DNA from: Microbacterium sp. Marseille-Q6965 | GTDB taxonomy: Bacteria > Actinomycetota > Actinomycetes > Actinomycetales > Microbacteriaceae | Direction: 5' to 3' | Assembly: GCF_946151065.1 (NCBI RefSeq) | Contig: NZ_CAMGZA010000001.1 | Span: 62,001 to 126,000, forward strand | DNA: 64,000 bases | In this document: piece after piece, positions 1 through 64,000 of the stretch | Layout of the letters: each line of letters opens with the position of its first letter | How positions within the stretch are numbered: position 1 is the first letter of the stretch | The notes under the pieces: generated by a model | What the model was told of the DNA's origin: nothing | What the model saw: only the letters and a program-made list of their open reading frames with translations | Database searches by the model: none | Program-made: the position numbers and the translations under genes

Positions 1-120
1 GTGCACGTGTTCCACCAGGAGGAGCGTGCGTACTACGCGCTGGAGCGCCTGTGGAAGGACTGCCCGGTCGTTCCGATCACGCTGCCCGAGCGCCCCGTGC
101 TCGGCACGCCCGGGGAGTGA
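1..120 (+). CDS. C-terminal end of an unidentified protein (partial)
   Basis: An open frame runs from the first base of the window to a TGA at 118-120 and gives 39 residues, starting VHVFHQEERAYYALE and ending PVLGTPGE. The start lies outside the window unless the GTG at base 1 is the start, which cannot be judged. The piece is hydrophilic in its first half (charged, likely helical) and proline-rich at the end. I do not recognise the family. It is followed after about 70 bases by the tRNA-Ala gene on the same strand. Confidence 0.5.
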   Translation: MHVFHQEERAYYALERLWKDCPVVPITLPERPVLGTPGE

Positions 121-191
121 GCCGATTTCTCGCCTCGCGGAGCATGTTGTAAGCTGAATGAGTTGTCCGGGGCTTCTACCGGATGACATCT

Positions 192-264
192 GGGCCTGTG
201 GCGCAGCTGGTAGCGCACCTGCATGGCATGCAGGGGGTCAGGGGTTCGAGTCCCCTCAGGTCCA
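192..264 (+). tRNA. tRNA-Ala, anticodon GGC
   Basis: A full cloverleaf can be drawn. The acceptor stem GGGCCTG pairs with CAGGTCC near 257-263 (one G-U pair). The D-arm holds the GGTAG signature. The anticodon stem CCTGC/GCAGG (218-222 and 230-234) encloses a seven-base loop with anticodon GGC at 225-227. The T-arm carries GGTTCGA. The discriminator base is A264 and the CCA end is not encoded. GGC reads GCC and GCU alanine codons, which are abundant in this genome. Confidence 0.95.
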
Positions 265-266
265 CA

Positions 267-290
267 AAATCCCCGGTCAGCCGGGGATTT
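267..290 (+). terminator. Rho-independent terminator after tRNA-Ala
   Basis: AAATCCCCGG and CCGGGGATTT form a 10-bp perfect stem around a TCAG tetraloop, and the 3' arm runs into a T-rich stretch (ATTTTCTGTTTT). It begins three bases after the mature tRNA end, as expected for a tRNA transcription unit. Confidence 0.9.
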
Positions 291-408
291 TCTGTTTTCG
301 CCGCGTCCTTCGAGCGGTATCGATCCCCACTTTCCCTCCTTTGGCGGTGCAGCCGCCCGCGGCTGGCCGACAGGACGGCCCGGGTGCCGAAACTGGAAGG
401 ATCGAGAG

Positions 409-1251
409 ATGGCATCGCTCTTGACTCAGGAGTTCTCCTGGCGCGGGCGGACTGTCCGCTGGGATCGTTCCGGCAACGGTCCCGCGCTCGTGTTCCTCCA
501 CGGCACACCCTGGTCGTCGCAGCTGTGGCGTCCCATCGCAGACGCGCTGGCGAAGACGTTCACCGTGTATCTGTGGGACATGCCCGGGTATGGGGCGTCA
601 TCCAAGGAGCCGTCTCATCGAGTCGACCTCGGCGTGCAGGGGGAACTGTTCGCGGCACTCCTTGAACATTGGGGGCTCGCGCGCCCCCACGTCATCGCCC
701 ACGATTTCGGTGGGGCCGTCGCGCTCCGAGCGCGTCTTCTCCATAACGCTGCGTACGCCTCGTTGTGCCTGACCGACGTGGTCGCGCTCGCTCCCTGGGG
801 CTCACCCTTCTTCAATCTCGTCAAGGCAAACGCGAGCGTCTTCGAACAGCTCCCGCCTGCGATACACCGCGGCGCGGTGGAGGCATACATCAGTGGCGCC
901 AGCCACCGGGGCCTCCAAGCCGCTGACCTCCGAATGCTCGTCGAGCCGTGGACCGGACCAGCTGGTCAGGCGGCGTTCTACCGTCAGATCGCGCAAGCAG
1001 ACGAGTCCTTCACGACGGAGATTGAACCGCTCTTCGGCAGCATCACCGAGCCCGTGCACATCATCTGGGGAGCGGAGGACACGTGGATTCCTGCCGACCG
1101 GGCGCAACGCCTCAAAGCCGCGATGCCCCACGCCACGGTCACGTTGATCCCTGACGCCGGGCATCTCATTCAGATCGACGCTGCTGCTGCGCTGTCCGCC
1201 GAACTCACGCGATGGACGGGCGCTGCACAGGCAGCATCGGGTGCGGTGTAA
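409..1251 (+). CDS. alpha/beta hydrolase, epoxide hydrolase/dehalogenase-like
   Basis: A 280-residue single-domain alpha/beta hydrolase. The oxyanion-hole motif HGTPW lies near residue 35. The nucleophile elbow reads AHDFGGA near residue 98, so the nucleophile is aspartate, as in epoxide hydrolases and haloalkane or haloacetate dehalogenases rather than serine esterases. The acid is likely in WGAEDTWIP and the general-base histidine in DAGHLIQID near the C-terminus. The ATG at 409 is chosen because GGAAGG sits 8 bases upstream; an open frame continues to 223 but overlaps the tRNA. The substrate cannot be told from sequence. The gene stands alone, convergent with the SDR gene. Confidence 0.85.
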   Translation: MASLLTQEFSWRGRTVRWDRSGNGPALVFLHGTPWSSQLWRPIADALAKTFTVYLWDMPGYGASSKEPSHRVDLGVQGELFAALLEHWGLARPHVIAHDFGGAVALRARLLHNAAYASLCLTDVVALAPWGSPFFNLVKANASVFEQLPPAIHRGAVEAYISGASHRGLQAADLRMLVEPWTGPAGQAAFYRQIAQADESFTTEIEPLFGSITEPVHIIWGAEDTWIPADRAQRLKAAMPHATVTLIPDAGHLIQIDAAAALSAELTRWTGAAQAASGAV

Positions 1252-1345
1252 GAGCAAGAGGCACCGCCGCCCCACCAGCCGATGTCCATCGCCTGAGCGA
1301 CGGCGTCCGCGTCGGGAAGCCAGCGCGAGTTGGATGGACGCACGG

Positions 1346-2101
1346 TCACCAGGGGAGGGCGACGCCTTCCCAGCGGGTGTAGGTGCCGCCCGGGCCCTCC
1401 GGCCCGAGCCGAGCGACGCGCACCACCTCGCGGCAGGCGTCCTCGACCGACTCCGTGCCCTGGAAGTTGACGAGGGCGGTGTTGGCGAACCCCGGCGAGA
1501 CGAGGTTCACCTTGATATCAGTTGCCGCCAGTTCGATCATCATGGACAGCGTCACGGCGTTGAGTGCGGTTTTCGACGCCGAGTAGACCGGTTCGAACGT
1601 GCTGCGCAACGGGAAGTCGGGGTCGGCCATGATGGTGAGCGAGCCCTGCGCACTGCTGACATTCACGATGCGCCCGCCCGACGACTTGCGCAGCAGCGGC
1701 AGCATCGCCTGATAGACCGCCATGACGCCGAAGACGTTGACATCCCACACGGCGCGCACCTCATCGATCGAGACCACACTGGGCTGCGCCAGCTCGCGCA
1801 GTTCCGCCAGATCCTGGACGCCGGTGCGGGTGCCGGAGATCGCGGCGTTGTTGACGAGCAGGTCGAGGCGGCCGGCCTCCTCCTCGATCCGACTGGCGGC
1901 GCGGGCGATCGACGCGGCGTCGGTCACGTCGAGCTGAAGCGCGGTGGCGCCATCGCCGATCTCGCGCGCCGCCTCCTCCCCGCGCGCGACGTCGCGGGAC
2001 CCGACATACACCGTGAGCCCGTCGGAGACCAGCTCCTTGGCGACCTGCTTGCCCATGCCCTGGTTGGCTCCGGTGATGAGTGCGATGCGGTTCGTGGCCA
2101 C
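1346..2101 (-). CDS. SDR family NAD(P)-dependent oxidoreductase
   Basis: A classical short-chain dehydrogenase of 251 residues. The N-terminal nucleotide-binding motif is TGANQGMG, followed by LDVTD (cofactor adenine contact) and NNAAISG. The catalytic serine lies in VNVSSAQG and the YSASK motif provides Tyr and Lys. It resembles carbonyl reductase-like SDRs that carry a long insert between NNAA and the catalytic serine. The start is GTG at 2099-2101, with AGGGAG 8 bases upstream. It is divergent from the MmyB-type regulator at 2265, a pairing common in actinobacteria, and the regulator likely controls it. The natural substrate is unknown. Confidence 0.9.
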   Translation of the reverse strand: MATNRIALITGANQGMGKQVAKELVSDGLTVYVGSRDVARGEEAAREIGDGATALQLDVTDAASIARAASRIEEEAGRLDLLVNNAAISGTRTGVQDLAELRELAQPSVVSIDEVRAVWDVNVFGVMAVYQAMLPLLRKSSGGRIVNVSSAQGSLTIMADPDFPLRSTFEPVYSASKTALNAVTLSMMIELAATDIKVNLVSPGFANTALVNFQGTESVEDACREVVRVARLGPEGPGGTYTRWEGVALPW

Positions 2102-2204
2102 GGGGCGTCTCCCTCTGGATGGTCTGCTGCTGTTCGGTGAGCGGTGCCTGCGTGGACGAGGCGTGCTCTACGGCGACATTGCGCCGCTGCCGCGGGGAGG
2201 GGAA

Positions 2205-2234
2205 GGCCCTCTTCAACCTGGTATTGGCAGGGCC
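2205..2234. promoter_or_regulatory. Candidate operator between SDR and MmyB-type regulator
   Basis: In the 163-base divergent region, GGCCCT (2205-2210) and AGGGCC (2229-2234) form an inverted repeat. Nested inside it is CCTG-N7-CAGG centred on GTATTGG (2217-2231). A two-level dyad between a regulator and its divergent oxidoreductase fits a binding site for the regulator. That it is bound is inference. Confidence 0.4.
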
Positions 2235-2264
2235 AGTCGACGCCCGACGACACATACTTGTTCC

Positions 2265-3053
2265 ATGCCGACGGAGACAAGGGCAGACTTCGCGACGTAC
2301 TTGCGCAGCCGACGAGACAAGATGGCCGCTCCCGGTCCGGGGTCATCAGGAGCGACGACACGGCGACGCGTTCCTGGGATGCGTCGGCAGGAACTGGCGG
2401 AGGCCGCGGGCATATCCGTCGAGTACTACACCCGTCTTGAACAGGGGCGTGCTCCTCGGCCGTCACGCGAGGTCCTCACCGCGCTGGCCCGAGCCGTCGG
2501 CCTCACGGTCGCCGAGCGCAACCACTTCTTCCGACTGGCCGGCGAGCTACCGCCCGAGCCGCTGGCGCCCGACAGCGAACTGCGCCCAGGACTGCGCCGA
2601 TTGCTGCATTCCCTCGACGACACCGTCCCCGTCACGGTTCACGACGGACGGCTGGATGTCGTCGCGCGCAACGCGGCCGCCACCGAGTTGCTCGGCCCCG
2701 TCCCGACCGATGGGCGCTTTCGGCGCAACATCGTCTGGCAAGGGTTCACGGCTCATGCACGAGCCGTACTCGGGCACAAGGGAGCACACGAGTACGGCCG
2801 GTGGGCAGCCGCCGAGCTGCGCGCGGCGATGGCGCGATACCCGGGGGATGAGTACCTCCGGTCGCTCTTGGCCGATCTCTCGACGAACAGCGCGGCCTTC
2901 CGCAGCTCTTGGGCGCGGGGCGAGGTGTCCGTCGCGCAGTCCGCCGAGAAGCACCTGTACCACCCGACGCGCGGATGGCAGGTCTTTCAGAGCGAGATGC
3001 TGCACGACGCCGAACGGGATCACTGGGTCGTGATCTACGCCCCGGCTGGATGA
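2265..3053 (+). CDS. Helix-turn-helix transcriptional regulator with MmyB-type ligand domain
   Basis: A 262-residue regulator. Residues about 10-75 form an XRE-type helix-turn-helix domain with the signature RRQELAEAAGISVEYYTRLE and GRAPRPSREVL, typical of the actinobacterial MmyB family. The rest is the PAS-like MmyB ligand-binding domain (PVTVHDGRLDVVARNAAATEL, then the late HPTRGWQVF motif). The ATG at 2265 is chosen because it starts directly at the conserved N-terminus; the frame stays open upstream. In other actinobacteria such proteins repress or activate a divergent SDR gene, and the arrangement here is the same (SDR at 1346-2101). Confidence 0.88.
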   Translation: MPTETRADFATYLRSRRDKMAAPGPGSSGATTRRRVPGMRRQELAEAAGISVEYYTRLEQGRAPRPSREVLTALARAVGLTVAERNHFFRLAGELPPEPLAPDSELRPGLRRLLHSLDDTVPVTVHDGRLDVVARNAAATELLGPVPTDGRFRRNIVWQGFTAHARAVLGHKGAHEYGRWAAAELRAAMARYPGDEYLRSLLADLSTNSAAFRSSWARGEVSVAQSAEKHLYHPTRGWQVFQSEMLHDAERDHWVVIYAPAG

Positions 3054-3150
3054 CGCGTGGAGGGCGCCCGCTGCGCACCGGCCGCGAGGACCGAGCTGGC
3101 GAGTCGATGTGCCAACGTCATGAGCGCTCGGGCTCCCGCGAACAGGCAGG

Positions 3151-4125
3151 TCAGTTCTGCATGTGGATCTGCTGTCCCTTGATCAGGGGATAGTCGACGA
3201 GTGCACTGCCGTCGAGATCTTCGTTGTGCATGTCGACGCCCGTCACCTGACTGTTCTCGTAGGTCGTGTAGTAGTAGATCCCTTTGTCGGTGTTGCAGCA
3301 CGAGGAGTAGATGGTGATCTCGAACTTGCCTGGCGAGACCTCGACGCATCCACGCTGTTGTGCGACGGAACCCAGGATCTGAAAGAACTGGCTGATGGAC
3401 TCCGACTCGGACTCCCCCGAGACGGAGTTCAGTTTGGTGAAGGCGGCCTTGATGAAGCGCGACGAAGACGACAGGTCGCCGGGAAGACCGATTGCGCCCA
3501 TTCCACGGCTGTAGACGTCGAACTCCAGCTCGTCGGAGAAGTGCCTCTCCGGCGGGTGCGTGGAAAGGTGCATGAAGTTGTTCAGGTTGAACGACTGAAT
3601 ATCGAACGTCGGGTTGTTGGTGAGGACGCCGATGGGGTTGTCGTACACCTGTAGGCCATCCCGGACGCTTTCCACGGTGAGGGACCGATGACGGTCGGAG
3701 ATGATCCAGTGCAGCGGTGACAGCGGGAAGGTCTCGCTGAAGTCGATATCGACGAGGTTCAGCCCGGCCAGAGCCGTCTCCACCTCGTCCACGGACTCGA
3801 ACTGCCCGAGGACCCACGGGATGAACTCGAACGGGGTGACGTTGGTCTTGTCCTGCGCTTCAGGCTTGTAGTCGGCGTTGCCCGGGAAGTTCAGCCCGGC
3901 CATGCTCAGACCCTTCTCGTTCGTCGCGTCGTAGTACAACGGATACCCGTCCGCGATGGTCGCCATTCCGATGATGGCGTGGTGGGTCGAAAGCGGCGCG
4001 GCTCTGCGGAACTCGAAGGGGAAGCTCCGAGGCGTCACGGTGACCGTCTCGTTGTAGGAAAACTCGAGATCAAGATTGCGCCCGAAATAGTGATCCCGGG
4101 TGGTGTAGTTCGCGCCTGTGCACAT
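3151..4125 (-). CDS. bsh: Choloylglycine hydrolase / bile salt hydrolase (Ntn hydrolase)
   Basis: A 324-residue linear-amide hydrolase that would cleave the amide of conjugated bile acids or a related N-acyl amide. After removal of Met1 the N-terminal residue is Cys2 (MCTGANY), the Ntn nucleophile. GRNLDLE supplies the family's conserved Arg and Asp, and LTNNPTFD and GLPGDLSSSSRF are further hallmarks. Length matches the family. I chose the ATG at 4123-4125 rather than the one five codons upstream because it exposes Cys2 and has GGGAG 9 bases before it. From memory the whole chain lines up closely with Enterococcus-type enzymes (PFEFIPWVLGQ, KLNSVSG, YSSCCN). No signal peptide. G+C is lower than in neighbours (35 of 60 at 3181-3240). 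Bile salt versus other N-acyl substrate is not decided. Confidence 0.93.
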   Translation of the reverse strand: MCTGANYTTRDHYFGRNLDLEFSYNETVTVTPRSFPFEFRRAAPLSTHHAIIGMATIADGYPLYYDATNEKGLSMAGLNFPGNADYKPEAQDKTNVTPFEFIPWVLGQFESVDEVETALAGLNLVDIDFSETFPLSPLHWIISDRHRSLTVESVRDGLQVYDNPIGVLTNNPTFDIQSFNLNNFMHLSTHPPERHFSDELEFDVYSRGMGAIGLPGDLSSSSRFIKAAFTKLNSVSGESESESISQFFQILGSVAQQRGCVEVSPGKFEITIYSSCCNTDKGIYYYTTYENSQVTGVDMHNEDLDGSALVDYPLIKGQQIHMQN

Positions 4126-4220
4126 GCCACCGTCTCCCATGTCATCCGTCCCGCGTTACGGGACACCCTACGTAGGCGATGGCCGCCTCGCCACGGCTTC
4201 GACGAGTGTTACTGCCGCGC

Positions 4221-4226
4221 TATCGT
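4221..4226 (+). promoter_or_regulatory. Candidate -10 box for a leaderless mRNA
   Basis: TATCGT lies 7 bases before the GTG start at 4234 and no Shine-Dalgarno sequence is present, so transcription probably begins at or next to the start codon. Confidence 0.5.
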
Positions 4227-4233
4227 CGGCAGC

Positions 4234-4755
4234 GTGACGCGCGCGCCGGTGATCAGCGTCGAGCTGCTGCTCGATGCCGAGACGGAGGCGGCCGTGCGCG
4301 CCGAGTGGGCCGCGCTGGCCGTGGCGGGGCTGGCAAGCCTCGCCGCGCACACGGCCCCCAGCAACCGGCCCCATATCACCCTCCTCGTCCGCACCGAGTT
4401 GGCGACGCTCGACGCGCCGGCGGTCACCTCGCGGCCGGCATTCGAGGTGCGCTTGGGCGCGCCGCTGCTGTTCGGCGCCGGCGCTCGCCGCGTGCTGGCG
4501 CGCAGCGTCGTACCGTCCGACGAGCTGCTTGCGCTGCACCGCGCCGTGCATGAGGCCGCGGGGCCCGGCGACGACGCCGCGCACACCGCCCCCGGGTCGT
4601 GGACGCCGCACGTGACCCTCGCCCGACGGCTTCGCACGAGCGACATCGAGCGCGCGCTCGGCGTGGTGGGCGGCGAGCTGCACGGCACGGCCCGAACGTT
4701 GCGACGTTGGGATGCGGCAACCCGCGAGGTCACCATCCTCGGGCACTTCGACTGA
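4234..4755 (+). CDS. 2'-5' RNA ligase family protein (2H phosphoesterase superfamily)
   Basis: A 173-residue protein with two HxTx-type motifs, HITL near residue 50 and HVTL near residue 128, spaced as in the two-lobed LigT/2H phosphoesterase fold. Members act on cyclic phosphates or 2'-5' linkages in RNA, but the actual substrate in actinobacteria is unknown. The GTG at 4234 is the only good start: it lies 7 bases after TATCGT and the preceding frame lacks a plausible N-terminus. It sits divergent from the bile salt hydrolase gene and convergent with the GH65 gene, so it forms its own unit. Confidence 0.8.
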   Translation: MTRAPVISVELLLDAETEAAVRAEWAALAVAGLASLAAHTAPSNRPHITLLVRTELATLDAPAVTSRPAFEVRLGAPLLFGAGARRVLARSVVPSDELLALHRAVHEAAGPGDDAAHTAPGSWTPHVTLARRLRTSDIERALGVVGGELHGTARTLRRWDAATREVTILGHFD

Positions 4756-4817
4756 CGGGATCGCGCGGCGCCGTGGCCGGATCCGGCGATGGATCGGAGG
4801 GGTGCCGGCGGGTGCGG

Positions 4818-7187
4818 TCAGTCGGCGAAAGCCGCGTCGAAGGCGCGCGGGCGGCGTCCGGGAGGCTGCGTCGGCCGGGGCCCCGGGGCGATCGCCGGCG
4901 GCGTCGGCGCGGTCGTCGGAACACCGGGCTGGAGCACGAGCTGCTCGTCGAAGTGCTGCACGGCGAACGCGGGCCCGGCGCTCAGCCGGTACTGCGTCGA
5001 ATCCGGCCGGATGTCGAGGTGCAGGGTGCCTCCCGCGACGCGAATGCCGAAGGCGAGACGCGTCAGCTGGGGTGGCAGGCGCGGCGCGAAGCGCAGCCCC
5101 TCGGAGCCGTGGCGCATGCCCCCGAACCCGGCCGTGATGGCCGTCCAGAGGCTGGCCAGCGATGCGATGTGAAGACCATCCGCCGTATCGCCCTGGAGAT
5201 CGTCCAGGTCGAGGGTGGCGGCCTCGGCGAGGTAGTCAGCGGCGAGCTCGAGATGCCCCGTCTCCGCGGCGACGACGGCCTGGATCCCCGCGGAGAGCGA
5301 GGAGTCGCGCACGGTCAGCGGCTCGTAGTAGGCGAAGGCGCGCGCCTTCTCCTCGGCGGTGAAGGCCTCGTGTGCCACATACAGGGCCAGCACGAGGTCG
5401 GCCTGTTTCACGACCTGCTTGCGGTAGAGGTCGAAGTACGGGAAGTGCTCCTGGAGCGGGTACTGCTCCGGCGTGGTGGCCTCGAAGCTCCAGCGCTCTC
5501 GCTCGGTGAATCCCGCCGACTGCGGGTGCACGCCGCGCTCCTCATCGAACGGGATCGCGATGGCGGCCGCGGTCACCGTCCAGCTGCCGATCTCCTCGTC
5601 GGTCACGTTCAGCGCCTCGGCGACGTCCCGGTGGCGACGCGCCGCGGCGGCGGCGCCCTCGAGGTTCGCCCTCGCCAGCAGGTTCGTGTAGACGTTGTCG
5701 TTGACCATGGCGGAGTACTCATCCGGCCCGGTGACCCCGTCGATGTGGAATCGCCCGGCGTCGTCCCACCTGCCCAGCGACACCCACATCCGCGCCGTCT
5801 CGACGAGGATCTCCACCCCGGCCTCGCGTTCGAAGACCTCGTCCCCGGTCACTCGGAGGTATCGCATCACGGCGGCGGCGATGTCCGCGTTGAGATGGAA
5901 CGCGATCATGCTGGCCGGCCAGTAACCGGAGCTCTCTCGGCCACTGATGGTGCGCCACGGGAAAACCGCGCCGCGCAGCCCGAGCTGCGTCGCGCGTTCG
6001 CGGGCGTGATCGAGCGTCGCGTGGCGCCAGCGCAGCGCCTGCTCCGCGCTCTCCGGCGCGGTGTCGGTAAGCAGGGGCAGCACGAACATCTCGGAGTCCC
6101 AGAAGGTGTGACCCTGGTAGCCCGTCCCGGTGAGGCCCTTCCCGGGGACCGAACGCAGCTCTGCGCGGGCGGCGGCCTGAAACACGTGGAAGAGGGCGAA
6201 GCGCACGGCCTGCTGCAGACGCGGCTCTCCCTCCACGACCACGTCGTTGCACGCCCAGTACTCGTCCAGCCGCTCGCGCTGACCCGCGGCGAGCCCCTCC
6301 CACCCGGCCTCGGACGCCTCGACGACCGCAGCCTCCGCGCGGTCGCGGAGCGCCGCGGTGGACGGCGACGCGGACCACTCGTGGCCCACGAACTTGACGA
6401 TCTCGATCCGCTCGCCGGGATCAAGCTGCGCGCGCACGGTCGTGCGCGCGAGATGCGGTGAGGTTTCGGTGGTCACCGTGGGGGCGTGCGAGCCCGTGCT
6501 GTGGATCGCGTGGTCCATGGCCACGGCGACCCCCAGACCGCTCCCGCGGGTGACGTGCACGAGCGTCGCGGCCGTCCCGAGCAGGAAGTGCCCGAGGCTC
6601 TCGAGCGGATCGGTGAGCGCCTCCTTCACGCGCGGGTCGTGATGCACCTCGGTCAGCGGTTCGTTCGCGACGAGTTCCGACTGGACGGTCACGGTCACGG
6701 GACCGTCGACGGCGCGCACCTCGTATCGCACCGCAGCGACAGCGCGGTGCGTCAACGAGACGAGGCGCGTGGACGTCATCTCGATCGTCCGCCCGGTGGG
6801 GGAGGTCCACGTGACCTCCCGGTGCAGCGTGCCGGCGCGGAAATCCAGGTGCTGCTCGTGGCGGGTCAGGCGTCCACGCCGCACGTCGAATGGTTCATCA
6901 TCCACGAGCAGTCGCAGGATCTTTCCGTCAGGGATGTTCACCACGCTTTCCCCGGAATCGGGGTAGCCGTACCCGCCCTCGGCATACGGCATCGGGTGCC
7001 GCTCGAAGAACCCGTTGAGATAGCTGCCGGGGGAGCTGTGCGGTTCACCCTCGTCCAGGTTGCCCCGCCAGCCCAGGTGGCCATTGCCGAGCGCGAACAC
7101 CGACTCGCGGTGCGCGAGCGCCGACAGGCTCAGGCCGCTGAGGCCGATGCTCCATGGCGCGACGTCAAAGGGAAGCGGCCTCGTCAT
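4818..7187 (-). CDS. Glycoside hydrolase family 65 protein (disaccharide phosphorylase-like)
   Basis: A 789-residue cytoplasmic enzyme of the maltose/trehalose/kojibiose phosphorylase family. An N-terminal beta-sandwich domain (about 10-270) contains GNGHLGWRGN. The catalytic (alpha/alpha)6 barrel (about 310-690) has GYQGHTFWDSE at 357-366 and the general acid Glu490 in GPDEYSAMVNDN; KQADLVLALY near 590-600 is also family-typical. The last 40 residues are a Pro/Ala/Arg tail not needed for the fold. Start ATG at 7187 with GGAGGA 8 bases upstream. No beta-phosphoglucomutase or sugar transporter lies next to it, so the disaccharide cannot be deduced and hydrolase activity is not excluded. Confidence 0.9.
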   Translation of the reverse strand: MTRPLPFDVAPWSIGLSGLSLSALAHRESVFALGNGHLGWRGNLDEGEPHSSPGSYLNGFFERHPMPYAEGGYGYPDSGESVVNIPDGKILRLLVDDEPFDVRRGRLTRHEQHLDFRAGTLHREVTWTSPTGRTIEMTSTRLVSLTHRAVAAVRYEVRAVDGPVTVTVQSELVANEPLTEVHHDPRVKEALTDPLESLGHFLLGTAATLVHVTRGSGLGVAVAMDHAIHSTGSHAPTVTTETSPHLARTTVRAQLDPGERIEIVKFVGHEWSASPSTAALRDRAEAAVVEASEAGWEGLAAGQRERLDEYWACNDVVVEGEPRLQQAVRFALFHVFQAAARAELRSVPGKGLTGTGYQGHTFWDSEMFVLPLLTDTAPESAEQALRWRHATLDHARERATQLGLRGAVFPWRTISGRESSGYWPASMIAFHLNADIAAAVMRYLRVTGDEVFEREAGVEILVETARMWVSLGRWDDAGRFHIDGVTGPDEYSAMVNDNVYTNLLARANLEGAAAAARRHRDVAEALNVTDEEIGSWTVTAAAIAIPFDEERGVHPQSAGFTERERWSFEATTPEQYPLQEHFPYFDLYRKQVVKQADLVLALYVAHEAFTAEEKARAFAYYEPLTVRDSSLSAGIQAVVAAETGHLELAADYLAEAATLDLDDLQGDTADGLHIASLASLWTAITAGFGGMRHGSEGLRFAPRLPPQLTRLAFGIRVAGGTLHLDIRPDSTQYRLSAGPAFAVQHFDEQLVLQPGVPTTAPTPPAIAPGPRPTQPPGRRPRAFDAAFAD

Positions 7188-7293
7188 GCGTCATCTCCTC
7201 CGCCCGTCACATCCCGGACCCTACAACGGCAGCGTGCGCGCGCCCTAGTCGCGTCCCGCCCGCTGACATCGAGGTCACGGGTGTGGTAGCAGG

Positions 7294-7824
7294 TCAGCGG
7301 CGCAGGGCCGTGGGCCGAGGGAGCCCGAGGTCCTCGAGCAGGTCGCCGAGGGCGCGGTCGAGCTCGGCACCGGCCTGCGCCACCTTGTTGATGCCGTACG
7401 AGGCCAGGGGTGCGCTCGGCACCTCGACACCCAGCACGGTGCCCGGCTCCCGACCGGTGTGAGCCTCGACGCGGATGGGGGAGTAGAGCGTGGTGCCGGC
7501 GTCGTGGCGGAACATGCGCGCCGCGACGCCGTGATGGACGATCAGCCACACCGCGCTGCGGGCATCGCTGCCGGCGGATTGCATGATTCGGTCGGGGCGT
7601 GAGCTCCACACGCTCACGAAGCCGCTGGGAGACTCCCACTGGACGCCCCGCACGAACGCGGCCCAATCGCCGTCCTCCGCCACGCGCGCTGCGGCCTCCG
7701 CCTCCGGCAGCGCGGGCACCGCGCTCTCGAAGGCGGACACGAACGCGTCGAAGTGCGCGTTCGTCTCGATCCGGATGCGACGCGCCGTGTACTCCGAGGT
7801 GGTCTCGTGCGCGGCGTAGCTCAT
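7294..7824 (-). CDS. Conserved hypothetical protein, possibly DUF302-like
   Basis: A soluble protein of 176 residues with no signal peptide or membrane segment. The N-terminal part (TARRIRIETNAHFDAFVSAF) and the later stretch with VWLIVHHGVAARMF and GVEVPSAPL have the feel of a DUF302-type fold, but this is from pattern memory only. I chose the ATG at 7824 (MSYAAHETTSE); a TTG four codons earlier is less likely. It lies between GH65 and the YbdK-type ligase on the same strand with gaps of about 70-110 bases, so co-transcription is possible but no functional link is evident. Confidence 0.65.
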   Translation of the reverse strand: MSYAAHETTSEYTARRIRIETNAHFDAFVSAFESAVPALPEAEAAARVAEDGDWAAFVRGVQWESPSGFVSVWSSRPDRIMQSAGSDARSAVWLIVHHGVAARMFRHDAGTTLYSPIRVEAHTGREPGTVLGVEVPSAPLASYGINKVAQAGAELDRALGDLLEDLGLPRPTALRR

Positions 7825-7893
7825 GTCCCCATTCAACCGCGCTCCCCGCGCCGACGCCCGGGCACGCGAGAGGGCGCCGCCCGAGCAGGGGCT

Positions 7894-9009
7894 CTAGGCG
7901 GGGGTAGGGACGGGCCTGTCCTGCTGGTGCGTCAGCTCGACCGTCCGCCGCACGACCGCCGAGAGCTCGCCCGTCTCCCGCAGGAAGCGGCGCTGCAGGT
8001 CGGCTCCGGTGCCGTCCCGGAAGACCCGTTCGACGAACGCCTCGACGGCGCCCAGATCCCCGGATCGTGTCAGAGACGCCCGCACATGATCCACGAGAGC
8101 GTCGACGACGGCCCGCGCGGGCTCCGAGCGGCCCGAGACCGGATGCACCAGCTGCTCCCGCACGCCGCACAGGGCGGCCTTCCATGTGGCCAGCCGCAGC
8201 AGCGCCGTGGGCGCCGCGGTGGGCGGTGTGCCGGCCCGCCACTCCGCCGCGGCCGTGTCGACCAGCCCACGGGTCAGGGCCGCGATCCCCGCGGCGTCCT
8301 CGGCGCGCAGACACGTGTCGGAGACCCGGACTTCGACGGTCGGGTGGTTGTGCGAGAGGCGCGCGTCGAAGTACAGCATGCCGCTGTCGAGGATCACCCC
8401 GGACGCCAGCAGCTGCTCTTCGAACGCGTCGTACGCCTCGACCGACCCGAAGACGTCGATGGGCCCGGCGCACGGCCATTCGCGCCAGGCGATGGCGCGG
8501 TGGCTCGCGTGCCCGGTGTCCTCACCATCCGCGAACGGCGAGTTCGCGCCCAGCGCGATCAGGACCGGCAGCCAGTCACGGATGCGGTCCAGGACGGCCA
8601 CGCCCTCCTCACGTGAGGAGATCGACACGTGCGTGTGCATTCCGAACGCGAGGCACTCGCGCGCGAGCACGCCGTAGCGGCGCATCATCTTCGCGTACCG
8701 CGGCTTCCGCGTCGCGTGCGGGTGAGCCGTCAGCGGGGACGTCGCCACGGCGGCGGTTCGCGCGCCAACCAACGCCGCCCGTGCGTCGGCATATCGGCGG
8801 CCGGCGCGGATCTGCTCGGTGAGAGAGTCCAGCGAGGAGTGCGGCGAGGTGATGACCTCGATCATCTCCTGCTGCATCTCGGCTTCCATGCCGATGCCGC
8901 CGCCGTCACCGGCTTCGTGAAGGGCGAGCACCTGCGCCGCGAGGGGGAGAGGTGACCCGGTCTCCCCGTCGACCAGCAGCAGCTCCTCCTCCACCCCGAA
9001 AGTTCGCAT
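7894..9009 (-). CDS. ybdK: YbdK-type carboxylate-amine ligase (glutamate-cysteine ligase 2 family)
   Basis: A 371-residue ATP-dependent ligase of the GCS2 family that joins a glutamate-like carboxylate to an amine; E. coli YbdK has only weak gamma-glutamylcysteine synthetase activity. Visible hallmarks are the start GVEEELLLVD, the acidic EMQQEMIEVITSPH (metal and glutamate site, about 44-58), FGMHTHVSI near 122, and HPTVEVRVSDTCL near 233. Length is typical. The ATG at 9009 gives the canonical MRTFGVEEE start and lies 5 bases after GATACT. It is divergent from an amidotransferase gene at 9161, which suggests that both could act on the same small peptide. Thiol synthesis is not implied, since actinobacteria generally use mycothiol. 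Confidence 0.88.
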   Translation of the reverse strand: MRTFGVEEELLLVDGETGSPLPLAAQVLALHEAGDGGGIGMEAEMQQEMIEVITSPHSSLDSLTEQIRAGRRYADARAALVGARTAAVATSPLTAHPHATRKPRYAKMMRRYGVLARECLAFGMHTHVSISSREEGVAVLDRIRDWLPVLIALGANSPFADGEDTGHASHRAIAWREWPCAGPIDVFGSVEAYDAFEEQLLASGVILDSGMLYFDARLSHNHPTVEVRVSDTCLRAEDAAGIAALTRGLVDTAAAEWRAGTPPTAAPTALLRLATWKAALCGVREQLVHPVSGRSEPARAVVDALVDHVRASLTRSGDLGAVEAFVERVFRDGTGADLQRRFLRETGELSAVVRRTVELTHQQDRPVPTPA

Positions 9010-9014
9010 GGTTC

Positions 9015-9020
9015 AGTATC
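9015..9020 (-). promoter_or_regulatory. Candidate -10 box for the YbdK-type gene
   Basis: On the minus strand GATACT is followed by GAACC and the ATG at 9009. There is no ribosome-binding site, which fits a leaderless transcript. Confidence 0.5.
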
Positions 9021-9160
9021 GGCACACGCCGGCCGATTCCGCACCGGGTTGCGTTCCGCGCCTGGCGCATATAGCGCCGCGAGCGGCGGGGAGCTTGTCA
9101 AGGGGGCGCCGCGCACCGAGCGGACGACGAGAGTGGGCGGATGGAGGAGGGCTGAGGACC

Positions 9161-10939
9161 ATGTGCGGCATAGCGGGCGAGATCCGGTTCGACGGCGACC
9201 GCGCGGACGTCTCAGCGGTTCGGGCGATGACCGCGTGCATGGCCGATCGCGGCCCCGATGGGGAGGGGATGTGGAGCGACGGCTGGGCGGCACTCGGCCA
9301 TCGCCGGCTTCGCATCATCGACCTCAGCGACGCCGCGGCGCAGCCGATGACGGACGACGACTCGGGCCTGGTGTTGGTCTTTAACGGCTGCATCTACAAC
9401 CACGAGCAGTTGCGCGCCGAGCTGTCGAACGCGCACCGGTTCCACTCGCACAGCGACACCGAAGTGGTGCTCGCGGCGTACAAGCGGTGGGGGACGGAGT
9501 GCGTTGCGCACTTCGTGGGCATGTTCGCCTTCGTGATCGTCGATCCCGTGCGGCGACGGGTGGTGCTCGCACGAGACCGGCTCGGCATCAAGCCGCTCTA
9601 CCTGTCGAAGACGCGCACTCGCCTCCGCTTCGCCTCCACACTGCCGGCGCTGCTCGCCGGCGGAGACGTCGATACCGGCATCGACCCGGTGGCGCTGCAC
9701 CACTTCCTCAGCTGGCACTCCATCGTCCCGGCGCCGCGCACCATCCTGTCCGGCGTACGGAAGCTGCCGCCCGCCACGGTGCGCGTCATCGACGCGTCGG
9801 GCACCTCGACGGACCGCACCTACTGGCGACCGGACTACGCCCGCAGCGACGAGCGCTCGGGGTGGTCGCAGGAGGACTGGCTGCAGGCGGTGCACGAATC
9901 GTTGTCCACGGCGGTGCGGCGCCGCCTCGTCTCCGATGTCCCGGTGGGCGTGCTGCTCTCGGGGGGACTCGACTCGAGCCTGATCGTCGCCCTGCTCGCG
10001 GAGGCGGGCCGGGAGCGGATCCCGACGTTCAGCATCGGCTTCGAAAGCGGAGAGGGGGGTGAGGGGGACGAGTTCGTGTACTCGGACGCCGTCGCCGACC
10101 GCTTCGGTACCGACCACCACCGCCTCCGGGTGGCCGACGCCGACATGGCCGATGTGGTGCCGCGAACCGTCGACGCGATGACCGAACCGATGGGGACCCA
10201 GGACGTGCCGGCCTTCTATCTGCTGTCCCGGGTCGTCGCCGAGCACGTGAAGGTCGTCCAGACGGGCCAGGGCGCCGATGAGGTCTTCGCCGGGTACGCC
10301 TACCACCGCAACGCGGCGGCGGCGGCGGAGGAGGTCGTGGACGGCTTCAGCTCGGCGTTCGCCGATCGCGCTCATGCCGAGATGGTCGCCGTGCTCGAGC
10401 CCGACTGGCTCTGCGACCGCGACGTGAGCCGAGAGCTGCTCGCGCAACGGCTCACCGAGCCCGGCGCCGATACGCCCGTCGATGCCGTGCTGCGCCTCGA
10501 CACGCACCTGCTGATGCCGGACGACCCGGTGAAGAGGGTGGACAGCATGAGCATGGCCTTCGGGTTGGAGGCGCGCGTGCCCTTCCTGGACCAGGACTTC
10601 GTCGCGCTCGCCGCGTCGTGCCCGCCGGAGCTCAAGGTGCGGGGCGGGGGCAAGGGCCTGCTGAAACAGTTGGGGCGCCGGCTCCTGCCCACACAGGTCG
10701 TCGATCGCCCGAAGGGGTACTTCCCCGTGCCGGTGCTGCGGCATCTGGAGGGTGCGGTGCTGGGCCTCGTGACCGAGACCCTGACATCACCCGAGAGTCG
10801 TCGCCGCGGGCTGTTCCGCCGGGACTACGTCGACACGCTGCTGCGCGAGCCGAACGCCCGCTTCACCCCCGTGAACGGGAACGTGCTGTGGCAGCTCGCG
10901 GTGCTCGAGCTGTGGCTGCAGCGCCACGGCATCACCTGA
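9161..10939 (+). CDS. N-acetylglutaminylglutamine-type amidotransferase (asparagine synthase family)
   Basis: A 592-residue class II glutamine amidotransferase fused to an asparagine-synthase domain. Cys2 (MCGIAGEIRF) is the glutaminase nucleophile after Met removal; RGPDGEG, GHRRLRIIDLS and FNGCIYNHEQL follow. The synthetase domain has the ATP-binding PP-loop LLSGGLDSSLI near residue 270 and VDSMSMAFGLEARVPFLD near 465. The sequence matches my memory of the N-acetylglutaminylglutamine amidotransferase subgroup (CMADRGPDG, KLPPATVRVID) better than general AsnB. That enzyme makes an osmoprotective dipeptide amide. Start ATG at 9161 with a GGAGGAGGG/GAGG purine stretch upstream. No N-acetyltransferase/ATP-grasp partner is adjacent; a YbdK-type ligase is divergent instead. 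Subgroup assignment is likely but not proven. Confidence 0.85.
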   Translation: MCGIAGEIRFDGDRADVSAVRAMTACMADRGPDGEGMWSDGWAALGHRRLRIIDLSDAAAQPMTDDDSGLVLVFNGCIYNHEQLRAELSNAHRFHSHSDTEVVLAAYKRWGTECVAHFVGMFAFVIVDPVRRRVVLARDRLGIKPLYLSKTRTRLRFASTLPALLAGGDVDTGIDPVALHHFLSWHSIVPAPRTILSGVRKLPPATVRVIDASGTSTDRTYWRPDYARSDERSGWSQEDWLQAVHESLSTAVRRRLVSDVPVGVLLSGGLDSSLIVALLAEAGRERIPTFSIGFESGEGGEGDEFVYSDAVADRFGTDHHRLRVADADMADVVPRTVDAMTEPMGTQDVPAFYLLSRVVAEHVKVVQTGQGADEVFAGYAYHRNAAAAAEEVVDGFSSAFADRAHAEMVAVLEPDWLCDRDVSRELLAQRLTEPGADTPVDAVLRLDTHLLMPDDPVKRVDSMSMAFGLEARVPFLDQDFVALAASCPPELKVRGGGKGLLKQLGRRLLPTQVVDRPKGYFPVPVLRHLEGAVLGLVTETLTSPESRRRGLFRRDYVDTLLREPNARFTPVNGNVLWQLAVLELWLQRHGIT

Positions 10940-10973
10940 GCCGCGGCGGGGATCGCCACCACCGGCACGGGGC

Positions 10974-12146
10974 TCAGGTGCGACGTGCGCCGGGGTCGCG
11001 GTCCACGATCGGAACCGACTGCGTGAACAGGCTGGCGCGCTCCTCGGCCGCATCGCTGCCGCTGAACAGCGCGCTCGCCGCGCCCCCGTCCGCGGTGGGC
11101 TCCACCGCGGCGGGGGGCGCCGTGGTCGTCATCATCACCCGCTGCACCGGCAGGCCGTTGGGGTCGTTCTCCTGCACCCAGGTGACCATCGCCTCGCGGA
11201 CGATGCAGCGCAGGTCGAACAGCGTCGGGGCGTCGCGCGCCGTGACGAGGATCCGCACCCGCACGAGGCCCCCCGTTGCCTCGGTCACCTGCAACACGGA
11301 GGCCCGCCCGTCCCACAGGGGCGTGTCGGCCAAAACCCTTTCCAGGTGCGCCCTCATACCGGGCAGCGAGACGCGCCAGTCGACATCGAGCTCGACCGAG
11401 CCCAGCAGCTCCGACCCGCGCCGCGTCCAGTTCTGGAAGGGCGTCGTCGTGAAGTAGGTGCACGGCAGCACCAAGCGGCGGTCGTCCCACAGGTCCAGGA
11501 CGACGTAGCTCAGGGTGATCTCGCCGACCTTGCCCCACTCGCCTTCCACGACCACCACGTCATCGACGCGCAGCGCATCGCTGAAGACCAGTTGGATGCC
11601 GGCGAACATGTTCGCGAGCACCGACTGCGCCGCCAGGCCGGCGATCACCGAGAGGATTCCCGCCGAGGCGAGCAGGCTCGTGCCGACGACGCGCACGGCC
11701 GGGAACGTCAGCAGGACGGCGCCGATGGCGATCACGATGATGACGGCGACCGCGAGCCGTCGGAGGATGAGCGTCTGCGTGCGGATGCGGCGGGCCACCC
11801 GATTGTCGGGCACGTCGATGCGGTAGCGACCCAACAGCACATCGGTGCCGAACATCACGAGCGCGCCGAGCCACCACGCCGCCGCGATGATCGTGAGAAT
11901 GCTCATCACCTGGTTCACAAGTCCCCGACCGGAGGGCTCAGGGAAGGCGAGGGTGAAGGCCATCCAGACGGCGACGATCATGAGCAGAATGCGGAACGGC
12001 ATGCGGGCGCGTGTGATGAGCAGCCGCGGCCACTCCCGGCGTCGCGAGAAGAACCGGATTGCGAGCGCGATGAGCGCCGTGACGGCCACCGCCCCGACGA
12101 TCCACACGGCGAGGACGATGGCGAAGTACAGCCAGGGATCGAGCAT
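10974..12146 (-). CDS. Mechanosensitive ion channel of the MscS family
   Basis: A 390-residue inner-membrane channel that would open on hypo-osmotic swelling. Hydrophobic helices lie at about 5-32, 50-70, 83-105, 127-150 and 158-190. The last holds the pore helix with the family motif GLAAQSVLANMFAGIQLVFS. It is followed by the beta domain (DDVVVVEGEWGKVGEI, then LPCTYFTTTPFQNW) and an alpha/beta domain. The C-terminal 50 residues are low-complexity and cytoplasmic. The ATG at 12146 has GAGGAGG 4 bases upstream. It is convergent with the osmolyte-type amidotransferase gene (34 bases apart), so both neighbours fit osmotic stress, though they are not co-transcribed. Confidence 0.92.
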   Translation of the reverse strand: MLDPWLYFAIVLAVWIVGAVAVTALIALAIRFFSRRREWPRLLITRARMPFRILLMIVAVWMAFTLAFPEPSGRGLVNQVMSILTIIAAAWWLGALVMFGTDVLLGRYRIDVPDNRVARRIRTQTLILRRLAVAVIIVIAIGAVLLTFPAVRVVGTSLLASAGILSVIAGLAAQSVLANMFAGIQLVFSDALRVDDVVVVEGEWGKVGEITLSYVVLDLWDDRRLVLPCTYFTTTPFQNWTRRGSELLGSVELDVDWRVSLPGMRAHLERVLADTPLWDGRASVLQVTEATGGLVRVRILVTARDAPTLFDLRCIVREAMVTWVQENDPNGLPVQRVMMTTTAPPAAVEPTADGGAASALFSGSDAAEERASLFTQSVPIVDRDPGARRT

Positions 12147-12371
12147 GAACCTCCTCAGCGGTCGGGCAGGTCCACACGGTAGCGCCGCGGCTCACCCGTC
12201 CCGCAAGCGCTTGTCACGCCCCCTCGAGCGCGGTAAGGCGGGCCGGGGATCGTCACGCGCACGGGCCTCGGGTGCGCGCTAGTGCGTCGAGGCGCCGCGC
12301 GCAAGGCCACGCGTCGCGCCGTTCGCCCTCGCTACCCTCGTGCCACCGGTCCAGACGAAGGGATCCTTCCG

Positions 12372-12908
12372 ATGAACGACACGTCCACCACTCGCCACGA
12401 CTCGGCCCTCCACCGGGCCAAGCACCCGCGCACCCCGCTCGCGGGGCCCTATGGCCACCCGTTCCATGCCATGCTCATCACGATCCCGATCGGCGCATGG
12501 ACGGCCAGCATCGTCTTCGACATCCTCGCGCTCGTCACCGACGACGAGTCGTTCGCCGTGGGCGCGACGTGGCTCATCGGCATCGGCCTGGTCGGGGCGG
12601 TCCTGGCGGCCGTGTTCGGTCTGCTCGACCTGTCGAACCTCGCCGCCGGGACGAAGGCCCGTCGCACCGGCCTCGCGCACCTCGCGCTGAACACCGCGGC
12701 GATGGTGTTGTTCCTGGTCAGCCTGCTGATCCGGCTCGGCGAGCCCGAGGAGCCCAGCGTATGGGGCTTCGTCGTCAGCGTCATCGCGTTCCTGATCGTC
12801 GGTGCGTCCGGGTTCCTGGGCGGCGAGCTGGCGTACCGCTTCGGGGTGCGCGTGGCCGACGAGGGCACCCAGGCGCGGGCGTACGAGGGGGCGGGGCGCA
12901 GGGGCTGA
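12372..12908 (+). CDS. DUF2231 family membrane protein
   Basis: A 178-residue protein with four transmembrane segments at about 30-52, 62-85, 95-115 and 125-148. The motif GPYGHPFHAMLITIPIGAW near the first helix is typical of DUF2231 proteins, predicted haem- or redox-related membrane proteins of unknown function. The ATG at 12372 is chosen over an upstream GTG because the earlier residues are Arg-rich and unlike the family. It is followed after 4 bases by an SDR gene and the two are probably co-transcribed. Confidence 0.8.
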   Translation: MNDTSTTRHDSALHRAKHPRTPLAGPYGHPFHAMLITIPIGAWTASIVFDILALVTDDESFAVGATWLIGIGLVGAVLAAVFGLLDLSNLAAGTKARRTGLAHLALNTAAMVLFLVSLLIRLGEPEEPSVWGFVVSVIAFLIVGASGFLGGELAYRFGVRVADEGTQARAYEGAGRRG

Positions 12909-12912
12909 GCTC

Positions 12913-13827
12913 ATGCGAAGGCACAGCATCGGCCGCGACAGCGTGGTCGTCGTCATGGGGGCATCGAGCGGTATCGGCCGCGCCGCGGCGCACGCGTTCG
13001 CGCGCCGCGGCGCCCGGCTCGTCCTCGCGGCGCGCAGCTCGTCGAGCCTGGACGACGTGGCGGGGGAGTGCCGGGCCCGCGGAGCGGCCCGGGTGACGAC
13101 CGCACCGCTCGACATCACGGACGCGGACGCGGTGGCTGACATGATCGCAGCGACCGAAAGGGCGTACGGCGGCATCGATGTCTGGGTATCGGCGTCCTCC
13201 GTGTACGGATTCTCGCGCTTCGAGGAATCGCCCGCACACATGGTGCGCCGCATCCTCGACGTCAACCTGATCGGCACGATGGAGGCGGCCCGGCTCGCGA
13301 TTCCCGTCCTTCGCCGCCGTCGCGGCGTGATGATCCTCGTCGGCTCGGTCTTCTCCGAGCTCGCCGCGCCGTATGTCGTCCCGTACGTCACGAGCAAGCA
13401 CGGCATCGCCGGGTTCGCCAAGGGGCTGCGGCTCGAGCTGCGGGGCCAGGTCGACGTCTGCACCGTGATGCCGGCGACGATCGACACGCCGATCCACCAG
13501 CACGCCGCCAATCACACGGGCCGGAAGATCCGGCCGCTTCCTCCGGTCGTCGCACCGGAGCGCGTGGCCAGGGCGATCGTCCGGCTCTCGCGGCGTCCAC
13601 GCCGCAACAGGGTCGTCGGGCGCGCTCAGGGGGTGATGGTGCCGATCCGGCGGGTGTTGCCGGGCGTCGTCGACGCCTTCACGGCGCGGTACATGGAACT
13701 CGTCGGCATCCGCCGGTCCCCGCAGCCGCCGCATGACGGCACGCTTCACGTGCCGGACCCGCCGTCGAACACCGTCGAGGGCGGCTGGCGGGTGTGGCGT
13801 CGGCTGTGGCGCGGGCGCCGGAGCTGA
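12913..13827 (+). CDS. SDR family oxidoreductase with C-terminal extension
   Basis: A 304-residue short-chain dehydrogenase with GASSGIG near residue 16 for NAD(P) binding, LDITD, the serine in LVGSVFSELAAP and the active-site motif YVTSK. The usual NNAG is replaced by VSASSVYG. After about residue 235 there is a 60-residue extension including VVGRAQGVMVPIRRVLPG, typical of the SDRs that actinobacteria carry near DUF2231 and antiporter genes. Start ATG at 12913, four bases after the DUF2231 stop. The substrate is unknown. Confidence 0.85.
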   Translation: MRRHSIGRDSVVVVMGASSGIGRAAAHAFARRGARLVLAARSSSSLDDVAGECRARGAARVTTAPLDITDADAVADMIAATERAYGGIDVWVSASSVYGFSRFEESPAHMVRRILDVNLIGTMEAARLAIPVLRRRRGVMILVGSVFSELAAPYVVPYVTSKHGIAGFAKGLRLELRGQVDVCTVMPATIDTPIHQHAANHTGRKIRPLPPVVAPERVARAIVRLSRRPRRNRVVGRAQGVMVPIRRVLPGVVDAFTARYMELVGIRRSPQPPHDGTLHVPDPPSNTVEGGWRVWRRLWRGRRS

Positions 13828-13866
13828 CTCATGCGCCGATGACGGCCCCTCGAGAGGACGAAGCGA

Positions 13867-14578
13867 ATGTGGCCGGACCCGGTTGCGCTGCTGTACGTCG
13901 CGGCGAGCGTCGCGACGCTGTTCGCGGCGTTCCTGCCGCGCCTGCTCGGCAGAGTGCCGGTGTCCATGCCGATGGTGTTCGTCGGGGGCCGGCATGGCTG
14001 CTTTTGCGCTCTTTCCCGACCTGCCCGACCCTGCGTACGGCGCTGCGGAGCTCGCTGAGGGATACGGGTTCGTCGCCGTTTTCATCTGTGCCTGTACGAT
14101 CCGCGCCGGGGAGCACGCCCACGGTCTGCATTCCGTGTTGCACACGTTCGTGGAACAGGTCGAGCGTCTGCTCACCGTCGCGGTCCTCCTCCTGCTCGGC
14201 GGCGCCGTGGCGCGCGGACTCTTCGACGCGCTCACGCCGCTGGACATCGTCTTCGCGGCGGGGTTGCTGCTCATCCTCCGGCCCCTCGCCGGATGGGTGG
14301 CGTTGACGCCGGGCAAGACGGGGCCGCGGGAGCGCGGGGCGATCGCCTTCTTCGGGGTGCGCGGAGTGGGTTCGCTCTTCTACATCGCCTACGCCCTCGA
14401 GAACGGCGACTTCGCGCAGGCCGACCGTCTCTGGGCGATCGCTTCCCTGGTGGTGATCGGGTCGGTGCTGGTTCACGGCATCGCGGCGACACCCGCGATG
14501 ACCCTGCTCGACAGAGCGCGGCGGCGCCGCGCCCTTCGGCGCGGGGACCCTTCCGCCGAGGTGGACACTCCCGTCTGA
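13867..14578 (+). pseudogene. Decayed Na+/H+ antiporter (CPA1/NhaP-like) with frameshift and internal deletion
   Basis: The 5' part from the ATG at 13867 encodes a clear antiporter N-terminus (MWPDPVALLYVAASVATL, then VPVSMPMVFVGG) and then leaves frame near 13984-13994. A second frame continues the homology (GMAAFALFPDLPDP) and joins, around 14028-14038, straight to the family's C-terminal half (YGAAELAEGYGFVAVF, RTGPRERGAIAFFGVRG-like). The segment between, roughly 230 residues in intact homologues by memory and including the central ion-binding helices, is missing. Only about 237 codons remain, in two frames, so a working transporter is not possible. The frameshift alone could be a sequencing error; the deletion could not. 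Confidence 0.75.
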
Positions 14579-14719
14579 TGAATCGCGTCTGGTGCGTATA
14601 CCGCCGGTCGTGACGGCGCGCAAGCCCGTGGGCACGGAGTGCGCCCGCGCATAGTGTCGGGTTGCCCTGACGCGCCCCGTTGCCGGAGCGTCATGTCGGT
14701 TCGAGCAGGGAGTGCCTGA

Positions 14720-16483
14720 ATGAGCACGACGGAGTCCCGCACGCAGTCGTCCCCGACGCCGCCGCCCACGCTACCGCCCCGACAAGCCGCCCTGCTCGCG
14801 GCGTCGCGGGTGGAGCAGAAGGGCAACATCGTCGTCCGCTGGGTGACTTCCACCGACCACAAGACGATCGGGTACATGTACCTGATCGCGTCGCTGCTCT
14901 TCTTCCTGCTCGGGGGAGTGCTCGCCCTCGTGATCCGCGCCGAGCTGTTCGCGCCGGGCATGCAGATCATGCCGACCAAGGAGCAGTACAACCAGCTGTT
15001 CACCATGCACGGCACGATCATGCTGCTGATGTTCGCCACGCCCCTGTTCGCGGGGTTCGCCAACGTCATCATGCCCCTGCAGATCGGCGCCCCGGATGTG
15101 GCGTTCCCGCGGCTGAACGCCTTCTCCTTCTGGTTGTTCTTCTTCGGTTCGTGCATCGCCGTCTCGGGATTCCTCACGCCCCAGGGTGCCGCGTCGTTCG
15201 GGTGGACGGCGTATCACCCGCTCTCCAACGAGACCTTCACACCCGGCGTCGGGGGCGACCTGTGGATGCTGGGCCTGGGCATCTCGGGCTTCGGCACGAT
15301 CTTCGGTGCGGTGAACTTCATCACGACGATCATCACGATGCGCGCCCCCGGCATGACGATGTGGCGCATGCCGATCTTCACGTGGAACACGCTCATCACC
15401 GGAATCCTTGTGCTGATCGCCTTCCCCGTCCTCGCCGCGGCACTGTTCGGGGCTGCGGCCGACCGCATCCTCGGCTCTCACATCTACGACCCGGCCAACG
15501 GGGGCGTGCTGCTGTGGCAGCACCTGTTCTGGTTCTTCGGCCACCCCGAGGTCTACGTGATCGCGTTGCCCTTCTTCGGCATCGTCTCGGAGATCTTCCC
15601 CGTGTTCAGCCGCAAGCCGATCTTCGGCTACAAATCGCTCGTGTACGCCACGATCGCCATCGCGGCATACTCGGTATCGGTCTGGGCCCACCACATGTTC
15701 ACGACCGGCGCGGTGCTGCTGCCCTTCTTCTCCCTCATGACGATGCTCATCGCGGTGCCCACGGGCGTGAAGATCTTCAACTGGATCGGCACGATGTGGC
15801 GCGGCTCGGTGACGTTCGAGACCCCGATGGTGTTCGCGCTCGGCTTCCTCATCTCGTTCGTCTTCGGCGGCCTGACGGGGATCATCCTGGCCTCGCCGCC
15901 GCTGGACTTCCACGTGCACGACTCGTACTTCGTCGTGGCGCACTTCCACTACGTGGTCTTCGGCACCGTGGTGTTCGCGATGTTCGCCGGCTTCTACTTC
16001 TGGTGGCCCAAGTTCACCGGGCGGATGCTCAACGAGCGCCTCGGGTACGTGCACTTCTGGATGCTGTTCATCGGCTTCCACATGACCTTCCTCATCCACC
16101 ACTGGCTCGGCGTCGACGGCATGCCGCGTCGCTACGCCGACTACGCGGAACAGGATCAGTTCACGTGGATGAACCAGCTGTCGACGGTCGGCGCGCTTCT
16201 GCTGGGCGCGTCGATGATCCCGTTCTTCCTCAACGTGTGGATCACGGCCCGTAAGGCGCCGAAGATCACGGTGGACGACCCGTGGGGCTATGGGGCCTCG
16301 CTCGAATGGGCGACGAGCTGCCCGCCGCCGCGCCACAACTTCACGTCGATCCCGCGCATCCGCAGCGAGCGCCCGGCGTTCGACCTGCATCACCCCGAGG
16401 CGCCCGTGCCGACCGGCGTCGGTCCCGCGAAGGACGCGCCCGACGCCCCGACGGTGGACACCGGCGACGGCGCGACCAAGTAG
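14720..16483 (+). CDS. ctaD: Cytochrome c oxidase subunit I (aa3-type)
   Basis: A 587-residue haem-copper oxidase core subunit with twelve membrane helices. The low-spin haem histidine is in FTMHGTIM near 90, the CuB site includes GHPEVYVI (His cross-linked to Tyr, Glu of the proton path) and WAHHMFTTG, the K-channel lysine lies in PTGVKIFNW, and the two haem histidines are in [10 protein letters not shown]. The 40-residue N-terminus is Ser/Thr/Pro-rich and cytoplasmic. It reduces oxygen to water in the respiratory chain. No subunit II, III or IV gene is nearby, so this is a stand-alone copy, probably additional to the one in the main cta locus. Start ATG at 14720. Confidence 0.96.
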
Positions 16484-16513
16484 GAGAGCGCGTCGGTGCC
16501 AGCGGCGCCGAGA

Positions 16514-17587
16514 TCAGACGAAGACGCGCGAGGCGTTGACGATCCGCTGCAGGTAGAGCGCCGCGGCCAGGAGATAGTCGGCCGAGGAAGGGTGCGGCGC
16601 GTTGTGGGCGTCCACCGCCTCGCGGTAGCGCCTCACCGCCTCCTGCGCGGCGTCGAGGAGCTCCGCGCCCGAGGAGTCGTCCGGCGCCGCATCGACGAGA
16701 TCGGCCGCGCGGGTGATGGCTTCGGTCAGGCGCGCGCGCACGTCATCGCTGCTCGGCAGATCCGCAGCATCGGGACCCACGAGCGTCTCGGCGAGCTCCC
16801 GGGTGGCCGCCGTCGTGCGCTCGAGCGCACGCAGGCGCCGAAGGTTCTGCTCCTGTTCGTGCGCGCGACCCCTCGCGCGCGGGTTGGCTCTGCGGCTCTC
16901 GTCGGCCTCGCGTACCTCTTCGGCGACCGCGGCGGCGGTCTCGTTCAAGCCGCGCAGCCCGACCTCGACCTCGTCGGGGGAGGAGGAGCCCGACTCCACC
17001 GCCTCGGCGATCTTCCGCAGCTGCGCGGACGCCGTCGAGCGGAGCACGGAGAGGCGGTCACTTGCGCGGCGCACGTACAGGGGAGGAAACAGCAGCAGGT
17101 TCACCGCGATGCCGACGACGACGCCGAACGCCATCGTGACGATGTACGACACCGAGAACTCCTCCAGGCTCCGCCCGCCGAGCAGCAGCGTGAAGAGCCC
17201 GGCCATCGCGATCCACTCGCGCCCGGCACCCAGTGCCCGGATGCCCCCGAGCGCCACTCCGAGCCCCACGACGAGCGCGACCGCGACGACCCCCGCGATG
17301 CCCGCCCAGACGATGACAAGGCCGCAGATGCCGACCGCGATGCCCAGCGCCAGCCCCACGAGTGTGAGAAGCCCCGCGCGGGCGGACCGTGCCAGCGTGG
17401 GATACATGCTGACGAGTGCGCCGAGAGGGGCGTAATAGGAGTACTCGTTCGCCGCGAATGGGATGAGCGGGGCGAGGTACCAGGCGAGGGAGGCGGCGAC
17501 GGCCGCTTTGGCGGCGAGCAGCAGGCGCGGCTGATCGACGATGTCGCGGCCGAGGGCGGCCGCCGCCCGTCGCATGCCTCCCGCCAT
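16514..17587 (-). CDS. FUSC-like / aromatic acid exporter family membrane protein
   Basis: A 357-residue protein whose first half has about six membrane helices in a compact block (residues 25-165), including the conserved YYAPLGALVSM region. The second half is soluble and highly charged, with long predicted coiled-coil helices (about 185-300). This is half the size of proteobacterial FUSC/AaeB pumps and fits the actinobacterial FUSC_2-type proteins. Transport of small acids is a family-level guess. The ATG at 17585-17587 is chosen because GGAGG lies 7 bases upstream. It is convergent with ctaD with only 30 bases between. Confidence 0.75.
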   Translation of the reverse strand: MAGGMRRAAAALGRDIVDQPRLLLAAKAAVAASLAWYLAPLIPFAANEYSYYAPLGALVSMYPTLARSARAGLLTLVGLALGIAVGICGLVIVWAGIAGVVAVALVVGLGVALGGIRALGAGREWIAMAGLFTLLLGGRSLEEFSVSYIVTMAFGVVVGIAVNLLLFPPLYVRRASDRLSVLRSTASAQLRKIAEAVESGSSSPDEVEVGLRGLNETAAAVAEEVREADESRRANPRARGRAHEQEQNLRRLRALERTTAATRELAETLVGPDAADLPSSDDVRARLTEAITRAADLVDAAPDDSSGAELLDAAQEAVRRYREAVDAHNAPHPSSADYLLAAALYLQRIVNASRVFV

Positions 17588-17783
17588 GGTCGCCTCCGTC
17601 TCGGTCGAGGAGCTCGCTCTCCCCACGCTATCGACCGGGCCGGGTGGCCGCGAGCTGCTGCACACGCCCCTCCTCGGGTGCAAGCCCTCCCGTCGGCGAA
17701 TGCCGCCGTCCTAACGTGGGCGGCGTGGACGGCCGCTCGTCAATGCGGTGGCCGAGGCAACCGGAACGACAAGGAGAACGGTC

Positions 17784-18446
17784 ATGACGACCCTCGCGAT
17801 CGTCGGGGCGGGTCCGGGACTCGGGCTCGCCGTGGCACGCCGGTTCGGCAGGGAGGGATTCGCGGTCGCGCTCATCGCGCGCAACGCACGCAAGCTGGAC
17901 GCGCTCGCGCAGGAGCTGGGGGTCGACGGGATCACCGCCGCGGGATTCGCCGCCGACGTGCGTGACCGCGCGTCCCTGCAGGCGGCGCTCGATGCGGCGG
18001 CGGGCCGACTGGGCGAGATCGAGATCGTCCAGTACAGCCCGTTGCCGGCCCGGGAGTACATGAAGCCCGTGCTCGACACGACCGCCGATGACCTCGTCGG
18101 CCCGCTGCAGCTGTCGGTGCTCGGCCCCGTCACCGTCGTCCAGCGGGTGCTGCCCGGGATGCGGCGCATGGGGCGGGGCACCCTGCTCTTCCCGAACGGC
18201 GCGTCGGCGGCCCGCCCGCGGGACGCGGCGACGGGCACGTCGGTGGCGTTCGCGGCGGAGAGCGCCTATGCGCAGTTGCTGCACGACGCGCTCGCGCCCG
18301 AGAACATCCATGTGGCGCAACTCATCATCCCGCTGGGCATCGGCGGTGGAGAGCCCGATCATGAGCCGGAGGCGCTGGCGGATCGGCTGTGGTCGCTTCA
18401 CGCCGAACGCGGTCGCTTCCGCACGTTCGTGCGGCCGCTGGACTGA
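17784..18446 (+). CDS. Atypical SDR-fold NAD-binding protein without the YxxxK motif
   Basis: A 220-residue Rossmann protein. The N-terminus TLAIVGAGPGLGLAVARRFG gives a glycine-rich cofactor motif, followed by IARNARKLDALAQEL, an NADP-type basic position. Where classical SDRs have Tyr-x-x-x-Lys, this protein reads SAYAQLLHDAL, so the lysine is absent, and NNAG is replaced by QYSPLP. It may act on an unusual substrate or be non-catalytic. ATG at 17784 with AAGGAG 7 bases upstream. It is followed after 130 bases by the alcohol dehydrogenase gene, and a joint transcript is possible. Confidence 0.8.
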   Translation: MTTLAIVGAGPGLGLAVARRFGREGFAVALIARNARKLDALAQELGVDGITAAGFAADVRDRASLQAALDAAAGRLGEIEIVQYSPLPAREYMKPVLDTTADDLVGPLQLSVLGPVTVVQRVLPGMRRMGRGTLLFPNGASAARPRDAATGTSVAFAAESAYAQLLHDALAPENIHVAQLIIPLGIGGGEPDHEPEALADRLWSLHAERGRFRTFVRPLD

Positions 18447-18578
18447 GTGCATCGGGGCTCCGGCACCTGCCGATGGGGGCGCCCGCCGGTCGATTGGGGG
18501 CTGACCGTCGCGGCCCCGCTGTGCCACGATGGCCATGTCGACGCACCCGCCGGCACCGGGCGATCAGAGGAGATCACG

Positions 18579-19628
18579 ATGCGCGCAGCACTGTTCCACG
18601 CCAAGGAAGACGTCCGCGTCGAGGAGGTCGAGGAGCCGACCCCCGGCCCCGGCCAGGTGAAGCTCCGCAACGGGTACGCGGGGATCTGCGGGTCGGACCT
18701 GCACATCTACTACGCTCCCGACGCCGCCGGCGTCGACATGAACCACCCGCACCCGCTCACGGGCGCCATGCCGCCGCAGATCCTCGGCCACGAGTTCTCG
18801 GGAACGATCGTCGAGGTGGGGGACGGTGTCGAGGGGTTCGCGCCCGGCGACAACGTGGCCGTCTGGCCCATCTACAACTGCGGCGAGTGCGCAGCGTGCC
18901 GCCGCGGCATGCCGAACGCGTGCCGCATGATCACCTTCCACGGCATCCAGTCACACGGCGGGGGCATGGCGGAGTACACGGTGGTCGACGCGTCCAAGCT
19001 GCACCGCCTGCCCGAGAACGTCGACCTCACGATGGGCGCCCTCGTCGAGCCGATGGCCGTCGCGTGGCACGCGGTCAGCAAGAGCAATCTCCGGCCGGGC
19101 GGCACCGCGCTCGTCGCCGGAGCGGGACCGATCGGGATCGGTGTCTGGTTCGCGCTGCGGGCTCAGGGCATCAACGACGTCCTCGTCTCCGAGCCCAGCG
19201 CCGAGCGGCGCGCGATCATCGAGAACCTCGGTGCGCGCACCGTGGATCCGGTGAGCGGCGACCTCGCCGCCGCCGTCGCCGACCTGACGGGTGGTGACGG
19301 CGTGGACGCCGCGTTCGACGCGGCGGGCGCCGGTCCGGCCGTGCTCTCCGGGCTGGCGAGCCTGGTGCAGGGCGGGCGGCTCGTGATCGTGGCGCTCCAC
19401 GAGCGGCCCGTCGAGTTCCTGCCCACCGCGCTGGTGATGGGCGAGACCGAGATCAAGGGTGTGTTGGCGTACACGCAGCAGGACTTCGACGACGTCATCG
19501 CGGCCATGGCGGAGGGCAAGTACGACACCACGGGCTGGGTGCAGAAGGTCGGAATCGACGAGGTCGTGGACGCGATCACGTCGCTGCGCGCGGGGAACGG
19601 AGCGAAGGTGCTGGTGCGCGCGGAGTAG
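18579..19628 (+). CDS. Zinc-dependent alcohol dehydrogenase, 2,3-butanediol dehydrogenase-like
   Basis: A 349-residue medium-chain dehydrogenase. The catalytic zinc ligands are Cys in GICGSDLH, His-Glu in GHEFSG and Glu in VEPMAVAWH. The structural zinc lobe is CGECAACRRGMPNAC. The NAD-binding motif GAGPIGIG is near 178. The CGSDLHIYY pattern and the NAD motif fit (R,R)-butanediol/sorbitol-type dehydrogenases. ATG at 18579 with AGAGGAG 6 bases upstream. It is convergent with the kinase gene. The substrate is inferred only at subfamily level. Confidence 0.88.
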   Translation: MRAALFHAKEDVRVEEVEEPTPGPGQVKLRNGYAGICGSDLHIYYAPDAAGVDMNHPHPLTGAMPPQILGHEFSGTIVEVGDGVEGFAPGDNVAVWPIYNCGECAACRRGMPNACRMITFHGIQSHGGGMAEYTVVDASKLHRLPENVDLTMGALVEPMAVAWHAVSKSNLRPGGTALVAGAGPIGIGVWFALRAQGINDVLVSEPSAERRAIIENLGARTVDPVSGDLAAAVADLTGGDGVDAAFDAAGAGPAVLSGLASLVQGGRLVIVALHERPVEFLPTALVMGETEIKGVLAYTQQDFDDVIAAMAEGKYDTTGWVQKVGIDEVVDAITSLRAGNGAKVLVRAE

Positions 19629-19675
19629 GCCAGGCCCAGCGCGGCGGGCCCGGCGGGACGAGGGGCGGTTCGCCG

Positions 19676-21124
19676 CTACTCGCCGCCCGCCTCCTCCGCG
19701 TCGTCGTCGTTGCCCGTCTCCTCGGCCCGCTTCTCCGCGTCTTTGCGCGCCTGCTCCGCCGCCTTCTGCTGCGCTTCCTGCGCCTTCTCCTCGGCCTTCT
19801 GCTGCGCATCCGCGGCCCGCTCGGCGGCCTTCTGCTGAGCCTGCCCGGCCTTGTCCTGAGCGGTCTGCCCGGCAGCGCCGCCGTTCCCGCTCGCCGGTGG
19901 CACGGCCGTGACGGGGTCGCTCGCCTGCTCCTCGCCGCCGTTGTCCGTCTGGTTCGTTCCCGTCGAGGGCGCCGGGTCGGAGCCCTCGCCGTCCTGCGCG
20001 GTCCCGGGCGGCACCACGCGGGAATCCTCCGGCACCACCGAGGGCTCCGTGACCGCGGGTGCCTGTGTGGGAGCGAGCCCCTCGATGGTGAAGGCGGCGC
20101 CGACCGCGGCCGCCGCCGCGGCGAGGGCGAGGACGGCGGCGGTGCGGCGCGCGCGGCGGCGCGGGGGGCGCTTCGCCGGCGGCGGCGCGGAGATCGGCGT
20201 CGTGTGCGGAAGCGGAAGGGTGGCTGGCACGTGCTCGATCGGGTCGGCTGCCAGCTGCCGCGTCGGAAGCGTCCGTGCCGTCTCGGGGCCCGGCGCCGCG
20301 ATGGCGCGCGCCTCGAGAGCCACCTCGGTCGCCGACGGTCGCGCGGCAGGATCGTCGGCCGTCATCCGGCGCAGAAGTCGCGCCCACCCGGCCGGCAGGG
20401 TGTCGGGAATCTCCACGGTGAGCGCGTGCCGGGCGGCCAACGACTCGTGGGGAGCCAGCGACGGGAAGGCACGCGAGCCGGTGAGGGCCTCCAGAAGCAC
20501 GAGACCCAGCGCGTAGATGTCGGCGGCGGGGGTGGGGGCGGCGCCGCGCAGCTGTTCGGGTGCGAGGTACGAGAGGGTGCCGATGACGACGCCGGGCGAC
20601 GTCAGACGTTCCTGTCCCAAGAGGTACGCGATCCCGAAATCCGCGAGCTTGGCCCGATACGCCCGCCCCGGCCGTCCCGACGGCGCCAGCAGGACGTTCG
20701 ACGGCTTGACGTCGCGGTGCACGACGCCCGCGGCGTGCACCGCGTGAAGCGCCTCCGCCAGCTCCGCACCGAGGTCGGCCACGTCCTCGGGGGGCAGGGG
20801 CCCGCGTCGAATACGCTCGCTCAGCGTGGGTCCCTCCACGTACTCCATGACGAGGTACTCCGGGCCCTCCGCGGCGAAACGCGCGTCGTACAGCGTGACG
20901 AGTCCGGGATGGTTCAGCGACGCCAGGGCGGCCGACTCGCTGCGCGCGGAGCGGACGCCTCCGGCCTCCAGACCGGTGCGCATCATCTTCACCGCCACGG
21001 TGCGTCCGAGAGCGATGTCGTGCGCGCGGTAGACGGTGGCCATGCCGCCCGCGCCGACGCACTCGCTGAGCTGGTAGCGCCCCTCGAGCAGGGGCGCAGT
21101 GCTCTCCGGTGCCGGTGAAGTCAT
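19676..21124 (-). CDS. Membrane Ser/Thr protein kinase with Lys/Ala-rich extracytoplasmic tail
   Basis: A 482-residue Hanks-type kinase. The catalytic domain occupies about 15-275 with GAGGMATVYRA (glycine loop), AVKMM (ATP lysine), HRDVKPSNVLL (catalytic loop), ADFGIAYL and APEQL. A juxtamembrane Pro/Arg stretch precedes one membrane helix at about 325-345. The outer part has no PASTA repeats; it is Thr/Pro/Gly-rich and ends in about 50 residues of heptad-like AQQKAAE/KAEEKAQE repeats, probably a coiled coil. The ATG at 21124 has GGAGG 6-9 bases upstream; the frame remains open far upstream without homology. It is divergent from a lytic transglycosylase, so a cell-wall signalling role is plausible. 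Confidence 0.92.
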   Translation of the reverse strand: MTSPAPESTAPLLEGRYQLSECVGAGGMATVYRAHDIALGRTVAVKMMRTGLEAGGVRSARSESAALASLNHPGLVTLYDARFAAEGPEYLVMEYVEGPTLSERIRRGPLPPEDVADLGAELAEALHAVHAAGVVHRDVKPSNVLLAPSGRPGRAYRAKLADFGIAYLLGQERLTSPGVVIGTLSYLAPEQLRGAAPTPAADIYALGLVLLEALTGSRAFPSLAPHESLAARHALTVEIPDTLPAGWARLLRRMTADDPAARPSATEVALEARAIAAPGPETARTLPTRQLAADPIEHVPATLPLPHTTPISAPPPAKRPPRRRARRTAAVLALAAAAAAVGAAFTIEGLAPTQAPAVTEPSVVPEDSRVVPPGTAQDGEGSDPAPSTGTNQTDNGGEEQASDPVTAVPPASGNGGAAGQTAQDKAGQAQQKAAERAADAQQKAEEKAQEAQQKAAEQARKDAEKRAEETGNDDDAEEAGGE

Positions 21125-21317
21125 CACGCCCTCCCTGGACGACCGGGACGATCCCGCTCGCTCAAGGCTACGGAGGGTCCTCGAAGCGGCGCGGGGGTCT
21201 TGACGAACCCGCGGGCGTCTGCAAGCCGCCGCCGGATCGGGGTTGTCGTCGCAGCGGGCGCTGCACGGCACGACCGTGCTCCGGCGAACCCCCAGCAGGC
21301 TGCATGAGGATCGTGGC

Positions 21318-22079
21318 ATGGCATCCAAGAGGCGAGGCGCCGGCATCGGCACGGTCTGCGTCGTGCTGGCCGTCGTCGGCGCCGTCGCGGTCTGGGGCGT
21401 CGTGACCGTTGTCGGCGCCCTCAGCGGATTCCGGCCGGCGGAGGGGTGGGAGCCGGAGGCCGCCGCGCCGAGCGCTCCCGACCCGCTGTCGGCGGCCCCC
21501 GCGCTCGCCCCGGTGGGCTCCGATGGCGCCATCGAACCGACGTGGCTGACAGAGGTCGCGGGTGCCACGGGCATTCCGGAACGCGCTCTGGCCGCGTACG
21601 CGGCGGCCGACGCCCGAGCGCGGCAGGACGGATGCGCCGTCGGGTGGAACACCCTGGCCGGCATCGGCTGGGTCGAGAGCCACCACGGGGCCCTCCACGG
21701 GGGCGAGGTGCAAGCGGACGGGTTCGCGCGGCCGGAGATCCTCGGCATTCCGCTCGACGGCACGAACCGTACGCTCGCGATCCCCGACACCGACGGTGGT
21801 GCCCTCGACGGCGACACCGAATGGGACCGGGCCGTCGGGCCACTGCAGTTCATCCCCGAGACCTGGCGCCGGTGGGGCGTCGACGCGAATGGTGATGGGG
21901 CCGCGAGCCCGCACAGCATCGATGACGCCGCGGCCGCCGCCGCCGACTACCTCTGCCGATTGGACGGGACGCTCGAGGGTTCGGACGCGTGGATCCGCGC
22001 CATCCGGTCGTACAACGACACACTGGACTACCAGACGCAGGTGGCGCGGGCCGCCGTGCGATACGCCGCCTCCGGCTGA
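21318..22079 (+). CDS. Membrane-anchored lytic transglycosylase
   Basis: A 253-residue protein with a basic N-terminus and one membrane segment at about 9-35, followed by a Pro/Ala linker to about 65 and a lytic murein transglycosylase domain (SLT_2 type). The catalytic glutamate is in GIGWVESHHGA, and GPLQFIPETWRRWG is the substrate-groove motif. It would cut the MurNAc-GlcNAc bond of peptidoglycan on the outer face of the membrane. ATG at 21318. It is divergent from the kinase gene and followed 100 bases later by a small acidic protein gene. Confidence 0.88.
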   Translation: MASKRRGAGIGTVCVVLAVVGAVAVWGVVTVVGALSGFRPAEGWEPEAAAPSAPDPLSAAPALAPVGSDGAIEPTWLTEVAGATGIPERALAAYAAADARARQDGCAVGWNTLAGIGWVESHHGALHGGEVQADGFARPEILGIPLDGTNRTLAIPDTDGGALDGDTEWDRAVGPLQFIPETWRRWGVDANGDGAASPHSIDDAAAAAADYLCRLDGTLEGSDAWIRAIRSYNDTLDYQTQVARAAVRYAASG

Positions 22080-22179
22080 CGCGCGCGGGACGGCGGGTGC
22101 AGCGCTTCCGCGACGTGGGCATTCCCGATAGCGTGGGCGCCTCGCGCGCACACGCGCACTCACGAGACGGGGAGAAGCG

Positions 22180-22443
22180 ATGAGCGACAGGGACGCACAG
22201 CACGACGGCGGCACGGCAGGGGACATCCCCCCGGGGGACGCGGCCCAGATCGACGAGCCGGACGCCGACCGCCTGGCGGCCGCGCACGGGGGCACCGACT
22301 TCGCGGGCTTCGACGAGCTCACCGAGGACGCCTCGGCCGGCGCGGGTGAGCGATCCGCGACGGAGGAGGACGCCCTCGCCGCCGCCGACCTGCCGCTCGA
22401 TCAGGACCTACCCGACGACCAGGAGGACCGTGAGGCCCCCTGA
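22180..22443 (+). CDS. Small acidic hypothetical protein
   Basis: An 87-residue hydrophilic protein rich in Asp, Glu, Ala and Gly, with no predicted helix bundle, cysteine or membrane segment; probably disordered. A GGGGAGAAG ribosome-binding site lies 4 bases before the ATG at 22180. I do not recognise the family. The strong RBS and codon usage like its neighbours support that it is real. Confidence 0.65.
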   Translation: MSDRDAQHDGGTAGDIPPGDAAQIDEPDADRLAAAHGGTDFAGFDELTEDASAGAGERSATEEDALAAADLPLDQDLPDDQEDREAP

Positions 22444-22488
22444 CCGGCGAGCGGCCCGCTCCTCCCGGCGCCGCGAAGGAAGCGCCGT

Positions 22489-23223
22489 TCAGGCATCGAC
22501 CCGCCGCTCCAGGGCATCCAAGAGACGCCGCTCGTCCGCGTCGGGCGACCCCTGCACGAGGTGGTAGGAGGGCTCGCGTAGCGCGCGGAGCCAGGCATAC
22601 GTCCCGGCCCCGGGGATCGGGTGGCGGAAGGAGTCGAAGTGGACGTCCTCCGCCGTCGGCGCCGGTTGCAGGGTCAGGTCGGCGAACGGGTGCCAGAGGC
22701 CCCGAGGGTGAGCGAAGTAGAGGCGAAGCCGCCACGGCGTGCCCGTCAGCGCCCGTCTCAGCGCGGCGCCTCCCGCGGGGAGTGGGGGAGCGGCGATCGT
22801 GCGCGCCCCCAGCAGCAGGGGCCCGCTCGGCGTGCGATATGGCACCACGGTCGTGAACCGTGCCCGTGAAACCGAGCGCGTGGGGGCGAGCAGGAAGCGA
22901 CCGGGCACGCCGAACCCCGCGGAGGCGAGCTGCACGTCGGCCGGGCGCCCGCCGGCATCCATCCGCAGCGCGAGGCCCGGCACATCGGGAAGCGCCGGAG
23001 GAAGGCCGACCGAGCGAGACAGACGCGCCACGACGGGCACGGAGGCGCCCGATGGGCTGTCGATCCAGTGCACGCCCGAGCGCCGCGGGTTTCCGAGCCA
23101 CACGAGTTCACCGCGCAGCATGTGCCCGCGCGTGTGGATGGGGCGCGGGTGTCGCACGAGCAGCAGCACACGGAACAGGCCGCGCACCACGGCGCCGGCG
23201 ATGCGAGCGAGCAGCGGAGGCAT
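22489..23223 (-). CDS. Uncharacterised actinobacterial protein (possible catalase-like fold)
   Basis: A 244-residue protein with a hydrophobic N-terminal segment (about 5-25) and no lipobox. The core contains VVARLSRSVGLP, DVPGLALRMD, VPYRTPSGPLLL and a C-terminal FRHPIPGAGTYAWLRALREPSY. The first two resemble the catalase-fold pattern where a short strand with RFS is followed by PRGFALKF, but the haem tyrosine motif is not visible, so this is only a guess. Similar proteins occur in many actinobacteria. The ATG at 23221-23223 is preceded at 6 bases by CACAAT. It is divergent from the iron-enzyme operon. Confidence 0.65.
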   Translation of the reverse strand: MPPLLARIAGAVVRGLFRVLLLVRHPRPIHTRGHMLRGELVWLGNPRRSGVHWIDSPSGASVPVVARLSRSVGLPPALPDVPGLALRMDAGGRPADVQLASAGFGVPGRFLLAPTRSVSRARFTTVVPYRTPSGPLLLGARTIAAPPLPAGGAALRRALTGTPWRLRLYFAHPRGLWHPFADLTLQPAPTAEDVHFDSFRHPIPGAGTYAWLRALREPSYHLVQGSPDADERRLLDALERRVDA

Positions 23224-23229
23224 GTCGTC

Positions 23230-23235
23230 ATTGTG
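23230..23235 (-). promoter_or_regulatory. Candidate -10 box for the gene starting at 23223
   Basis: CACAAT on the minus strand lies 6 bases before the ATG; no Shine-Dalgarno sequence is present. A weaker match than the TANNNT boxes elsewhere in the window. Confidence 0.35.
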
Positions 23236-23396
23236 CGGCGCCCCTCCGCCGTGCGCCCGCCTCTTCTCGCCGGCGCGCGGAACGCGTACGATGCCCGGGC
23301 GACTCGCCGAGTCGCCGCGACGCGCGATGGCTAGCATCGCCGCGCGAGCGTGATCAAGCCCGTGCGCGATCGCGGGCGTCACGCCAGAGTGGGACC

Positions 23397-24464
23397 ATGA
23401 CGATCCTGTCTTCGACCGCCGCTCCCTCCCTCGGATTCCACGATCGCGGTCCGCTCAGCCGTACGGTGCGGGAGCGCATCATCGCCGTCGATAAGGGTCA
23501 CGCTCCGCCGGCGCGGGAGCTGGATGACGCCGTCAGCGAGGCGCTGGAGAGGGCGTCGGATGTCGTCACCGACGACGATGTGCAGCTCGCGCTGTTCCTT
23601 CTCTACGGGTCGGCCTACGGCTCCTTCGGCTCGTTCGGGGTGCACTCCGAGTGGGATCCGGTGCTCCTCACGGCGCGTGCGCGGCTGGAGCGTGCGTTCG
23701 AGGCCCGCGTGCGCGAACTCACCCCGCCCGTTCCGACGCCGGATCCGTCCACCGCCGACGGCATCGCGGCCGTGCTTTTCGAGCTCACCGCGCCGCAGCC
23801 GAGCCCGGGGCTGGCCCGGTTCGTCGAGAAGCAGGCGGACGCGGAGCAGATCCGCGAGATGCTCGTCCTGCGCAGCATCTACACGCTGCGCGAGGCGGAC
23901 CCGCATTCGTGGGCGATACCGCGCCTGACGGGGCGCCCGAAGGTGGCCCTCGTCGAGATCCAGTCCGACGAGTACGGCGGCGGCCGGCCGGAGCGGATGC
24001 ACGCCACCCTGTACGCCGCCGCCATGCGCGGTGCGGGGCTGGAGGATCGCTATGGCGCCTACGTCGATGCGGTGCCCGCTGTCACCCTGGCGGCGCAGAA
24101 CATGATGTCGATGTTCGGGCTGAACCGCCGACTGCTCGGCGCCATCGTCGGGCACCTCGCGGCCTTCGAGATGACCTCCTCGCTGCCGAATCGACGCTAT
24201 GCCGACGGGATGCGCCGCGTGGGCTTCGGACCCGAGGTCACGGAATACTTCGACGAGCACGTGGAAGCGGATGCCGTGCACGAGCAGATCGCCGGGAGGG
24301 ATCTCGCGGGTCGACTGGGGGAGGAGCACCCGGAGCTGCTGCCCGACATCCTCTTCGGCGCCGCGGCGTGCCTGGCGGTGGACGATCTCGTCGCCGACCA
24401 CGTCCTCGCCGCATGGCGCTCCGGCGGCAGCGCCCTGCGGGCCGCGGAGGCGGCCACGCCGTGA
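23397..24464 (+). CDS. Iron-containing redox enzyme, haem-oxygenase-like fold
   Basis: A 355-residue all-helical protein of the Haem_oxygenas_2 / haem-oxygenase-like di-iron oxidase type. The first 110 residues form a helical extension (VTDDDVQLALFLLYG). The metal-binding pattern is visible as EIQSDEYGGGRPERMH near 198-213 and FDEHVEADAVHEQ near 280-292, giving Glu, His, Asp/Glu and His ligands. Characterised relatives carry out N-oxygenation, desaturation or oxidative decarboxylation in natural-product pathways. ATG at 23397. The stop overlaps the GTG of the glycosyltransferase by four bases, so the two are translationally coupled. The substrate is unknown. Confidence 0.85.
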   Translation: MTILSSTAAPSLGFHDRGPLSRTVRERIIAVDKGHAPPARELDDAVSEALERASDVVTDDDVQLALFLLYGSAYGSFGSFGVHSEWDPVLLTARARLERAFEARVRELTPPVPTPDPSTADGIAAVLFELTAPQPSPGLARFVEKQADAEQIREMLVLRSIYTLREADPHSWAIPRLTGRPKVALVEIQSDEYGGGRPERMHATLYAAAMRGAGLEDRYGAYVDAVPAVTLAAQNMMSMFGLNRRLLGAIVGHLAAFEMTSSLPNRRYADGMRRVGFGPEVTEYFDEHVEADAVHEQIAGRDLAGRLGEEHPELLPDILFGAAACLAVDDLVADHVLAAWRSGGSALRAAEAATP

Positions 24465-25465
24465 CCGCCTCGGATCGCCTCGCCCTCGAGTACGTGCTGC
24501 CCCTGCGGCGCAACGACGACTCGGGGGAGGAGGAGCTCGTCCGCTACCTGCGGGCGCTGAGCTCGTGGGTGGACGTCACCGTCGTCGACGGCTCGGACGA
24601 CCCGCTCTTCCGACGCTTGGATGCGGCGCTGGCGGGGACGACGGTCCGGCACGCGGCGCCGTTCGTCGACGGCACGAACGGCAAGGCCCGCGGCGCCGTG
24701 AGCGGGCTGCTGCGGGCGCGCCATGACCGCGTGGTGATCGCCGATGACGACGTGCGATACACGCGTGCCGACCTGGAGGCCGTGCACGACAGATTGAGGC
24801 GCGCCGACGTCGTGCGCGTGCAGAACGCCTATCGCCCCTTGCCGTGGCACGCACGTTGGGACACCGGGCGGATCCTCCTGAACCGCGCGCTCGGCGGCGA
24901 CTACGGCGGCACGCTGGGCGTGCGCGCGCCCCTGCTCGGTCGGCGCGGCGGCTACCGCACCGACGTGCTCTTCGAGAACCTCGAGCTCGAGCGCACCATC
25001 CGCGCGGAGGGCGGCAGCGTCGACGTTCCTCTGGGTCTGCTGGTCCGCCGGCTCCCGCCCACGGTCCCTCACTTCCTCGGGCAGCGGGTGCGCCAGGCGT
25101 ACGACGGATTCGCGCAGCCGGTGCGGCTGCTCGCAGAGCTCTCCGTTCTCCCGCTCGTCGTGGTCCTGATGGCGGCTGGGCGGGCGAAGACCCTCGCCGG
25201 CGCCATCGCCGGGGTCGTGTGCGTCGCCGAGTTCGGCCGACGGCGCGGTGGCGCGGCGCGGGCCTTCCCGCCCACGTCCGCCCTCTGGGCGCCGCTCTGG
25301 CTCGCCGAGCGCGCGGTGACGGCGTGGCTCGCGGTGGCGGCCCGCGCGCGTGGCGGCGTCCGGTACGGCCCGTCACGCCTCCGCACCGCGGCATCGCCGC
25401 TGCGCCGGCTGCGCGCCGCGGCGGCGCACGAAAACAGGGATCGGGGGGACGCCCATGCAGCATGA
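24461..25465 (+). CDS. Family 2-like glycosyltransferase with C-terminal membrane segments
   Basis: A 334-residue GT-A protein. LEYVLPLRRND opens the first strand, VTVVDGSDD binds nucleotide, and VVIADDDVRYT holds the metal-binding aspartates. RTDVLFENLELERTIRAEGG resembles the acceptor/ED region. Two hydrophobic segments at about 230-262 and 275-300 suggest membrane attachment. The GTG at 24461 overlaps the preceding stop (GTGA) and the 3' end overlaps the next start by 11 bases, so three genes form one tight unit. The sugar donor and acceptor are unknown. Confidence 0.82.
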   Translation: MTASDRLALEYVLPLRRNDDSGEEELVRYLRALSSWVDVTVVDGSDDPLFRRLDAALAGTTVRHAAPFVDGTNGKARGAVSGLLRARHDRVVIADDDVRYTRADLEAVHDRLRRADVVRVQNAYRPLPWHARWDTGRILLNRALGGDYGGTLGVRAPLLGRRGGYRTDVLFENLELERTIRAEGGSVDVPLGLLVRRLPPTVPHFLGQRVRQAYDGFAQPVRLLAELSVLPLVVVLMAAGRAKTLAGAIAGVVCVAEFGRRRGGAARAFPPTSALWAPLWLAERAVTAWLAVAARARGGVRYGPSRLRTAASPLRRLRAAAAHENRDRGDAHAA

Positions 25466-25661
25466 GACGCCGACCATCACCGTCTGCCCGGACGGGCCGC
25501 TGCTCGTGCGCGGTGTGACGGAGCTCGTCGACGCGGACGGCAACCGGATCGAGCCTCGACGGCGCACCTTCGCGCTGTGCCGTTGTGGCGCGACCGGCAT
25601 CCCTCCCTGGTGTGACGGCACGCACAAGCTGGTGACGCGTGCCCGCGGAGGCGACGGATAG
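25455..25661 (+). CDS. CDGSH-type iron-sulfur protein
   Basis: A 68-residue protein with a single CDGSH motif, CRCGATGIPPWCDGTHK, which supplies three cysteines and one histidine for a 2Fe-2S cluster. The preceding half (ITVCPDGPLLVRG, NRIEPRRR) is the usual beta-rich scaffold. Such proteins carry electrons or act in iron homeostasis. Its start lies inside the end of the glycosyltransferase gene, and it is the third gene of the unit, so it may be the electron donor for the iron enzyme at 23397 (inference). Confidence 0.92.
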   Translation: MQHETPTITVCPDGPLLVRGVTELVDADGNRIEPRRRTFALCRCGATGIPPWCDGTHKLVTRARGGDG

Positions 25662-25756
25662 GGCGCCGCCCGCGGGGCGACGGGGAGGGCCCCTCCCTCG
25701 CCCGATTCGCACCGTTCCCGAACGCGTTGCCTGCGCGTAACCTCCGTCGGCGGATT

Positions 25757-25784
25757 CGTTCACCCCCGCGGCGCAGGGTGAACG
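25757..25784 (+). repeat. 9-bp perfect inverted repeat abutting the start of the sialyltransferase-like gene
   Basis: CGTTCACCC (25757-25765) and GGGTGAACG (25776-25784) flank a 10-base loop. Only one base separates the second arm from the ATG at 25786. The purine-rich arm is the only possible ribosome-binding sequence. It could act as an operator or as an RNA hairpin that controls translation of the cassette. Confidence 0.6.
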
Positions 25785-25785
25785 C

Positions 25786-26718
25786 ATGGTGGGCGAATCG
25801 GTGCTCGCGTGGGTGGAATCGCCTCTGCAGCTGGTTGGTGCGGCGGAGTGGGCGGCTGCGCACGGCCGCACCGTCGACCTGGCGGCGCGCGTCACGTCGC
25901 AGATTCCCGAGACGGCCGACGAGCTCCTTCGACGCGGCGCCGCCTTCGGTGAGAAGCAGCCCTACTTCGGCATCCCCTGGCGGATGCTGGCCACCCACGA
26001 GCATTGGCTCGTCGGTGACGGCTTCTCGGGACAGTTCCGGCTTGCGGCGGCCGTCCTTCGCCCGCGGCGGCTGACCTTCCTCGACGACGGGCTCAACACG
26101 CTGGCCTTCGCCGATGCGATCGCCGGCACGCGCCCCTACCGCCGTCCGGGCGTCACCGAGCGCGGTCTCACGACGCATATCGCGCCCCTCGCGCTCGACC
26201 ACGTGCGGCGGCGCTCGCTCGCCGGAAGCGGCGGTCTGTTCACCGCCTTCCCGCTCGGCGCGGCGCGGGAGGCGGCCGTGGGCGAGTACGCGCTGCGCGT
26301 CGAACGGCACGCGTTCGAGTGGCTCCGCGCCTCCGCCCCGAGCGGTACCGTCACCACGGCGCTGCGCGGCGACCGGGTCGTGCTCGGCACCGCGCGGTCC
26401 GTCGACGGTCACATGAGGCGTTCCGAGCACCTCGCGTGGGTGGCACGGGAGGCAGCGGCGGGCCCCGTCGCCTACCTGCCGCACCGCCGCGAGCCCGACG
26501 ACTTGCTCGAGGCGATCGCGCGCATCCCGGGGGTGCGGGTGGTGCGGCTCAACCTGCCCGTGGAGGTAGCGCTGGCGGGGCTGGACCACCCGATCGAGGT
26601 GCGCACGCTCCTGTCGAGCACGCTGACGACGCTGCCGATCGTGCTGGCCGGCAGCGGCAGCACGATCGTCCAGGCCGGCGATCCCGCTCCCCGCGCACGC
26701 TTGGAGGCCTCGTCGTGA
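25786..26718 (+). CDS. Polysialyltransferase-like glycosyltransferase
   Basis: A 310-residue protein without signal peptide. It begins SVLAWVESPLQLVGAAEWA, typical of the bacterial alpha-2,8-polysialyltransferase/POLYST family (GT-B fold), and ends with IEVRTLLSSTLTTLPIVL, a stretch characteristic of that group. FLDDGLNTL near 102-110 matches the conserved nucleotide-sugar region with acidic residues. It would transfer a CMP-activated nonulosonic acid to a surface glycan. First gene of a four-gene coupled cassette; its stop overlaps the next GTG. No conventional Shine-Dalgarno sequence; an inverted repeat sits there instead. Acceptor unknown. Confidence 0.75.
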   Translation: MVGESVLAWVESPLQLVGAAEWAAAHGRTVDLAARVTSQIPETADELLRRGAAFGEKQPYFGIPWRMLATHEHWLVGDGFSGQFRLAAAVLRPRRLTFLDDGLNTLAFADAIAGTRPYRRPGVTERGLTTHIAPLALDHVRRRSLAGSGGLFTAFPLGAAREAAVGEYALRVERHAFEWLRASAPSGTVTTALRGDRVVLGTARSVDGHMRRSEHLAWVAREAAAGPVAYLPHRREPDDLLEAIARIPGVRVVRLNLPVEVALAGLDHPIEVRTLLSSTLTTLPIVLAGSGSTIVQAGDPAPRARLEASS

Positions 26719-27926
26719 GCGAGACGGTGGCGATCATCCCCGCACGCGGCGGATCGCGGGGCGTGCCGGGCAAGAACCTGCGTGCGGTCGGTGGCGTGCC
26801 GCTCGTCGCGCGCGCGATCGCGGCGGCGCGCAAGGCGGAGGGCATCGACCGCGTCGTGGTCACCACGGACGACGACGACATCGCCTCGCTCGCGGCCGAG
26901 TGGGGTGCCGACGTCGTCCGTCGCCCCGCCGAGCTGGCGGGCGACAGCGCCAGTTCCGAGAGCGCGCTGCTGCACGCGCTCGACGAGCTCGGCGGGCGCG
27001 GTGTGCAGGCGCGCGTACTCGTGTTCCTGCAGGCGACCTCCCCCTTCATCGACGCTGTGGCGCTGAGCGAGGCCGTGCGCCAGGTTCGCGAGGGCGAGGC
27101 GGACAGCACGCTCTCGGCCGTGGAGAGCTACGGCTTCCTCTGGCGACGCACGCGCGCCGGCGCCGAGGGCGTCAACCACGACGCAGCGCACCGCCCGCGC
27201 CGACAGGACCGCGAGCCGCACTACCTCGAGACGGGCGCGTTCTACGTCATGGACGCCGACGGCTTCCGGGCCGCGCGCCACCGCTTCTTCGGCCGCATCT
27301 CGCTCATCGAGGTCCCCGAGCGCACCGCACTCGAGATCGACACCCCCGAACAGCTCGAGCTCGCCCGCGTCCTGGCCGCCGGATCGGGGGATACCGATGG
27401 CGACCGGATCGACGTGGACGCCGTCGTGACGGACTTCGACGGCGTGCACACCGACGACACCGTCCTGGTCGCGGGCGACGGGAGCGAGCACGTGCGCGTC
27501 AGCCGCTCGGATGGGATGGGCGTGCGCCTGCTGCGCGAGGCCGGCATCCCGATGCTCATCCTCTCGACCGAGACGCACCCGGTCGTCACGGCGCGGGCGC
27601 GCAAGCTGCGCGTCGACGTGCTGCAGGCGCAGGACGACAAGGCGGCGGCTCTGCGCCGCTGGGCCGCGGAGCGCGACATCCCCCTCTCGCGCCTGGCGTA
27701 CCTGGGCAACGACGTGAACGATCTGCCGGCGCTCGAGATCGTCGGCTGGCCCGTCGCCGTGCGCGACGCGCACCCGCTCGTCCTCGCCGCCGCGCGCCTC
27801 GTGCTCGACCGACCGGGCGGGGGCGGCGCCGTGCGCGACCTCGCCGACCGCGTGCTGCGCGCGCGTGACGACCAGACCCGGTGGCCTCTCGAGGCCGCCA
27901 CCGCACCAACCAGGGAGAACACATGA
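26715..27926 (+). CDS. neuA: CMP-nonulosonate (acylneuraminate) cytidylyltransferase fused to a HAD phosphatase
   Basis: A 403-residue two-domain protein. Residues 1-220 are a CMP-sialate synthetase with IIPARGGSRGVPGKNL at 7-22, QATSPF near 106 and the E-x-GAFY region near 171-178. Residues about 233-390 are a KdsC-like HAD phosphatase with TDFDGVHTDD near 239-248 (nucleophile Asp), LSTE and LGNDVNDLPAL. The fusion would dephosphorylate the nonulosonate-9-phosphate and activate the free sugar with CTP. GTG at 26715 overlaps the previous stop; the 3' end overlaps neuB by four bases. Whether the sugar is Neu5Ac, legionaminate or pseudaminate is not decidable. Confidence 0.9.
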   Translation: MSETVAIIPARGGSRGVPGKNLRAVGGVPLVARAIAAARKAEGIDRVVVTTDDDDIASLAAEWGADVVRRPAELAGDSASSESALLHALDELGGRGVQARVLVFLQATSPFIDAVALSEAVRQVREGEADSTLSAVESYGFLWRRTRAGAEGVNHDAAHRPRRQDREPHYLETGAFYVMDADGFRAARHRFFGRISLIEVPERTALEIDTPEQLELARVLAAGSGDTDGDRIDVDAVVTDFDGVHTDDTVLVAGDGSEHVRVSRSDGMGVRLLREAGIPMLILSTETHPVVTARARKLRVDVLQAQDDKAAALRRWAAERDIPLSRLAYLGNDVNDLPALEIVGWPVAVRDAHPLVLAAARLVLDRPGGGGAVRDLADRVLRARDDQTRWPLEAATAPTRENT

Positions 27927-28795
27927 CCGTCCGCATCGGATCGCGCGTGATCGGCGGGGGCCGCCCGGCGTACGTGATCGCCGAGATCGGCCTCAACCAC
28001 AACGGCGACGTGGAGCTCGCGAAGCAGCTCATCGATGTCGCCGCCGAGGCCGGCGCCGACGCCGTCAAGTTCCAGAAGCGCACCCCCGAGATCGCCACCC
28101 CCGAGCACATGCGCGACATGCCGCGCGAAACGCCGTGGGGCACCATGACCTACCTCGAGTACCGTCACCGCGTCGAGTTCGGGCGCGAGGAGTACGTCGC
28201 GATCGGCGACCACGCCACCCTGCGCGGCCTCGACTGGTTCGCCTCGCCGTGGGATGTGCCGAGCGTGGAATTCCTGGAGGACCTCAACGTGGTCGCCCAC
28301 AAGGTCGCCTCCGCCTGCCTCACCGACACCGAGCTGCTGGAGGCGCTGCGGGCCACCGGCAAGCCGATCATCCTCTCCACGGGCATGTCGACGATGCAGC
28401 AGATCGACCGCGCCATCGAGGTGCTCGGCACGGAGCACCTCGTGCTCCTGCACGCGACGTCGACCTATCCGATGGAGCCGGAGGAGGCGAACCTGCGCAT
28501 GATCCGTGTGCTCAGCGATCGCTACCCCGGCGTGCCGGTGGGTTACTCGGGGCACGAGCGCGGCCTGCAGATCTCGCTCGCGGCCGTCGCGATGGGCGCG
28601 CAGGTGGTCGAGAGGCACATCACGCTCGACCGCACCATGTGGGGCTCGGATCACGCGGCCTCGCTCGAGCCCACCGGCCTGAAGAACCTCGTCAGGGACA
28701 TCCGCATCATCGAGAACGCGTTCGGTGACGGGGTGAAGCGGGTCTTCCCGGGCGAGGAGGCGCCGATGGCGAAGCTGCGTCGCGTTCCCGCGTGA
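27923..28795 (+). CDS. neuB: N-acetylneuraminate synthase family protein lacking the SAF domain
   Basis: A 290-residue (beta/alpha)8-barrel that condenses phosphoenolpyruvate with an N-acylated hexosamine (or its 6-phosphate) to give a nonulosonic acid. Motifs are IAEIGLNHNGD, VKFQKRTPE, STGMSTM, ATSTYPMEPEEANL, GYSGHERG and VERHITLD with GSDHAASLEP. The chain stops at KLRRVPA right after the barrel. Canonical NeuB has a further C-terminal antifreeze-like (SAF) domain of about 60 residues that helps close the partner subunit's active site, and it is absent here. The ATG overlaps the preceding stop. No NeuC-type epimerase is in the cassette. Confidence 0.9.
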   Translation: MTVRIGSRVIGGGRPAYVIAEIGLNHNGDVELAKQLIDVAAEAGADAVKFQKRTPEIATPEHMRDMPRETPWGTMTYLEYRHRVEFGREEYVAIGDHATLRGLDWFASPWDVPSVEFLEDLNVVAHKVASACLTDTELLEALRATGKPIILSTGMSTMQQIDRAIEVLGTEHLVLLHATSTYPMEPEEANLRMIRVLSDRYPGVPVGYSGHERGLQISLAAVAMGAQVVERHITLDRTMWGSDHAASLEPTGLKNLVRDIRIIENAFGDGVKRVFPGEEAPMAKLRRVPA

Positions 28796-30039
28796 CCGAC
28801 ACGGACCACCCGCGGATCGTCGCGGTCGCCGACACGGACTCGTATGTGAAGTGGGCGGCGGCCCTGCTGGCGCCGGTGCCCGGGGCCGAGCTCATCGTGC
28901 TCGAGACCGAGCTGGTCGTCAGCCTGGCGCAGCAGCGCGCGGCCCTGGAGGGCAGTGGGCTTAAGCGCGTGAGGCGGGCGACGTACGACCAGCTCCCCAC
29001 ACTGCTGGCGGGCGCCGACGCGGTGCTGCTGGCCGCGCGCGGACCGCTCGTGCGGGTGCTCGCGCGACTGGCGGCACAGCTCGACCCGGCACCCGTGATC
29101 CTCACGGGGCTGCCGGGAATCTCGATCCCGCCCACCTGGCTGGCCCTGCACTTCCGGCGCGGGTGCGACCTGTTCGTCCTGCACTCGCGCCGCGAGGTGC
29201 GGGAGTTTCGCGCGCTGGCGGCGGCGCGCGGCATCGCCCAGCGCTTCGCCCTCGCCACCCTGCCGTTCGCGCGCGCGGCGAATCCCGTTGAGCGGAACGG
29301 CACCGACCTCGTGTTCGCCGCCCAGGCGATCGTGCCAGCGCTGCGCGAGCACCGCGAGCACGTCGCGCGCCTGCTCGTCCGGGCGGCGCGCGCGCATCCC
29401 GATCGGCGAGTGGTGCTCAAGCTCCGCGCGCGCCCGGGCGAGGCCGAGACGCACCGCGAGCTCGTGTCGTACCCCGAGCTGATGGCGCAACTGGGGGAGG
29501 TGCCCCCGAACCTCGTCACCTCGACGGCCCCGATGGTCGAGGCCCTCGCCACCGCCGAGGGACTGGTCACGGTCAGTTCGACGGCCGCCATCGAGGCCGC
29601 CGCACAGGGCGTGCCCGTGATCGCGCTCGACACGTTCGGGGTCTCCGGCCGGCTGATCAACCTCGTGTTCGAGGGCAGCGGACTGCTGGCGGGAGACGAT
29701 GAGGTCGTCGCGCGCCGGTTCCGCACCCCCGAGCCCGACTGGCTGGGGGACAACTACTTCCACGATCGGGCCGAGGACGACTGGCTCGCGCGCACGGCCG
29801 AGCTCGTGCGGCGCCGGCGCGCCGGGCTGCTTCCGCCGCGACCGGTCCCGCGTCTCGTGGGCGGGCGTGCGCGCGACGCGTGGGAACGCAAACTCGCCCT
29901 CGGCGACCGCGACCGCTCGCTCAGCGGCGCGCTCGCCTACGCCGTCGGCGTACCGGTGCGGCGCGTGCTGCGCATCGTGCGCCGCCACGGCGCAGGCCGT
30001 CGTGCTTCCGGGGCCGGCTCGGCGCCGACTCCCGCCTGA
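28792..30039 (+). CDS. DUF6716-type putative glycosyltransferase
   Basis: A 415-residue protein that looks like a GT-B glycosyltransferase of the capsule/polysialate type. PRIVAVADTDSYVKWA opens the first Rossmann domain. TGLPGISIPPTWLALHFRRG lies near residue 105. The second domain has TSTAPMVEALATAEGLVTVSSTAAIEAA near 240-268, the usual nucleotide-sugar site. FSG-like GRLINLVFEGSGLLAG follows. It matches my memory of DUF6716 proteins, which occur beside neuA/neuB in actinobacteria. GTG at 28792 overlaps the neuB stop by four bases. Last gene of the cassette; likely adds or extends the nonulosonic acid glycan. Confidence 0.8.
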   Translation: MTDTDHPRIVAVADTDSYVKWAAALLAPVPGAELIVLETELVVSLAQQRAALEGSGLKRVRRATYDQLPTLLAGADAVLLAARGPLVRVLARLAAQLDPAPVILTGLPGISIPPTWLALHFRRGCDLFVLHSRREVREFRALAAARGIAQRFALATLPFARAANPVERNGTDLVFAAQAIVPALREHREHVARLLVRAARAHPDRRVVLKLRARPGEAETHRELVSYPELMAQLGEVPPNLVTSTAPMVEALATAEGLVTVSSTAAIEAAAQGVPVIALDTFGVSGRLINLVFEGSGLLAGDDEVVARRFRTPEPDWLGDNYFHDRAEDDWLARTAELVRRRRAGLLPPRPVPRLVGGRARDAWERKLALGDRDRSLSGALAYAVGVPVRRVLRIVRRHGAGRRASGAGSAPTPA

Positions 30040-30072
30040 CCGTGCCGCCCGGCGGGCGACGTCTGGCGGCCG

Positions 30073-30753
30073 TCAGAGATCGATGACGCGGCCGTGGTCC
30101 CACGGCTCGTCCCAGCCCAGGCGGGCGAGCATGGCGTCAAGGACGTTGGCCGTGAAACCCCAGATGAGGTGCTCGCGTCCATCCACGCGCACGCGCCACG
30201 CCGGCCCCGTGAAGGAGAGGCCGCCGCGTCGCAGCCGTGTGGTCCAGCGGTTGGCGGGATCGATCAGGTCGGCCACCGGGGCACGGAAGACGGAGGAGGA
30301 CTCGCCGTCGTCGACCACCCGCACGGGTGTGGGGCGCGCCCACCACCCGAGCACCGGGGTCACGCGGTGCGCGGAGGGCGGCAGCGGCACTTCGGGCAGG
30401 GTGCCGAGCACCTCGACGCCGGCCGGGTCGAGGCCCGTCTCCTCGACGGCCTCGCGCAGCGCCGCGTCGACCGGCCCGGCGTCGTCGGGGTCGATCCGGC
30501 CGCCGGGGAACGCCACCTCGCCGGCATGGCTGCGCAGCGTCGTCGCACGTGCGAGCAGCAGCACGTCGAGGTCCCGAGAGACCGCGCCGGCGGCGTGGAC
30601 CGCGGGGGCACCGTCGAGCACTCCGAACAGGACGAGCACGGCCGCGGCGCGGTAGTGGTCGTAGAGCGCAAACTCCGCCCAGCGCTCCGCGACGGCGGGA
30701 TCGCCCGCGAGCGCGCGCAGCTGTTCTCGCGCGGAGGCCGGCGGTTGCGTCAT
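30073..30753 (-). CDS. Nudix hydrolase, CoA pyrophosphatase-like
   Basis: A 226-residue Nudix protein. The Nudix box runs FPGGRIDPDDAGPVDAALRE followed by AVEETGL, near residues 82-108, with Asp at the position where most Nudix boxes have the first Glu, as is usual in this CoA-diphosphatase subgroup. LRSHAGEVAFPGG just before it is the second CoA-pyrophosphatase (NudL) signature. It would split CoA or its derivatives into acyl-phosphopantetheine and 3',5'-ADP. ATG at 30753 lies 8 bases after TAACGT. It is convergent with the sialic acid cassette and divergent from the GH3 gene. Confidence 0.85.
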   Translation of the reverse strand: MTQPPASAREQLRALAGDPAVAERWAEFALYDHYRAAAVLVLFGVLDGAPAVHAAGAVSRDLDVLLLARATTLRSHAGEVAFPGGRIDPDDAGPVDAALREAVEETGLDPAGVEVLGTLPEVPLPPSAHRVTPVLGWWARPTPVRVVDDGESSSVFRAPVADLIDPANRWTTRLRRGGLSFTGPAWRVRVDGREHLIWGFTANVLDAMLARLGWDEPWDHGRVIDL

Positions 30754-30761
30754 CGCCTTCG

Positions 30762-30767
30762 ACGTTA
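30762..30767 (-). promoter_or_regulatory. Candidate -10 box for the Nudix gene
   Basis: TAACGT on the minus strand is 8 bases before the ATG at 30753; the spacer has GAAGG but no room for a normal leader, so the mRNA is probably leaderless or nearly so. Confidence 0.45.
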
Positions 30768-30797
30768 CGCCCTCGGCACGGTGCGTACGCTGAAGGA

Positions 30798-32015
30798 GTG
30801 AGGCGCGCGAGGAGTGGTGCGGGGCGCGGCGCGGTCCGCCGTGGGGTGCTGCCGCTCGTCCTGGCGAGCGCGCTGGCGGCCGTGGCCCCCGGGTATGGCG
30901 TGGCGGTGAAGCCGGCGTCGGCCGCCTCCGGACTCGACGAACAGGAGCCCGTCGCCGTCGTCGCGGCCGGGCCGGGTGCCGCGGCCGAGCGGGCCTCGGC
31001 CCTCGCCGCGGGCATGGACGTGCGGGAGCTGGCCGGCGCCGTGGTGATGGGGCACGTCGCCACACGCGATCCGGACGCGGGAGCGGCCTACCTCGCCGAG
31101 AACCGAATCGGCGCGTTCCTGCTGATGGGGGCGAACGTGCCCGCGGACGAGCGGGAGCTGCGCACACTGACGGCGTCGCTGCGCGGCGACGGTGCCGTGC
31201 CGGCGCTGCTGGCCATCGACGAGGAGGGCGGTGTCGTCACGCGGCTACCGTGGGACCACCAACCGGCCGGCGGCGAGCTCGCGGCGTCGGAGCCGGCGGC
31301 GTCGCTGACCGCGTTCGCCGCGCGCGGCGCGCTCGTGGCGCGTGCCGGCATCGGCGTGAACTTCGGGGTGGTGGCCGATGCGACCGGCGACACGACGTCG
31401 TTCATCGCACCGCGCGTGCTCGGCGCCGACCCGGCCGCCGCGGCCGAGCGGGTCGCCGCGGCCACGGAGGGCGAGGCGCCGTTCGCCCTCACCACGCTCA
31501 AGCACTTCCCCGGTCACGGGCAGGTCGCGGCCGACTCGCACCACACCGTTCCGGTCGCCGGGCAGTCCCTCGCCGACTGGCGCTCGTCCACGGCTCTGCC
31601 GTTCGCGGCGGGGATCGATGCCGGCGCTCCTCTCGTCATGAGCGGGCACCTGGTCTACCCGGAGGTCGACGACGCGCCCGCGTCGCTCTCGCCCGCGTGG
31701 TACCGCCTTCTGCGGGAGGATCTGGGATTCCGGGGCGTCGCGGTCACCGATGACCTGGGCATGCTGTTGGCGGCGGGAGATCCGCGCTACGCCGACGCGG
31801 TGGCGAACGCGGTCGCGGCGGTCGGCGCGGGCGCCGACCTCGTGGTGCACGTGGTGGGATCGGGCCCGGACACGGCGGGTCGGCTCGCGGACGGCCTCGC
31901 GGCGGCCGTGGCCGAGGGCACGCTCGCCGAGGGCCGGTTGCGCGAAGCCGCGGAACGGGTGCTCGCGCTCCGGCTGCAGGTCGGCGCTCAGACCGTGCTG
32001 CTGCCCGCCGGCTGA
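30798..32015 (+). CDS. Exported glycoside hydrolase family 3 protein (beta-N-acetylhexosaminidase-like)
   Basis: A 405-residue protein with a signal peptide: Arg-rich n-region, hydrophobic VLPLVLASALAAVAP, and a likely cleavage after PASA. The GH3 barrel has LLAIDEEGGVVTRL near 138, LKHFPGHGQVAADSHHTVP near 235 (NagZ-type His/Asp acid-base loop), VMSGHLVYPEVD, and GVAVTDDLGM with the nucleophile Asp near 315. The fold ends without the second GH3 domain, as in NagZ enzymes. It probably removes N-acetylhexosamine residues from wall fragments outside the membrane. GTG at 30798 is chosen (a GAAGGAG run overlaps it); a GTG at 30846 would also keep most of the signal peptide. Confidence 0.85.
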   Translation: MRRARSGAGRGAVRRGVLPLVLASALAAVAPGYGVAVKPASAASGLDEQEPVAVVAAGPGAAAERASALAAGMDVRELAGAVVMGHVATRDPDAGAAYLAENRIGAFLLMGANVPADERELRTLTASLRGDGAVPALLAIDEEGGVVTRLPWDHQPAGGELAASEPAASLTAFAARGALVARAGIGVNFGVVADATGDTTSFIAPRVLGADPAAAAERVAAATEGEAPFALTTLKHFPGHGQVAADSHHTVPVAGQSLADWRSSTALPFAAGIDAGAPLVMSGHLVYPEVDDAPASLSPAWYRLLREDLGFRGVAVTDDLGMLLAAGDPRYADAVANAVAAVGAGADLVVHVVGSGPDTAGRLADGLAAAVAEGTLAEGRLREAAERVLALRLQVGAQTVLLPAG

Positions 32016-32938
32016 CGTTCCCGGGCGTCATCGGGCCCGAGCCAGGCCCGCACGATCCGCTCGCGCAGCGCGTTCGCCCGCTCGGCGAAGGCCCGCTGGC
32101 GGCGCACATACTCGGCCTTGCCTTCGGGCGTCTCGATCCGCACCGGCTCGACCCCCCACTCGCGCAGGTCGTAGGGGGCGGCCTCCATGTCGAGCAGCCG
32201 AATGTCGCGCGCGAGCTCGAAGGCATCGAGCAGCAGCTCGCCCGGCACGAGCGGTCCCAGCTTGACCGCCCACTTGTAGACATCCATGCCGGCGTGCAGG
32301 CACCCCGGCTGCTCCAGCAGCGGCTGAGCCTCCCGCGTGGGCGTCAGGGCGTTACGTGGGGCGGCCGCCGGCGTGAAGAAGCGGAAGGCATCGACGTGCG
32401 TGCACCGCAGGTCGTGCGTTTCGACGACGCGGTCCGTGCCCTCCTGTCCGAGTCGCAGAGGCTGGGGGTGGCGGTGGTCGCGCTGACGGTAGACCATCGC
32501 CCACTCGTGCAGGCCGAAGCAGCCGAACCGGCCAGGTCTCGCGGCCGTGGAGCGCAGGATCCGCTCGATGAGGGCCGCCAGCTGGGGCTTCTCGGCGGCG
32601 AATGCGGCGGCGTCGGGCACGACGGCATCCGGGGTCGACCCCCGCCGATACCAGCGCCACTGCGCCCGCGGCGTGCCGGCCGCGCCGGCGAGCTCGATGC
32701 CGGCGCCCGGGTGCCAGCGCCGCAGCACCGCGGGCTTGTAGGCGTAGTACGTGAACAGGAAGTCCCACACCGGGTGTTTCTCGCCCCGCGCGGCTCGGGC
32801 CCGGTGCGCCGCGGTCAGCGCCTCGGCGCGGGCCTCGTGCGCCGCCTCGCGCTCGCGCCACTGCCCGGGTTCGAGCCGCGCCACCATGGCGGACGACACG
32901 GGCGGGGCGGCCGGGACGGGCGAGGCGGGAGCGGTCAT
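31988..32938 (-). CDS. Conserved actinobacterial protein, usually annotated 3-methyladenine DNA glycosylase
   Basis: A 316-residue soluble protein without membrane segments. Recognisable stretches are HPVWDFLFTYYAYKPAVLRRW near 55-75, GCFGLHEWAMVYR near 140, THVDAFRFFTPAA near 180, and PGCLHAGMDVYKW near 210. I recall this family under the name 3-methyladenine DNA glycosylase in actinobacterial genomes, but no helix-hairpin-helix motif or glycosylase catalytic motif is visible, so the function should be treated as unknown. ATG at 32938, four bases after the M18 peptidase stop, so the two are in one operon. Its 3' end overlaps the GH3 coding region by 28 bases in the opposite direction. Confidence 0.75.
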   Translation of the reverse strand: MTAPASPVPAAPPVSSAMVARLEPGQWREREAAHEARAEALTAAHRARAARGEKHPVWDFLFTYYAYKPAVLRRWHPGAGIELAGAAGTPRAQWRWYRRGSTPDAVVPDAAAFAAEKPQLAALIERILRSTAARPGRFGCFGLHEWAMVYRQRDHRHPQPLRLGQEGTDRVVETHDLRCTHVDAFRFFTPAAAPRNALTPTREAQPLLEQPGCLHAGMDVYKWAVKLGPLVPGELLLDAFELARDIRLLDMEAAPYDLREWGVEPVRIETPEGKAEYVRRQRAFAERANALRERIVRAWLGPDDARERQPAGSSTV

Positions 32939-32942
32939 CGGA

Positions 32943-34223
32943 TCAGCGGGCGAGGACCGCGCCCATGGCGCGCGAGAGGTACCACGGGTCGACGACGGCG
33001 GTGAGCTCGCGGGCGGAGTGCATCGACAGGATGGGCGCGCCGACGTCGACCGTGCGGATGCCCAGCCTCGTGGCCGAGATCGGGCCGATGGTGGAGCCGC
33101 ACGGCACGGTGTTGTTGGAGACGAACTCCTGCGAGGGCACGCCGGCCGCCGCGCACGCCGCGGCCCAGGCCGCCGCCCCGTGCGCGTCGGTCGCGTAGCG
33201 CTGGTTCGCGTTGATCTTGAGGATCGGTCCGCCGCCCGCGACCGGGCGGTTCTCGGGGTCGTGCTTGTCGGCGTAGTTCGGGTGGATGGAGTGGCCCACG
33301 TCGCTGGAGACGTGCAGCGACGCGGCGAAGGCACGCGCCTGCTCGTCCGCGCCGGCACCCAGTGCGGCGCCGATGCGGCGCAGCGTCTCCTCCAGGAACG
33401 GACCGGCAGCCCCCGAGCGCGACGCGCTGCCGATCTCCTCGTGGTCGAAGGCGGCGAACATCGCGATCGCGTGCGCCGGGCGCGCGTCGCGGATCGCGAC
33501 CAGTCCCGCGTGCGTGGACAGGAGGTTGTCGAGCCGGCCGGAGGCGAACAGCTCATCGCCCGCGCCGAACACACGCGGCTGCTGGGTGTCGGCGGCGACG
33601 ATGTCGTAACCGCCGACGTCGTCGGCCGAGACGCCGGCCTCGGCCGCCAGTGCGGCGAGGATGTCGGCGCTCTCGGCCTCGCCCAGACCCCACACGGGGG
33701 CGGTGTGACGCTGCTTGTCGAGCTCGAGGCCGTTGTTCACGCCGCGGTCGAGATGGATGGCCAGCTGGGGGATGCGCAGCAGGGGACCGGTGCGCACGAG
33801 GTGCTCGGTGCCGTCGAGCGTCACGACGCGGCCGGCGAGTTCGAGCTCGCGGTCGAGCCACGAGTTCAGCAGGGGACCGCCGTACACCTCCCAGCCGAGC
33901 TGCCACCACCCGCCGGCACCGATCACGGTGGGCTTGGGCTTCAGCTTGAATCCGGGCGAATCGGTGTGCGCACCGACGATCGCAAAGGGGGTGAGCGCGG
34001 TCGCGCCCTCGGGCACCGCGAACGCGACGATGGATCCGTCCCGCACGACGAGGTACCGGCCGCCGGGCATGATCTCCCACGCGCCCGCCTCGTCGAGGGG
34101 CGAGAAGCCCGACTCCGTGAGGCGGCGAGCCGCCTCGGCGGCCGCGTGATAGGACGACGGGGAGGCCGCCACGAAGGCGGCGAGATCGTCGATGTGGGCG
34201 CGGGCTTCGGCAGGCACGGTCAT
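32943..34223 (-). CDS. M18 family aminopeptidase
   Basis: A 426-residue zinc metalloaminopeptidase that would remove acidic or neutral N-terminal residues in the cytoplasm. The metal-site motifs are VGAHTDSPG near 85, ASGRLDNL near 235, FDHEEIGS near 265, VSSDVGHSIHP near 308 and the late SMHSARE with the last histidine. Length fits the aspartyl-aminopeptidase-like M18 family. Start: ATG at 34223 lies 6 bases after GATAAT; a GTG two codons inside would have GGAGG at normal spacing, so either may be used. Upstream gene of the pair with the protein at 31988. Confidence 0.92.
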   Translation of the reverse strand: MTVPAEARAHIDDLAAFVAASPSSYHAAAEAARRLTESGFSPLDEAGAWEIMPGGRYLVVRDGSIVAFAVPEGATALTPFAIVGAHTDSPGFKLKPKPTVIGAGGWWQLGWEVYGGPLLNSWLDRELELAGRVVTLDGTEHLVRTGPLLRIPQLAIHLDRGVNNGLELDKQRHTAPVWGLGEAESADILAALAAEAGVSADDVGGYDIVAADTQQPRVFGAGDELFASGRLDNLLSTHAGLVAIRDARPAHAIAMFAAFDHEEIGSASRSGAAGPFLEETLRRIGAALGAGADEQARAFAASLHVSSDVGHSIHPNYADKHDPENRPVAGGGPILKINANQRYATDAHGAAAWAAACAAAGVPSQEFVSNNTVPCGSTIGPISATRLGIRTVDVGAPILSMHSARELTAVVDPWYLSRAMGAVLAR

Positions 34224-34229
34224 CCTCCG

Positions 34230-34235
34230 ATTATC
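34230..34235 (-). promoter_or_regulatory. Candidate -10 box for the M18 aminopeptidase gene
   Basis: GATAAT on the minus strand, 6 bases before the ATG at 34223. Close to the consensus, and placed so that transcription would begin near the start codon. Confidence 0.5.
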
Positions 34236-34275
34236 CCCGCGCGGCGCCACCGATGCGCCGCGAGGGCGGGCCGGC

Positions 34276-35307
34276 TCAGCCTTCGGGCAGCAGCCCGATC
34301 GCCTCGAGGCGATCGGCGAGGCCGGCGCCGTCGTCCTCCGTCACCCACGGCACGCCGGCCGCGGTGTGGTCGTCGACGGCCGTGCGACCACCCGCCAGCA
34401 CCGCCTGGGCGGGCGACAGTCGCCGGATCGCCACGCCCGCGACCGACGTGGTGTGCTCGCGGGTGAACGTCGTATAGATCTCGTCGTCGTGCTGGCCGTC
34501 GTCACCGATCAGCAGCCACTGCACGTGCGGGAACTCCTGCGCGAGCCGGCGGAGGTTGGTGAGCTTGTGATCCTTCCCGCTGCGGAACCAGCGGTCGTGG
34601 GTGGGGCCCCAGTCGGTGAGGAGCATGGAGCCGGAGGGGAACAGGTGCCGCTCCAGGAAACGCGTGAGCGTGGGGGCGACATTCCACGCACCGGTGGAGA
34701 GATAGATCACGGGCGCGCCCGGGTGCGAGCGCGCGAGCCGCTCGAGCAGCACGGCCATGCCGGGCACCGGCTGACGGGCGTGCTCGTCGAGCACGAAGGA
34801 GTTCCATGCCGCCAGCAGCGGGCGCGGAAGCGCGGTGACCATCACGGTGTCGTCGACGTCGCACACGACGCCGAAGCGCACCTCCGGCGCGACGACGAAG
34901 ACCCGCGCCTCCGATGCCTCGCCGCCCTCCACCGACAGATGCAGGCTCTGCCAGCCCGCCGCGAGATCGGCGTCGATGACGGTGTCGATCACGCCGCCGC
35001 GGTCCGCCACGACCTCGTGCGTGCGGTCACCGACCGTGATCGTCACGGTCGCGAAGCCGACCGGGATGCCGAGGAAGGCGCGCCACCCGCGCACGCTCGC
35101 CGGCTCGCCGGAGGGCGTCGCCTTGCTCGGCGGCACGATGAGCACGCGCCCCAGCACCCGCACCCAGCCGTCGCCCCCGTAGCCGGCGAACGGCACCACG
35201 GAGGGTCGACGGCCGCGGCGGCGTGCGAGGCGCTCGCGCCAGCCGTGGAATCGCCCCTCGAGTTTGGCGATCCAATGGATCTTGTCGCGAGTCTGCGGAT
35301 CGGGCAT
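34276..35307 (-). CDS. App1 family phosphatase (DUF2183)
   Basis: A 343-residue protein. Residues about 45-130 form a beta-sandwich-like N-terminal part. The HAD-like catalytic domain follows: [12 protein letters not shown] near 145-157 with the nucleophile Asp and acid-base Asp, [10 protein letters not shown] near 200, KDHKLTNL with the lysine, and [14 protein letters not shown] near 266-279. This matches the bacterial counterparts of yeast App1 phosphatidate phosphatase; the bacterial substrate is not established. ATG at 35307. It lies between the M18 gene and DedA on the same strand, each about 50 bases apart, so they may be one transcription unit. Confidence 0.85.
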
Positions 35308-35356
35308 CCCGCCCAGTCTTTCATGCGTCGGCCGCCCGCGCTGGCCCCGCGCGGAC

Positions 35357-36046
35357 TCACGCCGTCGGAGCGTCCCCGGGGGCGGGGTCGGGCGCGGTGT
35401 CGTCGTCCATGTGCCGCCGCTCCGCCCGCTGCAGCAGGTGCTTCACCAGCCAGACCACGAGAAGGAACACCGCGATGACGCCCACGAAGACGTAGCCCGC
35501 CCAGTGGGCGCGGTCGGACAGCTCGCGGTAGGAGTCGGCCGCGGCCGCCGCGATCGAGATGTAGATGCCGGCCCACAGCACGCACGCCGGCAGGGTCCAG
35601 GCGATGAAACGGCGGTACGGGTAGCCGCTCATGCCCACGGTGAGTGGCACGAGCGAATGCAGCACGGGCAGAAAGCGCGAGAGGAAGATCGCCACGCCAC
35701 CCCGGCGGCGCAGGTACCGCTCCGAGCGCGCCCAGTTGCGCTCACCGATTCGCCTGCCCAGCCACGAATGGCGGATCCACGGACCGAGCCAGCGGCCCAG
35801 GGCGTAGCCCACGCTCTCGCCCGCGAGGGCGCCGAGCACGACGGCGACGCCCAGGGCGACGCCCTGCGCCGCGTCGGCGGTGCCCGTGGCGGCGACGATG
35901 ACGATGGTGTCGCCCGGCACGATGAGGCCGACCAGAACGCTGGTCTCGAGCGCGATCGCCAGTCCCGCCAGGAGGGTCCGCAGCACCGGGTCGACGCTCT
36001 GCACGGCGTCGAGGATGGCGCTCAGCGCGTCGTTCAGCCAGCCCAC
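35357..36046 (-). CDS. DedA family membrane protein
   Basis: A 229-residue DedA/SNARE-associated family protein, the group now linked to lipid scrambling and undecaprenyl-phosphate or phosphatidylethanolamine recycling. [20 protein letters not shown] near 33-52 and [21 protein letters not shown] near 122-142 (the conserved F-x-R-x-x-P) are the family hallmarks. [18 protein letters not shown] lies between them. About five hydrophobic segments. The acidic C-terminus is cytoplasmic. Start GTG at 36046, six bases after TAGGCT. Divergent from leuS. Confidence 0.93.
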
Positions 36047-36052
36047 TCGCTC

Positions 36053-36058
36053 AGCCTA
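36053..36058 (-). promoter_or_regulatory. Candidate -10 box for the DedA gene
   Basis: TAGGCT on the minus strand, 6 bases before the GTG at 36046, the same box and spacing seen before holA (43752) and the DUF1990 gene (54456) on the plus strand. Confidence 0.55.
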
Positions 36059-36187
36059 GGAGCACGGCGTGCGCGAAACCCTCGGGAAAGCCGCCCGAAA
36101 TGGTGGAGTAACCTGGGAACCCCCGTGATTCCGCGCATGCGCGCGTATCGCACCCGCTCCCGAATCGATCCGATTGGCTTTCGCAAC

Positions 36188-38737
36188 GTGTCGCAGACCT
36201 CCGTCACCGAAACCGCTCACGACCCGCACGCCATCCAGGCGAAGTGGCAGGCGTACTGGGCGGAGAACGGGACGTTCCTCGCCGGCGGCGAGGACGACAC
36301 GCGGCCCCGCAAGTACGTGCTTGCCATGTTCCCGTACCCCTCGGGCGACCTGCACATGGGGCACGCGGAGAACTATCTGTACAGCGACATCGTCGCGCGG
36401 TTCTGGCGGCACCGCGGCTACAACGTGCTCAACCCCATCGGTTGGGACTCGTTCGGGCTGCCCGCCGAGAACGCGGCGATCCAGCGCGGTGCCGACCCGC
36501 GGGAGTGGACCTACGACAACATCGCGCAGCAGCGGGAGAGCCTGAAGGCCTACGGCGTCTCGTTCGACTGGTCGCGCGTGCTGCACACGAGCGACCCGGA
36601 GTACTACCGCTGGAACCAGTGGCTGTTCCAGCGCCTGCACGAGCGCGACCTGGCCTACCGCAAGGAGAGCCCCGTCAACTGGTGCCCGAACGACCAGACG
36701 GTGCTGGCGAACGAACAGGTCGTCGACGGTCAGTGCGAGCGGTGCGGCGCGACCGTGGTGAAGAAGAAGCTCACCCAGTGGTACTTCAAGATCACCGACT
36801 ACGCCGACCGGCTGCTCGACGATCTGAATCAGCTCGAGGGCTTCTGGCCGCACAAGGTGCTGCAGATGCAGCGCAACTGGATCGGCCGCTCGGTGGGCGC
36901 CGACATCGACTTCGAGATCGAGGGTCGGGCCGAGAAGATCACCGTGTTCTCGACGCGCCCCGACACGCTGTACGGCGCCACGTTCATGGTGGTGGCGCCC
37001 GACAGCGACCTCGCGGCCGAGCTCGCCGCGGGCGCGCCGGCGGAGGTGCGCATGCGTTTCCAGGACTACCTGGAGAAGACGCAGAAGCAGACCGAGATCG
37101 AGCGGCAGGCGGCCGACCGGGAGAAGACGGGCGTCTTCCTGGAGCGCTACGCCATCCACCCGCTCACGGGCGAGCGGCTGCCCATCTGGGCGGCGGACTA
37201 CGTGCTGGCCGACTACGGCCACGGCGCCGTCATGGCGGTGCCGGCGCACGACCAGCGAGACCTCGACTTCGCCCGCACGTACGACCTGCCGGTCAAGGTG
37301 GTCGTCGACACCACGGCGCCGATCACGGGAGCGATCCCGGTCATCGAGGTCGACGAGGACGGCGTGCCCATCGACACGCCGCTGCCCAGCCCCGTGGAGA
37401 CCGGTGAGGCCCTGACGGGCGACGGCCGCATGATCAACTCCGGCCCGCTCGACGGGCTCAGCAAGCGCCACGCGATCGCGCGGGTCATCGAGCAGCTGGA
37501 GGCCGCGGGCACCGGCCGCGCCGCGAAGCAGTACCGCCTGCGCGACTGGCTCATCTCGCGGCAGCGCTTCTGGGGCACGCCGATCCCGATGATCCACACG
37601 CAGGACGGCCGCATCGTGCCCGTGCCCGACGAGCAGCTGCCCGTGCGGTTGCCTGAGGCGAAGGACATCGACCTGAAGCCCAAGGGCTCGTCGCCCCTGG
37701 GCGCCGCGACCGGGTGGGTGGAGACCACCGATCCCGAGACGGGCGAGGCGGCGCTGCGCGATCCCGACACGATGGACACGTTCGTCGACAGCTCGTGGTA
37801 CTTCCTGCGCTTCCTCACGCCCGGGAACGCGGATGTCGCCTTCGACCCCAAGGACGCGCTGCGCTGGGCGCCCGTCGACACGTACATCGGCGGCGTCGAG
37901 CACGCGATCCTGCACCTGCTGTACGCCCGCTTCATCACGAAGGTGCTGTTCGACATGGGGCTGGTGGACTTCACCGAGCCCTTCTCGAGCCTGATCAACC
38001 AGGGCATGGTCATCCTGGACGGCTCCAAGATGTCGAAGTCGAAGGGCAACCTCGTGCTCTTCAGCGAGGAGCTCGCGCAGCACGGGGCAGACGCGCTGCG
38101 GGTGGCGCTGGCGTTCGCCGGTCCGGTGGAGGACGACAAGGACTGGAAGGACGTCTCCACCACGGGGGCGCAGAAGTTCCTGGCGCGGGCGCTCCGCATC
38201 GCCGACGAGGTGACGAGCGACACCGACGTGGTGTGGGCCGAGGGCGACCAGGCGCTGCGCCGTACGACCCACCGCCTGCTGGCCGACGCGCCCACGCTCG
38301 TCGAGCAGACGAAGTTCAACGTCGTCGTCGCGCGTCTGATGGAGCTCGTCAACGCCATCCGTAAGACGATCGACGCGGGCGCGGGCGCGGGCGACCCGGC
38401 CGTGCGCGAGGCCGCCGAGGTGACGGCGATGATCCTGGACCTGTTCGCGCCGCACACGGCCGAGGAGATGTGGGAGCGCCTGGGCTACAAGGGCTCCGTG
38501 GGCCTCGTGGGGTGGCGCGCCGCCGACCCGGCTCTGCTGGTCGAGGAGCGGGTGACCGCGGTCGTGCAGGTGAACGGCAAGGTGCGCGCGCAGCTGGAGG
38601 TTCCGGCGAAGATCGACACGGATTCGCTTGAGCAGCTGGCCCGCGCCGATGAGCGCGTCAAGCGCGCGGTGGGCGACGGGCAGATCGTGAAGGCGATCGT
38701 GCGGGCGCCGAAGATCGTCAGCCTCGTCGTCAAGTAA
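36188..38737 (+). CDS. leuS: Leucyl-tRNA synthetase
   Basis: An 849-residue class I aminoacyl-tRNA synthetase. The HIGH-type motif is [16 protein letters not shown] near 55-70; the KMSKS motif is [13 protein letters not shown] near 612-624. The CP1 editing domain lies at about 225-420 with [14 protein letters not shown] and [26 protein letters not shown] near 170 belongs to the zinc-like insert. The C-terminal domain ends in KIVSLVVK. The GTG at 36188 is chosen because the conserved N-terminus ([14 protein letters not shown]) starts 8 residues later; upstream in-frame sequence overlaps DedA on the other strand and has no homology. Confidence 0.96.
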
Positions 38738-38948
38738 GCCCGCCCGGCGCCCGGGCTCGGGAAGGGGCGATCTGCGCGTTCCCTGACGTTGGTTCGCCGG
38801 AGCGAGGGGCGGTCGGTGCCTCCCGGCGATCCACCCCGCTCGGCGGCACCCGTGCGGACGGACTTCGCGCCGTCCGCTCACAGCGGGAGACACCCGTGCG
38901 CGGCGCCGTGCGCGCTGTGGATCGCGCGCAGACCCGGCGAGGGTGCCA

Positions 38949-38954
38949 TAGCGT
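38949..38954 (+). promoter_or_regulatory. Candidate -10 box for comEA
   Basis: TAGCGT ends 6 bases before the ATG at 38961. The 220 bases between leuS and this point contain no open frame I can support; they are GC-rich with no clear -35 element. Confidence 0.45.
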
Positions 38955-38960
38955 CGCGGC

Positions 38961-39596
38961 ATGGCCGAACTCGACGCGTACCGCGCCTCGCCCCGCGCGC
39001 GCCTGGGCGTCGGCGCGGCCATCGTGCTCGTGCTCGCCGTGGCCGCCGTGGCGATCGGCGTTGCGGTGTGGCGCGGTGCGGCGGCGCCGGTCGAGCGGAT
39101 CACTGAGGCGCCGGACGGCCCGACCCCGGCCGTGAGCGTCGCCGCCGGCGAGCTGTACGTCCACGTGTTCGGCGCCGTGCATGCCCCCGGCCTGTACGTG
39201 CTGCCGGCGCACGCGCGGGTCGTGGACGCCATCGCGGCGGCCGGGGGCGCCACGGACGAGGCTGCGGTGGAGGGCGTGAACCTGGCGCGGCCGCTGTCCG
39301 ACGGTGAGCAGCTCGCCGTGCCGACGCGCGAAGAGCTCGCCGTCCCGCCCCCGGGCGGCGGCGGTCCCGCGACGGAGCCAGGGGCGCCTGGCGCCTCGGG
39401 CGGTGGCAAGGTGAACCTCAACACCGCCGACGCCGCCGCGCTCGACACGCTGCCGCGGATCGGTCCGGCCATCGCCGAGCGGATCATCGCGTGGCGCGAC
39501 GAGAACGGGCCCTTCGTATCGGTGGATGACCTGCTGGCGGTGGAGGGGATCGGCGAGAAGACGCTCGCCGCGTTGCGCGATCTGGTGACGGTATGA
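38961..39596 (+). CDS. comEA: ComEA family DNA-binding protein
   Basis: A 211-residue membrane-anchored DNA-uptake receptor. One membrane helix at about 15-38. A SLBB domain (LYVHVFGAVHAPGLYVLPAH, 65-120) follows, then a Pro/Gly linker and the tandem helix-hairpin-helix domain at the C-terminus: VNLNTADAAALDTLPRIGP and VDDLLAVEGIGEKTLAALRD. It would bind double-stranded DNA on the outer face and pass it to ComEC. ATG at 38961. Its stop overlaps the comEC start (ATGA), so the pair is co-translated. Confidence 0.95.
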   Translation: MAELDAYRASPRARLGVGAAIVLVLAVAAVAIGVAVWRGAAAPVERITEAPDGPTPAVSVAAGELYVHVFGAVHAPGLYVLPAHARVVDAIAAAGGATDEAAVEGVNLARPLSDGEQLAVPTREELAVPPPGGGGPATEPGAPGASGGGKVNLNTADAAALDTLPRIGPAIAERIIAWRDENGPFVSVDDLLAVEGIGEKTLAALRDLVTV

Positions 39597-41920
39597 GCGC
39601 GCCGTCTCCCGGTGGGGCTCGTCCGCGTCGTGCCGACCTGCGCCTGCTGCCGGTCGCGTGCACCGCGTGGGCGGGGGCCTTCGGTGCGGTCATGCTGCCG
39701 GCCGTGGCATGGGCCATCGCCGCCGCGGCACTCGCGGCGGCGGCAACCGCGGTCGCGCTCGCGATCGGGCGGCCGCGCCTACGGGCGGGGCTCACCCTCG
39801 CAGCCGTGGCGGTGGCCGCCGGCGGGGGAGCCGCGCTGCATGCGGCTACCGCGGTGCCGGCGCGCACCGCCGCCGCTGAGCATGCCGCCGCCGGGGAGGT
39901 GCAGGCCCTCGTCGAGATCACCACCAAGGTGGAGCCGCACGGCCCCCGCCTCTGGTTCGGCGGCGTGGCGCGGGCGCTCGAGAGCGCCGAGCGGACCGCC
40001 TCCCCTCCCGTGCCGGTGCGCGTTGCCGTCGATCGCGGGCACGATGCGTTCGACCGGCTCGACCTCGGCTCGGTCGTCGACGTGCGTGGGGGAGCGGAGG
40101 TCGGCGGCCCGGACTCTGCTGAGGCTCTCGTGATCTTCGCTCGCGTCGCCTCCCCGGTCCGCGATCCGCCGCACGTGCTGGGCATCGCCGCGTGGCTGCG
40201 CGATTCCTTCGTCGATCGCGCGGCGCGCCTCCCCGGCGGTGGCGGCGAACTCCTTCCGGGCATCGCCGTCGGCGATACGCGTGCGGTGACGGCGGATCTC
40301 GACGCGGCGATGAAGTCGTCGTCGCTGTCGCACCTGACGGCCGTCTCGGGTGCCAACTGCGCACTCGTCGTCGGCGTGGCGTTCGCTGTGGCGGCCTGGT
40401 GCGGGGCCGGCCGACGCACGCGGATCGGCGTGGCGCTCGTCGTGCTCGCCGGCTTCGTGGTGCTCGTGACGCCCGAGCCCAGCGTCATCCGCGCGGCGAG
40501 CATGGCGGCGATCGCCATGCTCGCCCTTCTGCTCGGCCGGGCGGGCGGCGGCGTGGCGGTGCTCGCGGGCGCGGTGACGGTGCTGTTGCTGGCGGATCCG
40601 TGGCTCGCGACCAGTTACGCATTCCTGCTGTCGGCGGCGGCCACGGGGGCGCTTCTGCTCCTCGCGGCACCGCTGGCCGACGGGCTGGAGCGGTGGATGC
40701 CGCAGCCGATCGCGCTGGCGCTGGCGGTGCCGCTGTCGGCCCAGCTCGTCTGCGGGCCCATCATCGTGCTGTTCGCCCCGGAGGTCGCGCTGTACGGGGT
40801 GGTGGCGAACGTGCTCGCCGGGCCGGCGGCGCCGGCAGCGACCCTGCTCGGCACGGCGGCCTGCCTCCTCGTGTTCACGCCCGCGATCGCCGACGCGCTG
40901 GCGTGGGTGGCGTGGCTGCCCGCGTCGTGGGTGGCGGCGACGGCCGAGATGGTCTCAGCCCTGCCCCGGGCCACGGTGGCCTGGTGGGGAGGGGCCGTGG
41001 GCTTCGGCGCGCTCGCCCTCGTGGGCGGGTGCGTGACGGTCCTCGTCCTCCGCCCGCGCGACGGACCCGGCGCCCTCGCCGCGCGCCGCTCGTCCGCGGC
41101 GGTGCTCGCGCTGACCGTGGGGCTCATGGCGGCGGGAGGTGCCGTCGCCGGTCCGGTCCTCGGGCCGCTGACGGCACCGCGCGACTGGCTCATCGCCGCG
41201 TGTGACGTGGGGCAGGGCGACGCCGTGCTCGTCCGCTCGGGCGACGCGATCGCCCTCATCGACACCGGGCCGGATCCCGAGCCGTTGGGCGCGTGCCTCG
41301 ACCGACTCGGGGCCGGCCGGATCGATCTGCTCGTGCTCACCCACTTCGACGCCGACCACGTCGGCGGCGTGGCCGCGGTCGCCGACCGGGTCGCGCTCGT
41401 GATGCACGGACCGCCGGACGCGGAGGTGCCCGCGACGTGGGCAGCGCTCGACGGGACGGAACGAGTGCAGGTGGAGGCGGGCATGCAGGGCCCGCTCGGC
41501 GACGCGCGCTGGCGCGTGCTGTGGCCGGCCCCTCGCTCCTCGGCCTTCCCGCCGGGGAACGACGCGAGCGTCGTGGTCGAGTTCACCGGCGGCGGGCTAC
41601 CGCGGTCGATCTTCCTGGGCGACCTCTCGGCCGAGGCGCAGACGGCGATGGACGCGCACAGCCGACCCGCGGGGCCGTATGAGGTGGTGAAGGTGGCGCA
41701 CCACGGCAGCGCGGACCAGGACCACGCGCTCTACCGGCAGCTGGATCCCACCCTGGCGCTCGTCACGGTGGGGGAGAACGACTACGGGCACCCGCGCGCG
41801 TCGATCCTCGACGAACTGCGCGCCACCGGCTCGGCGCTCGGGCGCACGGACGAGGACGGGCTGATTCTCGTCGGGAGGGACGGCGAGACCCTCACGGTGT
41901 GGCGCGAGCGCGGCGGCTGA
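39593..41920 (+). CDS. comEC: ComEC/Rec2 DNA-uptake channel protein
   Basis: A 775-residue polytopic protein. N-terminal helices (about 20-80) lead to an OB-fold-like DUF4131 region, then the ComEC competence domain with about ten helices (about 210-500), including LLPGIAVGDTRAV and HLTAVSGANCALVVG. The C-terminal metallo-beta-lactamase-like domain (about 525-765) has LTHFDADHVGG, VKVAHHGSADQ and ENDYGHPR, and may act as the nuclease that degrades the non-transported strand. It forms the membrane pore for single-stranded DNA uptake. Start ATG overlaps the comEA stop. Whether this organism is competent is unknown; no type IV pilus genes are in the window. Confidence 0.95.
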   Translation: MSAPSPGGARPRRADLRLLPVACTAWAGAFGAVMLPAVAWAIAAAALAAAATAVALAIGRPRLRAGLTLAAVAVAAGGGAALHAATAVPARTAAAEHAAAGEVQALVEITTKVEPHGPRLWFGGVARALESAERTASPPVPVRVAVDRGHDAFDRLDLGSVVDVRGGAEVGGPDSAEALVIFARVASPVRDPPHVLGIAAWLRDSFVDRAARLPGGGGELLPGIAVGDTRAVTADLDAAMKSSSLSHLTAVSGANCALVVGVAFAVAAWCGAGRRTRIGVALVVLAGFVVLVTPEPSVIRAASMAAIAMLALLLGRAGGGVAVLAGAVTVLLLADPWLATSYAFLLSAAATGALLLLAAPLADGLERWMPQPIALALAVPLSAQLVCGPIIVLFAPEVALYGVVANVLAGPAAPAATLLGTAACLLVFTPAIADALAWVAWLPASWVAATAEMVSALPRATVAWWGGAVGFGALALVGGCVTVLVLRPRDGPGALAARRSSAAVLALTVGLMAAGGAVAGPVLGPLTAPRDWLIAACDVGQGDAVLVRSGDAIALIDTGPDPEPLGACLDRLGAGRIDLLVLTHFDADHVGGVAAVADRVALVMHGPPDAEVPATWAALDGTERVQVEAGMQGPLGDARWRVLWPAPRSSAFPPGNDASVVVEFTGGGLPRSIFLGDLSAEAQTAMDAHSRPAGPYEVVKVAHHGSADQDHALYRQLDPTLALVTVGENDYGHPRASILDELRATGSALGRTDEDGLILVGRDGETLTVWRERGG

Positions 41921-41947
41921 GGCGGTGCAGCGGCCAACTCCTCACCC

Positions 41948-43300
41948 TCATGGCCGGCGCAGTTTCAGCGCAGACCAGCCCGCTCCGAGTAGCGAGAAGG
42001 TGGCCGCCCCCACGAAGGCCGGACCGTATCCGCCTGTGGCGACGACGAGCGCGCTCGCCAAGGCGACGCCGATCCCACTGCCGATCTGGACGCTGGTGTT
42101 GACGAGGGCCGACGCGACGCCCGTGGCCGCCGGCGCCACCCCGCTCGTGGCCTGAGAGTAGAACGTCGGGAATGCCAGCCCGTTGCCGATGCCGTGCAGC
42201 ATCACGCCCGGCAGGGCTCCGGTCCAGTAGTCGCCGTTGCCGATGCCCACGAGGAACCAGGCGATGCCCGCCGCCTGCAGGACCATGCCCACAACGCCGA
42301 CCACCCGGGGATCCGTCGACGCCGTCCAATTCTTACCGACCACCTGGGTGAGGACGATCATGACGGCAAGCGGAAGGATCGCCAGGCCCGACAAAAGGGG
42401 AGTCAGATGCAGCTCGTCGTGGAGGTACAGAGCGGCGACGAACTGCCATCCGATGCTGGCGGCGGCCCACAGGAAGGCGAGCACGTTGCCCGGCACCAGA
42501 GTGCCGGATCGTGCCAGCCCCCGCGACAGCAGGGGTTCGGGATGGCGCCGCTCAGCGAACAGGAAGACGAGCATCGCGGCCACGGCGAGCACGACCGCGC
42601 CGACTGTGACAGTGCCCCAGCCTTGGACGGGCACGGTGGCGATCACGAACACGGTCGCGAGAAGCGTGAGGGTGATCGAGAGCGACCCGGCCAGGTTGAG
42701 TGAGCGGCGCCCGGAGACGTCGCCGTTCGGCACGACGACGAGAGAGAGCACGAGCAGGATGACGGCGAAGGCCGCGGGGAGCAGGACCGTGATCCGCCAA
42801 TCGAGGCTCGTCAGGGCGCCCGAGATGATCAGGCCCGCGCCGTAGCCGACCGCGCCGGCGGCGGCGTACGCGCGGATCGCGGCACCTCGTCGGTCATCGG
42901 TGTGAAAGTGTGCCAGCAGCGTCGCGAGCGAAGCCGGGGCGACGAGGGCGGCGCCGATGCCCGAAACGAGTCGGCCGGCGATGACGAGCGATCCAGTGCT
43001 CGCAAGCCCGGACGCCAGGCCGCCCCCGGCGAGCAGCGCGATGCCGAGGATCAGGGTCCGCTTGTGCCCGATCGCGTCGACCAAGCGCCCGCCCAGGAGG
43101 AGCAGGCCTCCGAACGCCACCGTATAGCCGGAGAGGACCCACTGCGCCATGTCGGGCGACATGCCCAGCGCAGTCTGCATGGCCGGCACGGCGATCGACA
43201 TGAGCGAGACGCCCATGGAGTCGAGGAAGACGGCCGTGCAGAGGACCCACATCAGGATCCGGTCGCGCGGCGTGAGGAGCGGCGGGCGCGTCGTGGTCAT
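41948..43300 (-). CDS. MFS transporter, DHA2-type drug exporter-like
   Basis: A 450-residue major facilitator with about 14 membrane helices. Motif A reads GGRLVDAIGHKRTL near 68-81. Helix 1 has FLDSMGVSLMSIAVPAMQ with the acidic residue typical of DHA2 drug:H+ antiporters. LGSGIGAALVAPA and GAVGYGAGLIISGALTS are motif B/C-like. Start: I use the ATG at 43300; two more in-frame ATGs lie at 43309 and 43312, and the GGGAGG next to 43300 is too close to serve it, so the true start may be upstream. Divergent from the ArsR-type regulator at 43365, which probably represses it. The exported compound is unknown. Confidence 0.88.
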   Translation of the reverse strand: MTTTRPPLLTPRDRILMWVLCTAVFLDSMGVSLMSIAVPAMQTALGMSPDMAQWVLSGYTVAFGGLLLLGGRLVDAIGHKRTLILGIALLAGGGLASGLASTGSLVIAGRLVSGIGAALVAPASLATLLAHFHTDDRRGAAIRAYAAAGAVGYGAGLIISGALTSLDWRITVLLPAAFAVILLVLSLVVVPNGDVSGRRSLNLAGSLSITLTLLATVFVIATVPVQGWGTVTVGAVVLAVAAMLVFLFAERRHPEPLLSRGLARSGTLVPGNVLAFLWAAASIGWQFVAALYLHDELHLTPLLSGLAILPLAVMIVLTQVVGKNWTASTDPRVVGVVGMVLQAAGIAWFLVGIGNGDYWTGALPGVMLHGIGNGLAFPTFYSQATSGVAPAATGVASALVNTSVQIGSGIGVALASALVVATGGYGPAFVGAATFSLLGAGWSALKLRRP

Positions 43301-43319
43301 GCCTCCCATCATGCGCGCA

Positions 43320-43345
43320 TTTCGAGAGTCGTCAAATTGTCGAAA
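43320..43345. promoter_or_regulatory. Candidate operator between MFS exporter and ArsR regulator
   Basis: TTTCGA (43320-43325) and TCGAAA (43340-43345) form an inverted repeat with a 14-base spacer in the short, unusually AT-rich divergent region, directly upstream of the regulator's -10-like box. Spacing fits a dimeric winged-helix repressor. Confidence 0.4.
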
Positions 43346-43352
43346 CGCGCCC

Positions 43353-43358
43353 TATGCT
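43353..43358 (+). promoter_or_regulatory. Candidate -10 box for the ArsR-type gene
   Basis: TATGCT ends 6 bases before the ATG at 43365; leaderless layout. The putative operator at 43320-43345 covers the -35 region. Confidence 0.5.
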
Positions 43359-43364
43359 GGAGAC

Positions 43365-43706
43365 ATGCGCGCCCTGGCCCATCCCTCTCGCGACTCGATC
43401 ACGCTTCCGGTCGTGCTTTCGGCGCTCTCCGACCCGATCCGGCTCGACGTCGTCCGGCAGCTCGCGGCATCGGGCGGGGTGGTGTGCGGTCAGTTCGACG
43501 CGTTGGAGAAGGTCAGCATGTCGACGCTGTCCCACCACCTGAAGGTCCTTCGCGAGGCCGGGGTCATCCGCGTGGATCAGAAGGGCAGCTTCCGGCAGCA
43601 CGAGTTGCGCGCGACCGACCTGGAGACCCTGTTCCCCGGGGTGCTGCGGTCGATCGTGGCGACCTTCCACCTGGAGCTGACCGACACTGCTCAGCCCGCT
43701 GCGTGA
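43365..43706 (+). CDS. ArsR-type winged-helix transcriptional regulator
   Basis: A 113-residue regulator. LSALSDPIRLDVVRQLAASG is the typical ArsR helix 1-2 region, and MSTLSHHLKVLREAGVIRVD contains the recognition helix and the turn to the wing (QKGSFRQHELR). There is one cysteine (VVCGQF) but no CxxC metal site, so this is likely a non-metal sensor, as in many ArsR proteins beside MFS exporters. The ATG at 43365 is preceded by TATGCT and no Shine-Dalgarno site. Divergent from the exporter. Confidence 0.88.
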   Translation: MRALAHPSRDSITLPVVLSALSDPIRLDVVRQLAASGGVVCGQFDALEKVSMSTLSHHLKVLREAGVIRVDQKGSFRQHELRATDLETLFPGVLRSIVATFHLELTDTAQPAA

Positions 43707-43751
43707 CCACACTCCTCGGATGCGAGGCTGAGGCGTGTCGGCGGCCGCCGG

Positions 43752-43757
43752 TAGGCT
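43752..43757 (+). promoter_or_regulatory. Candidate -10 box for holA
   Basis: TAGGCT lies 7 bases before the ATG at 43765 with GGTGACC between; leaderless layout. Confidence 0.55.
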
Positions 43758-43764
43758 GGTGACC

Positions 43765-44814
43765 ATGGCCGCCGCATCCGCTCGATCCTCGTCGGGGCGC
43801 GGGGCGGCGAAGGGGACCGCGATCCCGCAGCTGCCGTGGCGCAAACCCCAGCCGGCGCCGATCGTGCTCGTGTCCGGGCCCGAAGAGGTGTGCGCCGAGC
43901 GCGCCATCGCCGGGATCCGGGACTATCTCAAGGCCGAGGATCCGGCGCTCGAGATCACCGACGTGCGTGCGGACGACTACGTCGCGGGAACGCTGCTCGG
44001 CGTGACATCGCCGTCGCTGTTCGGCGAGCCCCGCCTCGTGCGCGTGAGCGGCGTGGAGAAGTGCAGTGATGCGTTCCTTGCCGAGGCGCTCGCGTACATC
44101 GAGGCGCCTCAGGAGGGGGCCACGGTCATCCTCCGGCACACGGGCGCCAGCGTGCGCGGCAAGAAGCTGCTCGACGCGATCCGCGGGGGCACCGGCGGCG
44201 GGGTGGAGGTGCCGTGCCCCGCCATCAAGAACGACCGCGATCGCGAGTCGTTCGCCGCGGGGGAGTTCCAGCAGGCCGGGCGCCGCATCGCTCCGAAGGC
44301 GCTGCACGCGCTCACGCAGGCGTTCTCGGGAGATCTCACCGAGCTGGCGTCGGCATGCCAGCAGCTGATCCAAGATGTCGAGGGCGACATCACGGAGCAG
44401 ATCGTCAACCGCTACTATGGCGGCCGCGTGGAGACGAACTCGTTCGTCGTGGCCGACACCGCGATCGCCGGTCGCTACGGAGAGGCCTTATTGGCGCTCC
44501 GACACGCACTCGACTCGGGCGCCGACCCCGTGCCGCTCGTGGCGGCGTTCGCGATGAAGCTGCGCACCATGGCGCGCGTCGCCGGCCGGCGCGGCGCGTC
44601 GCGGCAGATCGCCCAGGAGCTGAAGATGGCCGACTGGCAGGTGGATCGCGCCCGCCGCGACCTGCAGGCCGGGTGGAGCGAGCGCACCCTCGGGCTGGCG
44701 ATCCAGGCGATCGCGCGGGCCGACGCCGAGGTGAAGGGCGCCTCGCGTGACCCGGTCTTCGCGCTCGAGCGCATGGTCACCGTCGTCGCCACACGCCGCC
44801 CCTTCGGCACGTGA
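43765..44814 (+). CDS. holA: DNA polymerase III delta subunit
   Basis: A 349-residue clamp-loader subunit. PAPIVLVSGPEEVCAERAI near 30-48 begins the RecA-like domain I, followed by DVRADDYVAGTLLGVTSPSLF and a FGEPRLVRV stretch. The helical collar domain contains VETNSFVVADTAIAGRYGEAL and ends WQVDRARRDLQAGWSERTLG. It opens the beta clamp during loading at the replication fork. ATG at 43765; the first 25 residues are a Ser/Ala-rich extension. It is followed by rpsT in convergent orientation, as in many actinobacteria. Confidence 0.93.
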   Translation: MAAASARSSSGRGAAKGTAIPQLPWRKPQPAPIVLVSGPEEVCAERAIAGIRDYLKAEDPALEITDVRADDYVAGTLLGVTSPSLFGEPRLVRVSGVEKCSDAFLAEALAYIEAPQEGATVILRHTGASVRGKKLLDAIRGGTGGGVEVPCPAIKNDRDRESFAAGEFQQAGRRIAPKALHALTQAFSGDLTELASACQQLIQDVEGDITEQIVNRYYGGRVETNSFVVADTAIAGRYGEALLALRHALDSGADPVPLVAAFAMKLRTMARVAGRRGASRQIAQELKMADWQVDRARRDLQAGWSERTLGLAIQAIARADAEVKGASRDPVFALERMVTVVATRRPFGT

Positions 44815-44910
44815 GCGCGGCGCGCTCGCGGTCCGTCTCGCGCCCTCGGTGACGTACCCTTCGCCACGAGGACGACAGATCGAAGGGGGCAGCCGGCCCG
44901 GCAACGCGAA

Positions 44911-44936
44911 AGGCCCGCCCCCTGCGGGACGGGCCT
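44911..44936 (-). terminator. Terminator hairpin for rpsT
   Basis: AGGCCCG (44911-44917) and CGGGCCT (44930-44936) pair, with a second short CCC/GGG helix inside. Read on the minus strand the hairpin follows the rpsT stop by 15 bases and runs into TTTCGCG. The T-run is short, so termination strength is uncertain; it may also serve holA from the other side. Confidence 0.6.
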
Positions 44937-44951
44937 AGCGACGGGTCGGGC

Positions 44952-45212
44952 TCAGAGAGCGGCGACCTTCTTGGCGATCGCCGACTTGCGGTTCGCCGCC
45001 TGGTTCTTGTGGATGACGCCCTTGCTCACGGCCTTGTCGAGCTTCTTCGCGGCCTTGGTGTACGCGGCCAGAGCGGCGTCCTTGTCGCCGGCGGCCACGG
45101 CCTCGCGCGTCTTGCGGACGAGCGACTTCAGCTCGGTCTTGACGGCCTTGTTGCGCTCGCGCGCCTTCTCGTTGGTCTTGATGCGCTTGATCTGCGACTT
45201 GATGTTTGCCAC
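44952..45212 (-). CDS. rpsT: 30S ribosomal protein S20
   Basis: An 86-residue very basic three-helix protein. [20 protein letters not shown] is the canonical S20 N-terminus and [20 protein letters not shown] the conserved C-terminal helix. It binds 16S rRNA helices 9 and 44 early in small-subunit assembly. ATG at 45212, with the conserved family length, and AAAGTCC/GAAAG purines upstream. The gene stands alone with its own terminator. Confidence 0.98.
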
Positions 45213-45327
45213 GTGTCGTAGGACTTTCGTTCAAAGGTGATTCGGATGTCGCCCCGCAACAGGAGAGGGATGTCGCGTGGCAAGTGTGGGTGGCCCCACA
45301 CGCAAGCCAAGGGTCGAGTCTAGCAGG

Positions 45328-46083
45328 TCATCGCTCGGCGCTCGGGAGCGCCACCCGGGCAGTGGCCGTCGCGATCGCCAGATCGAGTACCGCGTTGGCC
45401 ACGCGCGGGCGCATCACGGTCACGAGGTGCGTCGAGCGCCGGGCGAGCACGAGCTCGGCTCGCGGCACCAGACGCGTGAAGAGCCGCTCGTTGACGCGCA
45501 GCTGGTCCCATTCGCCGTTGACGAACCACACCGGCATGTTGCGCGCCTGAATGCGCGGCAGGGCGCGGAGCAGATCGACCTCGCCGAGGCTCGCGAGGGC
45601 TCGGTCCTCCTGCGTCAGCGAGTAGCCACCGGCCGCGAGGTCGAAGCGCGTCTCGTCGGGCAGCTGCAGATCGAGCGCGCGGTCGATCAGCCACCGGCCG
45701 CCCCCGGGCAGCCGGTTGAAGCCGCGTGCCATCAGGCGATACGCCCGCAGGCCGGCGCCGCGGGGGAGGGCGGTGCACGAGAACGCCACGAACGCCGCGA
45801 CGGGCGGCGCGGAGCCCCGGCGGCCGACGTACGAGGTCGACAGCAGGCCGCCGAGCGAGTGCCCGGCCAGCACGACCGGTCCCTGCTCCACGGCGCGGAC
45901 CACGGCGCGGTCGATGGAGGCGATCGCCTCCTCCAGCGACCACGTCTCGTCGATCCGCGATCCGTGACCGGGCAGATCGATGGCGTGCACCGCCAGGCCG
46001 CGCTGCTGCAGATGCGCGACCTGCGCGCGCCACATGGTCGCGGACGTCCGAATGCCGTGCACGAGGACGATCTGTGCGGACAT
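45328..46083 (-). CDS. Alpha/beta fold hydrolase (serine type)
   Basis: A 251-residue hydrolase. IVLVHGIRTSATMW near residues 5-18 forms the oxyanion hole; VLAGHSLGGLLS near 71-82 gives the serine nucleophile; NGEWDQLRV near 191 supplies the acid and RRSTHLVTVMRP near 216 the histidine. The cap region is 105-175. No signal peptide. ATG at 46083, 57 bases after the end of the double ATPase gene, on the same strand as the peptide importer; it may be the last gene of that unit and could act on an imported ester, but this is inference. Confidence 0.85.
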   Translation of the reverse strand: MSAQIVLVHGIRTSATMWRAQVAHLQQRGLAVHAIDLPGHGSRIDETWSLEEAIASIDRAVVRAVEQGPVVLAGHSLGGLLSTSYVGRRGSAPPVAAFVAFSCTALPRGAGLRAYRLMARGFNRLPGGGRWLIDRALDLQLPDETRFDLAAGGYSLTQEDRALASLGEVDLLRALPRIQARNMPVWFVNGEWDQLRVNERLFTRLVPRAELVLARRSTHLVTVMRPRVANAVLDLAIATATARVALPSAER

Positions 46084-46139
46084 CGCGGTCTCAGCCTCCG
46101 AGGGGACGGGCCCGCCGGCACGCCGGCGGACCAGTCACG

Positions 46140-47810
46140 CTACTGGGCGGACAGCAGCGCGCGGCGCGCCTCGCGGCGCTCGCGCTGCTCCGCCGGGTCG
46201 GGCACGGGCGCCGCCGCGAGCAGCCGCCGCGTGTACTCGGCCTGCGGGTGGTGGAGCACCCCCGTCGTGGAGCCGTGCTCCACCATGCGCCCGTCCTTCA
46301 TGACGAGCACCTGGTCGGCCAGCAGGTCGACGACCGCCAGATCGTGGCTGACGAAGAGGCACGCGAACGCGTACTCCTCCTGCAGCTCCTTGATCATGTC
46401 GAGCACCGCGGCCTGCACCGACACGTCGAGCGCCGAGGTGGGCTCGTCGGCGATCAGCAGTTCCGGCTTGAGCATGAGGGCTCTGGCGAGCGAGACGCGC
46501 TGCCGCTGACCGCCCGACAGCTCGTGCGGGTAGCGGTTGACGACGTCCCTCGGCAGGCGCACGGCGTCGAGCAGCTCGTGGGCGCGCGCCAGCCGTGAGG
46601 CCCGGCTGCCGACCTTGTGGATGATCATCGGCTCCATCAGCACGTCGCCGATGGGGAAGCGCGGGTCGAGCGAGGCGGCGGGGTCCTGGAACACCACGCC
46701 GATGCGGCGCCGCACGGCCTTCGCGCGCCGGCGGGAGATCGCCGCGAGGTCCTCGCCGTGCACGGCGAGGGTGCCGGACGCGACGGGGATGAGGCCGAGC
46801 ACCGCCTTGGCGATCGTCGACTTGCCCGATCCGGACTCGCCCACGACGCCGAGGATCTCGTTCTTCGCCAGGTCGAACGAGACCTCCTCCACCGCGCGGA
46901 AACGCTTGCCGCGCATCTGGTACTCGATGACGAGATCGCGGGCCTCGAGCACGAGCTCTCGGCCGGGTGCGGCGGTCTCCTCGCCGTGTCCCGCAGTGAG
47001 CTCGACGTGCTCGAGCCGTGGCACGGCCGCCAGCAGCTTCTTCGTGTAGGGGTGCTGCGGGTCGGTCAGCACGTCCTGCACGGGCCCGGTCTCGACCAGT
47101 GTGCCGCGGAACATCACGGCGACCCGGTCGGCCAGATCCGCCACCACGCCCATGTTGTGCGTGATGAGCAGGATGCCGGAGTCCAGCTCGTCCTTCAGGC
47201 TGCGCAGCAGGTCGAGGATCTCGGCCTGCACCGTCACGTCGAGGGCGGTCGTCGGCTCGTCGGCGATGATCACCTTCGGCCGCAGCGAGATGGCGATCGC
47301 GATCACGATGCGCTGACGCTGACCGCCAGAGAACTGGTGCGGGTACTGCTTGACGCGCTTCTCCGGGTCGGGGATGCCCACGAGGCGCAGCAGCTCGACG
47401 GCCCGATCGCGCGCGTCGGCGCCGTACGCCACGTCGTGCAGCTCGAACGTCTCGACCAGCTGCTTCTCGATCGAGAGCACCGGGTTGAGGGCCGTCATGG
47501 GCTCCTGGAAGATCATCGCGATCTCGGTGGCGCGCATGGTGCGCACCTTCTCCTCGTCCAGGCCCACCACGTTCACGCCGCCGACCCGTGCCTCGCCCGT
47601 CACGCGGGCGTTGCCGGGCAGCAGGCCCATGGCGGCCGTGGAGGTGACCGACTTGCCGGAACCCGACTCGCCCACGAGCGCGACGACCTCGCCGGGCCGG
47701 ACGTCCAGCGTCAGGCCCTTCACGGCGTGCACCTCGCCCGACTCGGTGGCGAAGCGCACGTTGAGGTCGGTGAAGCTCAGTGCGGGGGCGGCGGTCTCGT
47801 TGACGCTCAT
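46140..47810 (-). CDS. Peptide/oligosaccharide-type ABC importer, double ATP-binding protein
   Basis: A 556-residue fusion of two ATPase domains, equivalent to DppD-DppF. Domain 1 (about 8-265) has Walker A GESGSGKS, signature FSGGQRQR and Walker B VIIADEPTTALD. Domain 2 (about 290-530) has GESGSGKS, LSGGQRQR and LLIADEPTSALD. Each domain ends in the oligopeptide-family tail (PQHPYTKKLLAAVP and PQAEYTRRLLAAAP). It powers the importer whose permeases lie directly upstream. ATG at 47810 overlaps the preceding permease stop by four bases. Fused ATPases of this kind are common in Micrococcales. Confidence 0.95.
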   Translation of the reverse strand: MSVNETAAPALSFTDLNVRFATESGEVHAVKGLTLDVRPGEVVALVGESGSGKSVTSTAAMGLLPGNARVTGEARVGGVNVVGLDEEKVRTMRATEIAMIFQEPMTALNPVLSIEKQLVETFELHDVAYGADARDRAVELLRLVGIPDPEKRVKQYPHQFSGGQRQRIVIAIAISLRPKVIIADEPTTALDVTVQAEILDLLRSLKDELDSGILLITHNMGVVADLADRVAVMFRGTLVETGPVQDVLTDPQHPYTKKLLAAVPRLEHVELTAGHGEETAAPGRELVLEARDLVIEYQMRGKRFRAVEEVSFDLAKNEILGVVGESGSGKSTIAKAVLGLIPVASGTLAVHGEDLAAISRRRAKAVRRRIGVVFQDPAASLDPRFPIGDVLMEPMIIHKVGSRASRLARAHELLDAVRLPRDVVNRYPHELSGGQRQRVSLARALMLKPELLIADEPTSALDVSVQAAVLDMIKELQEEYAFACLFVSHDLAVVDLLADQVLVMKDGRMVEHGSTTGVLHHPQAEYTRRLLAAAPVPDPAEQRERREARRALLSAQ

Positions 47811-48955
47811 CGGCGTGCTCCTGCCTCGATGCCGGCCTCCATGTCGGGGGCGGCGGGGTTGCTCGGTCCGGCGGGCAGCGCGGGGGCACCGCCGTCCTTG
47901 CGCGAGAAGGCGAACAGCCCGGCGCGCTTGATGCGCTGACCCTGGCGGGGATCGAACGCGTCGCGCAGTCCGTCGCCCAGGAAGTTCACGCACAGCGCGA
48001 TGACGAGGATGATCCCGCCCGGCCACCAGAACAGCCACGGGCGGTTGGTGAACGCCCCCTGGTACTGGCTGATCAGCAGGCCGAGCGAGGTCTCGGGCGG
48101 CTGCACGCCGAACCCGAGGTACGACAGCGAGCTCTCCAGCAGGATCGCGTTGGCGATCGCGAACGTCGCGTTCACGATGATCACGCCGACCGTGTTCGGC
48201 AGCAGGTGGTTGAAGATCACCCGCGTCGGACCGGCTCCCATCGACTGCGCGGCGGCGACGAACTCGCGCTCGCGCAGCGAGAGGATCTCGCCGCGCACGA
48301 GGCGGGCCAGGCCCGTCCACGACACCGCGCCCAGCACGAGCGCGAGGATGAACACGGAGTCGCCGATGTTGCCGGCGATCTTTCCCAGCACGGCGGCCAG
48401 CGCCAGCAGCGGGATCACGATGAACACGTCGGTGATGCGCATCAGGATCGAGTCGGTCTTGCCACGGAAGTAGCCGGCGACGGCGCCGACGACCGCGCCG
48501 ATGAAGGTCGAGATCAGGCCGACGACGATGCCGATGATGATGGAGCGCTGGGCGCCCGTCATCACGAGCGCGAAGTAGTCCTTGCCGGTGCTCTCCTGGC
48601 CGAACGGGTGCTCGCCCAGGTGGATCCCGTCGCCGCCCAGCCAGGTCGGGATGAGGCTCAGCGTCGGGGCGCCGCCGTTGACGACCTCGCCGGCGTAGAG
48701 GTAGCTCTTGCCCCACCAGCCCGGAAGACCGAGGAATCCGACGGAGCTGAACGAGACGACCACGATGATCGCGAGCACGACGAGCGAGACCATCGCCGGC
48801 TTGTGCCGGAAGAACCGGCGGCGCACCAGCTGGCCCTGTGAGAGCGGCTTGGTGGTCCGCTTGAGCAGGGCGGCGTCCTCGGCCTCCGCGAGGTCGTAGA
48901 TGTCCGTCGACGTCACGGGGCGTGACTCGTGGGGGGCGATGTTGTCGGTGCTCAT
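47807..48955 (-). CDS. Peptide-type ABC importer permease (DppC-like)
   Basis: A 382-residue membrane permease. A cytoplasmic N-terminus of 55 residues precedes the first helix (PAMVSLVVLAIIVVVSF). The periplasmic loop (GGNG-like HLGEHPFGQESTGKDYFAL) is typical of DppC/OppC. The permease core has five helices and the EAA loop REREFVAAAQSMGAGPTRVI near 240, which contacts the ATPase. The last 45 residues are an Ala/Pro-rich cytoplasmic tail. GTG/ATG coupling: its start overlaps the stop of the upstream permease by four bases. Confidence 0.94.
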   Translation of the reverse strand: MSTDNIAPHESRPVTSTDIYDLAEAEDAALLKRTTKPLSQGQLVRRRFFRHKPAMVSLVVLAIIVVVSFSSVGFLGLPGWWGKSYLYAGEVVNGGAPTLSLIPTWLGGDGIHLGEHPFGQESTGKDYFALVMTGAQRSIIIGIVVGLISTFIGAVVGAVAGYFRGKTDSILMRITDVFIVIPLLALAAVLGKIAGNIGDSVFILALVLGAVSWTGLARLVRGEILSLREREFVAAAQSMGAGPTRVIFNHLLPNTVGVIIVNATFAIANAILLESSLSYLGFGVQPPETSLGLLISQYQGAFTNRPWLFWWPGGIILVIALCVNFLGDGLRDAFDPRQGQRIKRAGLFAFSRKDGGAPALPAGPSNPAAPDMEAGIEAGARR

Positions 48956-50472
48956 ACCCTGATCCTCGGGTCCAGAACGGCGTAGAAGATGTCGGCCAGC
49001 ATGTTGAACACGATGGCCGCGAGCCCGGTGACGAGGAAGAACGCCATCACGGGCGCCGGGTCGACCTGGTCGAGACCGGTGCGGAACAGATCACCCATGC
49101 CCTTCCAGCCGAACACCGTCTCGGTCACGACGGCACCGCCGATGAGGCCGGCGAAGTCGAAGGCGGCGATCGTGGCGATCGGGATGAGGGCGTTGCGCAG
49201 CGCGTGGCGGAAGACGACGACGCGCTCCGGCGCGCCCTTCGCGCGGGCCGTGCGGATGAAGTCCTGGCGGTTGACCTCGAGCATCGAGCTGCGCGTGTAC
49301 CGGCTGTAGCTGGCGAGCGAGATGACGGTGAGGATGAGCGTCGGCAGCATCAGCTGCGTCGCGTGGTCGAGCAGGACCTCCCAGAACGTGCCGTCGAAGT
49401 TGGGCGTGTGCGAGCCGATCGTCGAGATCGGGCGCGGCTTCGCCGAGAGGAAGTCGGGCCAGGTGCGGAAGATGTGGTCGACCACCGTCAGACCGGCACC
49501 GATCAGGCCGGTCGCGATGCTCGCGCCGATCGCCACGTTGCGATAGCGCCCACCCATGAAGCGGCCGATCGCCCACGGCACGGCCACCGCGAGGGCGAGG
49601 CCGGCGATCAGGATCGGCCAGTTCATGTAGTAGATGAACACGTTCACCAGCGCGAACTGCATCACGATGACCAGTCCGGCGGTGATGAGGACCGGGTACA
49701 GCACCTGACGGTTCTGCAGGCCCACGCTCATCACGACGATGCTGAGGCCCGCCGCGACGGTGAGTACCGCGACACCGACCCAGCCCAGCTGCGGCTGGCG
49801 GAAGAAGTCGATCGCGAGCAGCACGGGGATGGCGACGGCGAAGAAGGCCGCCGTCACGCCGAAGGTGATGAGGCGCCGACGCATCGATCCCGCCAGGAAC
49901 ACCTGCATCAGGAATCCGGCGACGATCGCGATGAGGGCGATCTGCAGTGGTGAGAACTGGGGATCGCGCAACCAGTCGTTGTACCCGATCGCCAGGTACT
50001 CCTTGAAGAGCACCGCGGCCCAGAACACCGGCAGCGAGAAGAAGAGGAAGGTGAGGAAGGTCACCGAGTAGTCCAGGCCCGAGTACTGCCGCACGGCCGT
50101 CAGCACGCCGATGGCGATGCCCACGATGAGCGCGATCAGTGTGGCGAGGAACACGAGGCGCAGCGTCGAGCCGGCGGCCTGGCCGAGCAGCTCGGCGACG
50201 TCCTGGCCGTTGCGGTTCATGCCCAGGTCGCACTGGCCGATGACGCACTTGCCCACGCCGGCCAGCCACGTCAGGTACCGCTGGTACCAGGGCATGTCGA
50301 GGTTCATGTACTCGATGCGGCGCTCGATGAGCAGCTCGCGGTTCTCCGCGTTGCTCTCGCGCAGGTCCCAGAGCGGGTCGCCCGAGTTGATGGCCAGCAC
50401 GTACATCAGCACGGAGGAGGCCAGCATGATGCCGACCGCCGCCGCGAGGCGCCGGAGGATGAATATCAGCAC
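48952..50472 (-). CDS. Peptide-type ABC importer permease (DppB-like) with a long membrane insertion
   Basis: A 506-residue permease where DppB/OppB proteins normally have 310-340 residues. The N-terminal part (1-160) is canonical: FILRRLAAAVGIMLASSVL and GLGMN-like CDLGMNRNGQDVAELL. Residues about 170-345 are an insertion with some six extra hydrophobic segments (about 175-195, 203-222, 229-249, 258-280, 283-303, 312-330). The canonical core then resumes, with the EAA loop NRQDFIRTARAKGAPERVVV at 401-420 and a final DPRIRV. Start ATG at 50472. It follows the binding-protein gene after a strong hairpin. Confidence 0.93.
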   Translation of the reverse strand: MLIFILRRLAAAVGIMLASSVLMYVLAINSGDPLWDLRESNAENRELLIERRIEYMNLDMPWYQRYLTWLAGVGKCVIGQCDLGMNRNGQDVAELLGQAAGSTLRLVFLATLIALIVGIAIGVLTAVRQYSGLDYSVTFLTFLFFSLPVFWAAVLFKEYLAIGYNDWLRDPQFSPLQIALIAIVAGFLMQVFLAGSMRRRLITFGVTAAFFAVAIPVLLAIDFFRQPQLGWVGVAVLTVAAGLSIVVMSVGLQNRQVLYPVLITAGLVIVMQFALVNVFIYYMNWPILIAGLALAVAVPWAIGRFMGGRYRNVAIGASIATGLIGAGLTVVDHIFRTWPDFLSAKPRPISTIGSHTPNFDGTFWEVLLDHATQLMLPTLILTVISLASYSRYTRSSMLEVNRQDFIRTARAKGAPERVVVFRHALRNALIPIATIAAFDFAGLIGGAVVTETVFGWKGMGDLFRTGLDQVDPAPVMAFFLVTGLAAIVFNMLADIFYAVLDPRIRV

Positions 50473-50540
50473 GTTAGTGGATTCCTTGTTTCAGCGGCCC
50501 GGGGCGCTCGCGAGAGGCGGAATACCGGGGGCCTTCACGG

Positions 50541-50577
50541 GTGTGTGGCCCGGCTCTCGAGGAGCCGGGCCACACAC
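50541..50577 (-). repeat. 16-bp perfect hairpin between binding-protein and permease genes
   Basis: GTGTGTGGCCCGGCTC (50541-50556) and GAGCCGGGCCACACAC (50562-50577) pair perfectly around a 5-base loop. It lies 19 bases after the binding-protein stop on the minus strand. There is no T-run, so it looks like an mRNA-stabilising or partial-termination stem that keeps binding protein in excess over the membrane subunits. Confidence 0.75.
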
Positions 50578-50596
50578 CGGAGGTCAGGCGGTCAGA

Positions 50597-52330
50597 TCAC
50601 TCCGCGCGCGACCAGCTGTACGCGTTCCAGCTGATGCCGCTCTGGGTCGCCGTCTGCACGACGCCCTCGATGTCGGAGGCCGCGGCGTCCACGCCCGGGT
50701 GGGCGAAGACCGGGATGCCGTAGAGGTCCTCCCACAGCAGGCGCTCGATCACCTTGGTCTGCTCGAGGTGCACGCTCTCGTCGAGCGTGGAGACGAGCGT
50801 CTCGTAGGCGGCGTCGACCTCGGGGTTCGAGTACTGGCCGTAGTTCTGCGGCTTGCCCGTGGCGTAGATGTTCTGGCCCGAGGTGATCTGGCCCGAACCG
50901 GCCCACGCGAACAGCGCGACCTCGTAGTCACCGCGCTCCTGCGTGCCGCCCGGTGCGAAGAAGTCCTCGTTGCCGGCGTCGACGATGTTGAAGCCCGCCT
51001 GGTCGCACGACGACTTGATCATCGCGACCTGGTCGCTGCGGCGCGGGTTCGGGGCCGAGTAGCCGATGCGAACCTCGGCACCGGTGGCGCCCTGTGCCTC
51101 GACGATCGCCTTGGCGCCCTCAATGTCGACCTCGTCGTACTGGCCGTCGTAGGCCGCGTCGACGACCTCCTCATAGGTCTCCTGGAAGGGGAACACCTCG
51201 CGGGCGTTCATGACCTGCGCCTCGGGGTCGATCGGCTTGATGAGGTTGTCGACGATCTGCTGGCGCGGCACGCACATGGCGAACGCCTTGCGCAGCTCCA
51301 GGTTGTCGGCGAACAGCGAGCCCTCGACGAAGTTGAAGTCCAGGTGCTCCCACGTCAGCGTCTCGCGCGTGAGGACCTCGACCGAGTCGCCGATGTCCTC
51401 GAGCTGCGCGATCGTGTCGACGGTCGGCTGCGGCTGGATGACGTCCACGTCGCCGTTCTCCAGCGCCTGCGGCATCTGGTCCTGGGCGATGAAGCGGAAG
51501 ATGACCTCGTCGTTCTGCGGGGCCAGCTGCTCGCCGTAGTACTCCTCGTTGGCGACGAGCGTGACCGACTCGCCGGCGCTCCACGAGCTCAGCTTGTAGG
51601 GACCCGACGACGGGATGAGGGCCTCATCGGGGAGGGTGCCCGGGTCGGTGTGCCATCCGGTGTTCCAGAACTCGGCGGCCGGGGCGAGCGTCTCGGCGTC
51701 CGCCTCGAGGATCGCCGTGGTCAGCTCCTCGACGCTCAGGCCGGCCTGCTCCGCGACGACGTGCGCCGGGTGCGTCAGCCAGGTCTGGATCTGCCAGTCG
51801 GGGTCGGGGGCGGCGAACTCGACCGTGAAGGTCTTGCCGTCCGGCTCGCCCTGCGGGCCGGCCGGAACCGTGTTGCCGAGGTCCTGCGAGACCGAGTTGA
51901 ACAGCGGGGCGTCGCCCGAGGCGATGTTGGGGTTCTGCACGCCCCACGCGAGGATGACATCCGCGACCGTGATGGGAGTTCCGTCCGACCAGACAGCGTC
52001 GTCGTTGATCGTGTACTCGATCACCAGCGGGTCCTCGGAGACGAGCTCGTAGGAGCCGAGGTCCTCGTTCGGGATGACTTCGCCGTCAGGCCCGAAGTAG
52101 CTGAAGCCCACCTGCGTCAGGTCGGTGATCGCCGAGTTGTAGGTGCTGTAGGTCTCGGGGGTGAAACCGTTGTAGCTGATGAAGTCGTTGGGCCCCACCG
52201 TGACGCCGATCGTCTGGCTGGTCGTGCCGCCGTCGCCGCCATCGCCGGTGTCAGCGGGGGCGCAGCCCGTCAGGGCCAGGCCGAGTGCGGCCGCAGCGGC
52301 CACTCCCGCGTAGATACGTCGCAGACGCAT
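50597..52330 (-). CDS. Peptide-type ABC importer substrate-binding lipoprotein (SBP family 5)
   Basis: A 577-residue lipoprotein. The signal peptide ends in the lipobox LTGC with Cys22 as the lipidated residue, followed by an acidic Gly linker. The family-5 fold starts near 40; typical stretches are DDAVWSDGTPITVADVILAW near 110-130, SSGPYKLSSWSAGESVTLV near 240, RKAFAMCVPRQQIVDNLI near 355, and a late YGIPVFAHPG. It captures oligopeptides or similar ligands outside the membrane and delivers them to the two permeases. ATG at 52330 with AGGAGAAGGA just upstream. First gene of the operon; the 270 bases before it, shared with lepA, hold the promoters. Confidence 0.95.
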   Translation of the reverse strand: MRLRRIYAGVAAAAALGLALTGCAPADTGDGGDGGTTSQTIGVTVGPNDFISYNGFTPETYSTYNSAITDLTQVGFSYFGPDGEVIPNEDLGSYELVSEDPLVIEYTINDDAVWSDGTPITVADVILAWGVQNPNIASGDAPLFNSVSQDLGNTVPAGPQGEPDGKTFTVEFAAPDPDWQIQTWLTHPAHVVAEQAGLSVEELTTAILEADAETLAPAAEFWNTGWHTDPGTLPDEALIPSSGPYKLSSWSAGESVTLVANEEYYGEQLAPQNDEVIFRFIAQDQMPQALENGDVDVIQPQPTVDTIAQLEDIGDSVEVLTRETLTWEHLDFNFVEGSLFADNLELRKAFAMCVPRQQIVDNLIKPIDPEAQVMNAREVFPFQETYEEVVDAAYDGQYDEVDIEGAKAIVEAQGATGAEVRIGYSAPNPRRSDQVAMIKSSCDQAGFNIVDAGNEDFFAPGGTQERGDYEVALFAWAGSGQITSGQNIYATGKPQNYGQYSNPEVDAAYETLVSTLDESVHLEQTKVIERLLWEDLYGIPVFAHPGVDAAASDIEGVVQTATQSGISWNAYSWSRAE

Positions 52331-52585
52331 TCCTTCTCCTTGTGTTCGTGTGTGCACGGGGACGTGACTGGTGCTCCGGTCACTGCCGTATTCCGGACGA
52401 CTGGTGCCGGATAGACAGTCACTCTCACACACCGAATGTTCCGGGGATGTTACGGAGTCGTACTTCGTGAGGAAACCGTGACCAACATCTGTTGAGCATT
52501 CCGCCGCGTCTGAGTGGCCCACGCCGGCGGAATCTGAGCGATCTGCTCGGAGCGGCGGGCGCATTATGGCGGTGGGTGCGCAACG

Positions 52586-52591
52586 TAGAAT
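52586..52591 (+). promoter_or_regulatory. Candidate -10 box for lepA
   Basis: TAGAAT lies 9 bases before the lepA ATG at 52601. No Shine-Dalgarno sequence lies between, so the leader is at most two or three bases. The rest of the 270-base divergent region (52331-52600) shows no gene and no clear -35 element. Confidence 0.5.
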
Positions 52592-52600
52592 CGGACGAAC

Positions 52601-54448
<1,848 letters not shown>

Positions 54449-54455
54449 GCGCGGT

Positions 54456-54461
54456 TAGGCT
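54456..54461 (+). promoter_or_regulatory. Candidate -10 box for the DUF1990 gene
   Basis: TAGGCT is located 6 bases before the ATG at 54468, inside the 20-base gap after lepA. It suggests that the DUF1990 gene has its own leaderless promoter. Confidence 0.5.
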
Positions 54462-54467
54462 GTGACC

Positions 54468-55118
54468 ATGCGCCGGGGCACGTTCCGAGACGAAACCGTC
54501 GACTACGCCGCCGTCGGCGGGACGCAGGCCGACGACCTGCTGCAGTACCCGCCGGAGAAGAGCCTGCCGGCTGCGGCCGAGTGGCGTATCGGCAGCGGTG
54601 AGGAGCGCTTCCGCGCGGCCGCGGAGGAGCTGCTGTCGTGGGCCGCCCAGCGAGGCGCGGGCCTGCGGATCGTGGAGGTGCGCCCCGCCGCGGGACCGGC
54701 CTACACGGGGGTGAGCTTCGACGGCGAGGGGCGGCCGATCGCGCCGGCCGGAATGGTGGGCGAGCAGCGCTTCGACGCGTCGGGCACACCTCTGGTGAGC
54801 GCCGGTGCGACCGTCCGACTGCAGGGCACCGTGCGCGGGCATCATGCCGGCGGCGAGCTCCGCGTGATCTTCGTGATCGAGGAGCAGCGTCGCGTCGGCT
54901 TCGCCCTCGGCACGGTGGGCGGATCGGTCGTGAGCGGCGAGGAGTCGTTCATGATCGAGTGGCGCGACAACGACGAGGTGTGGTTCAGCGTTCGCGCCTT
55001 CGACCGGCCGACGCGCGCGCTCGGGCGGATGTTCCCCGGCCTGATCCGTCGCCGCCGGCGCGCTCTGTTCGACCGCTACCTGCGCGCGATCTCGCCGCTG
55101 TTCGCGACGCCGTCCTGA
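54468..55118 (+). CDS. DUF1990 family protein
   Basis: A 216-residue protein of the DUF1990 family. VDYAAVGGTQADDLLQYPPE near 10-29 is the typical entry, followed by RFRAAAEELLSWAAQRGAGL and a C-terminal FMIEWRDNDEVWFSVRAFDR. The N-terminal part normally binds a small hydrophobic ligand in an SRPBCC-like cavity; function unknown. ATG at 54468 is used; a GTG two codons earlier is an alternative. It lies between lepA and hemW in many Microbacteriaceae. Confidence 0.85.
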   Translation: MRRGTFRDETVDYAAVGGTQADDLLQYPPEKSLPAAAEWRIGSGEERFRAAAEELLSWAAQRGAGLRIVEVRPAAGPAYTGVSFDGEGRPIAPAGMVGEQRFDASGTPLVSAGATVRLQGTVRGHHAGGELRVIFVIEEQRRVGFALGTVGGSVVSGEESFMIEWRDNDEVWFSVRAFDRPTRALGRMFPGLIRRRRRALFDRYLRAISPLFATPS

Positions 55119-55152
55119 TGCGCCGCCCCGTCCCGAAGGCGGTGCGTCGCTG

Positions 55153-56370
55153 ATGGGCGCGGCGCTGCCCCTCGGAGATCCCGCTCCCGCCGACGGCTCG
55201 CTGCCCGGCGACCTGCCGATCGACCCGTCCGCGGAGCTGGGCGTCTACCTGCACGTGCCGTTCTGCCGGGTGCGGTGCGGTTACTGCGATTTCAACACCT
55301 ACACCGCGACCGAGCTGCGCGGTGCCCGGCAGGACACGTACGCCGACACGCTGATCCGCGAGGTCGACCTCGCCACGCACGTGCTCCAGGACGCGGGCGC
55401 GATGCGACCCGCCTCCACGGTGTTCTTCGGCGGCGGCACGCCCACGCTGCTGCCGGCCGGCGACCTCGCGAGGATGCTCGACGCGGTGCGCGGCGCCATC
55501 GGGCTGCGCCCGGGTGCGGAGATCACCGTGGAGGCGAATCCCGACACCGTCACCGACGCAGTGGTGCAGGAGCTTGCCGCCGCGGGCGTCACCCGCCTGT
55601 CGATCGGCATGCAGTCGGCGGTGCCTCGCGTGCTCGCGGCGCTCGACCGCACGCACACACCCGCCAACGTCGGCACGGCGGTCGCCGCGGCGCGCGCCGC
55701 CGGTCTCGACGTGAGCGTGGACCTCATCTACGGCGCACCGGGGGAGACCCTCGCCGACTGGGAGGCGTCCCTCGACGCGGCCCTCGCGCTCGATCCGGAC
55801 CACCTCTCCGCCTATGCGCTCATCATCGAGGAGGGCACGAAGCTCGCCCGGCAGATCGCGCGCGGCGAGGTACCGGAGCCGGATGGCGACGTGCAGGCCG
55901 ACATGTACGAGCTCGCCGATGCGCGCCTGGCCGAGGCGGGTTTCGAGTGGTACGAGGTGTCGAACTGGTCCCGCGGGCCGCAGCACCGCTCGCTCCACAA
56001 CGCCAACTACTGGCGTGGGCAGGACTGGTGGGGGTTCGGCCCCGGCGCCCACAGTCACGTGGCAGGCCTGCGCTGGTGGAACGTCAAGCACCCCGCCGCG
56101 TACGCGCAGCGCCTGGCCGCCGGGCAGTCGCCGGCGGCGGGCCGCGAGCGCCCCGATGAGGCAGCCCGCCTGCTGGAGCGGGTGCTTCTGGAGAGCCGGG
56201 TTCGCGAGGGACTGGCTCTCGCCGCGTTGCCCGCCGGGCGTCGGGAGGCGGTGCCGGGTCTCATCGCCGACGGGCTCGTCGACGGCGCAGCCGCCATCCG
56301 CGGGCGGCTCGTGCTGACGCTCAGGGGTCGGCTGCTCGCCGACGCCGTCGTCCGCGCCCTGACCGAGTAG
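55153..56370 (+). CDS. hemW: Radical SAM family haem chaperone HemW
   Basis: A 405-residue protein. The 4Fe-4S radical-SAM motif is VPFCRVRCGYCDFNTYT (C-x3-C-x2-C) near 35-50, with the extra CxF of HemW-type proteins. FFGGGTPTLL near 95 binds SAM, and SVDLIYGAPGE near 193 is conserved. The C-terminal HemN domain has WWGFGPGAHSH near 295. HemW (formerly called HemN-like) inserts haem into respiratory proteins; it lacks the features needed for coproporphyrinogen oxidation. ATG at 55153, 34 bases after the DUF1990 gene. Confidence 0.93.
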   Translation: MGAALPLGDPAPADGSLPGDLPIDPSAELGVYLHVPFCRVRCGYCDFNTYTATELRGARQDTYADTLIREVDLATHVLQDAGAMRPASTVFFGGGTPTLLPAGDLARMLDAVRGAIGLRPGAEITVEANPDTVTDAVVQELAAAGVTRLSIGMQSAVPRVLAALDRTHTPANVGTAVAAARAAGLDVSVDLIYGAPGETLADWEASLDAALALDPDHLSAYALIIEEGTKLARQIARGEVPEPDGDVQADMYELADARLAEAGFEWYEVSNWSRGPQHRSLHNANYWRGQDWWGFGPGAHSHVAGLRWWNVKHPAAYAQRLAAGQSPAAGRERPDEAARLLERVLLESRVREGLALAALPAGRREAVPGLIADGLVDGAAAIRGRLVLTLRGRLLADAVVRALTE

Positions 56371-56408
56371 GTCGCGCCTCGAGCGCTGCGCGCGCGACGG
56401 CGGTAGAA

Positions 56409-56435
56409 TTGGCACTCGTCAGGATCGAGTGCCAG
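56409..56435 (+). promoter_or_regulatory. CIRCE operator for HrcA
   Basis: TTGGCACTC, nine bases, GAGTGCCAG: a nearly perfect match to the CIRCE consensus TTAGCACTC-N9-GAGTGCTAA, keeping the invariant GCACTC/GAGTGC arms. It overlaps a TAGAAT -10-like box (56404-56409) and reaches the AGGAGGG ribosome-binding site of hrcA. HrcA bound here would repress hrcA and dnaJ until heat stress. Confidence 0.93.
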
Positions 56436-56446
56436 GAGGGAGCGCG

Positions 56447-57487
56447 ATGGTCACCGAGCGAGGCCTTCAGGTGCTCCGCGCGATCGTGCAGGATTACGTG
56501 GACACGCACGAGCCCGTGGGCAGCAAGGCGATCGTGGAGCGCCACGCCTTCGACGTGTCGGCCGCGACGATCCGCAACGACATGGCGATGCTCGAGGACG
56601 AGGAGCTGATCACCGCCCCGCACACCTCGTCGGGGCGCGTGCCGACCGACAAGGGTTACCGCGTCTTCGTGGACCACCTTGCGGAGATCCGGCCGCTGTC
56701 GCCGGCGCAGCGATCCGCCATCTCCACGTTCCTGGCCGATCCGCAGGACCTCGACGACCTGCTCGCGCGCACGGTGCGCCTGCTCACGCAGCTGACCGGC
56801 CAGGTCGCTCTCGTGCAGTACCCCTCCTTCGCGCGGGCCAACGTGACCCACCTCGAGCTGGTGGCGCTCGAGCCGTCGCGCATGCTCGTGATCCTCGTGA
56901 CCGACACCGGGCGCGTGTCCCAGCGGATCGTGCTCGTGCCGGCCGTGCTCGAGGAGGCCGATGTCGCGCTGCTGCGTGCGCAGCTCGCGACCCTGGTCAC
57001 GGGCCGCGCGGTCGGCGCCGGATCCGAGCGCGTCGCGGCGCTGCTCGGACAGGCCGCGGATCCCGGCGACCGCCTCAGCGAGACGCTGCGCGAGCTGGCA
57101 CGGGTCGTGGGCGAGGAGCTCGCGGAGTTCCGTCAGAACCGGCTCGTGATGGCCGGCGCGGCCACGCTGGCGCGCCGTGAGCAGGACTTCCGCGGCAGCA
57201 TCCACCCGCTCCTGGAGGCCATCGAGGAGCAGGTGACGCTGCTGCGGCTGCTGTCGGAGATGCAGCCGGACGACCAGGGCCTGGCGGCGAGCATCGGACG
57301 CGAGAACGAGGCGTTCGGTCTCGGCGACGCCTCGATCGTGGCCAGCGACTACGACTCGCGGATCGGAACGGCGCGCGTGGGCGTGATGGGGCCGACCCGC
57401 ATGGACTACCCGAGCAACCTCTCGGCGGCGAGGGCCGTGGCCCGCTACCTGACGAGGCTGCTGGACGAGGATGCCGCGCGCCGCTGA
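56447..57487 (+). CDS. hrcA: Heat-inducible transcriptional repressor HrcA
   Basis: A 346-residue repressor of class I heat-shock genes. The N-terminal winged helix contains LQVLRAIVQDYVDTHEPVGS and VSAATIRNDMAMLEDEELI; the loop HTSSGRVPTDKGYRVFVDHL is the family signature. The GAF-like sensing domain follows and the dimerisation region ends RMDYPSNLSAARAVARYL. ATG at 56447 with AGGAGGG 6 bases upstream. A CIRCE site lies immediately before it, so it is autoregulated. dnaJ follows 54 bases later. Confidence 0.97.
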   Translation: MVTERGLQVLRAIVQDYVDTHEPVGSKAIVERHAFDVSAATIRNDMAMLEDEELITAPHTSSGRVPTDKGYRVFVDHLAEIRPLSPAQRSAISTFLADPQDLDDLLARTVRLLTQLTGQVALVQYPSFARANVTHLELVALEPSRMLVILVTDTGRVSQRIVLVPAVLEEADVALLRAQLATLVTGRAVGAGSERVAALLGQAADPGDRLSETLRELARVVGEELAEFRQNRLVMAGAATLARREQDFRGSIHPLLEAIEEQVTLLRLLSEMQPDDQGLAASIGRENEAFGLGDASIVASDYDSRIGTARVGVMGPTRMDYPSNLSAARAVARYLTRLLDEDAARR

Positions 57488-57541
57488 GGCGCGACGGATA
57501 CGGCGACGACGGACCGCCTTGGCGGTCCCGGAAAGGCGACT

Positions 57542-58648
57542 GTGGCAGACCACTACGAGGTTCTGGGCGTCTCACGCGAGGCGAGCGACGAGGAAATCAA
57601 GCGGGCGTACCGCAAGCTGGCCCGTCAGCTGCACCCCGACGTGAACCCCAGCCCGGAGGCGGCGGAGAAGTTCAAGGACGTCACGCACGCGTACGACGTG
57701 CTGAGCGACCCCGAGCAGCGCCGCCGCTACGACATGGGCGGCGATGAATCGCCGTTCGGCGGCGGCGGCTTCGGGGGCTTCGGCGACATCTTCGAGACGT
57801 TCTTCGGCGGCGCCGGGGGCGCCCGGGCAGGCCGCCCGCGCGATCGGCGGCAGCGTGGCGAGGACGCGCTCGTGCGGCTCACGCTCGACCTCGGCGACGT
57901 CGTCTTCGGCACCCACCGTGACATCGAGGTCGACACCGCGGTGCTCTGCGAGACCTGCCAGGGATCGTGTTGCCAGCCCGGCACGCACCCCGAGCGCTGC
58001 GACGTGTGCGGCGGCTCTGGGCAGGTCCGCACGCAGGTGCGCAGCCTGCTCGGCAGCATGGTGACCACCCAGCCCTGCGGCTCGTGCCAGGGGTACGGAA
58101 CGGTCATCCCCTCGCCGTGCACCACGTGCCACGGCCATGGCCGCGTGCGCGCGCGCCGCACGGTGTCGGTCGACATCCCCGCCGGCGTCGAGAGCGGCCT
58201 GCGCCTGCAGCTGCCCGGATCGGGCGAGGTCGGCGAAGCGGGCGGGCCCAACGGAGACCTCTACCTGCAGGTGGAGATCGAGCCGCACCCGGTGTTCGGG
58301 CGCGAGGGCGACGACCTGACGGCGGTGGTGGAGGTCGCCATGACCGACGCGATCCTCGGCACGCACGTCGTGCTGGAAGGCCTCGACGGGCCGATCGAGC
58401 TTGACCTGCGGCCGGGCGTGCAGTCGGGCGAGGAGCTGCGGATCGAGGGGCGCGGCATCACGGGCCTTCGCACCGCCCGCCGCGGCGACCTGCGGCTCGG
58501 TGTGCGCGTGATGACCCCCACCCGCCTGGACGCGAAGACCCGCGCGCTCGTGGAGGAGCTGGCGCAGCGCCAGCGGCCACACCCGCCGCGCCTCTCCGAG
58601 CACCAGCAGGGCCTGTTCGCCAAGCTGCGCGACCGGTTCCGGAACTGA
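57542..58648 (+). CDS. dnaJ: Chaperone DnaJ (type I, HrcA-linked copy)
   Basis: A 368-residue co-chaperone. The J domain is at 4-66 with the essential HPD at 31-33. A Gly/Phe-rich region (70-95) follows. Zinc fingers: CETCQGSC (136-143), CDVCGGSG (153-160), CGSCQGYG (179-186) and CTTCHGHG (193-200). The first differs from CxxCxGxG in that the last Gly is Cys. The substrate-binding beta domains fill the rest. It stimulates DnaK ATPase and holds unfolded clients. GTG at 57542 preceded by GGAAAGG. It is the hrcA-linked DnaJ; actinobacteria normally carry another next to dnaK-grpE. Confidence 0.96.
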
Positions 58649-58649
58649 C

Positions 58650-59381
58650 GTGGCGCTGCACTTCATCGACGACTCCGCGTCCGCGGCCGAGGCCGGCGAC
58701 GAGATCGAGCTCTCGGGTTCCGAGGCGCATCACGCCGCCGCCGTGCGGCGGGTGCGGCCCGGCGAGGCGGTCACGGTCGGCGATGGACGCGGCGCATGGC
58801 TGGACGGCGAGGTCGTGGCTGCCGACCCGAGGCGCGTGCGGGTCCGCGTGACGGGCCGCCGCGACGAGCCCATGGCGCACCCGCGGCTCGTGCTTGCGCA
58901 GGCGCTGGCAAAGGGCGACCGCGACGAGCTGGCGATACAGGCCGCCACGGAGCTGGGCGTCGACGAGGTGATCCCGTGGCAGGCCGCGCGGAGCGTGTCG
59001 CGCTGGGACGGCCCGAAGGCACGCAAGGGGCGCGAGCGGTGGCACGCCATCGTGCGCGAGGCGGCCAAGCAGGCGCACCGGCCCTGGGTGCCCGAGGTCG
59101 CGGAGCCCGCGACGACGGCGCAGCTCGCGGTGCGCGCCGGTGGCGCGTTCGTCCTCGTCCTGGACCCCTGGGCGAGCATGCCCCTCACCGACGTGCCGAT
59201 CGACGGCGCCGGCGAGCTCGTCCTCATCGTCGGCCCCGAGGGCGGGATCGCCCCCGACGAGCTGGAGCGGCTGGACGCCGCCGGGGCGGCGCGCGTGCGG
59301 CTCGGCGCCACGGTGCTGCGCACCTCGACCGCGGGACCCGCTGCACTCGCCGTGCTCAACGCGCGCCTGGGCCGCTGGTGA
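58650..59381 (+). CDS. rsmE: 16S rRNA (uracil1498-N3)-methyltransferase
   Basis: A 243-residue SPOUT methyltransferase that methylates U1498 of 16S rRNA in the decoding region. The N-terminal PUA-like domain has GSEAHHAAAVRRVRPGEAV. The knotted catalytic domain has LAKGDRDELAIQAATELGVD-like helix, LVLIVGPEGGIAPDELERL near 190-208 and RLGATVLRTSTAGPAAL near 218-234, the SAM-binding knot. GTG at 58650, one base after the dnaJ stop, so translation is coupled. The conserved dnaJ-rsmE-HIT order continues. Confidence 0.95.
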   Translation: MALHFIDDSASAAEAGDEIELSGSEAHHAAAVRRVRPGEAVTVGDGRGAWLDGEVVAADPRRVRVRVTGRRDEPMAHPRLVLAQALAKGDRDELAIQAATELGVDEVIPWQAARSVSRWDGPKARKGRERWHAIVREAAKQAHRPWVPEVAEPATTAQLAVRAGGAFVLVLDPWASMPLTDVPIDGAGELVLIVGPEGGIAPDELERLDAAGAARVRLGATVLRTSTAGPAALAVLNARLGRW

Positions 59382-59428
59382 GTCGGCGCGGATCCGACGC
59401 CCCGCCGCCCGGCGGAACCCCGCGTCAC

Positions 59429-59434
59429 TAGACT
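59429..59434 (+). promoter_or_regulatory. Candidate -10 box for the HIT gene
   Basis: TAGACT lies 7 bases before the ATG at 59442, suggesting an internal leaderless promoter for the genes from HIT to era. Confidence 0.5.
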
Positions 59435-59441
59435 TGAGCGC

Positions 59442-59789
59442 ATGAGCGAGCCGTCCATCTTCACGCGGATCCTGCAGGGCGAGATCCCCGGCGAGATCGT
59501 CGCGCAGAACGAGCACGTGTTCGTGCTCCGCGACATCGCACCGCAGGCGCCCGTGCATCTTCTCGTGATCCCCAAGACGCAGCGGTACCGCGATGTCGCC
59601 GAGCTCGCCGCGGGCGACCCGGCCCTGCTGGCAGAGGTCGTCGCGATGGCCGGTCGCGTCGCAGCCGAGCACGCAGACGGCGACTACCGCCTCATCTTCA
59701 ACACCGGCGCCGGCGCCGGTCAGACCGTCTTTCACGTCCACGCCCACGTCCTGGCCGGTGGACTCGAGGAAAAGAGACTCGTTGGCTGA
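59442..59789 (+). CDS. HIT family protein (HinT-like nucleotide hydrolase)
   Basis: A 115-residue histidine-triad protein. IFTRILQGEIPGEIV opens the fold, FVLRDIAPQAPVHLLVIPK is conserved, and the catalytic HVHAHVLAGG lies at 99-108 with the active-site middle histidine. HinT-type enzymes hydrolyse AMP-lysine and other adenosine phosphoramidates. ATG at 59442. Its stop overlaps the TTG start of the PhoH gene by eight bases. Confidence 0.95.
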   Translation: MSEPSIFTRILQGEIPGEIVAQNEHVFVLRDIAPQAPVHLLVIPKTQRYRDVAELAAGDPALLAEVVAMAGRVAAEHADGDYRLIFNTGAGAGQTVFHVHAHVLAGGLEEKRLVG

Positions 59790-60855
59790 TTCCGATTCGT
59801 ACACCGAACGCGTCTACGCCGATGGCGTGGCCATGGTGCAGCTGCTCGGTCCTCAGGACCGACTGCTGCGGATGGTCGAGAGCGCACACCCCGACGTGGA
59901 CGTGCACGTGCGCGGGAACGAGATCACCCTGACGGGCACCGAGGAGGCCGTCCACGCCGCCCGCGCGCTGGTGGACGAGCTGCTCGCGCTGACCCGCGGC
60001 GGTCACGAGCTCGCCCCGGCGGATGTCGCGTCGTCGGCCCGCATGATGCGGGAGGAGGGCGGGCCGCGCCCGCGTGACGTGATGGCCGAGGCGATCCTGT
60101 CGTCGCGCGGCCGTGTGATCCGCCCGAAGACCGCCGGCCAGAAGGCGTACGTCGATGCGATCGACGAGAACACCATCGTGTTCGGCATCGGGCCGGCGGG
60201 CACCGGCAAGACGTACCTCGCGATGGCGAAGGCGGTGCAGGCCCTGCAGCGCCGCGAGGTGGAGCGGATCATCCTGACCCGCCCCGCCGTGGAGGCGGGG
60301 GAGCGGCTCGGCTTCCTGCCCGGCACGCTCACCGACAAGATCGACCCGTATCTGCGCCCGCTGTACGACGCCATCAACGAGATGATGGATCCGGAGGTCG
60401 TGCCCAAGCTCATCGCCAGCGGCACCATCGAGGTCGCCCCGCTCGCGTACATGCGTGGGCGCACCCTGAACAACTCCTTCGTCGTGCTCGACGAGGCCCA
60501 GAACACCACGCCCGAGCAGATGAAGATGTTCCTGACGCGACTCGGCTTCGGCACGCGCATGGTGGTCACGGGCGACATCACGCAGGTGGACCTGCCGGGC
60601 GGCACCTCCGGTCTGCGGCTGGTGACCCGCATCCTCGACAGGGTGGACGACATCCACTTCGCCCGGCTGACGAGCGACGATGTCGTGCGTCACACGCTCG
60701 TCGGCAAGATCGTCGACGCCTACAGTGAGTATGACGAGCGGCGTACCGCGCTCAAGCATGAGCGGGAGGAGGCGCGCGAGTTCGCCAACCGGGCCGAACG
60801 CCGCAGCGCGATCCGCCGCGAGCGGCACACCCGAGGCCACGGAGGACGGGCATGA
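59782..60855 (+). CDS. phoH: PhoH family ATPase
   Basis: A 357-residue P-loop protein. An N-terminal KH-like region ([20 protein letters not shown], 38-57) precedes the PhoH domain with Walker [16 protein letters not shown] near 136-150, [17 protein letters not shown], and Walker [11 protein letters not shown] near 232. [11 protein letters not shown] is conserved. PhoH (YbeZ) works with YbeY in rRNA processing, and ybeY follows with a four-base overlap. Start TTG at 59782, inside the end of the HIT gene with GAGGAAAAGAG upstream; no better codon is available at the conserved N-terminus. Confidence 0.94.
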
Positions 60856-61316
60856 TCGACATCAACAACGAGTCCGGTTTCGAGGTCGACGAGGCGGTGC
60901 TTCTGCGCCTGACGCAGCACAACCTGGCCGCGCTGCGCGTCAGCCCCGACGCCGATGTGGCGATCGTGCTCGTGGACGAGGGCGCCATGGAGGCGCTGCA
61001 CGTGCAGTGGATGGACGAGCCGGGCCCGACCGATGTGCTGAGCTTCCCGATGGATGAGCTGCGCCCGGGTTCGGAGGAGGAGCCGACGCCCGCTGGCCTG
61101 CTCGGCGACATCGTGCTGTGCCCGCAGGTGGCCGAGACCCAGGCCGCTGCGGCCGGCCACACCACGATGGACGAGCTCATCCTGCTCACCACGCACGGCC
61201 TGCTGCACCTGCTCGGTTTCGACCACGCCGAGCCGGACGAGGAGCGGGAGATGTTCGGCCTGCAGAAGGAGCTCATCGCCGCCTTCGCCGCCGAAGAACG
61301 CCGCCGCACCCGGTGA
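60852..61316 (+). CDS. ybeY: rRNA maturation endoribonuclease YbeY
   Basis: A 154-residue zinc endonuclease for 16S rRNA 3' processing and ribosome quality control. The zinc site is HGLLHLLGFDH near 116-126 (three histidines). PTDVLSFPMDE near 58-68 and LLGDIVLCP near 80 are conserved. ATG overlaps the phoH stop and its own stop overlaps the next start (TGATG). The C-terminal LQKELIAAFA is standard. Confidence 0.97.
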   Translation: MIDINNESGFEVDEAVLLRLTQHNLAALRVSPDADVAIVLVDEGAMEALHVQWMDEPGPTDVLSFPMDELRPGSEEEPTPAGLLGDIVLCPQVAETQAAAAGHTTMDELILLTTHGLLHLLGFDHAEPDEEREMFGLQKELIAAFAAEERRRTR

Positions 61317-62704
61317 TGCTCGCGACTGTCCTCTTCCTCGCCGCGCTGCTGCTCGTGCTGCTGGGCGGCCTGATGTCGGCGATCGACGCGGCCCTCGCCG
61401 TCACCTCGCGCGGCGACCTGTTCGATCTGGCGGCCGAGGCCCGCCCGGCACAGGCGCGCGCGCTCGGGCGCATCGCGGACGATCCCGACGCGCACGGCGA
61501 TGCCGTCGCATTCGTGCGGGTGCTCTCGGAGACATCGGCCGCCGTGCTCGTGACAGCCGGATTCACGCTGCTGTTCGAGAACATCTGGTGGGCGCTGCTC
61601 GCGGCCGCACTCGTGATGACGGGCATCTCGTTCGTCGCCGTGTTCTCGAGCCCGCGCTCGGTCGGCCGGCGCCGTTCCGGCCCGCTGCTGCGCGCGACGG
61701 CGGCGTTCGTGCACGGCGTCCGCGTGGTGCTCGGGCCCGTCGCCCGCCTCCTCGTGGGCATCGGCGCGACGGTGACCCCCGGTCGCGGACGCCGCAGCTT
61801 CGAGTCCGAGGAGCAGCTGCTCAGCATGGTCGACGAGGCGGCGTCGAACGATCTCATCGACGACGACGATCGCGAGCTCGTGCACTCGGTGTTCGAGTTC
61901 ACCGACCAGGTCGTGCGCGCGGTCATGGTGCCGCGCACGGAGATGATCACGGTCGACGCGTCGGTGACCACGCGGGAGGCGCTGCAGGCGTTCCTCGACA
62001 CGGGCATCTCGCGCATGCCCGTGGTCGACGGCGAGGTGGACGACGTCGTGGGCGTGCTCTACCTGAAGGATCTCGTCCAGTTCGGCTTCCGCGACACGCC
62101 GGGCTGGCGCGACGCGAGCGTGCGTCCGCTGGCCCGCCCCGCGGTCTTCGTGCCCGAGCAGATGCGCGCCGAGACGTTGTTGCAGCAGATGAAGCGCGAG
62201 GCCGTGCATGTCTGCCTCGTGGTCGACGAGTACGGCGGCATCGCCGGCATCGTCACGCTCGAGGATCTGATCGAGGAGCTCGTGGGCGACATCTCCGACG
62301 AGTACGACCCGCGCACCAACGAGGTCGTCGAACTGGGCGACGGCAGCTACCGGGTGGCCGCGCGGCTGTCGCTCGCGGAGGTCGGCGACCTCTTCGGCAT
62401 CCAGCTGGAGGACGAGGACGTCGACTCGATCGGCGGCCTGCTGGGCAAGGCCCTGGGGCACGTGCCGCAGCCGGGAGAGACCGTCGAGGTCGACGGTCTG
62501 CTCATCACCGGCGGCACCTCGCGCGGGCGCGGGCGCGGACTCGCCACCGTGTTCGTGGACGCCGGCGAGGGGCTGAGGGCACTCGCGGAGGCGCGCACGC
62601 GCCACCCGCGCACGGGCGAGATCGCCGTGCCGGGCGCCCGCACACCCACGGGCGAGACGCCGGTCGTTCGCGGCCGCAAGGGGAAGGATCGATCGGATGA
62701 CTGA
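61316..62704 (+). CDS. CNNM/CBS-domain (CorC-HlyC) family membrane protein
   Basis: A 462-residue hemolysin-family protein. A CNNM membrane domain of three to four helices occupies 1-135. Two CBS domains follow (about 200-260 and 265-325) with VMVPRTEMITVDA, RMPVVDGEVDDVVGVLYLKD and CLVVDEYGGIAGIVTLEDLI. The C-terminal CorC/HlyC domain (345-430) has YRVAARLSLAEVGDLFGI. Members are implicated in magnesium and divalent cation export. ATG at 61316 overlaps the ybeY stop; a GTG one codon upstream is an alternative. The last 40 residues are a basic tail. The era start overlaps by eight bases. Confidence 0.93.
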   Translation: MLATVLFLAALLLVLLGGLMSAIDAALAVTSRGDLFDLAAEARPAQARALGRIADDPDAHGDAVAFVRVLSETSAAVLVTAGFTLLFENIWWALLAAALVMTGISFVAVFSSPRSVGRRRSGPLLRATAAFVHGVRVVLGPVARLLVGIGATVTPGRGRRSFESEEQLLSMVDEAASNDLIDDDDRELVHSVFEFTDQVVRAVMVPRTEMITVDASVTTREALQAFLDTGISRMPVVDGEVDDVVGVLYLKDLVQFGFRDTPGWRDASVRPLARPAVFVPEQMRAETLLQQMKREAVHVCLVVDEYGGIAGIVTLEDLIEELVGDISDEYDPRTNEVVELGDGSYRVAARLSLAEVGDLFGIQLEDEDVDSIGGLLGKALGHVPQPGETVEVDGLLITGGTSRGRGRGLATVFVDAGEGLRALAEARTRHPRTGEIAVPGARTPTGETPVVRGRKGKDRSDD

Positions 62705-63593
62705 GCACCGCAGCGGATTCGTGACCTTCGTCGGCCGCCCGAACGTGGGCAAGTCGACGCTGACCAACGCGCTGGTCGGCGAGAAGGTCGCCATCACGAG
62801 CGAGAAGCCGCAGACCACCCGCCGCGCGATCCGGGGCATCCTCAACCGACCCGCCGGTCAGCTCGTCGTCGTCGACACGCCGGGGATCCACCGTCCGCGC
62901 ACGCTGCTGGGGCAGCGCCTGAACGACCTCGTCGAGCAGGTGCTCGGCGACGTCGACGTCATCGCCTTCTGCGCCCCGGCCACCGAGAAGGTCGGGCCCG
63001 GCGACCGGCGGATCGCGGAGTCGCTCGACGGCTACCCGCGTGCCAAGAAGGTCGCGCTCGTCACGAAGACGGACGCCGCCACCAAGGACGAGGTCATGGA
63101 GCGGCTGCTCGAGGTGAACGCGCTCCGCGAGGACTGGGCCGCCGTGATCCCGCTGTCGTCCGTGTCGGGCGAGCAGCTCGATGTGCTCGTGGACGAGCTG
63201 CTCACGCTCATGCCGGAGGGCCCCGCGCTCTACCCGGAGGGGGTCGTCACGGACGAGACGGTCGAGGACCGGGTGGCCGAGATCATCCGCGAGGCCGCGC
63301 TCGAGGGCGTGCGAGACGAGCTGCCCCACTCCATCGCCGTGACGGTCGAGGACATCTCGCCGCGCGAGGGGCGCGACGATCTCACCGACGTATTCGCGAA
63401 CATCGTGGTGGAGCGCGACAGCCAGAAGGCCATCATCATCGGTCGCAAGGGCGCGCGCCTCAAGGACGTCGGGGCGCGTGCCCGGGCGCAGCTGGAGCCG
63501 CTGCTCGGAACGCGGATCTACCTCGCCCTGCACGTGCGGGTGGCGAAGGAATGGCAGCGCGACCCCAAGCAGCTCGGCCGTCTCGGCTTCTGA
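62697..63593 (+). CDS. era: GTPase Era
   Basis: A 298-residue GTPase needed for 16S rRNA maturation. G1 GRPNVGKST near 11-19, G2 TTRRAIRGI, G3 VDTPGIHRPRT, and G4 TKTD in place of the classic NKxD, as often seen in actinobacterial Era. The KH domain at the C-terminus carries the IIIGRKGARLKDVG loop near 245-258, which binds the 16S rRNA 3' end. ATG at 62697 overlaps the preceding gene by eight bases. Last gene of the block with ybeY and phoH, all acting in ribosome assembly. Confidence 0.97.
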   Translation: MTEHRSGFVTFVGRPNVGKSTLTNALVGEKVAITSEKPQTTRRAIRGILNRPAGQLVVVDTPGIHRPRTLLGQRLNDLVEQVLGDVDVIAFCAPATEKVGPGDRRIAESLDGYPRAKKVALVTKTDAATKDEVMERLLEVNALREDWAAVIPLSSVSGEQLDVLVDELLTLMPEGPALYPEGVVTDETVEDRVAEIIREAALEGVRDELPHSIAVTVEDISPREGRDDLTDVFANIVVERDSQKAIIIGRKGARLKDVGARARAQLEPLLGTRIYLALHVRVAKEWQRDPKQLGRLGF

Positions 63594-63707
63594 TCCACGC
63601 CGGACGCGGCTACCCGCCGTGACCGGACCCGTCAAGTCCCTTCATCGCGGCGGGCTCGCGCGGCGAGTCTGGTGTCTCACCGAGATCCGGACCGAGGAGG
63701 CACGACC

Positions 63708-64000
63708 ATGACCGATATGGCCAGCAAGGCGCAGGAGACCGCGGAGCAGGCGCAGGGTGCCGTGCGGGAGGTGGCCGCCAAGACGCGGTGGAACCCTCTC
63801 ACGCTGCTCGGCAAGTGGGGGGTGCGCAGCTCGCACCTCTACCTCGCGGGGTTCCTCTCCATCGCGGCGACGTTCCTGAAGTGGGCCTTGACGCTCACGC
63901 ATGACCGCCGCGAGCAGGCCGACCGCTGGGGTCTGTTCATCGGCGAGTGGGCGCCCACGTTCTTCGCGCTGGGCGTGGCGATGAAGCACGAGGAAGAGAG
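63708..64000 (+). CDS. Hypothetical membrane protein (cut by window end)
   Basis: The first 97 codons of a gene that runs past the window. The N-terminus is Ala/Glu/Gln-rich (DMASKAQETAEQAQGAVREV), helical and possibly amphipathic, followed by two hydrophobic segments at about 43-62 and 77-92. AGGAGG lies 7 bases before the ATG at 63708, a strong ribosome-binding site. I do not recognise the family. It is separated from era by 114 bases without a clear terminator. Confidence 0.7.
   Translation, partial: MTDMASKAQETAEQAQGAVREVAAKTRWNPLTLLGKWGVRSSHLYLAGFLSIAATFLKWALTLTHDRREQADRWGLFIGEWAPTFFALGVAMKHEEE

Follow-up and report, generated by a model that had tools for sequence, protein, structure and literature searches.

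The four genes at 25786-30039 in the window, a 64,000-nucleotide stretch of the Microbacterium sp. Marseille-Q6965 genome, encode the synthase and the CMP-sugar synthetase of a nonulosonic acid pathway without a NeuC-type epimerase, and the question is which sugar feeds this pathway and what it makes. The original prediction of a compact + strand cassette is borne out by the coordinates, with a 4-base overlap at all three junctions. The four genes are A (25786-26718), B (26715-27926), a NeuB-family synthase gene (27923-28795) and a DUF6716 gene (28792-30039); all are picked as genes by codon usage (scores of 88, 167, 144 and 128, respectively), and a cruder GC filter keeps three of them and drops B. 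The functional calls made for B, NeuB and DUF6716 are likewise supported by Pfam: B combines a CMP-sugar synthetase at approximately residues 1-225 (CTP_transf_3, 87.8 bits) with a HAD phosphatase of the KdsC / Kdn-9-phosphatase type at approximately 233-385 (Hydrolase_3, 38.6 bits), NeuB matches its family at 273 bits, and the DUF6716 product at 397 bits. We consider it probable, at about 0.8, that this operon makes CMP-Kdn and builds Kdn into a polymer.

The absence of NeuC noted for the cassette extends to the whole genome, as neither PF02350 nor PF07221 has a match in its 2.85 Mb, and a NanE-like match was rejected as a nitronate monooxygenase. From this absence it had been concluded that another source must supply the precursor hexosamine, a conclusion that is probably wrong, as the evidence favours an epimerase-free route from mannose-6-phosphate to Kdn. 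A hexosamine is probably unnecessary because the synthase lacks the SAF domain, the HAD motifs of B are intact, and a phosphomannose isomerase (PMI) is encoded both in this genome (PF20511, 89.9 bits, gene C2:294785-295930) and in 79 of the 80 genomes that carry a cassette. PF02350 is absent from 51 of the same 80 genomes and present in 29. PF20511 was taken as the PMI probe since PF01238 performed poorly, finding the control in only 2 of 14 cases. The isomerase gene lies within 16 kb of neuB in six of the 80 cassette genomes, with reading frames confirmed, against 0.88 expected within 17 kb; when 6 kb is taken on either side of the 80 named loci, it is near the cassette in only one.

The synthase has 290 amino acids with PF03102 as its sole Pfam domain, the C-terminal SAF domain is missing, and its alignment to TIGR03569 reaches position 272 of 329 in the model. 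The synthase likewise lacks SAF in 55 of the 56 cassette loci scored. A protein titled N-acetylneuraminic acid synthetase (6ncs) is likewise only 290 amino acids long, so the absence of SAF is no proof of Kdn. The HAD domain is missing in 13 of the 80 named loci, two of which are cut contigs, and hence is not indispensable; in 14 of the 80, synthetase, HAD and NeuB form a single reading frame, and Planobispora rosea (L123) has such a one-piece protein. Literature searches on a trifunctional enzyme of this kind and on the SAF domain gave nothing relevant.

In the pathway that we propose, mannose-6-phosphate from the PMI of the genome would be condensed with PEP by NeuB, a putative Kdn-9-phosphate synthase; the HAD half of B would dephosphorylate Kdn-9-phosphate to Kdn, and its synthetase half would join Kdn to CMP. 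Production of Kdn from mannose-6-phosphate would account for the absent sialic acid epimerase. A Kdn-9-phosphate synthase that uses only mannose-6-phosphate has been demonstrated for an alga, according to PMC6200933. The same paper describes Kdn routes in Prymnesium parvum and Bacteroides thetaiotaomicron that follow the order proposed here, from mannose-6-phosphate through Kdn-9-phosphate and Kdn to CMP-Kdn, although these use separate enzymes of measured activity, whereas the cassettes join two or three of the enzymes in one protein, with activities that are predicted. With the NeuABC pathway the cassette shares a CMP-synthetase and a NeuB-family synthase, and it differs by the lack of NeuC and of the SAF domain and by an extra phosphatase.

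An amino-sugar product is improbable in our estimate. Under this alternative the cassette would serve conventional Neu5Ac, legionaminic or pseudaminic acid, with the amino sugar coming from other loci or from outside, as could be suggested by the models that its enzymes resemble most. The best NCBIfam model for NeuB is NeuB_NnaB (263 bits against a cut-off of 400), a PseI match is also under cut-off, and the synthetase half of B is closest to PseF (139.6 bits against 205.7); the HAD half prefers KdsC (96.8 bits) to Kdn-9-phosphatase (86.1 bits), again under cut-off, so that none of the NCBIfam models reaches its cut-off for any of the three. The presence of PF02350 in a third of the cassette genomes also fits an amino sugar, as do three matches to PF02719 (PseB-type) in this genome at 47, 29 and 29 bits, above the cut-off of 20.2 bits; two of these, at 47 and at 29 bits, are SDRs far better matched by other families, and the null results for PF02350 and PF07221 and the loss of the NanE candidate weigh further against this alternative. 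A plain NeuC-NeuB-NeuA route is not known to need a fused phosphatase.

A cryptic epimerase inside the cassette is far less credible still. DUF6716 would then be a divergent 2-epimerase supplying the amino sugar, and its structural model (pLDDT 93) is indeed nearest to UDP-GlcNAc 2-epimerases (3ot5, Z 20.3), with epimerases or CapG at ranks 1-27. However, GT-B transferases follow closely (Z 18.3), the fold being common to both groups. The DUF6716 profile matches true epimerases across the nucleotide-binding domain with a probability of 81% (16 epimerase regions were taken, and the 12 that passed a motif filter were used), but this match is limited to residues 190-301. In a full profile alignment that was forced and weak, the catalytic-acid blocks of the epimerases face gaps or non-acids in DUF6716, and a conserved acid is absent from family columns 81-85 and 104-121. 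The Pfam name of the family is putative glycosyltransferase, and a profile search of PDB gave only noise, starting at E 0.095. Within the proposed Kdn pathway, DUF6716 would be a GT-B protein and a putative second glycosyltransferase adding another sugar.

The transfer of Kdn is tentatively assigned to A. Its description as polysialyltransferase-like is supported by fold (5wc6, Z 15.4) and by motifs, not by sequence family: ranks 1-7 in the structure comparison by VIA-align are all sialyltransferases, whereas A has no Pfam match, including PF07388 and PF07922, and a profile search of PDB returned nothing at E 1. Among the 41 members of its family, one touches PF07388 (E 0.19) and one PF07922 (E 0.18); A and DUF6716 have no match in PHROGs. 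The D/E-D/E-G motif of bacterial sialyl- and polysialyltransferases (PMC2169525) appears as DDG in 41/41 family members, as does an S(S/T) motif, and HR replaces HP in all 41 with the His retained, so the HP motif of GT38/GT52 is not found. A resembles the bacterial polysialyltransferase MhPST (5wc6, 5wcn) and the GT38/GT52/GT80 sialyltransferases in its GT-B fold, DDG base motif, catalytic-acid His and S-S/T phosphate site, and departs from them by identity of ~10%, HR in place of HP and the lack of a Pfam match. We regard it as a putative CMP-Kdn transferase, with substrate specificity and linkage both presumed.

Kdn wall polymers, or teichulosonic acids, are known in Streptomyces, as PMC11481543, PMC7831098 and PMC9000132 describe, and SCO4873-SCO4882 has been named a teichulosonic acid cluster (PMC13011467). 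With these polymers in print, the statement that such coats are little studied is truer of the genes and of Microbacterium than of actinobacterial chemistry at large. The synthase, CMP-synthetase, A and DUF6716 occur together here as in all 11 named Streptomyces loci examined, where the order is always DUF6716-B-NeuB-A (eight with HAD and three without). This order fits published descriptions of SCO4882-SCO4879, the link being made through other Streptomyces and Planobispora rosea, whose synthase (locus L123) shares 72% identity with NeuB. Compared with Streptomyces coelicolor SCO4873-SCO4882, the Microbacterium cassette has the order A-B-NeuB-DUF6716, no adjoining GT2 or PF07388 protein and no clear PHO box. 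It most likely belongs with the Kdn wall polymers of Streptomyces.

It is unlikely, though less so than the alternatives above, that Kdn, once made, is destined for a capsule not bound to the wall, for a glycolipid or for a protein. Neither in the cassette nor beside it is there a gene for an exporter or a wall ligase, and a polyprenyl-phosphate transferase is likewise missing next to it; the cassette has just two candidate transferases where the known polymer also requires galactose transfer, and the best fold matches of A are enzymes making capsule or LOS sialosides. Against a non-wall destination, the Streptomyces wall-polymer cluster carries the same genes, 10 of 80 loci have ABC-2 permease homologues close to the cassette, in Demequina (L137) immediately before A, and this genome encodes LCP proteins and ABC-2 permeases. 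For a wall polymer, the chain would probably leave through an ABC-2 transporter from another locus before being fixed to the wall as are Streptomyces teichulosonic acids, perhaps under phosphate control.

Among the matches listed, and with this genome included, NeuB has relatives of at least 69% identity in 43 of 150 genomes of the family and of at least 63% in 76 of 394 genomes of the class; the order A-B-NeuB-DUF6716 recurs in 12 of the 80 named loci. Adjoining genes at 21363, 22489, 23397, 24461, 30073, 30846 and 31988 were considered as cassette parts. Leaving aside the CDGSH gene, these neighbours did not recur near cassettes in 20 loci except for one 'nudix' and one GH3 match, nor did four of them when rechecked in 80 loci.

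At slightly less than even odds, these cassettes may represent a widespread actinobacterial Kdn pathway, in which the steps from mannose-6-phosphate to CMP-Kdn have been progressively fused, culminating in a single trifunctional synthetase-phosphatase-synthase in Streptosporangiaceae, and which feeds a phosphate-free, phosphate-regulated envelope polymer via a new HR-for-HP sialyltransferase family. With Kdn as the probable product, the puzzle of a sialic acid without an epimerase becomes a testable route from a common sugar phosphate, and a cassette found in Microbacteriaceae, Streptosporangiaceae, Streptomyces and others is connected to a chemically known wall polymer. The one-piece enzyme, if active, would convert mannose-6-phosphate, PEP and CTP to CMP-Kdn within one protein, and A would open a sialyltransferase family with a Kdn donor.

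In Planobispora rosea, homologues of SCO4877-SCO4882 are in a Pho regulon list (PMC8269224). PHO-box-like repeats are commoner before cassettes (9/72 versus 1/213 with divergent neighbours excluded), a result for related loci and one of three thresholds tried; at 13/14 the counts are 2/72 and 0/213 (p 0.06). In an earlier leader test (25/73 versus 39/317), divergent neighbours shared the region and a different operon rule was used. Before A itself the best PHO-box direct repeat scores 9/14, which is not a clear one, and a search of 25400-30300 for sigma-70-type promoters found none. Directly preceding the A start codon is a perfect inverted repeat (25757-25784, no strand assigned) with 9-base arms and a 10-base spacer, a possible regulatory site that carries one GTTCACC half-site per strand. 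The inverted repeat is in none of the 12 relatives with the same gene order; GTTCACC occurs within 160 bases before A in nine of them.

We infer, with a probability of roughly 80%, that the four-gene cassette on the plus strand at 25786-30039 serves the synthesis and transfer of Kdn. It encodes A, a putative CMP-Kdn transferase (25786-26718, 310 aa), B, a CMP-sugar synthetase/HAD fusion (26715-27926, 403 aa), NeuB (27923-28795, 290 aa) and the DUF6716 protein, a putative second glycosyltransferase (28792-30039, 415 aa). All four genes were selected by codon scoring and, as originally predicted, overlap by four bases at every junction. By the proposed route, mannose 6-phosphate (Man-6-P) and PEP would yield Kdn-9-P, then Kdn and CMP-Kdn; an algal synthase has been shown to take Man-6-P only, and a similarity search for a phosphatase in that work found none (PMC6200933). 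Upstream on the same strand (23397-25661) lie genes for a Haem_oxygenas_2 protein, a weakly GT21-like glycosyltransferase (with a 4-base overlap) and a CDGSH iron-sulfur protein (25455-25661); the first two do not recur beside other cassettes.

An epimerase is absent across the window genome (2.85 Mb, given as 99.99% complete, with the window at bases 62001-126000 of contig C1). The lack of NeuC in the cassette, noted in the original prediction, holds genome-wide, as PF02350 (NeuC, WecB) found no match (controls, 11/14); PF07221 found none either (controls, 2/14). A NanE match (PF04131, 25.8 bits against a cut-off of 27) was rejected, the same protein scoring 256 bits with nitronate monooxygenase. 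The homologue search proposed with the prediction returned no NeuC and three PseB-type matches (PF02719) above cut-off (47, 29 and 29 bits), the first two of which (47 and 29 bits) fit GDP_Man_Dehyd and Epimerase better, at 141-238 bits. Phosphomannose isomerase (PMI, PF20511) is encoded on contig C2 (C2:294785, 89.9 bits), and among the first 80 of 115 cassette genomes PMI is found in 79 and PF02350 in 29. In six of these 80, three of them from one family, PMI lies 2.2, 4.1, 4.8, 6.6, 10.5 and 15.7 kb from NeuB, against 0.88 genomes expected within 17 kb by a Poisson estimate that ignores relatedness. A PMI frame occurs in the loci of these six genomes and in L156, and nowhere else among the 104 loci searched.

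The structure model of the DUF6716 protein (pLDDT 93) is closest to UDP-GlcNAc 2-epimerases (3ot5, Z 20.3; NeuC 5zlr, Z 17.7), and the scores of GT-B transferases start at Z 18.3. Because this fold made it a candidate for the missing epimerase, it was compared with 12 epimerases of cassette genomes. The profile match was confined to residues 190-301 (probability 81%). When full-length alignment was forced, the blocks of epimerase acids fell opposite gaps or non-acids in DUF6716. It is very improbable that this protein is the epimerase. Its invariant residues include R122, R188, H221, S263, E268 and N290, and we rate it as a putative glycosyltransferase.

The sole Pfam match of NeuB is PF03102, and its orthologues end 287-299 residues past the match start in 55 of 56 loci (a count that leaves out L049, on a short contig), so NeuB is without the C-terminal SAF domain. 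In Neisseria NeuB this domain binds ManNAc at its N-acetyl group, a point on which a literature search found nothing. Since 6ncs, named N-acetylneuraminic acid synthetase, is likewise 290 aa long, the short NeuB supports the Kdn reading without proving it. Near the cassette of genome G496, a second NeuB domain (33% identical) ends a 549-residue frame (L080:15734-17380, minus strand), the first part of which matches no Pfam family.

The synthetase half of B matches Pfam CTP_transf_3; its first PDB match is 9t4z ('PpNeuA', 112 bits), followed by 1qwj (94 bits), and its best NCBIfam match, PseF, is under cut-off. The HAD half aligns with KdsC enzymes through the HAD motifs DxD, S, K and ND. Its strongest alignment, at 168.6 bits, is with the putative HAD hydrolase 3mmz; its scores with KdsC (96.8 bits) and Kdn-9-phosphatase (86.1 bits) of NCBIfam are both below cut-off.

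Among the best 80 of 585 named loci, 14 (L111, L112, L116, L117, L119, L120, L121, L123, L124, L126, L128, L129, L136 and L156) have one continuous open frame of 674-707 residues, with start codons as called in this analysis, that spans synthetase, HAD and NeuB. They belong to Acrocarpospora, Microtetraspora, Herbidospora and Planobispora, all Streptosporangiaceae, to Streptosporangium, Nonomuraea and Microbispora, also placed in this family, and to one uncultured Isoptericola. In the Planobispora rosea frame (L123) Pfam detects synthetase, HAD (21.3 bits) and NeuB, and such a frame possibly encodes a one-piece enzyme leading from Man-6-P to CMP-Kdn. Within open-licence full texts we recognised no work on such an enzyme or on these genes in Microbacterium. 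HAD is missing from 13 of the same 80 loci. L110 and L125 among them are cut contigs, and the others include every one of the six from Curtobacterium as well as three from Streptomyces with synthetase and NeuB in one frame; a different phosphatase must act there. In G284 (L064:8701-9216 and L065) NeuB is preceded by a gene for the HAD half only, and a second locus of this genome carries synthetase-HAD together with another NeuB, the two on opposite strands; L127:1536-2309 encodes HAD without synthetase. In Curtobacterium sp. MCBD17_032 (L095:4424-6876) synthetase and NeuB are each broken across two frames, by either sequencing error or decay.

Protein A has no Pfam match and, by the tests made here, is not a member of the described families. 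Its structure model (pLDDT 94, from a 41-row alignment) retrieved polysialyltransferase 5wcn first in Foldseek (E 1.3e-7, TM 0.53) and Neisseria sialyltransferase 2yk5 next (7.8e-7). By VIA-align, 5wc6 reached Z 15.4 (281 aligned, rmsd 4.7), bacterial sialyltransferases filled ranks 1-7 down to Z 12.8, and UDP-glycosyltransferases followed from Z 12.6. DDG (100-102) and H233-R234 are kept in 41/41 family members, residue 277 is S in 40 of the 41, and residue 278 is S or T in all. In MhPST, E153 of the D/E-D/E-G motif is described as the base and H291 as the acid, while S339/T340 may hold the phosphate (PMC5517516); the HP motif reported for bacterial sialyltransferases (PMC2169525) is, in contrast, HR in A. 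Judged by fold and motifs, A probably works like a CMP-nonulosonate transferase.

NeuB matches were found at E 1e-20 in 58 of 150 genomes of the family sample (43 at an identity of at least 69%, omitting one partial 72% match in G130) and at E 1e-40 in 111 of 394 genomes of the class sample (76 at an identity of at least 63%), both counted by hand; it is present in 6 (the window genome among them) of the 12 congeneric genomes listed. Among the best 80 of 585 named loci, taken with 6 kb flanks, NeuB identity is highest to those of Microbacterium (85-86%), a genus to which the window genome very probably belongs, and the synthetase is present in 77, DUF6716 in 69, HAD in 67, A in 44 and all five in 39. 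A GT2 (a cluster of 44 loci) and a longer protein, which was a PF07388 polysialyltransferase in 4/4 tested, occur in many of the loci that lack A and in some of those that have it.

The order DUF6716-B-NeuB-A on one strand is found in 11/11 named Streptomyces loci among the best 80 of 585, eight of them with HAD. In Streptomyces coelicolor, SCO4873-SCO4882 is described as the teichulosonic acid cluster under PhoP (PMC13011467, citing Ostash 2014), SCO4881 is annotated as polysaccharide biosynthesis (PMC2267785), and the polymer is reported to contain galactose and Kdn (PMC11481543, PMC7831098). In Table 1 of PMC8269224, a paper that terms the product teichuronic acid, the Pho regulon of P. rosea includes homologues of the GT2 gene SCO4878, the sialic acid synthase gene SCO4880 and the two hypothetical genes SCO4879 and SCO4882. 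The S. coelicolor cluster is likened to the cassette by published descriptions, the sequences compared being those of other Streptomyces loci. We somewhat favour a wall polymer of the teichulosonic acid kind as the product of the cassette.

The PHO box consists of GTTCACC repeats with an 11-base period. Similar repeats within 200 bases upstream reach at least 12/14 in 9 of 72 cassette operons versus 1 of 213 other leaders, and at least 11/14 in 22 of 72 versus 15 of 213. The best repeat in the window leader scores 9/14, and this leader carries GTTCACCC-N10-GGGTGAAC before A. ABC-2 permease homologues form a cluster in 10 of the best 80 of 585 loci, and in Demequina (L137) a permease and an ATPase immediately precede A. 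The window genome encodes such permeases at C2:265612 and C2:286121 and LCP proteins at C1:1243645 and C2:260040. The surface polysaccharide region at C2:260000-296000 (L167-L169 of the window genome, G000) may be a partner of the cassette. It encodes an LCP protein and PMI, a pair of ABC-2 permeases, glycosyltransferases and UDP-galactopyranose mutase, together with rhamnose-type genes as judged by eye.
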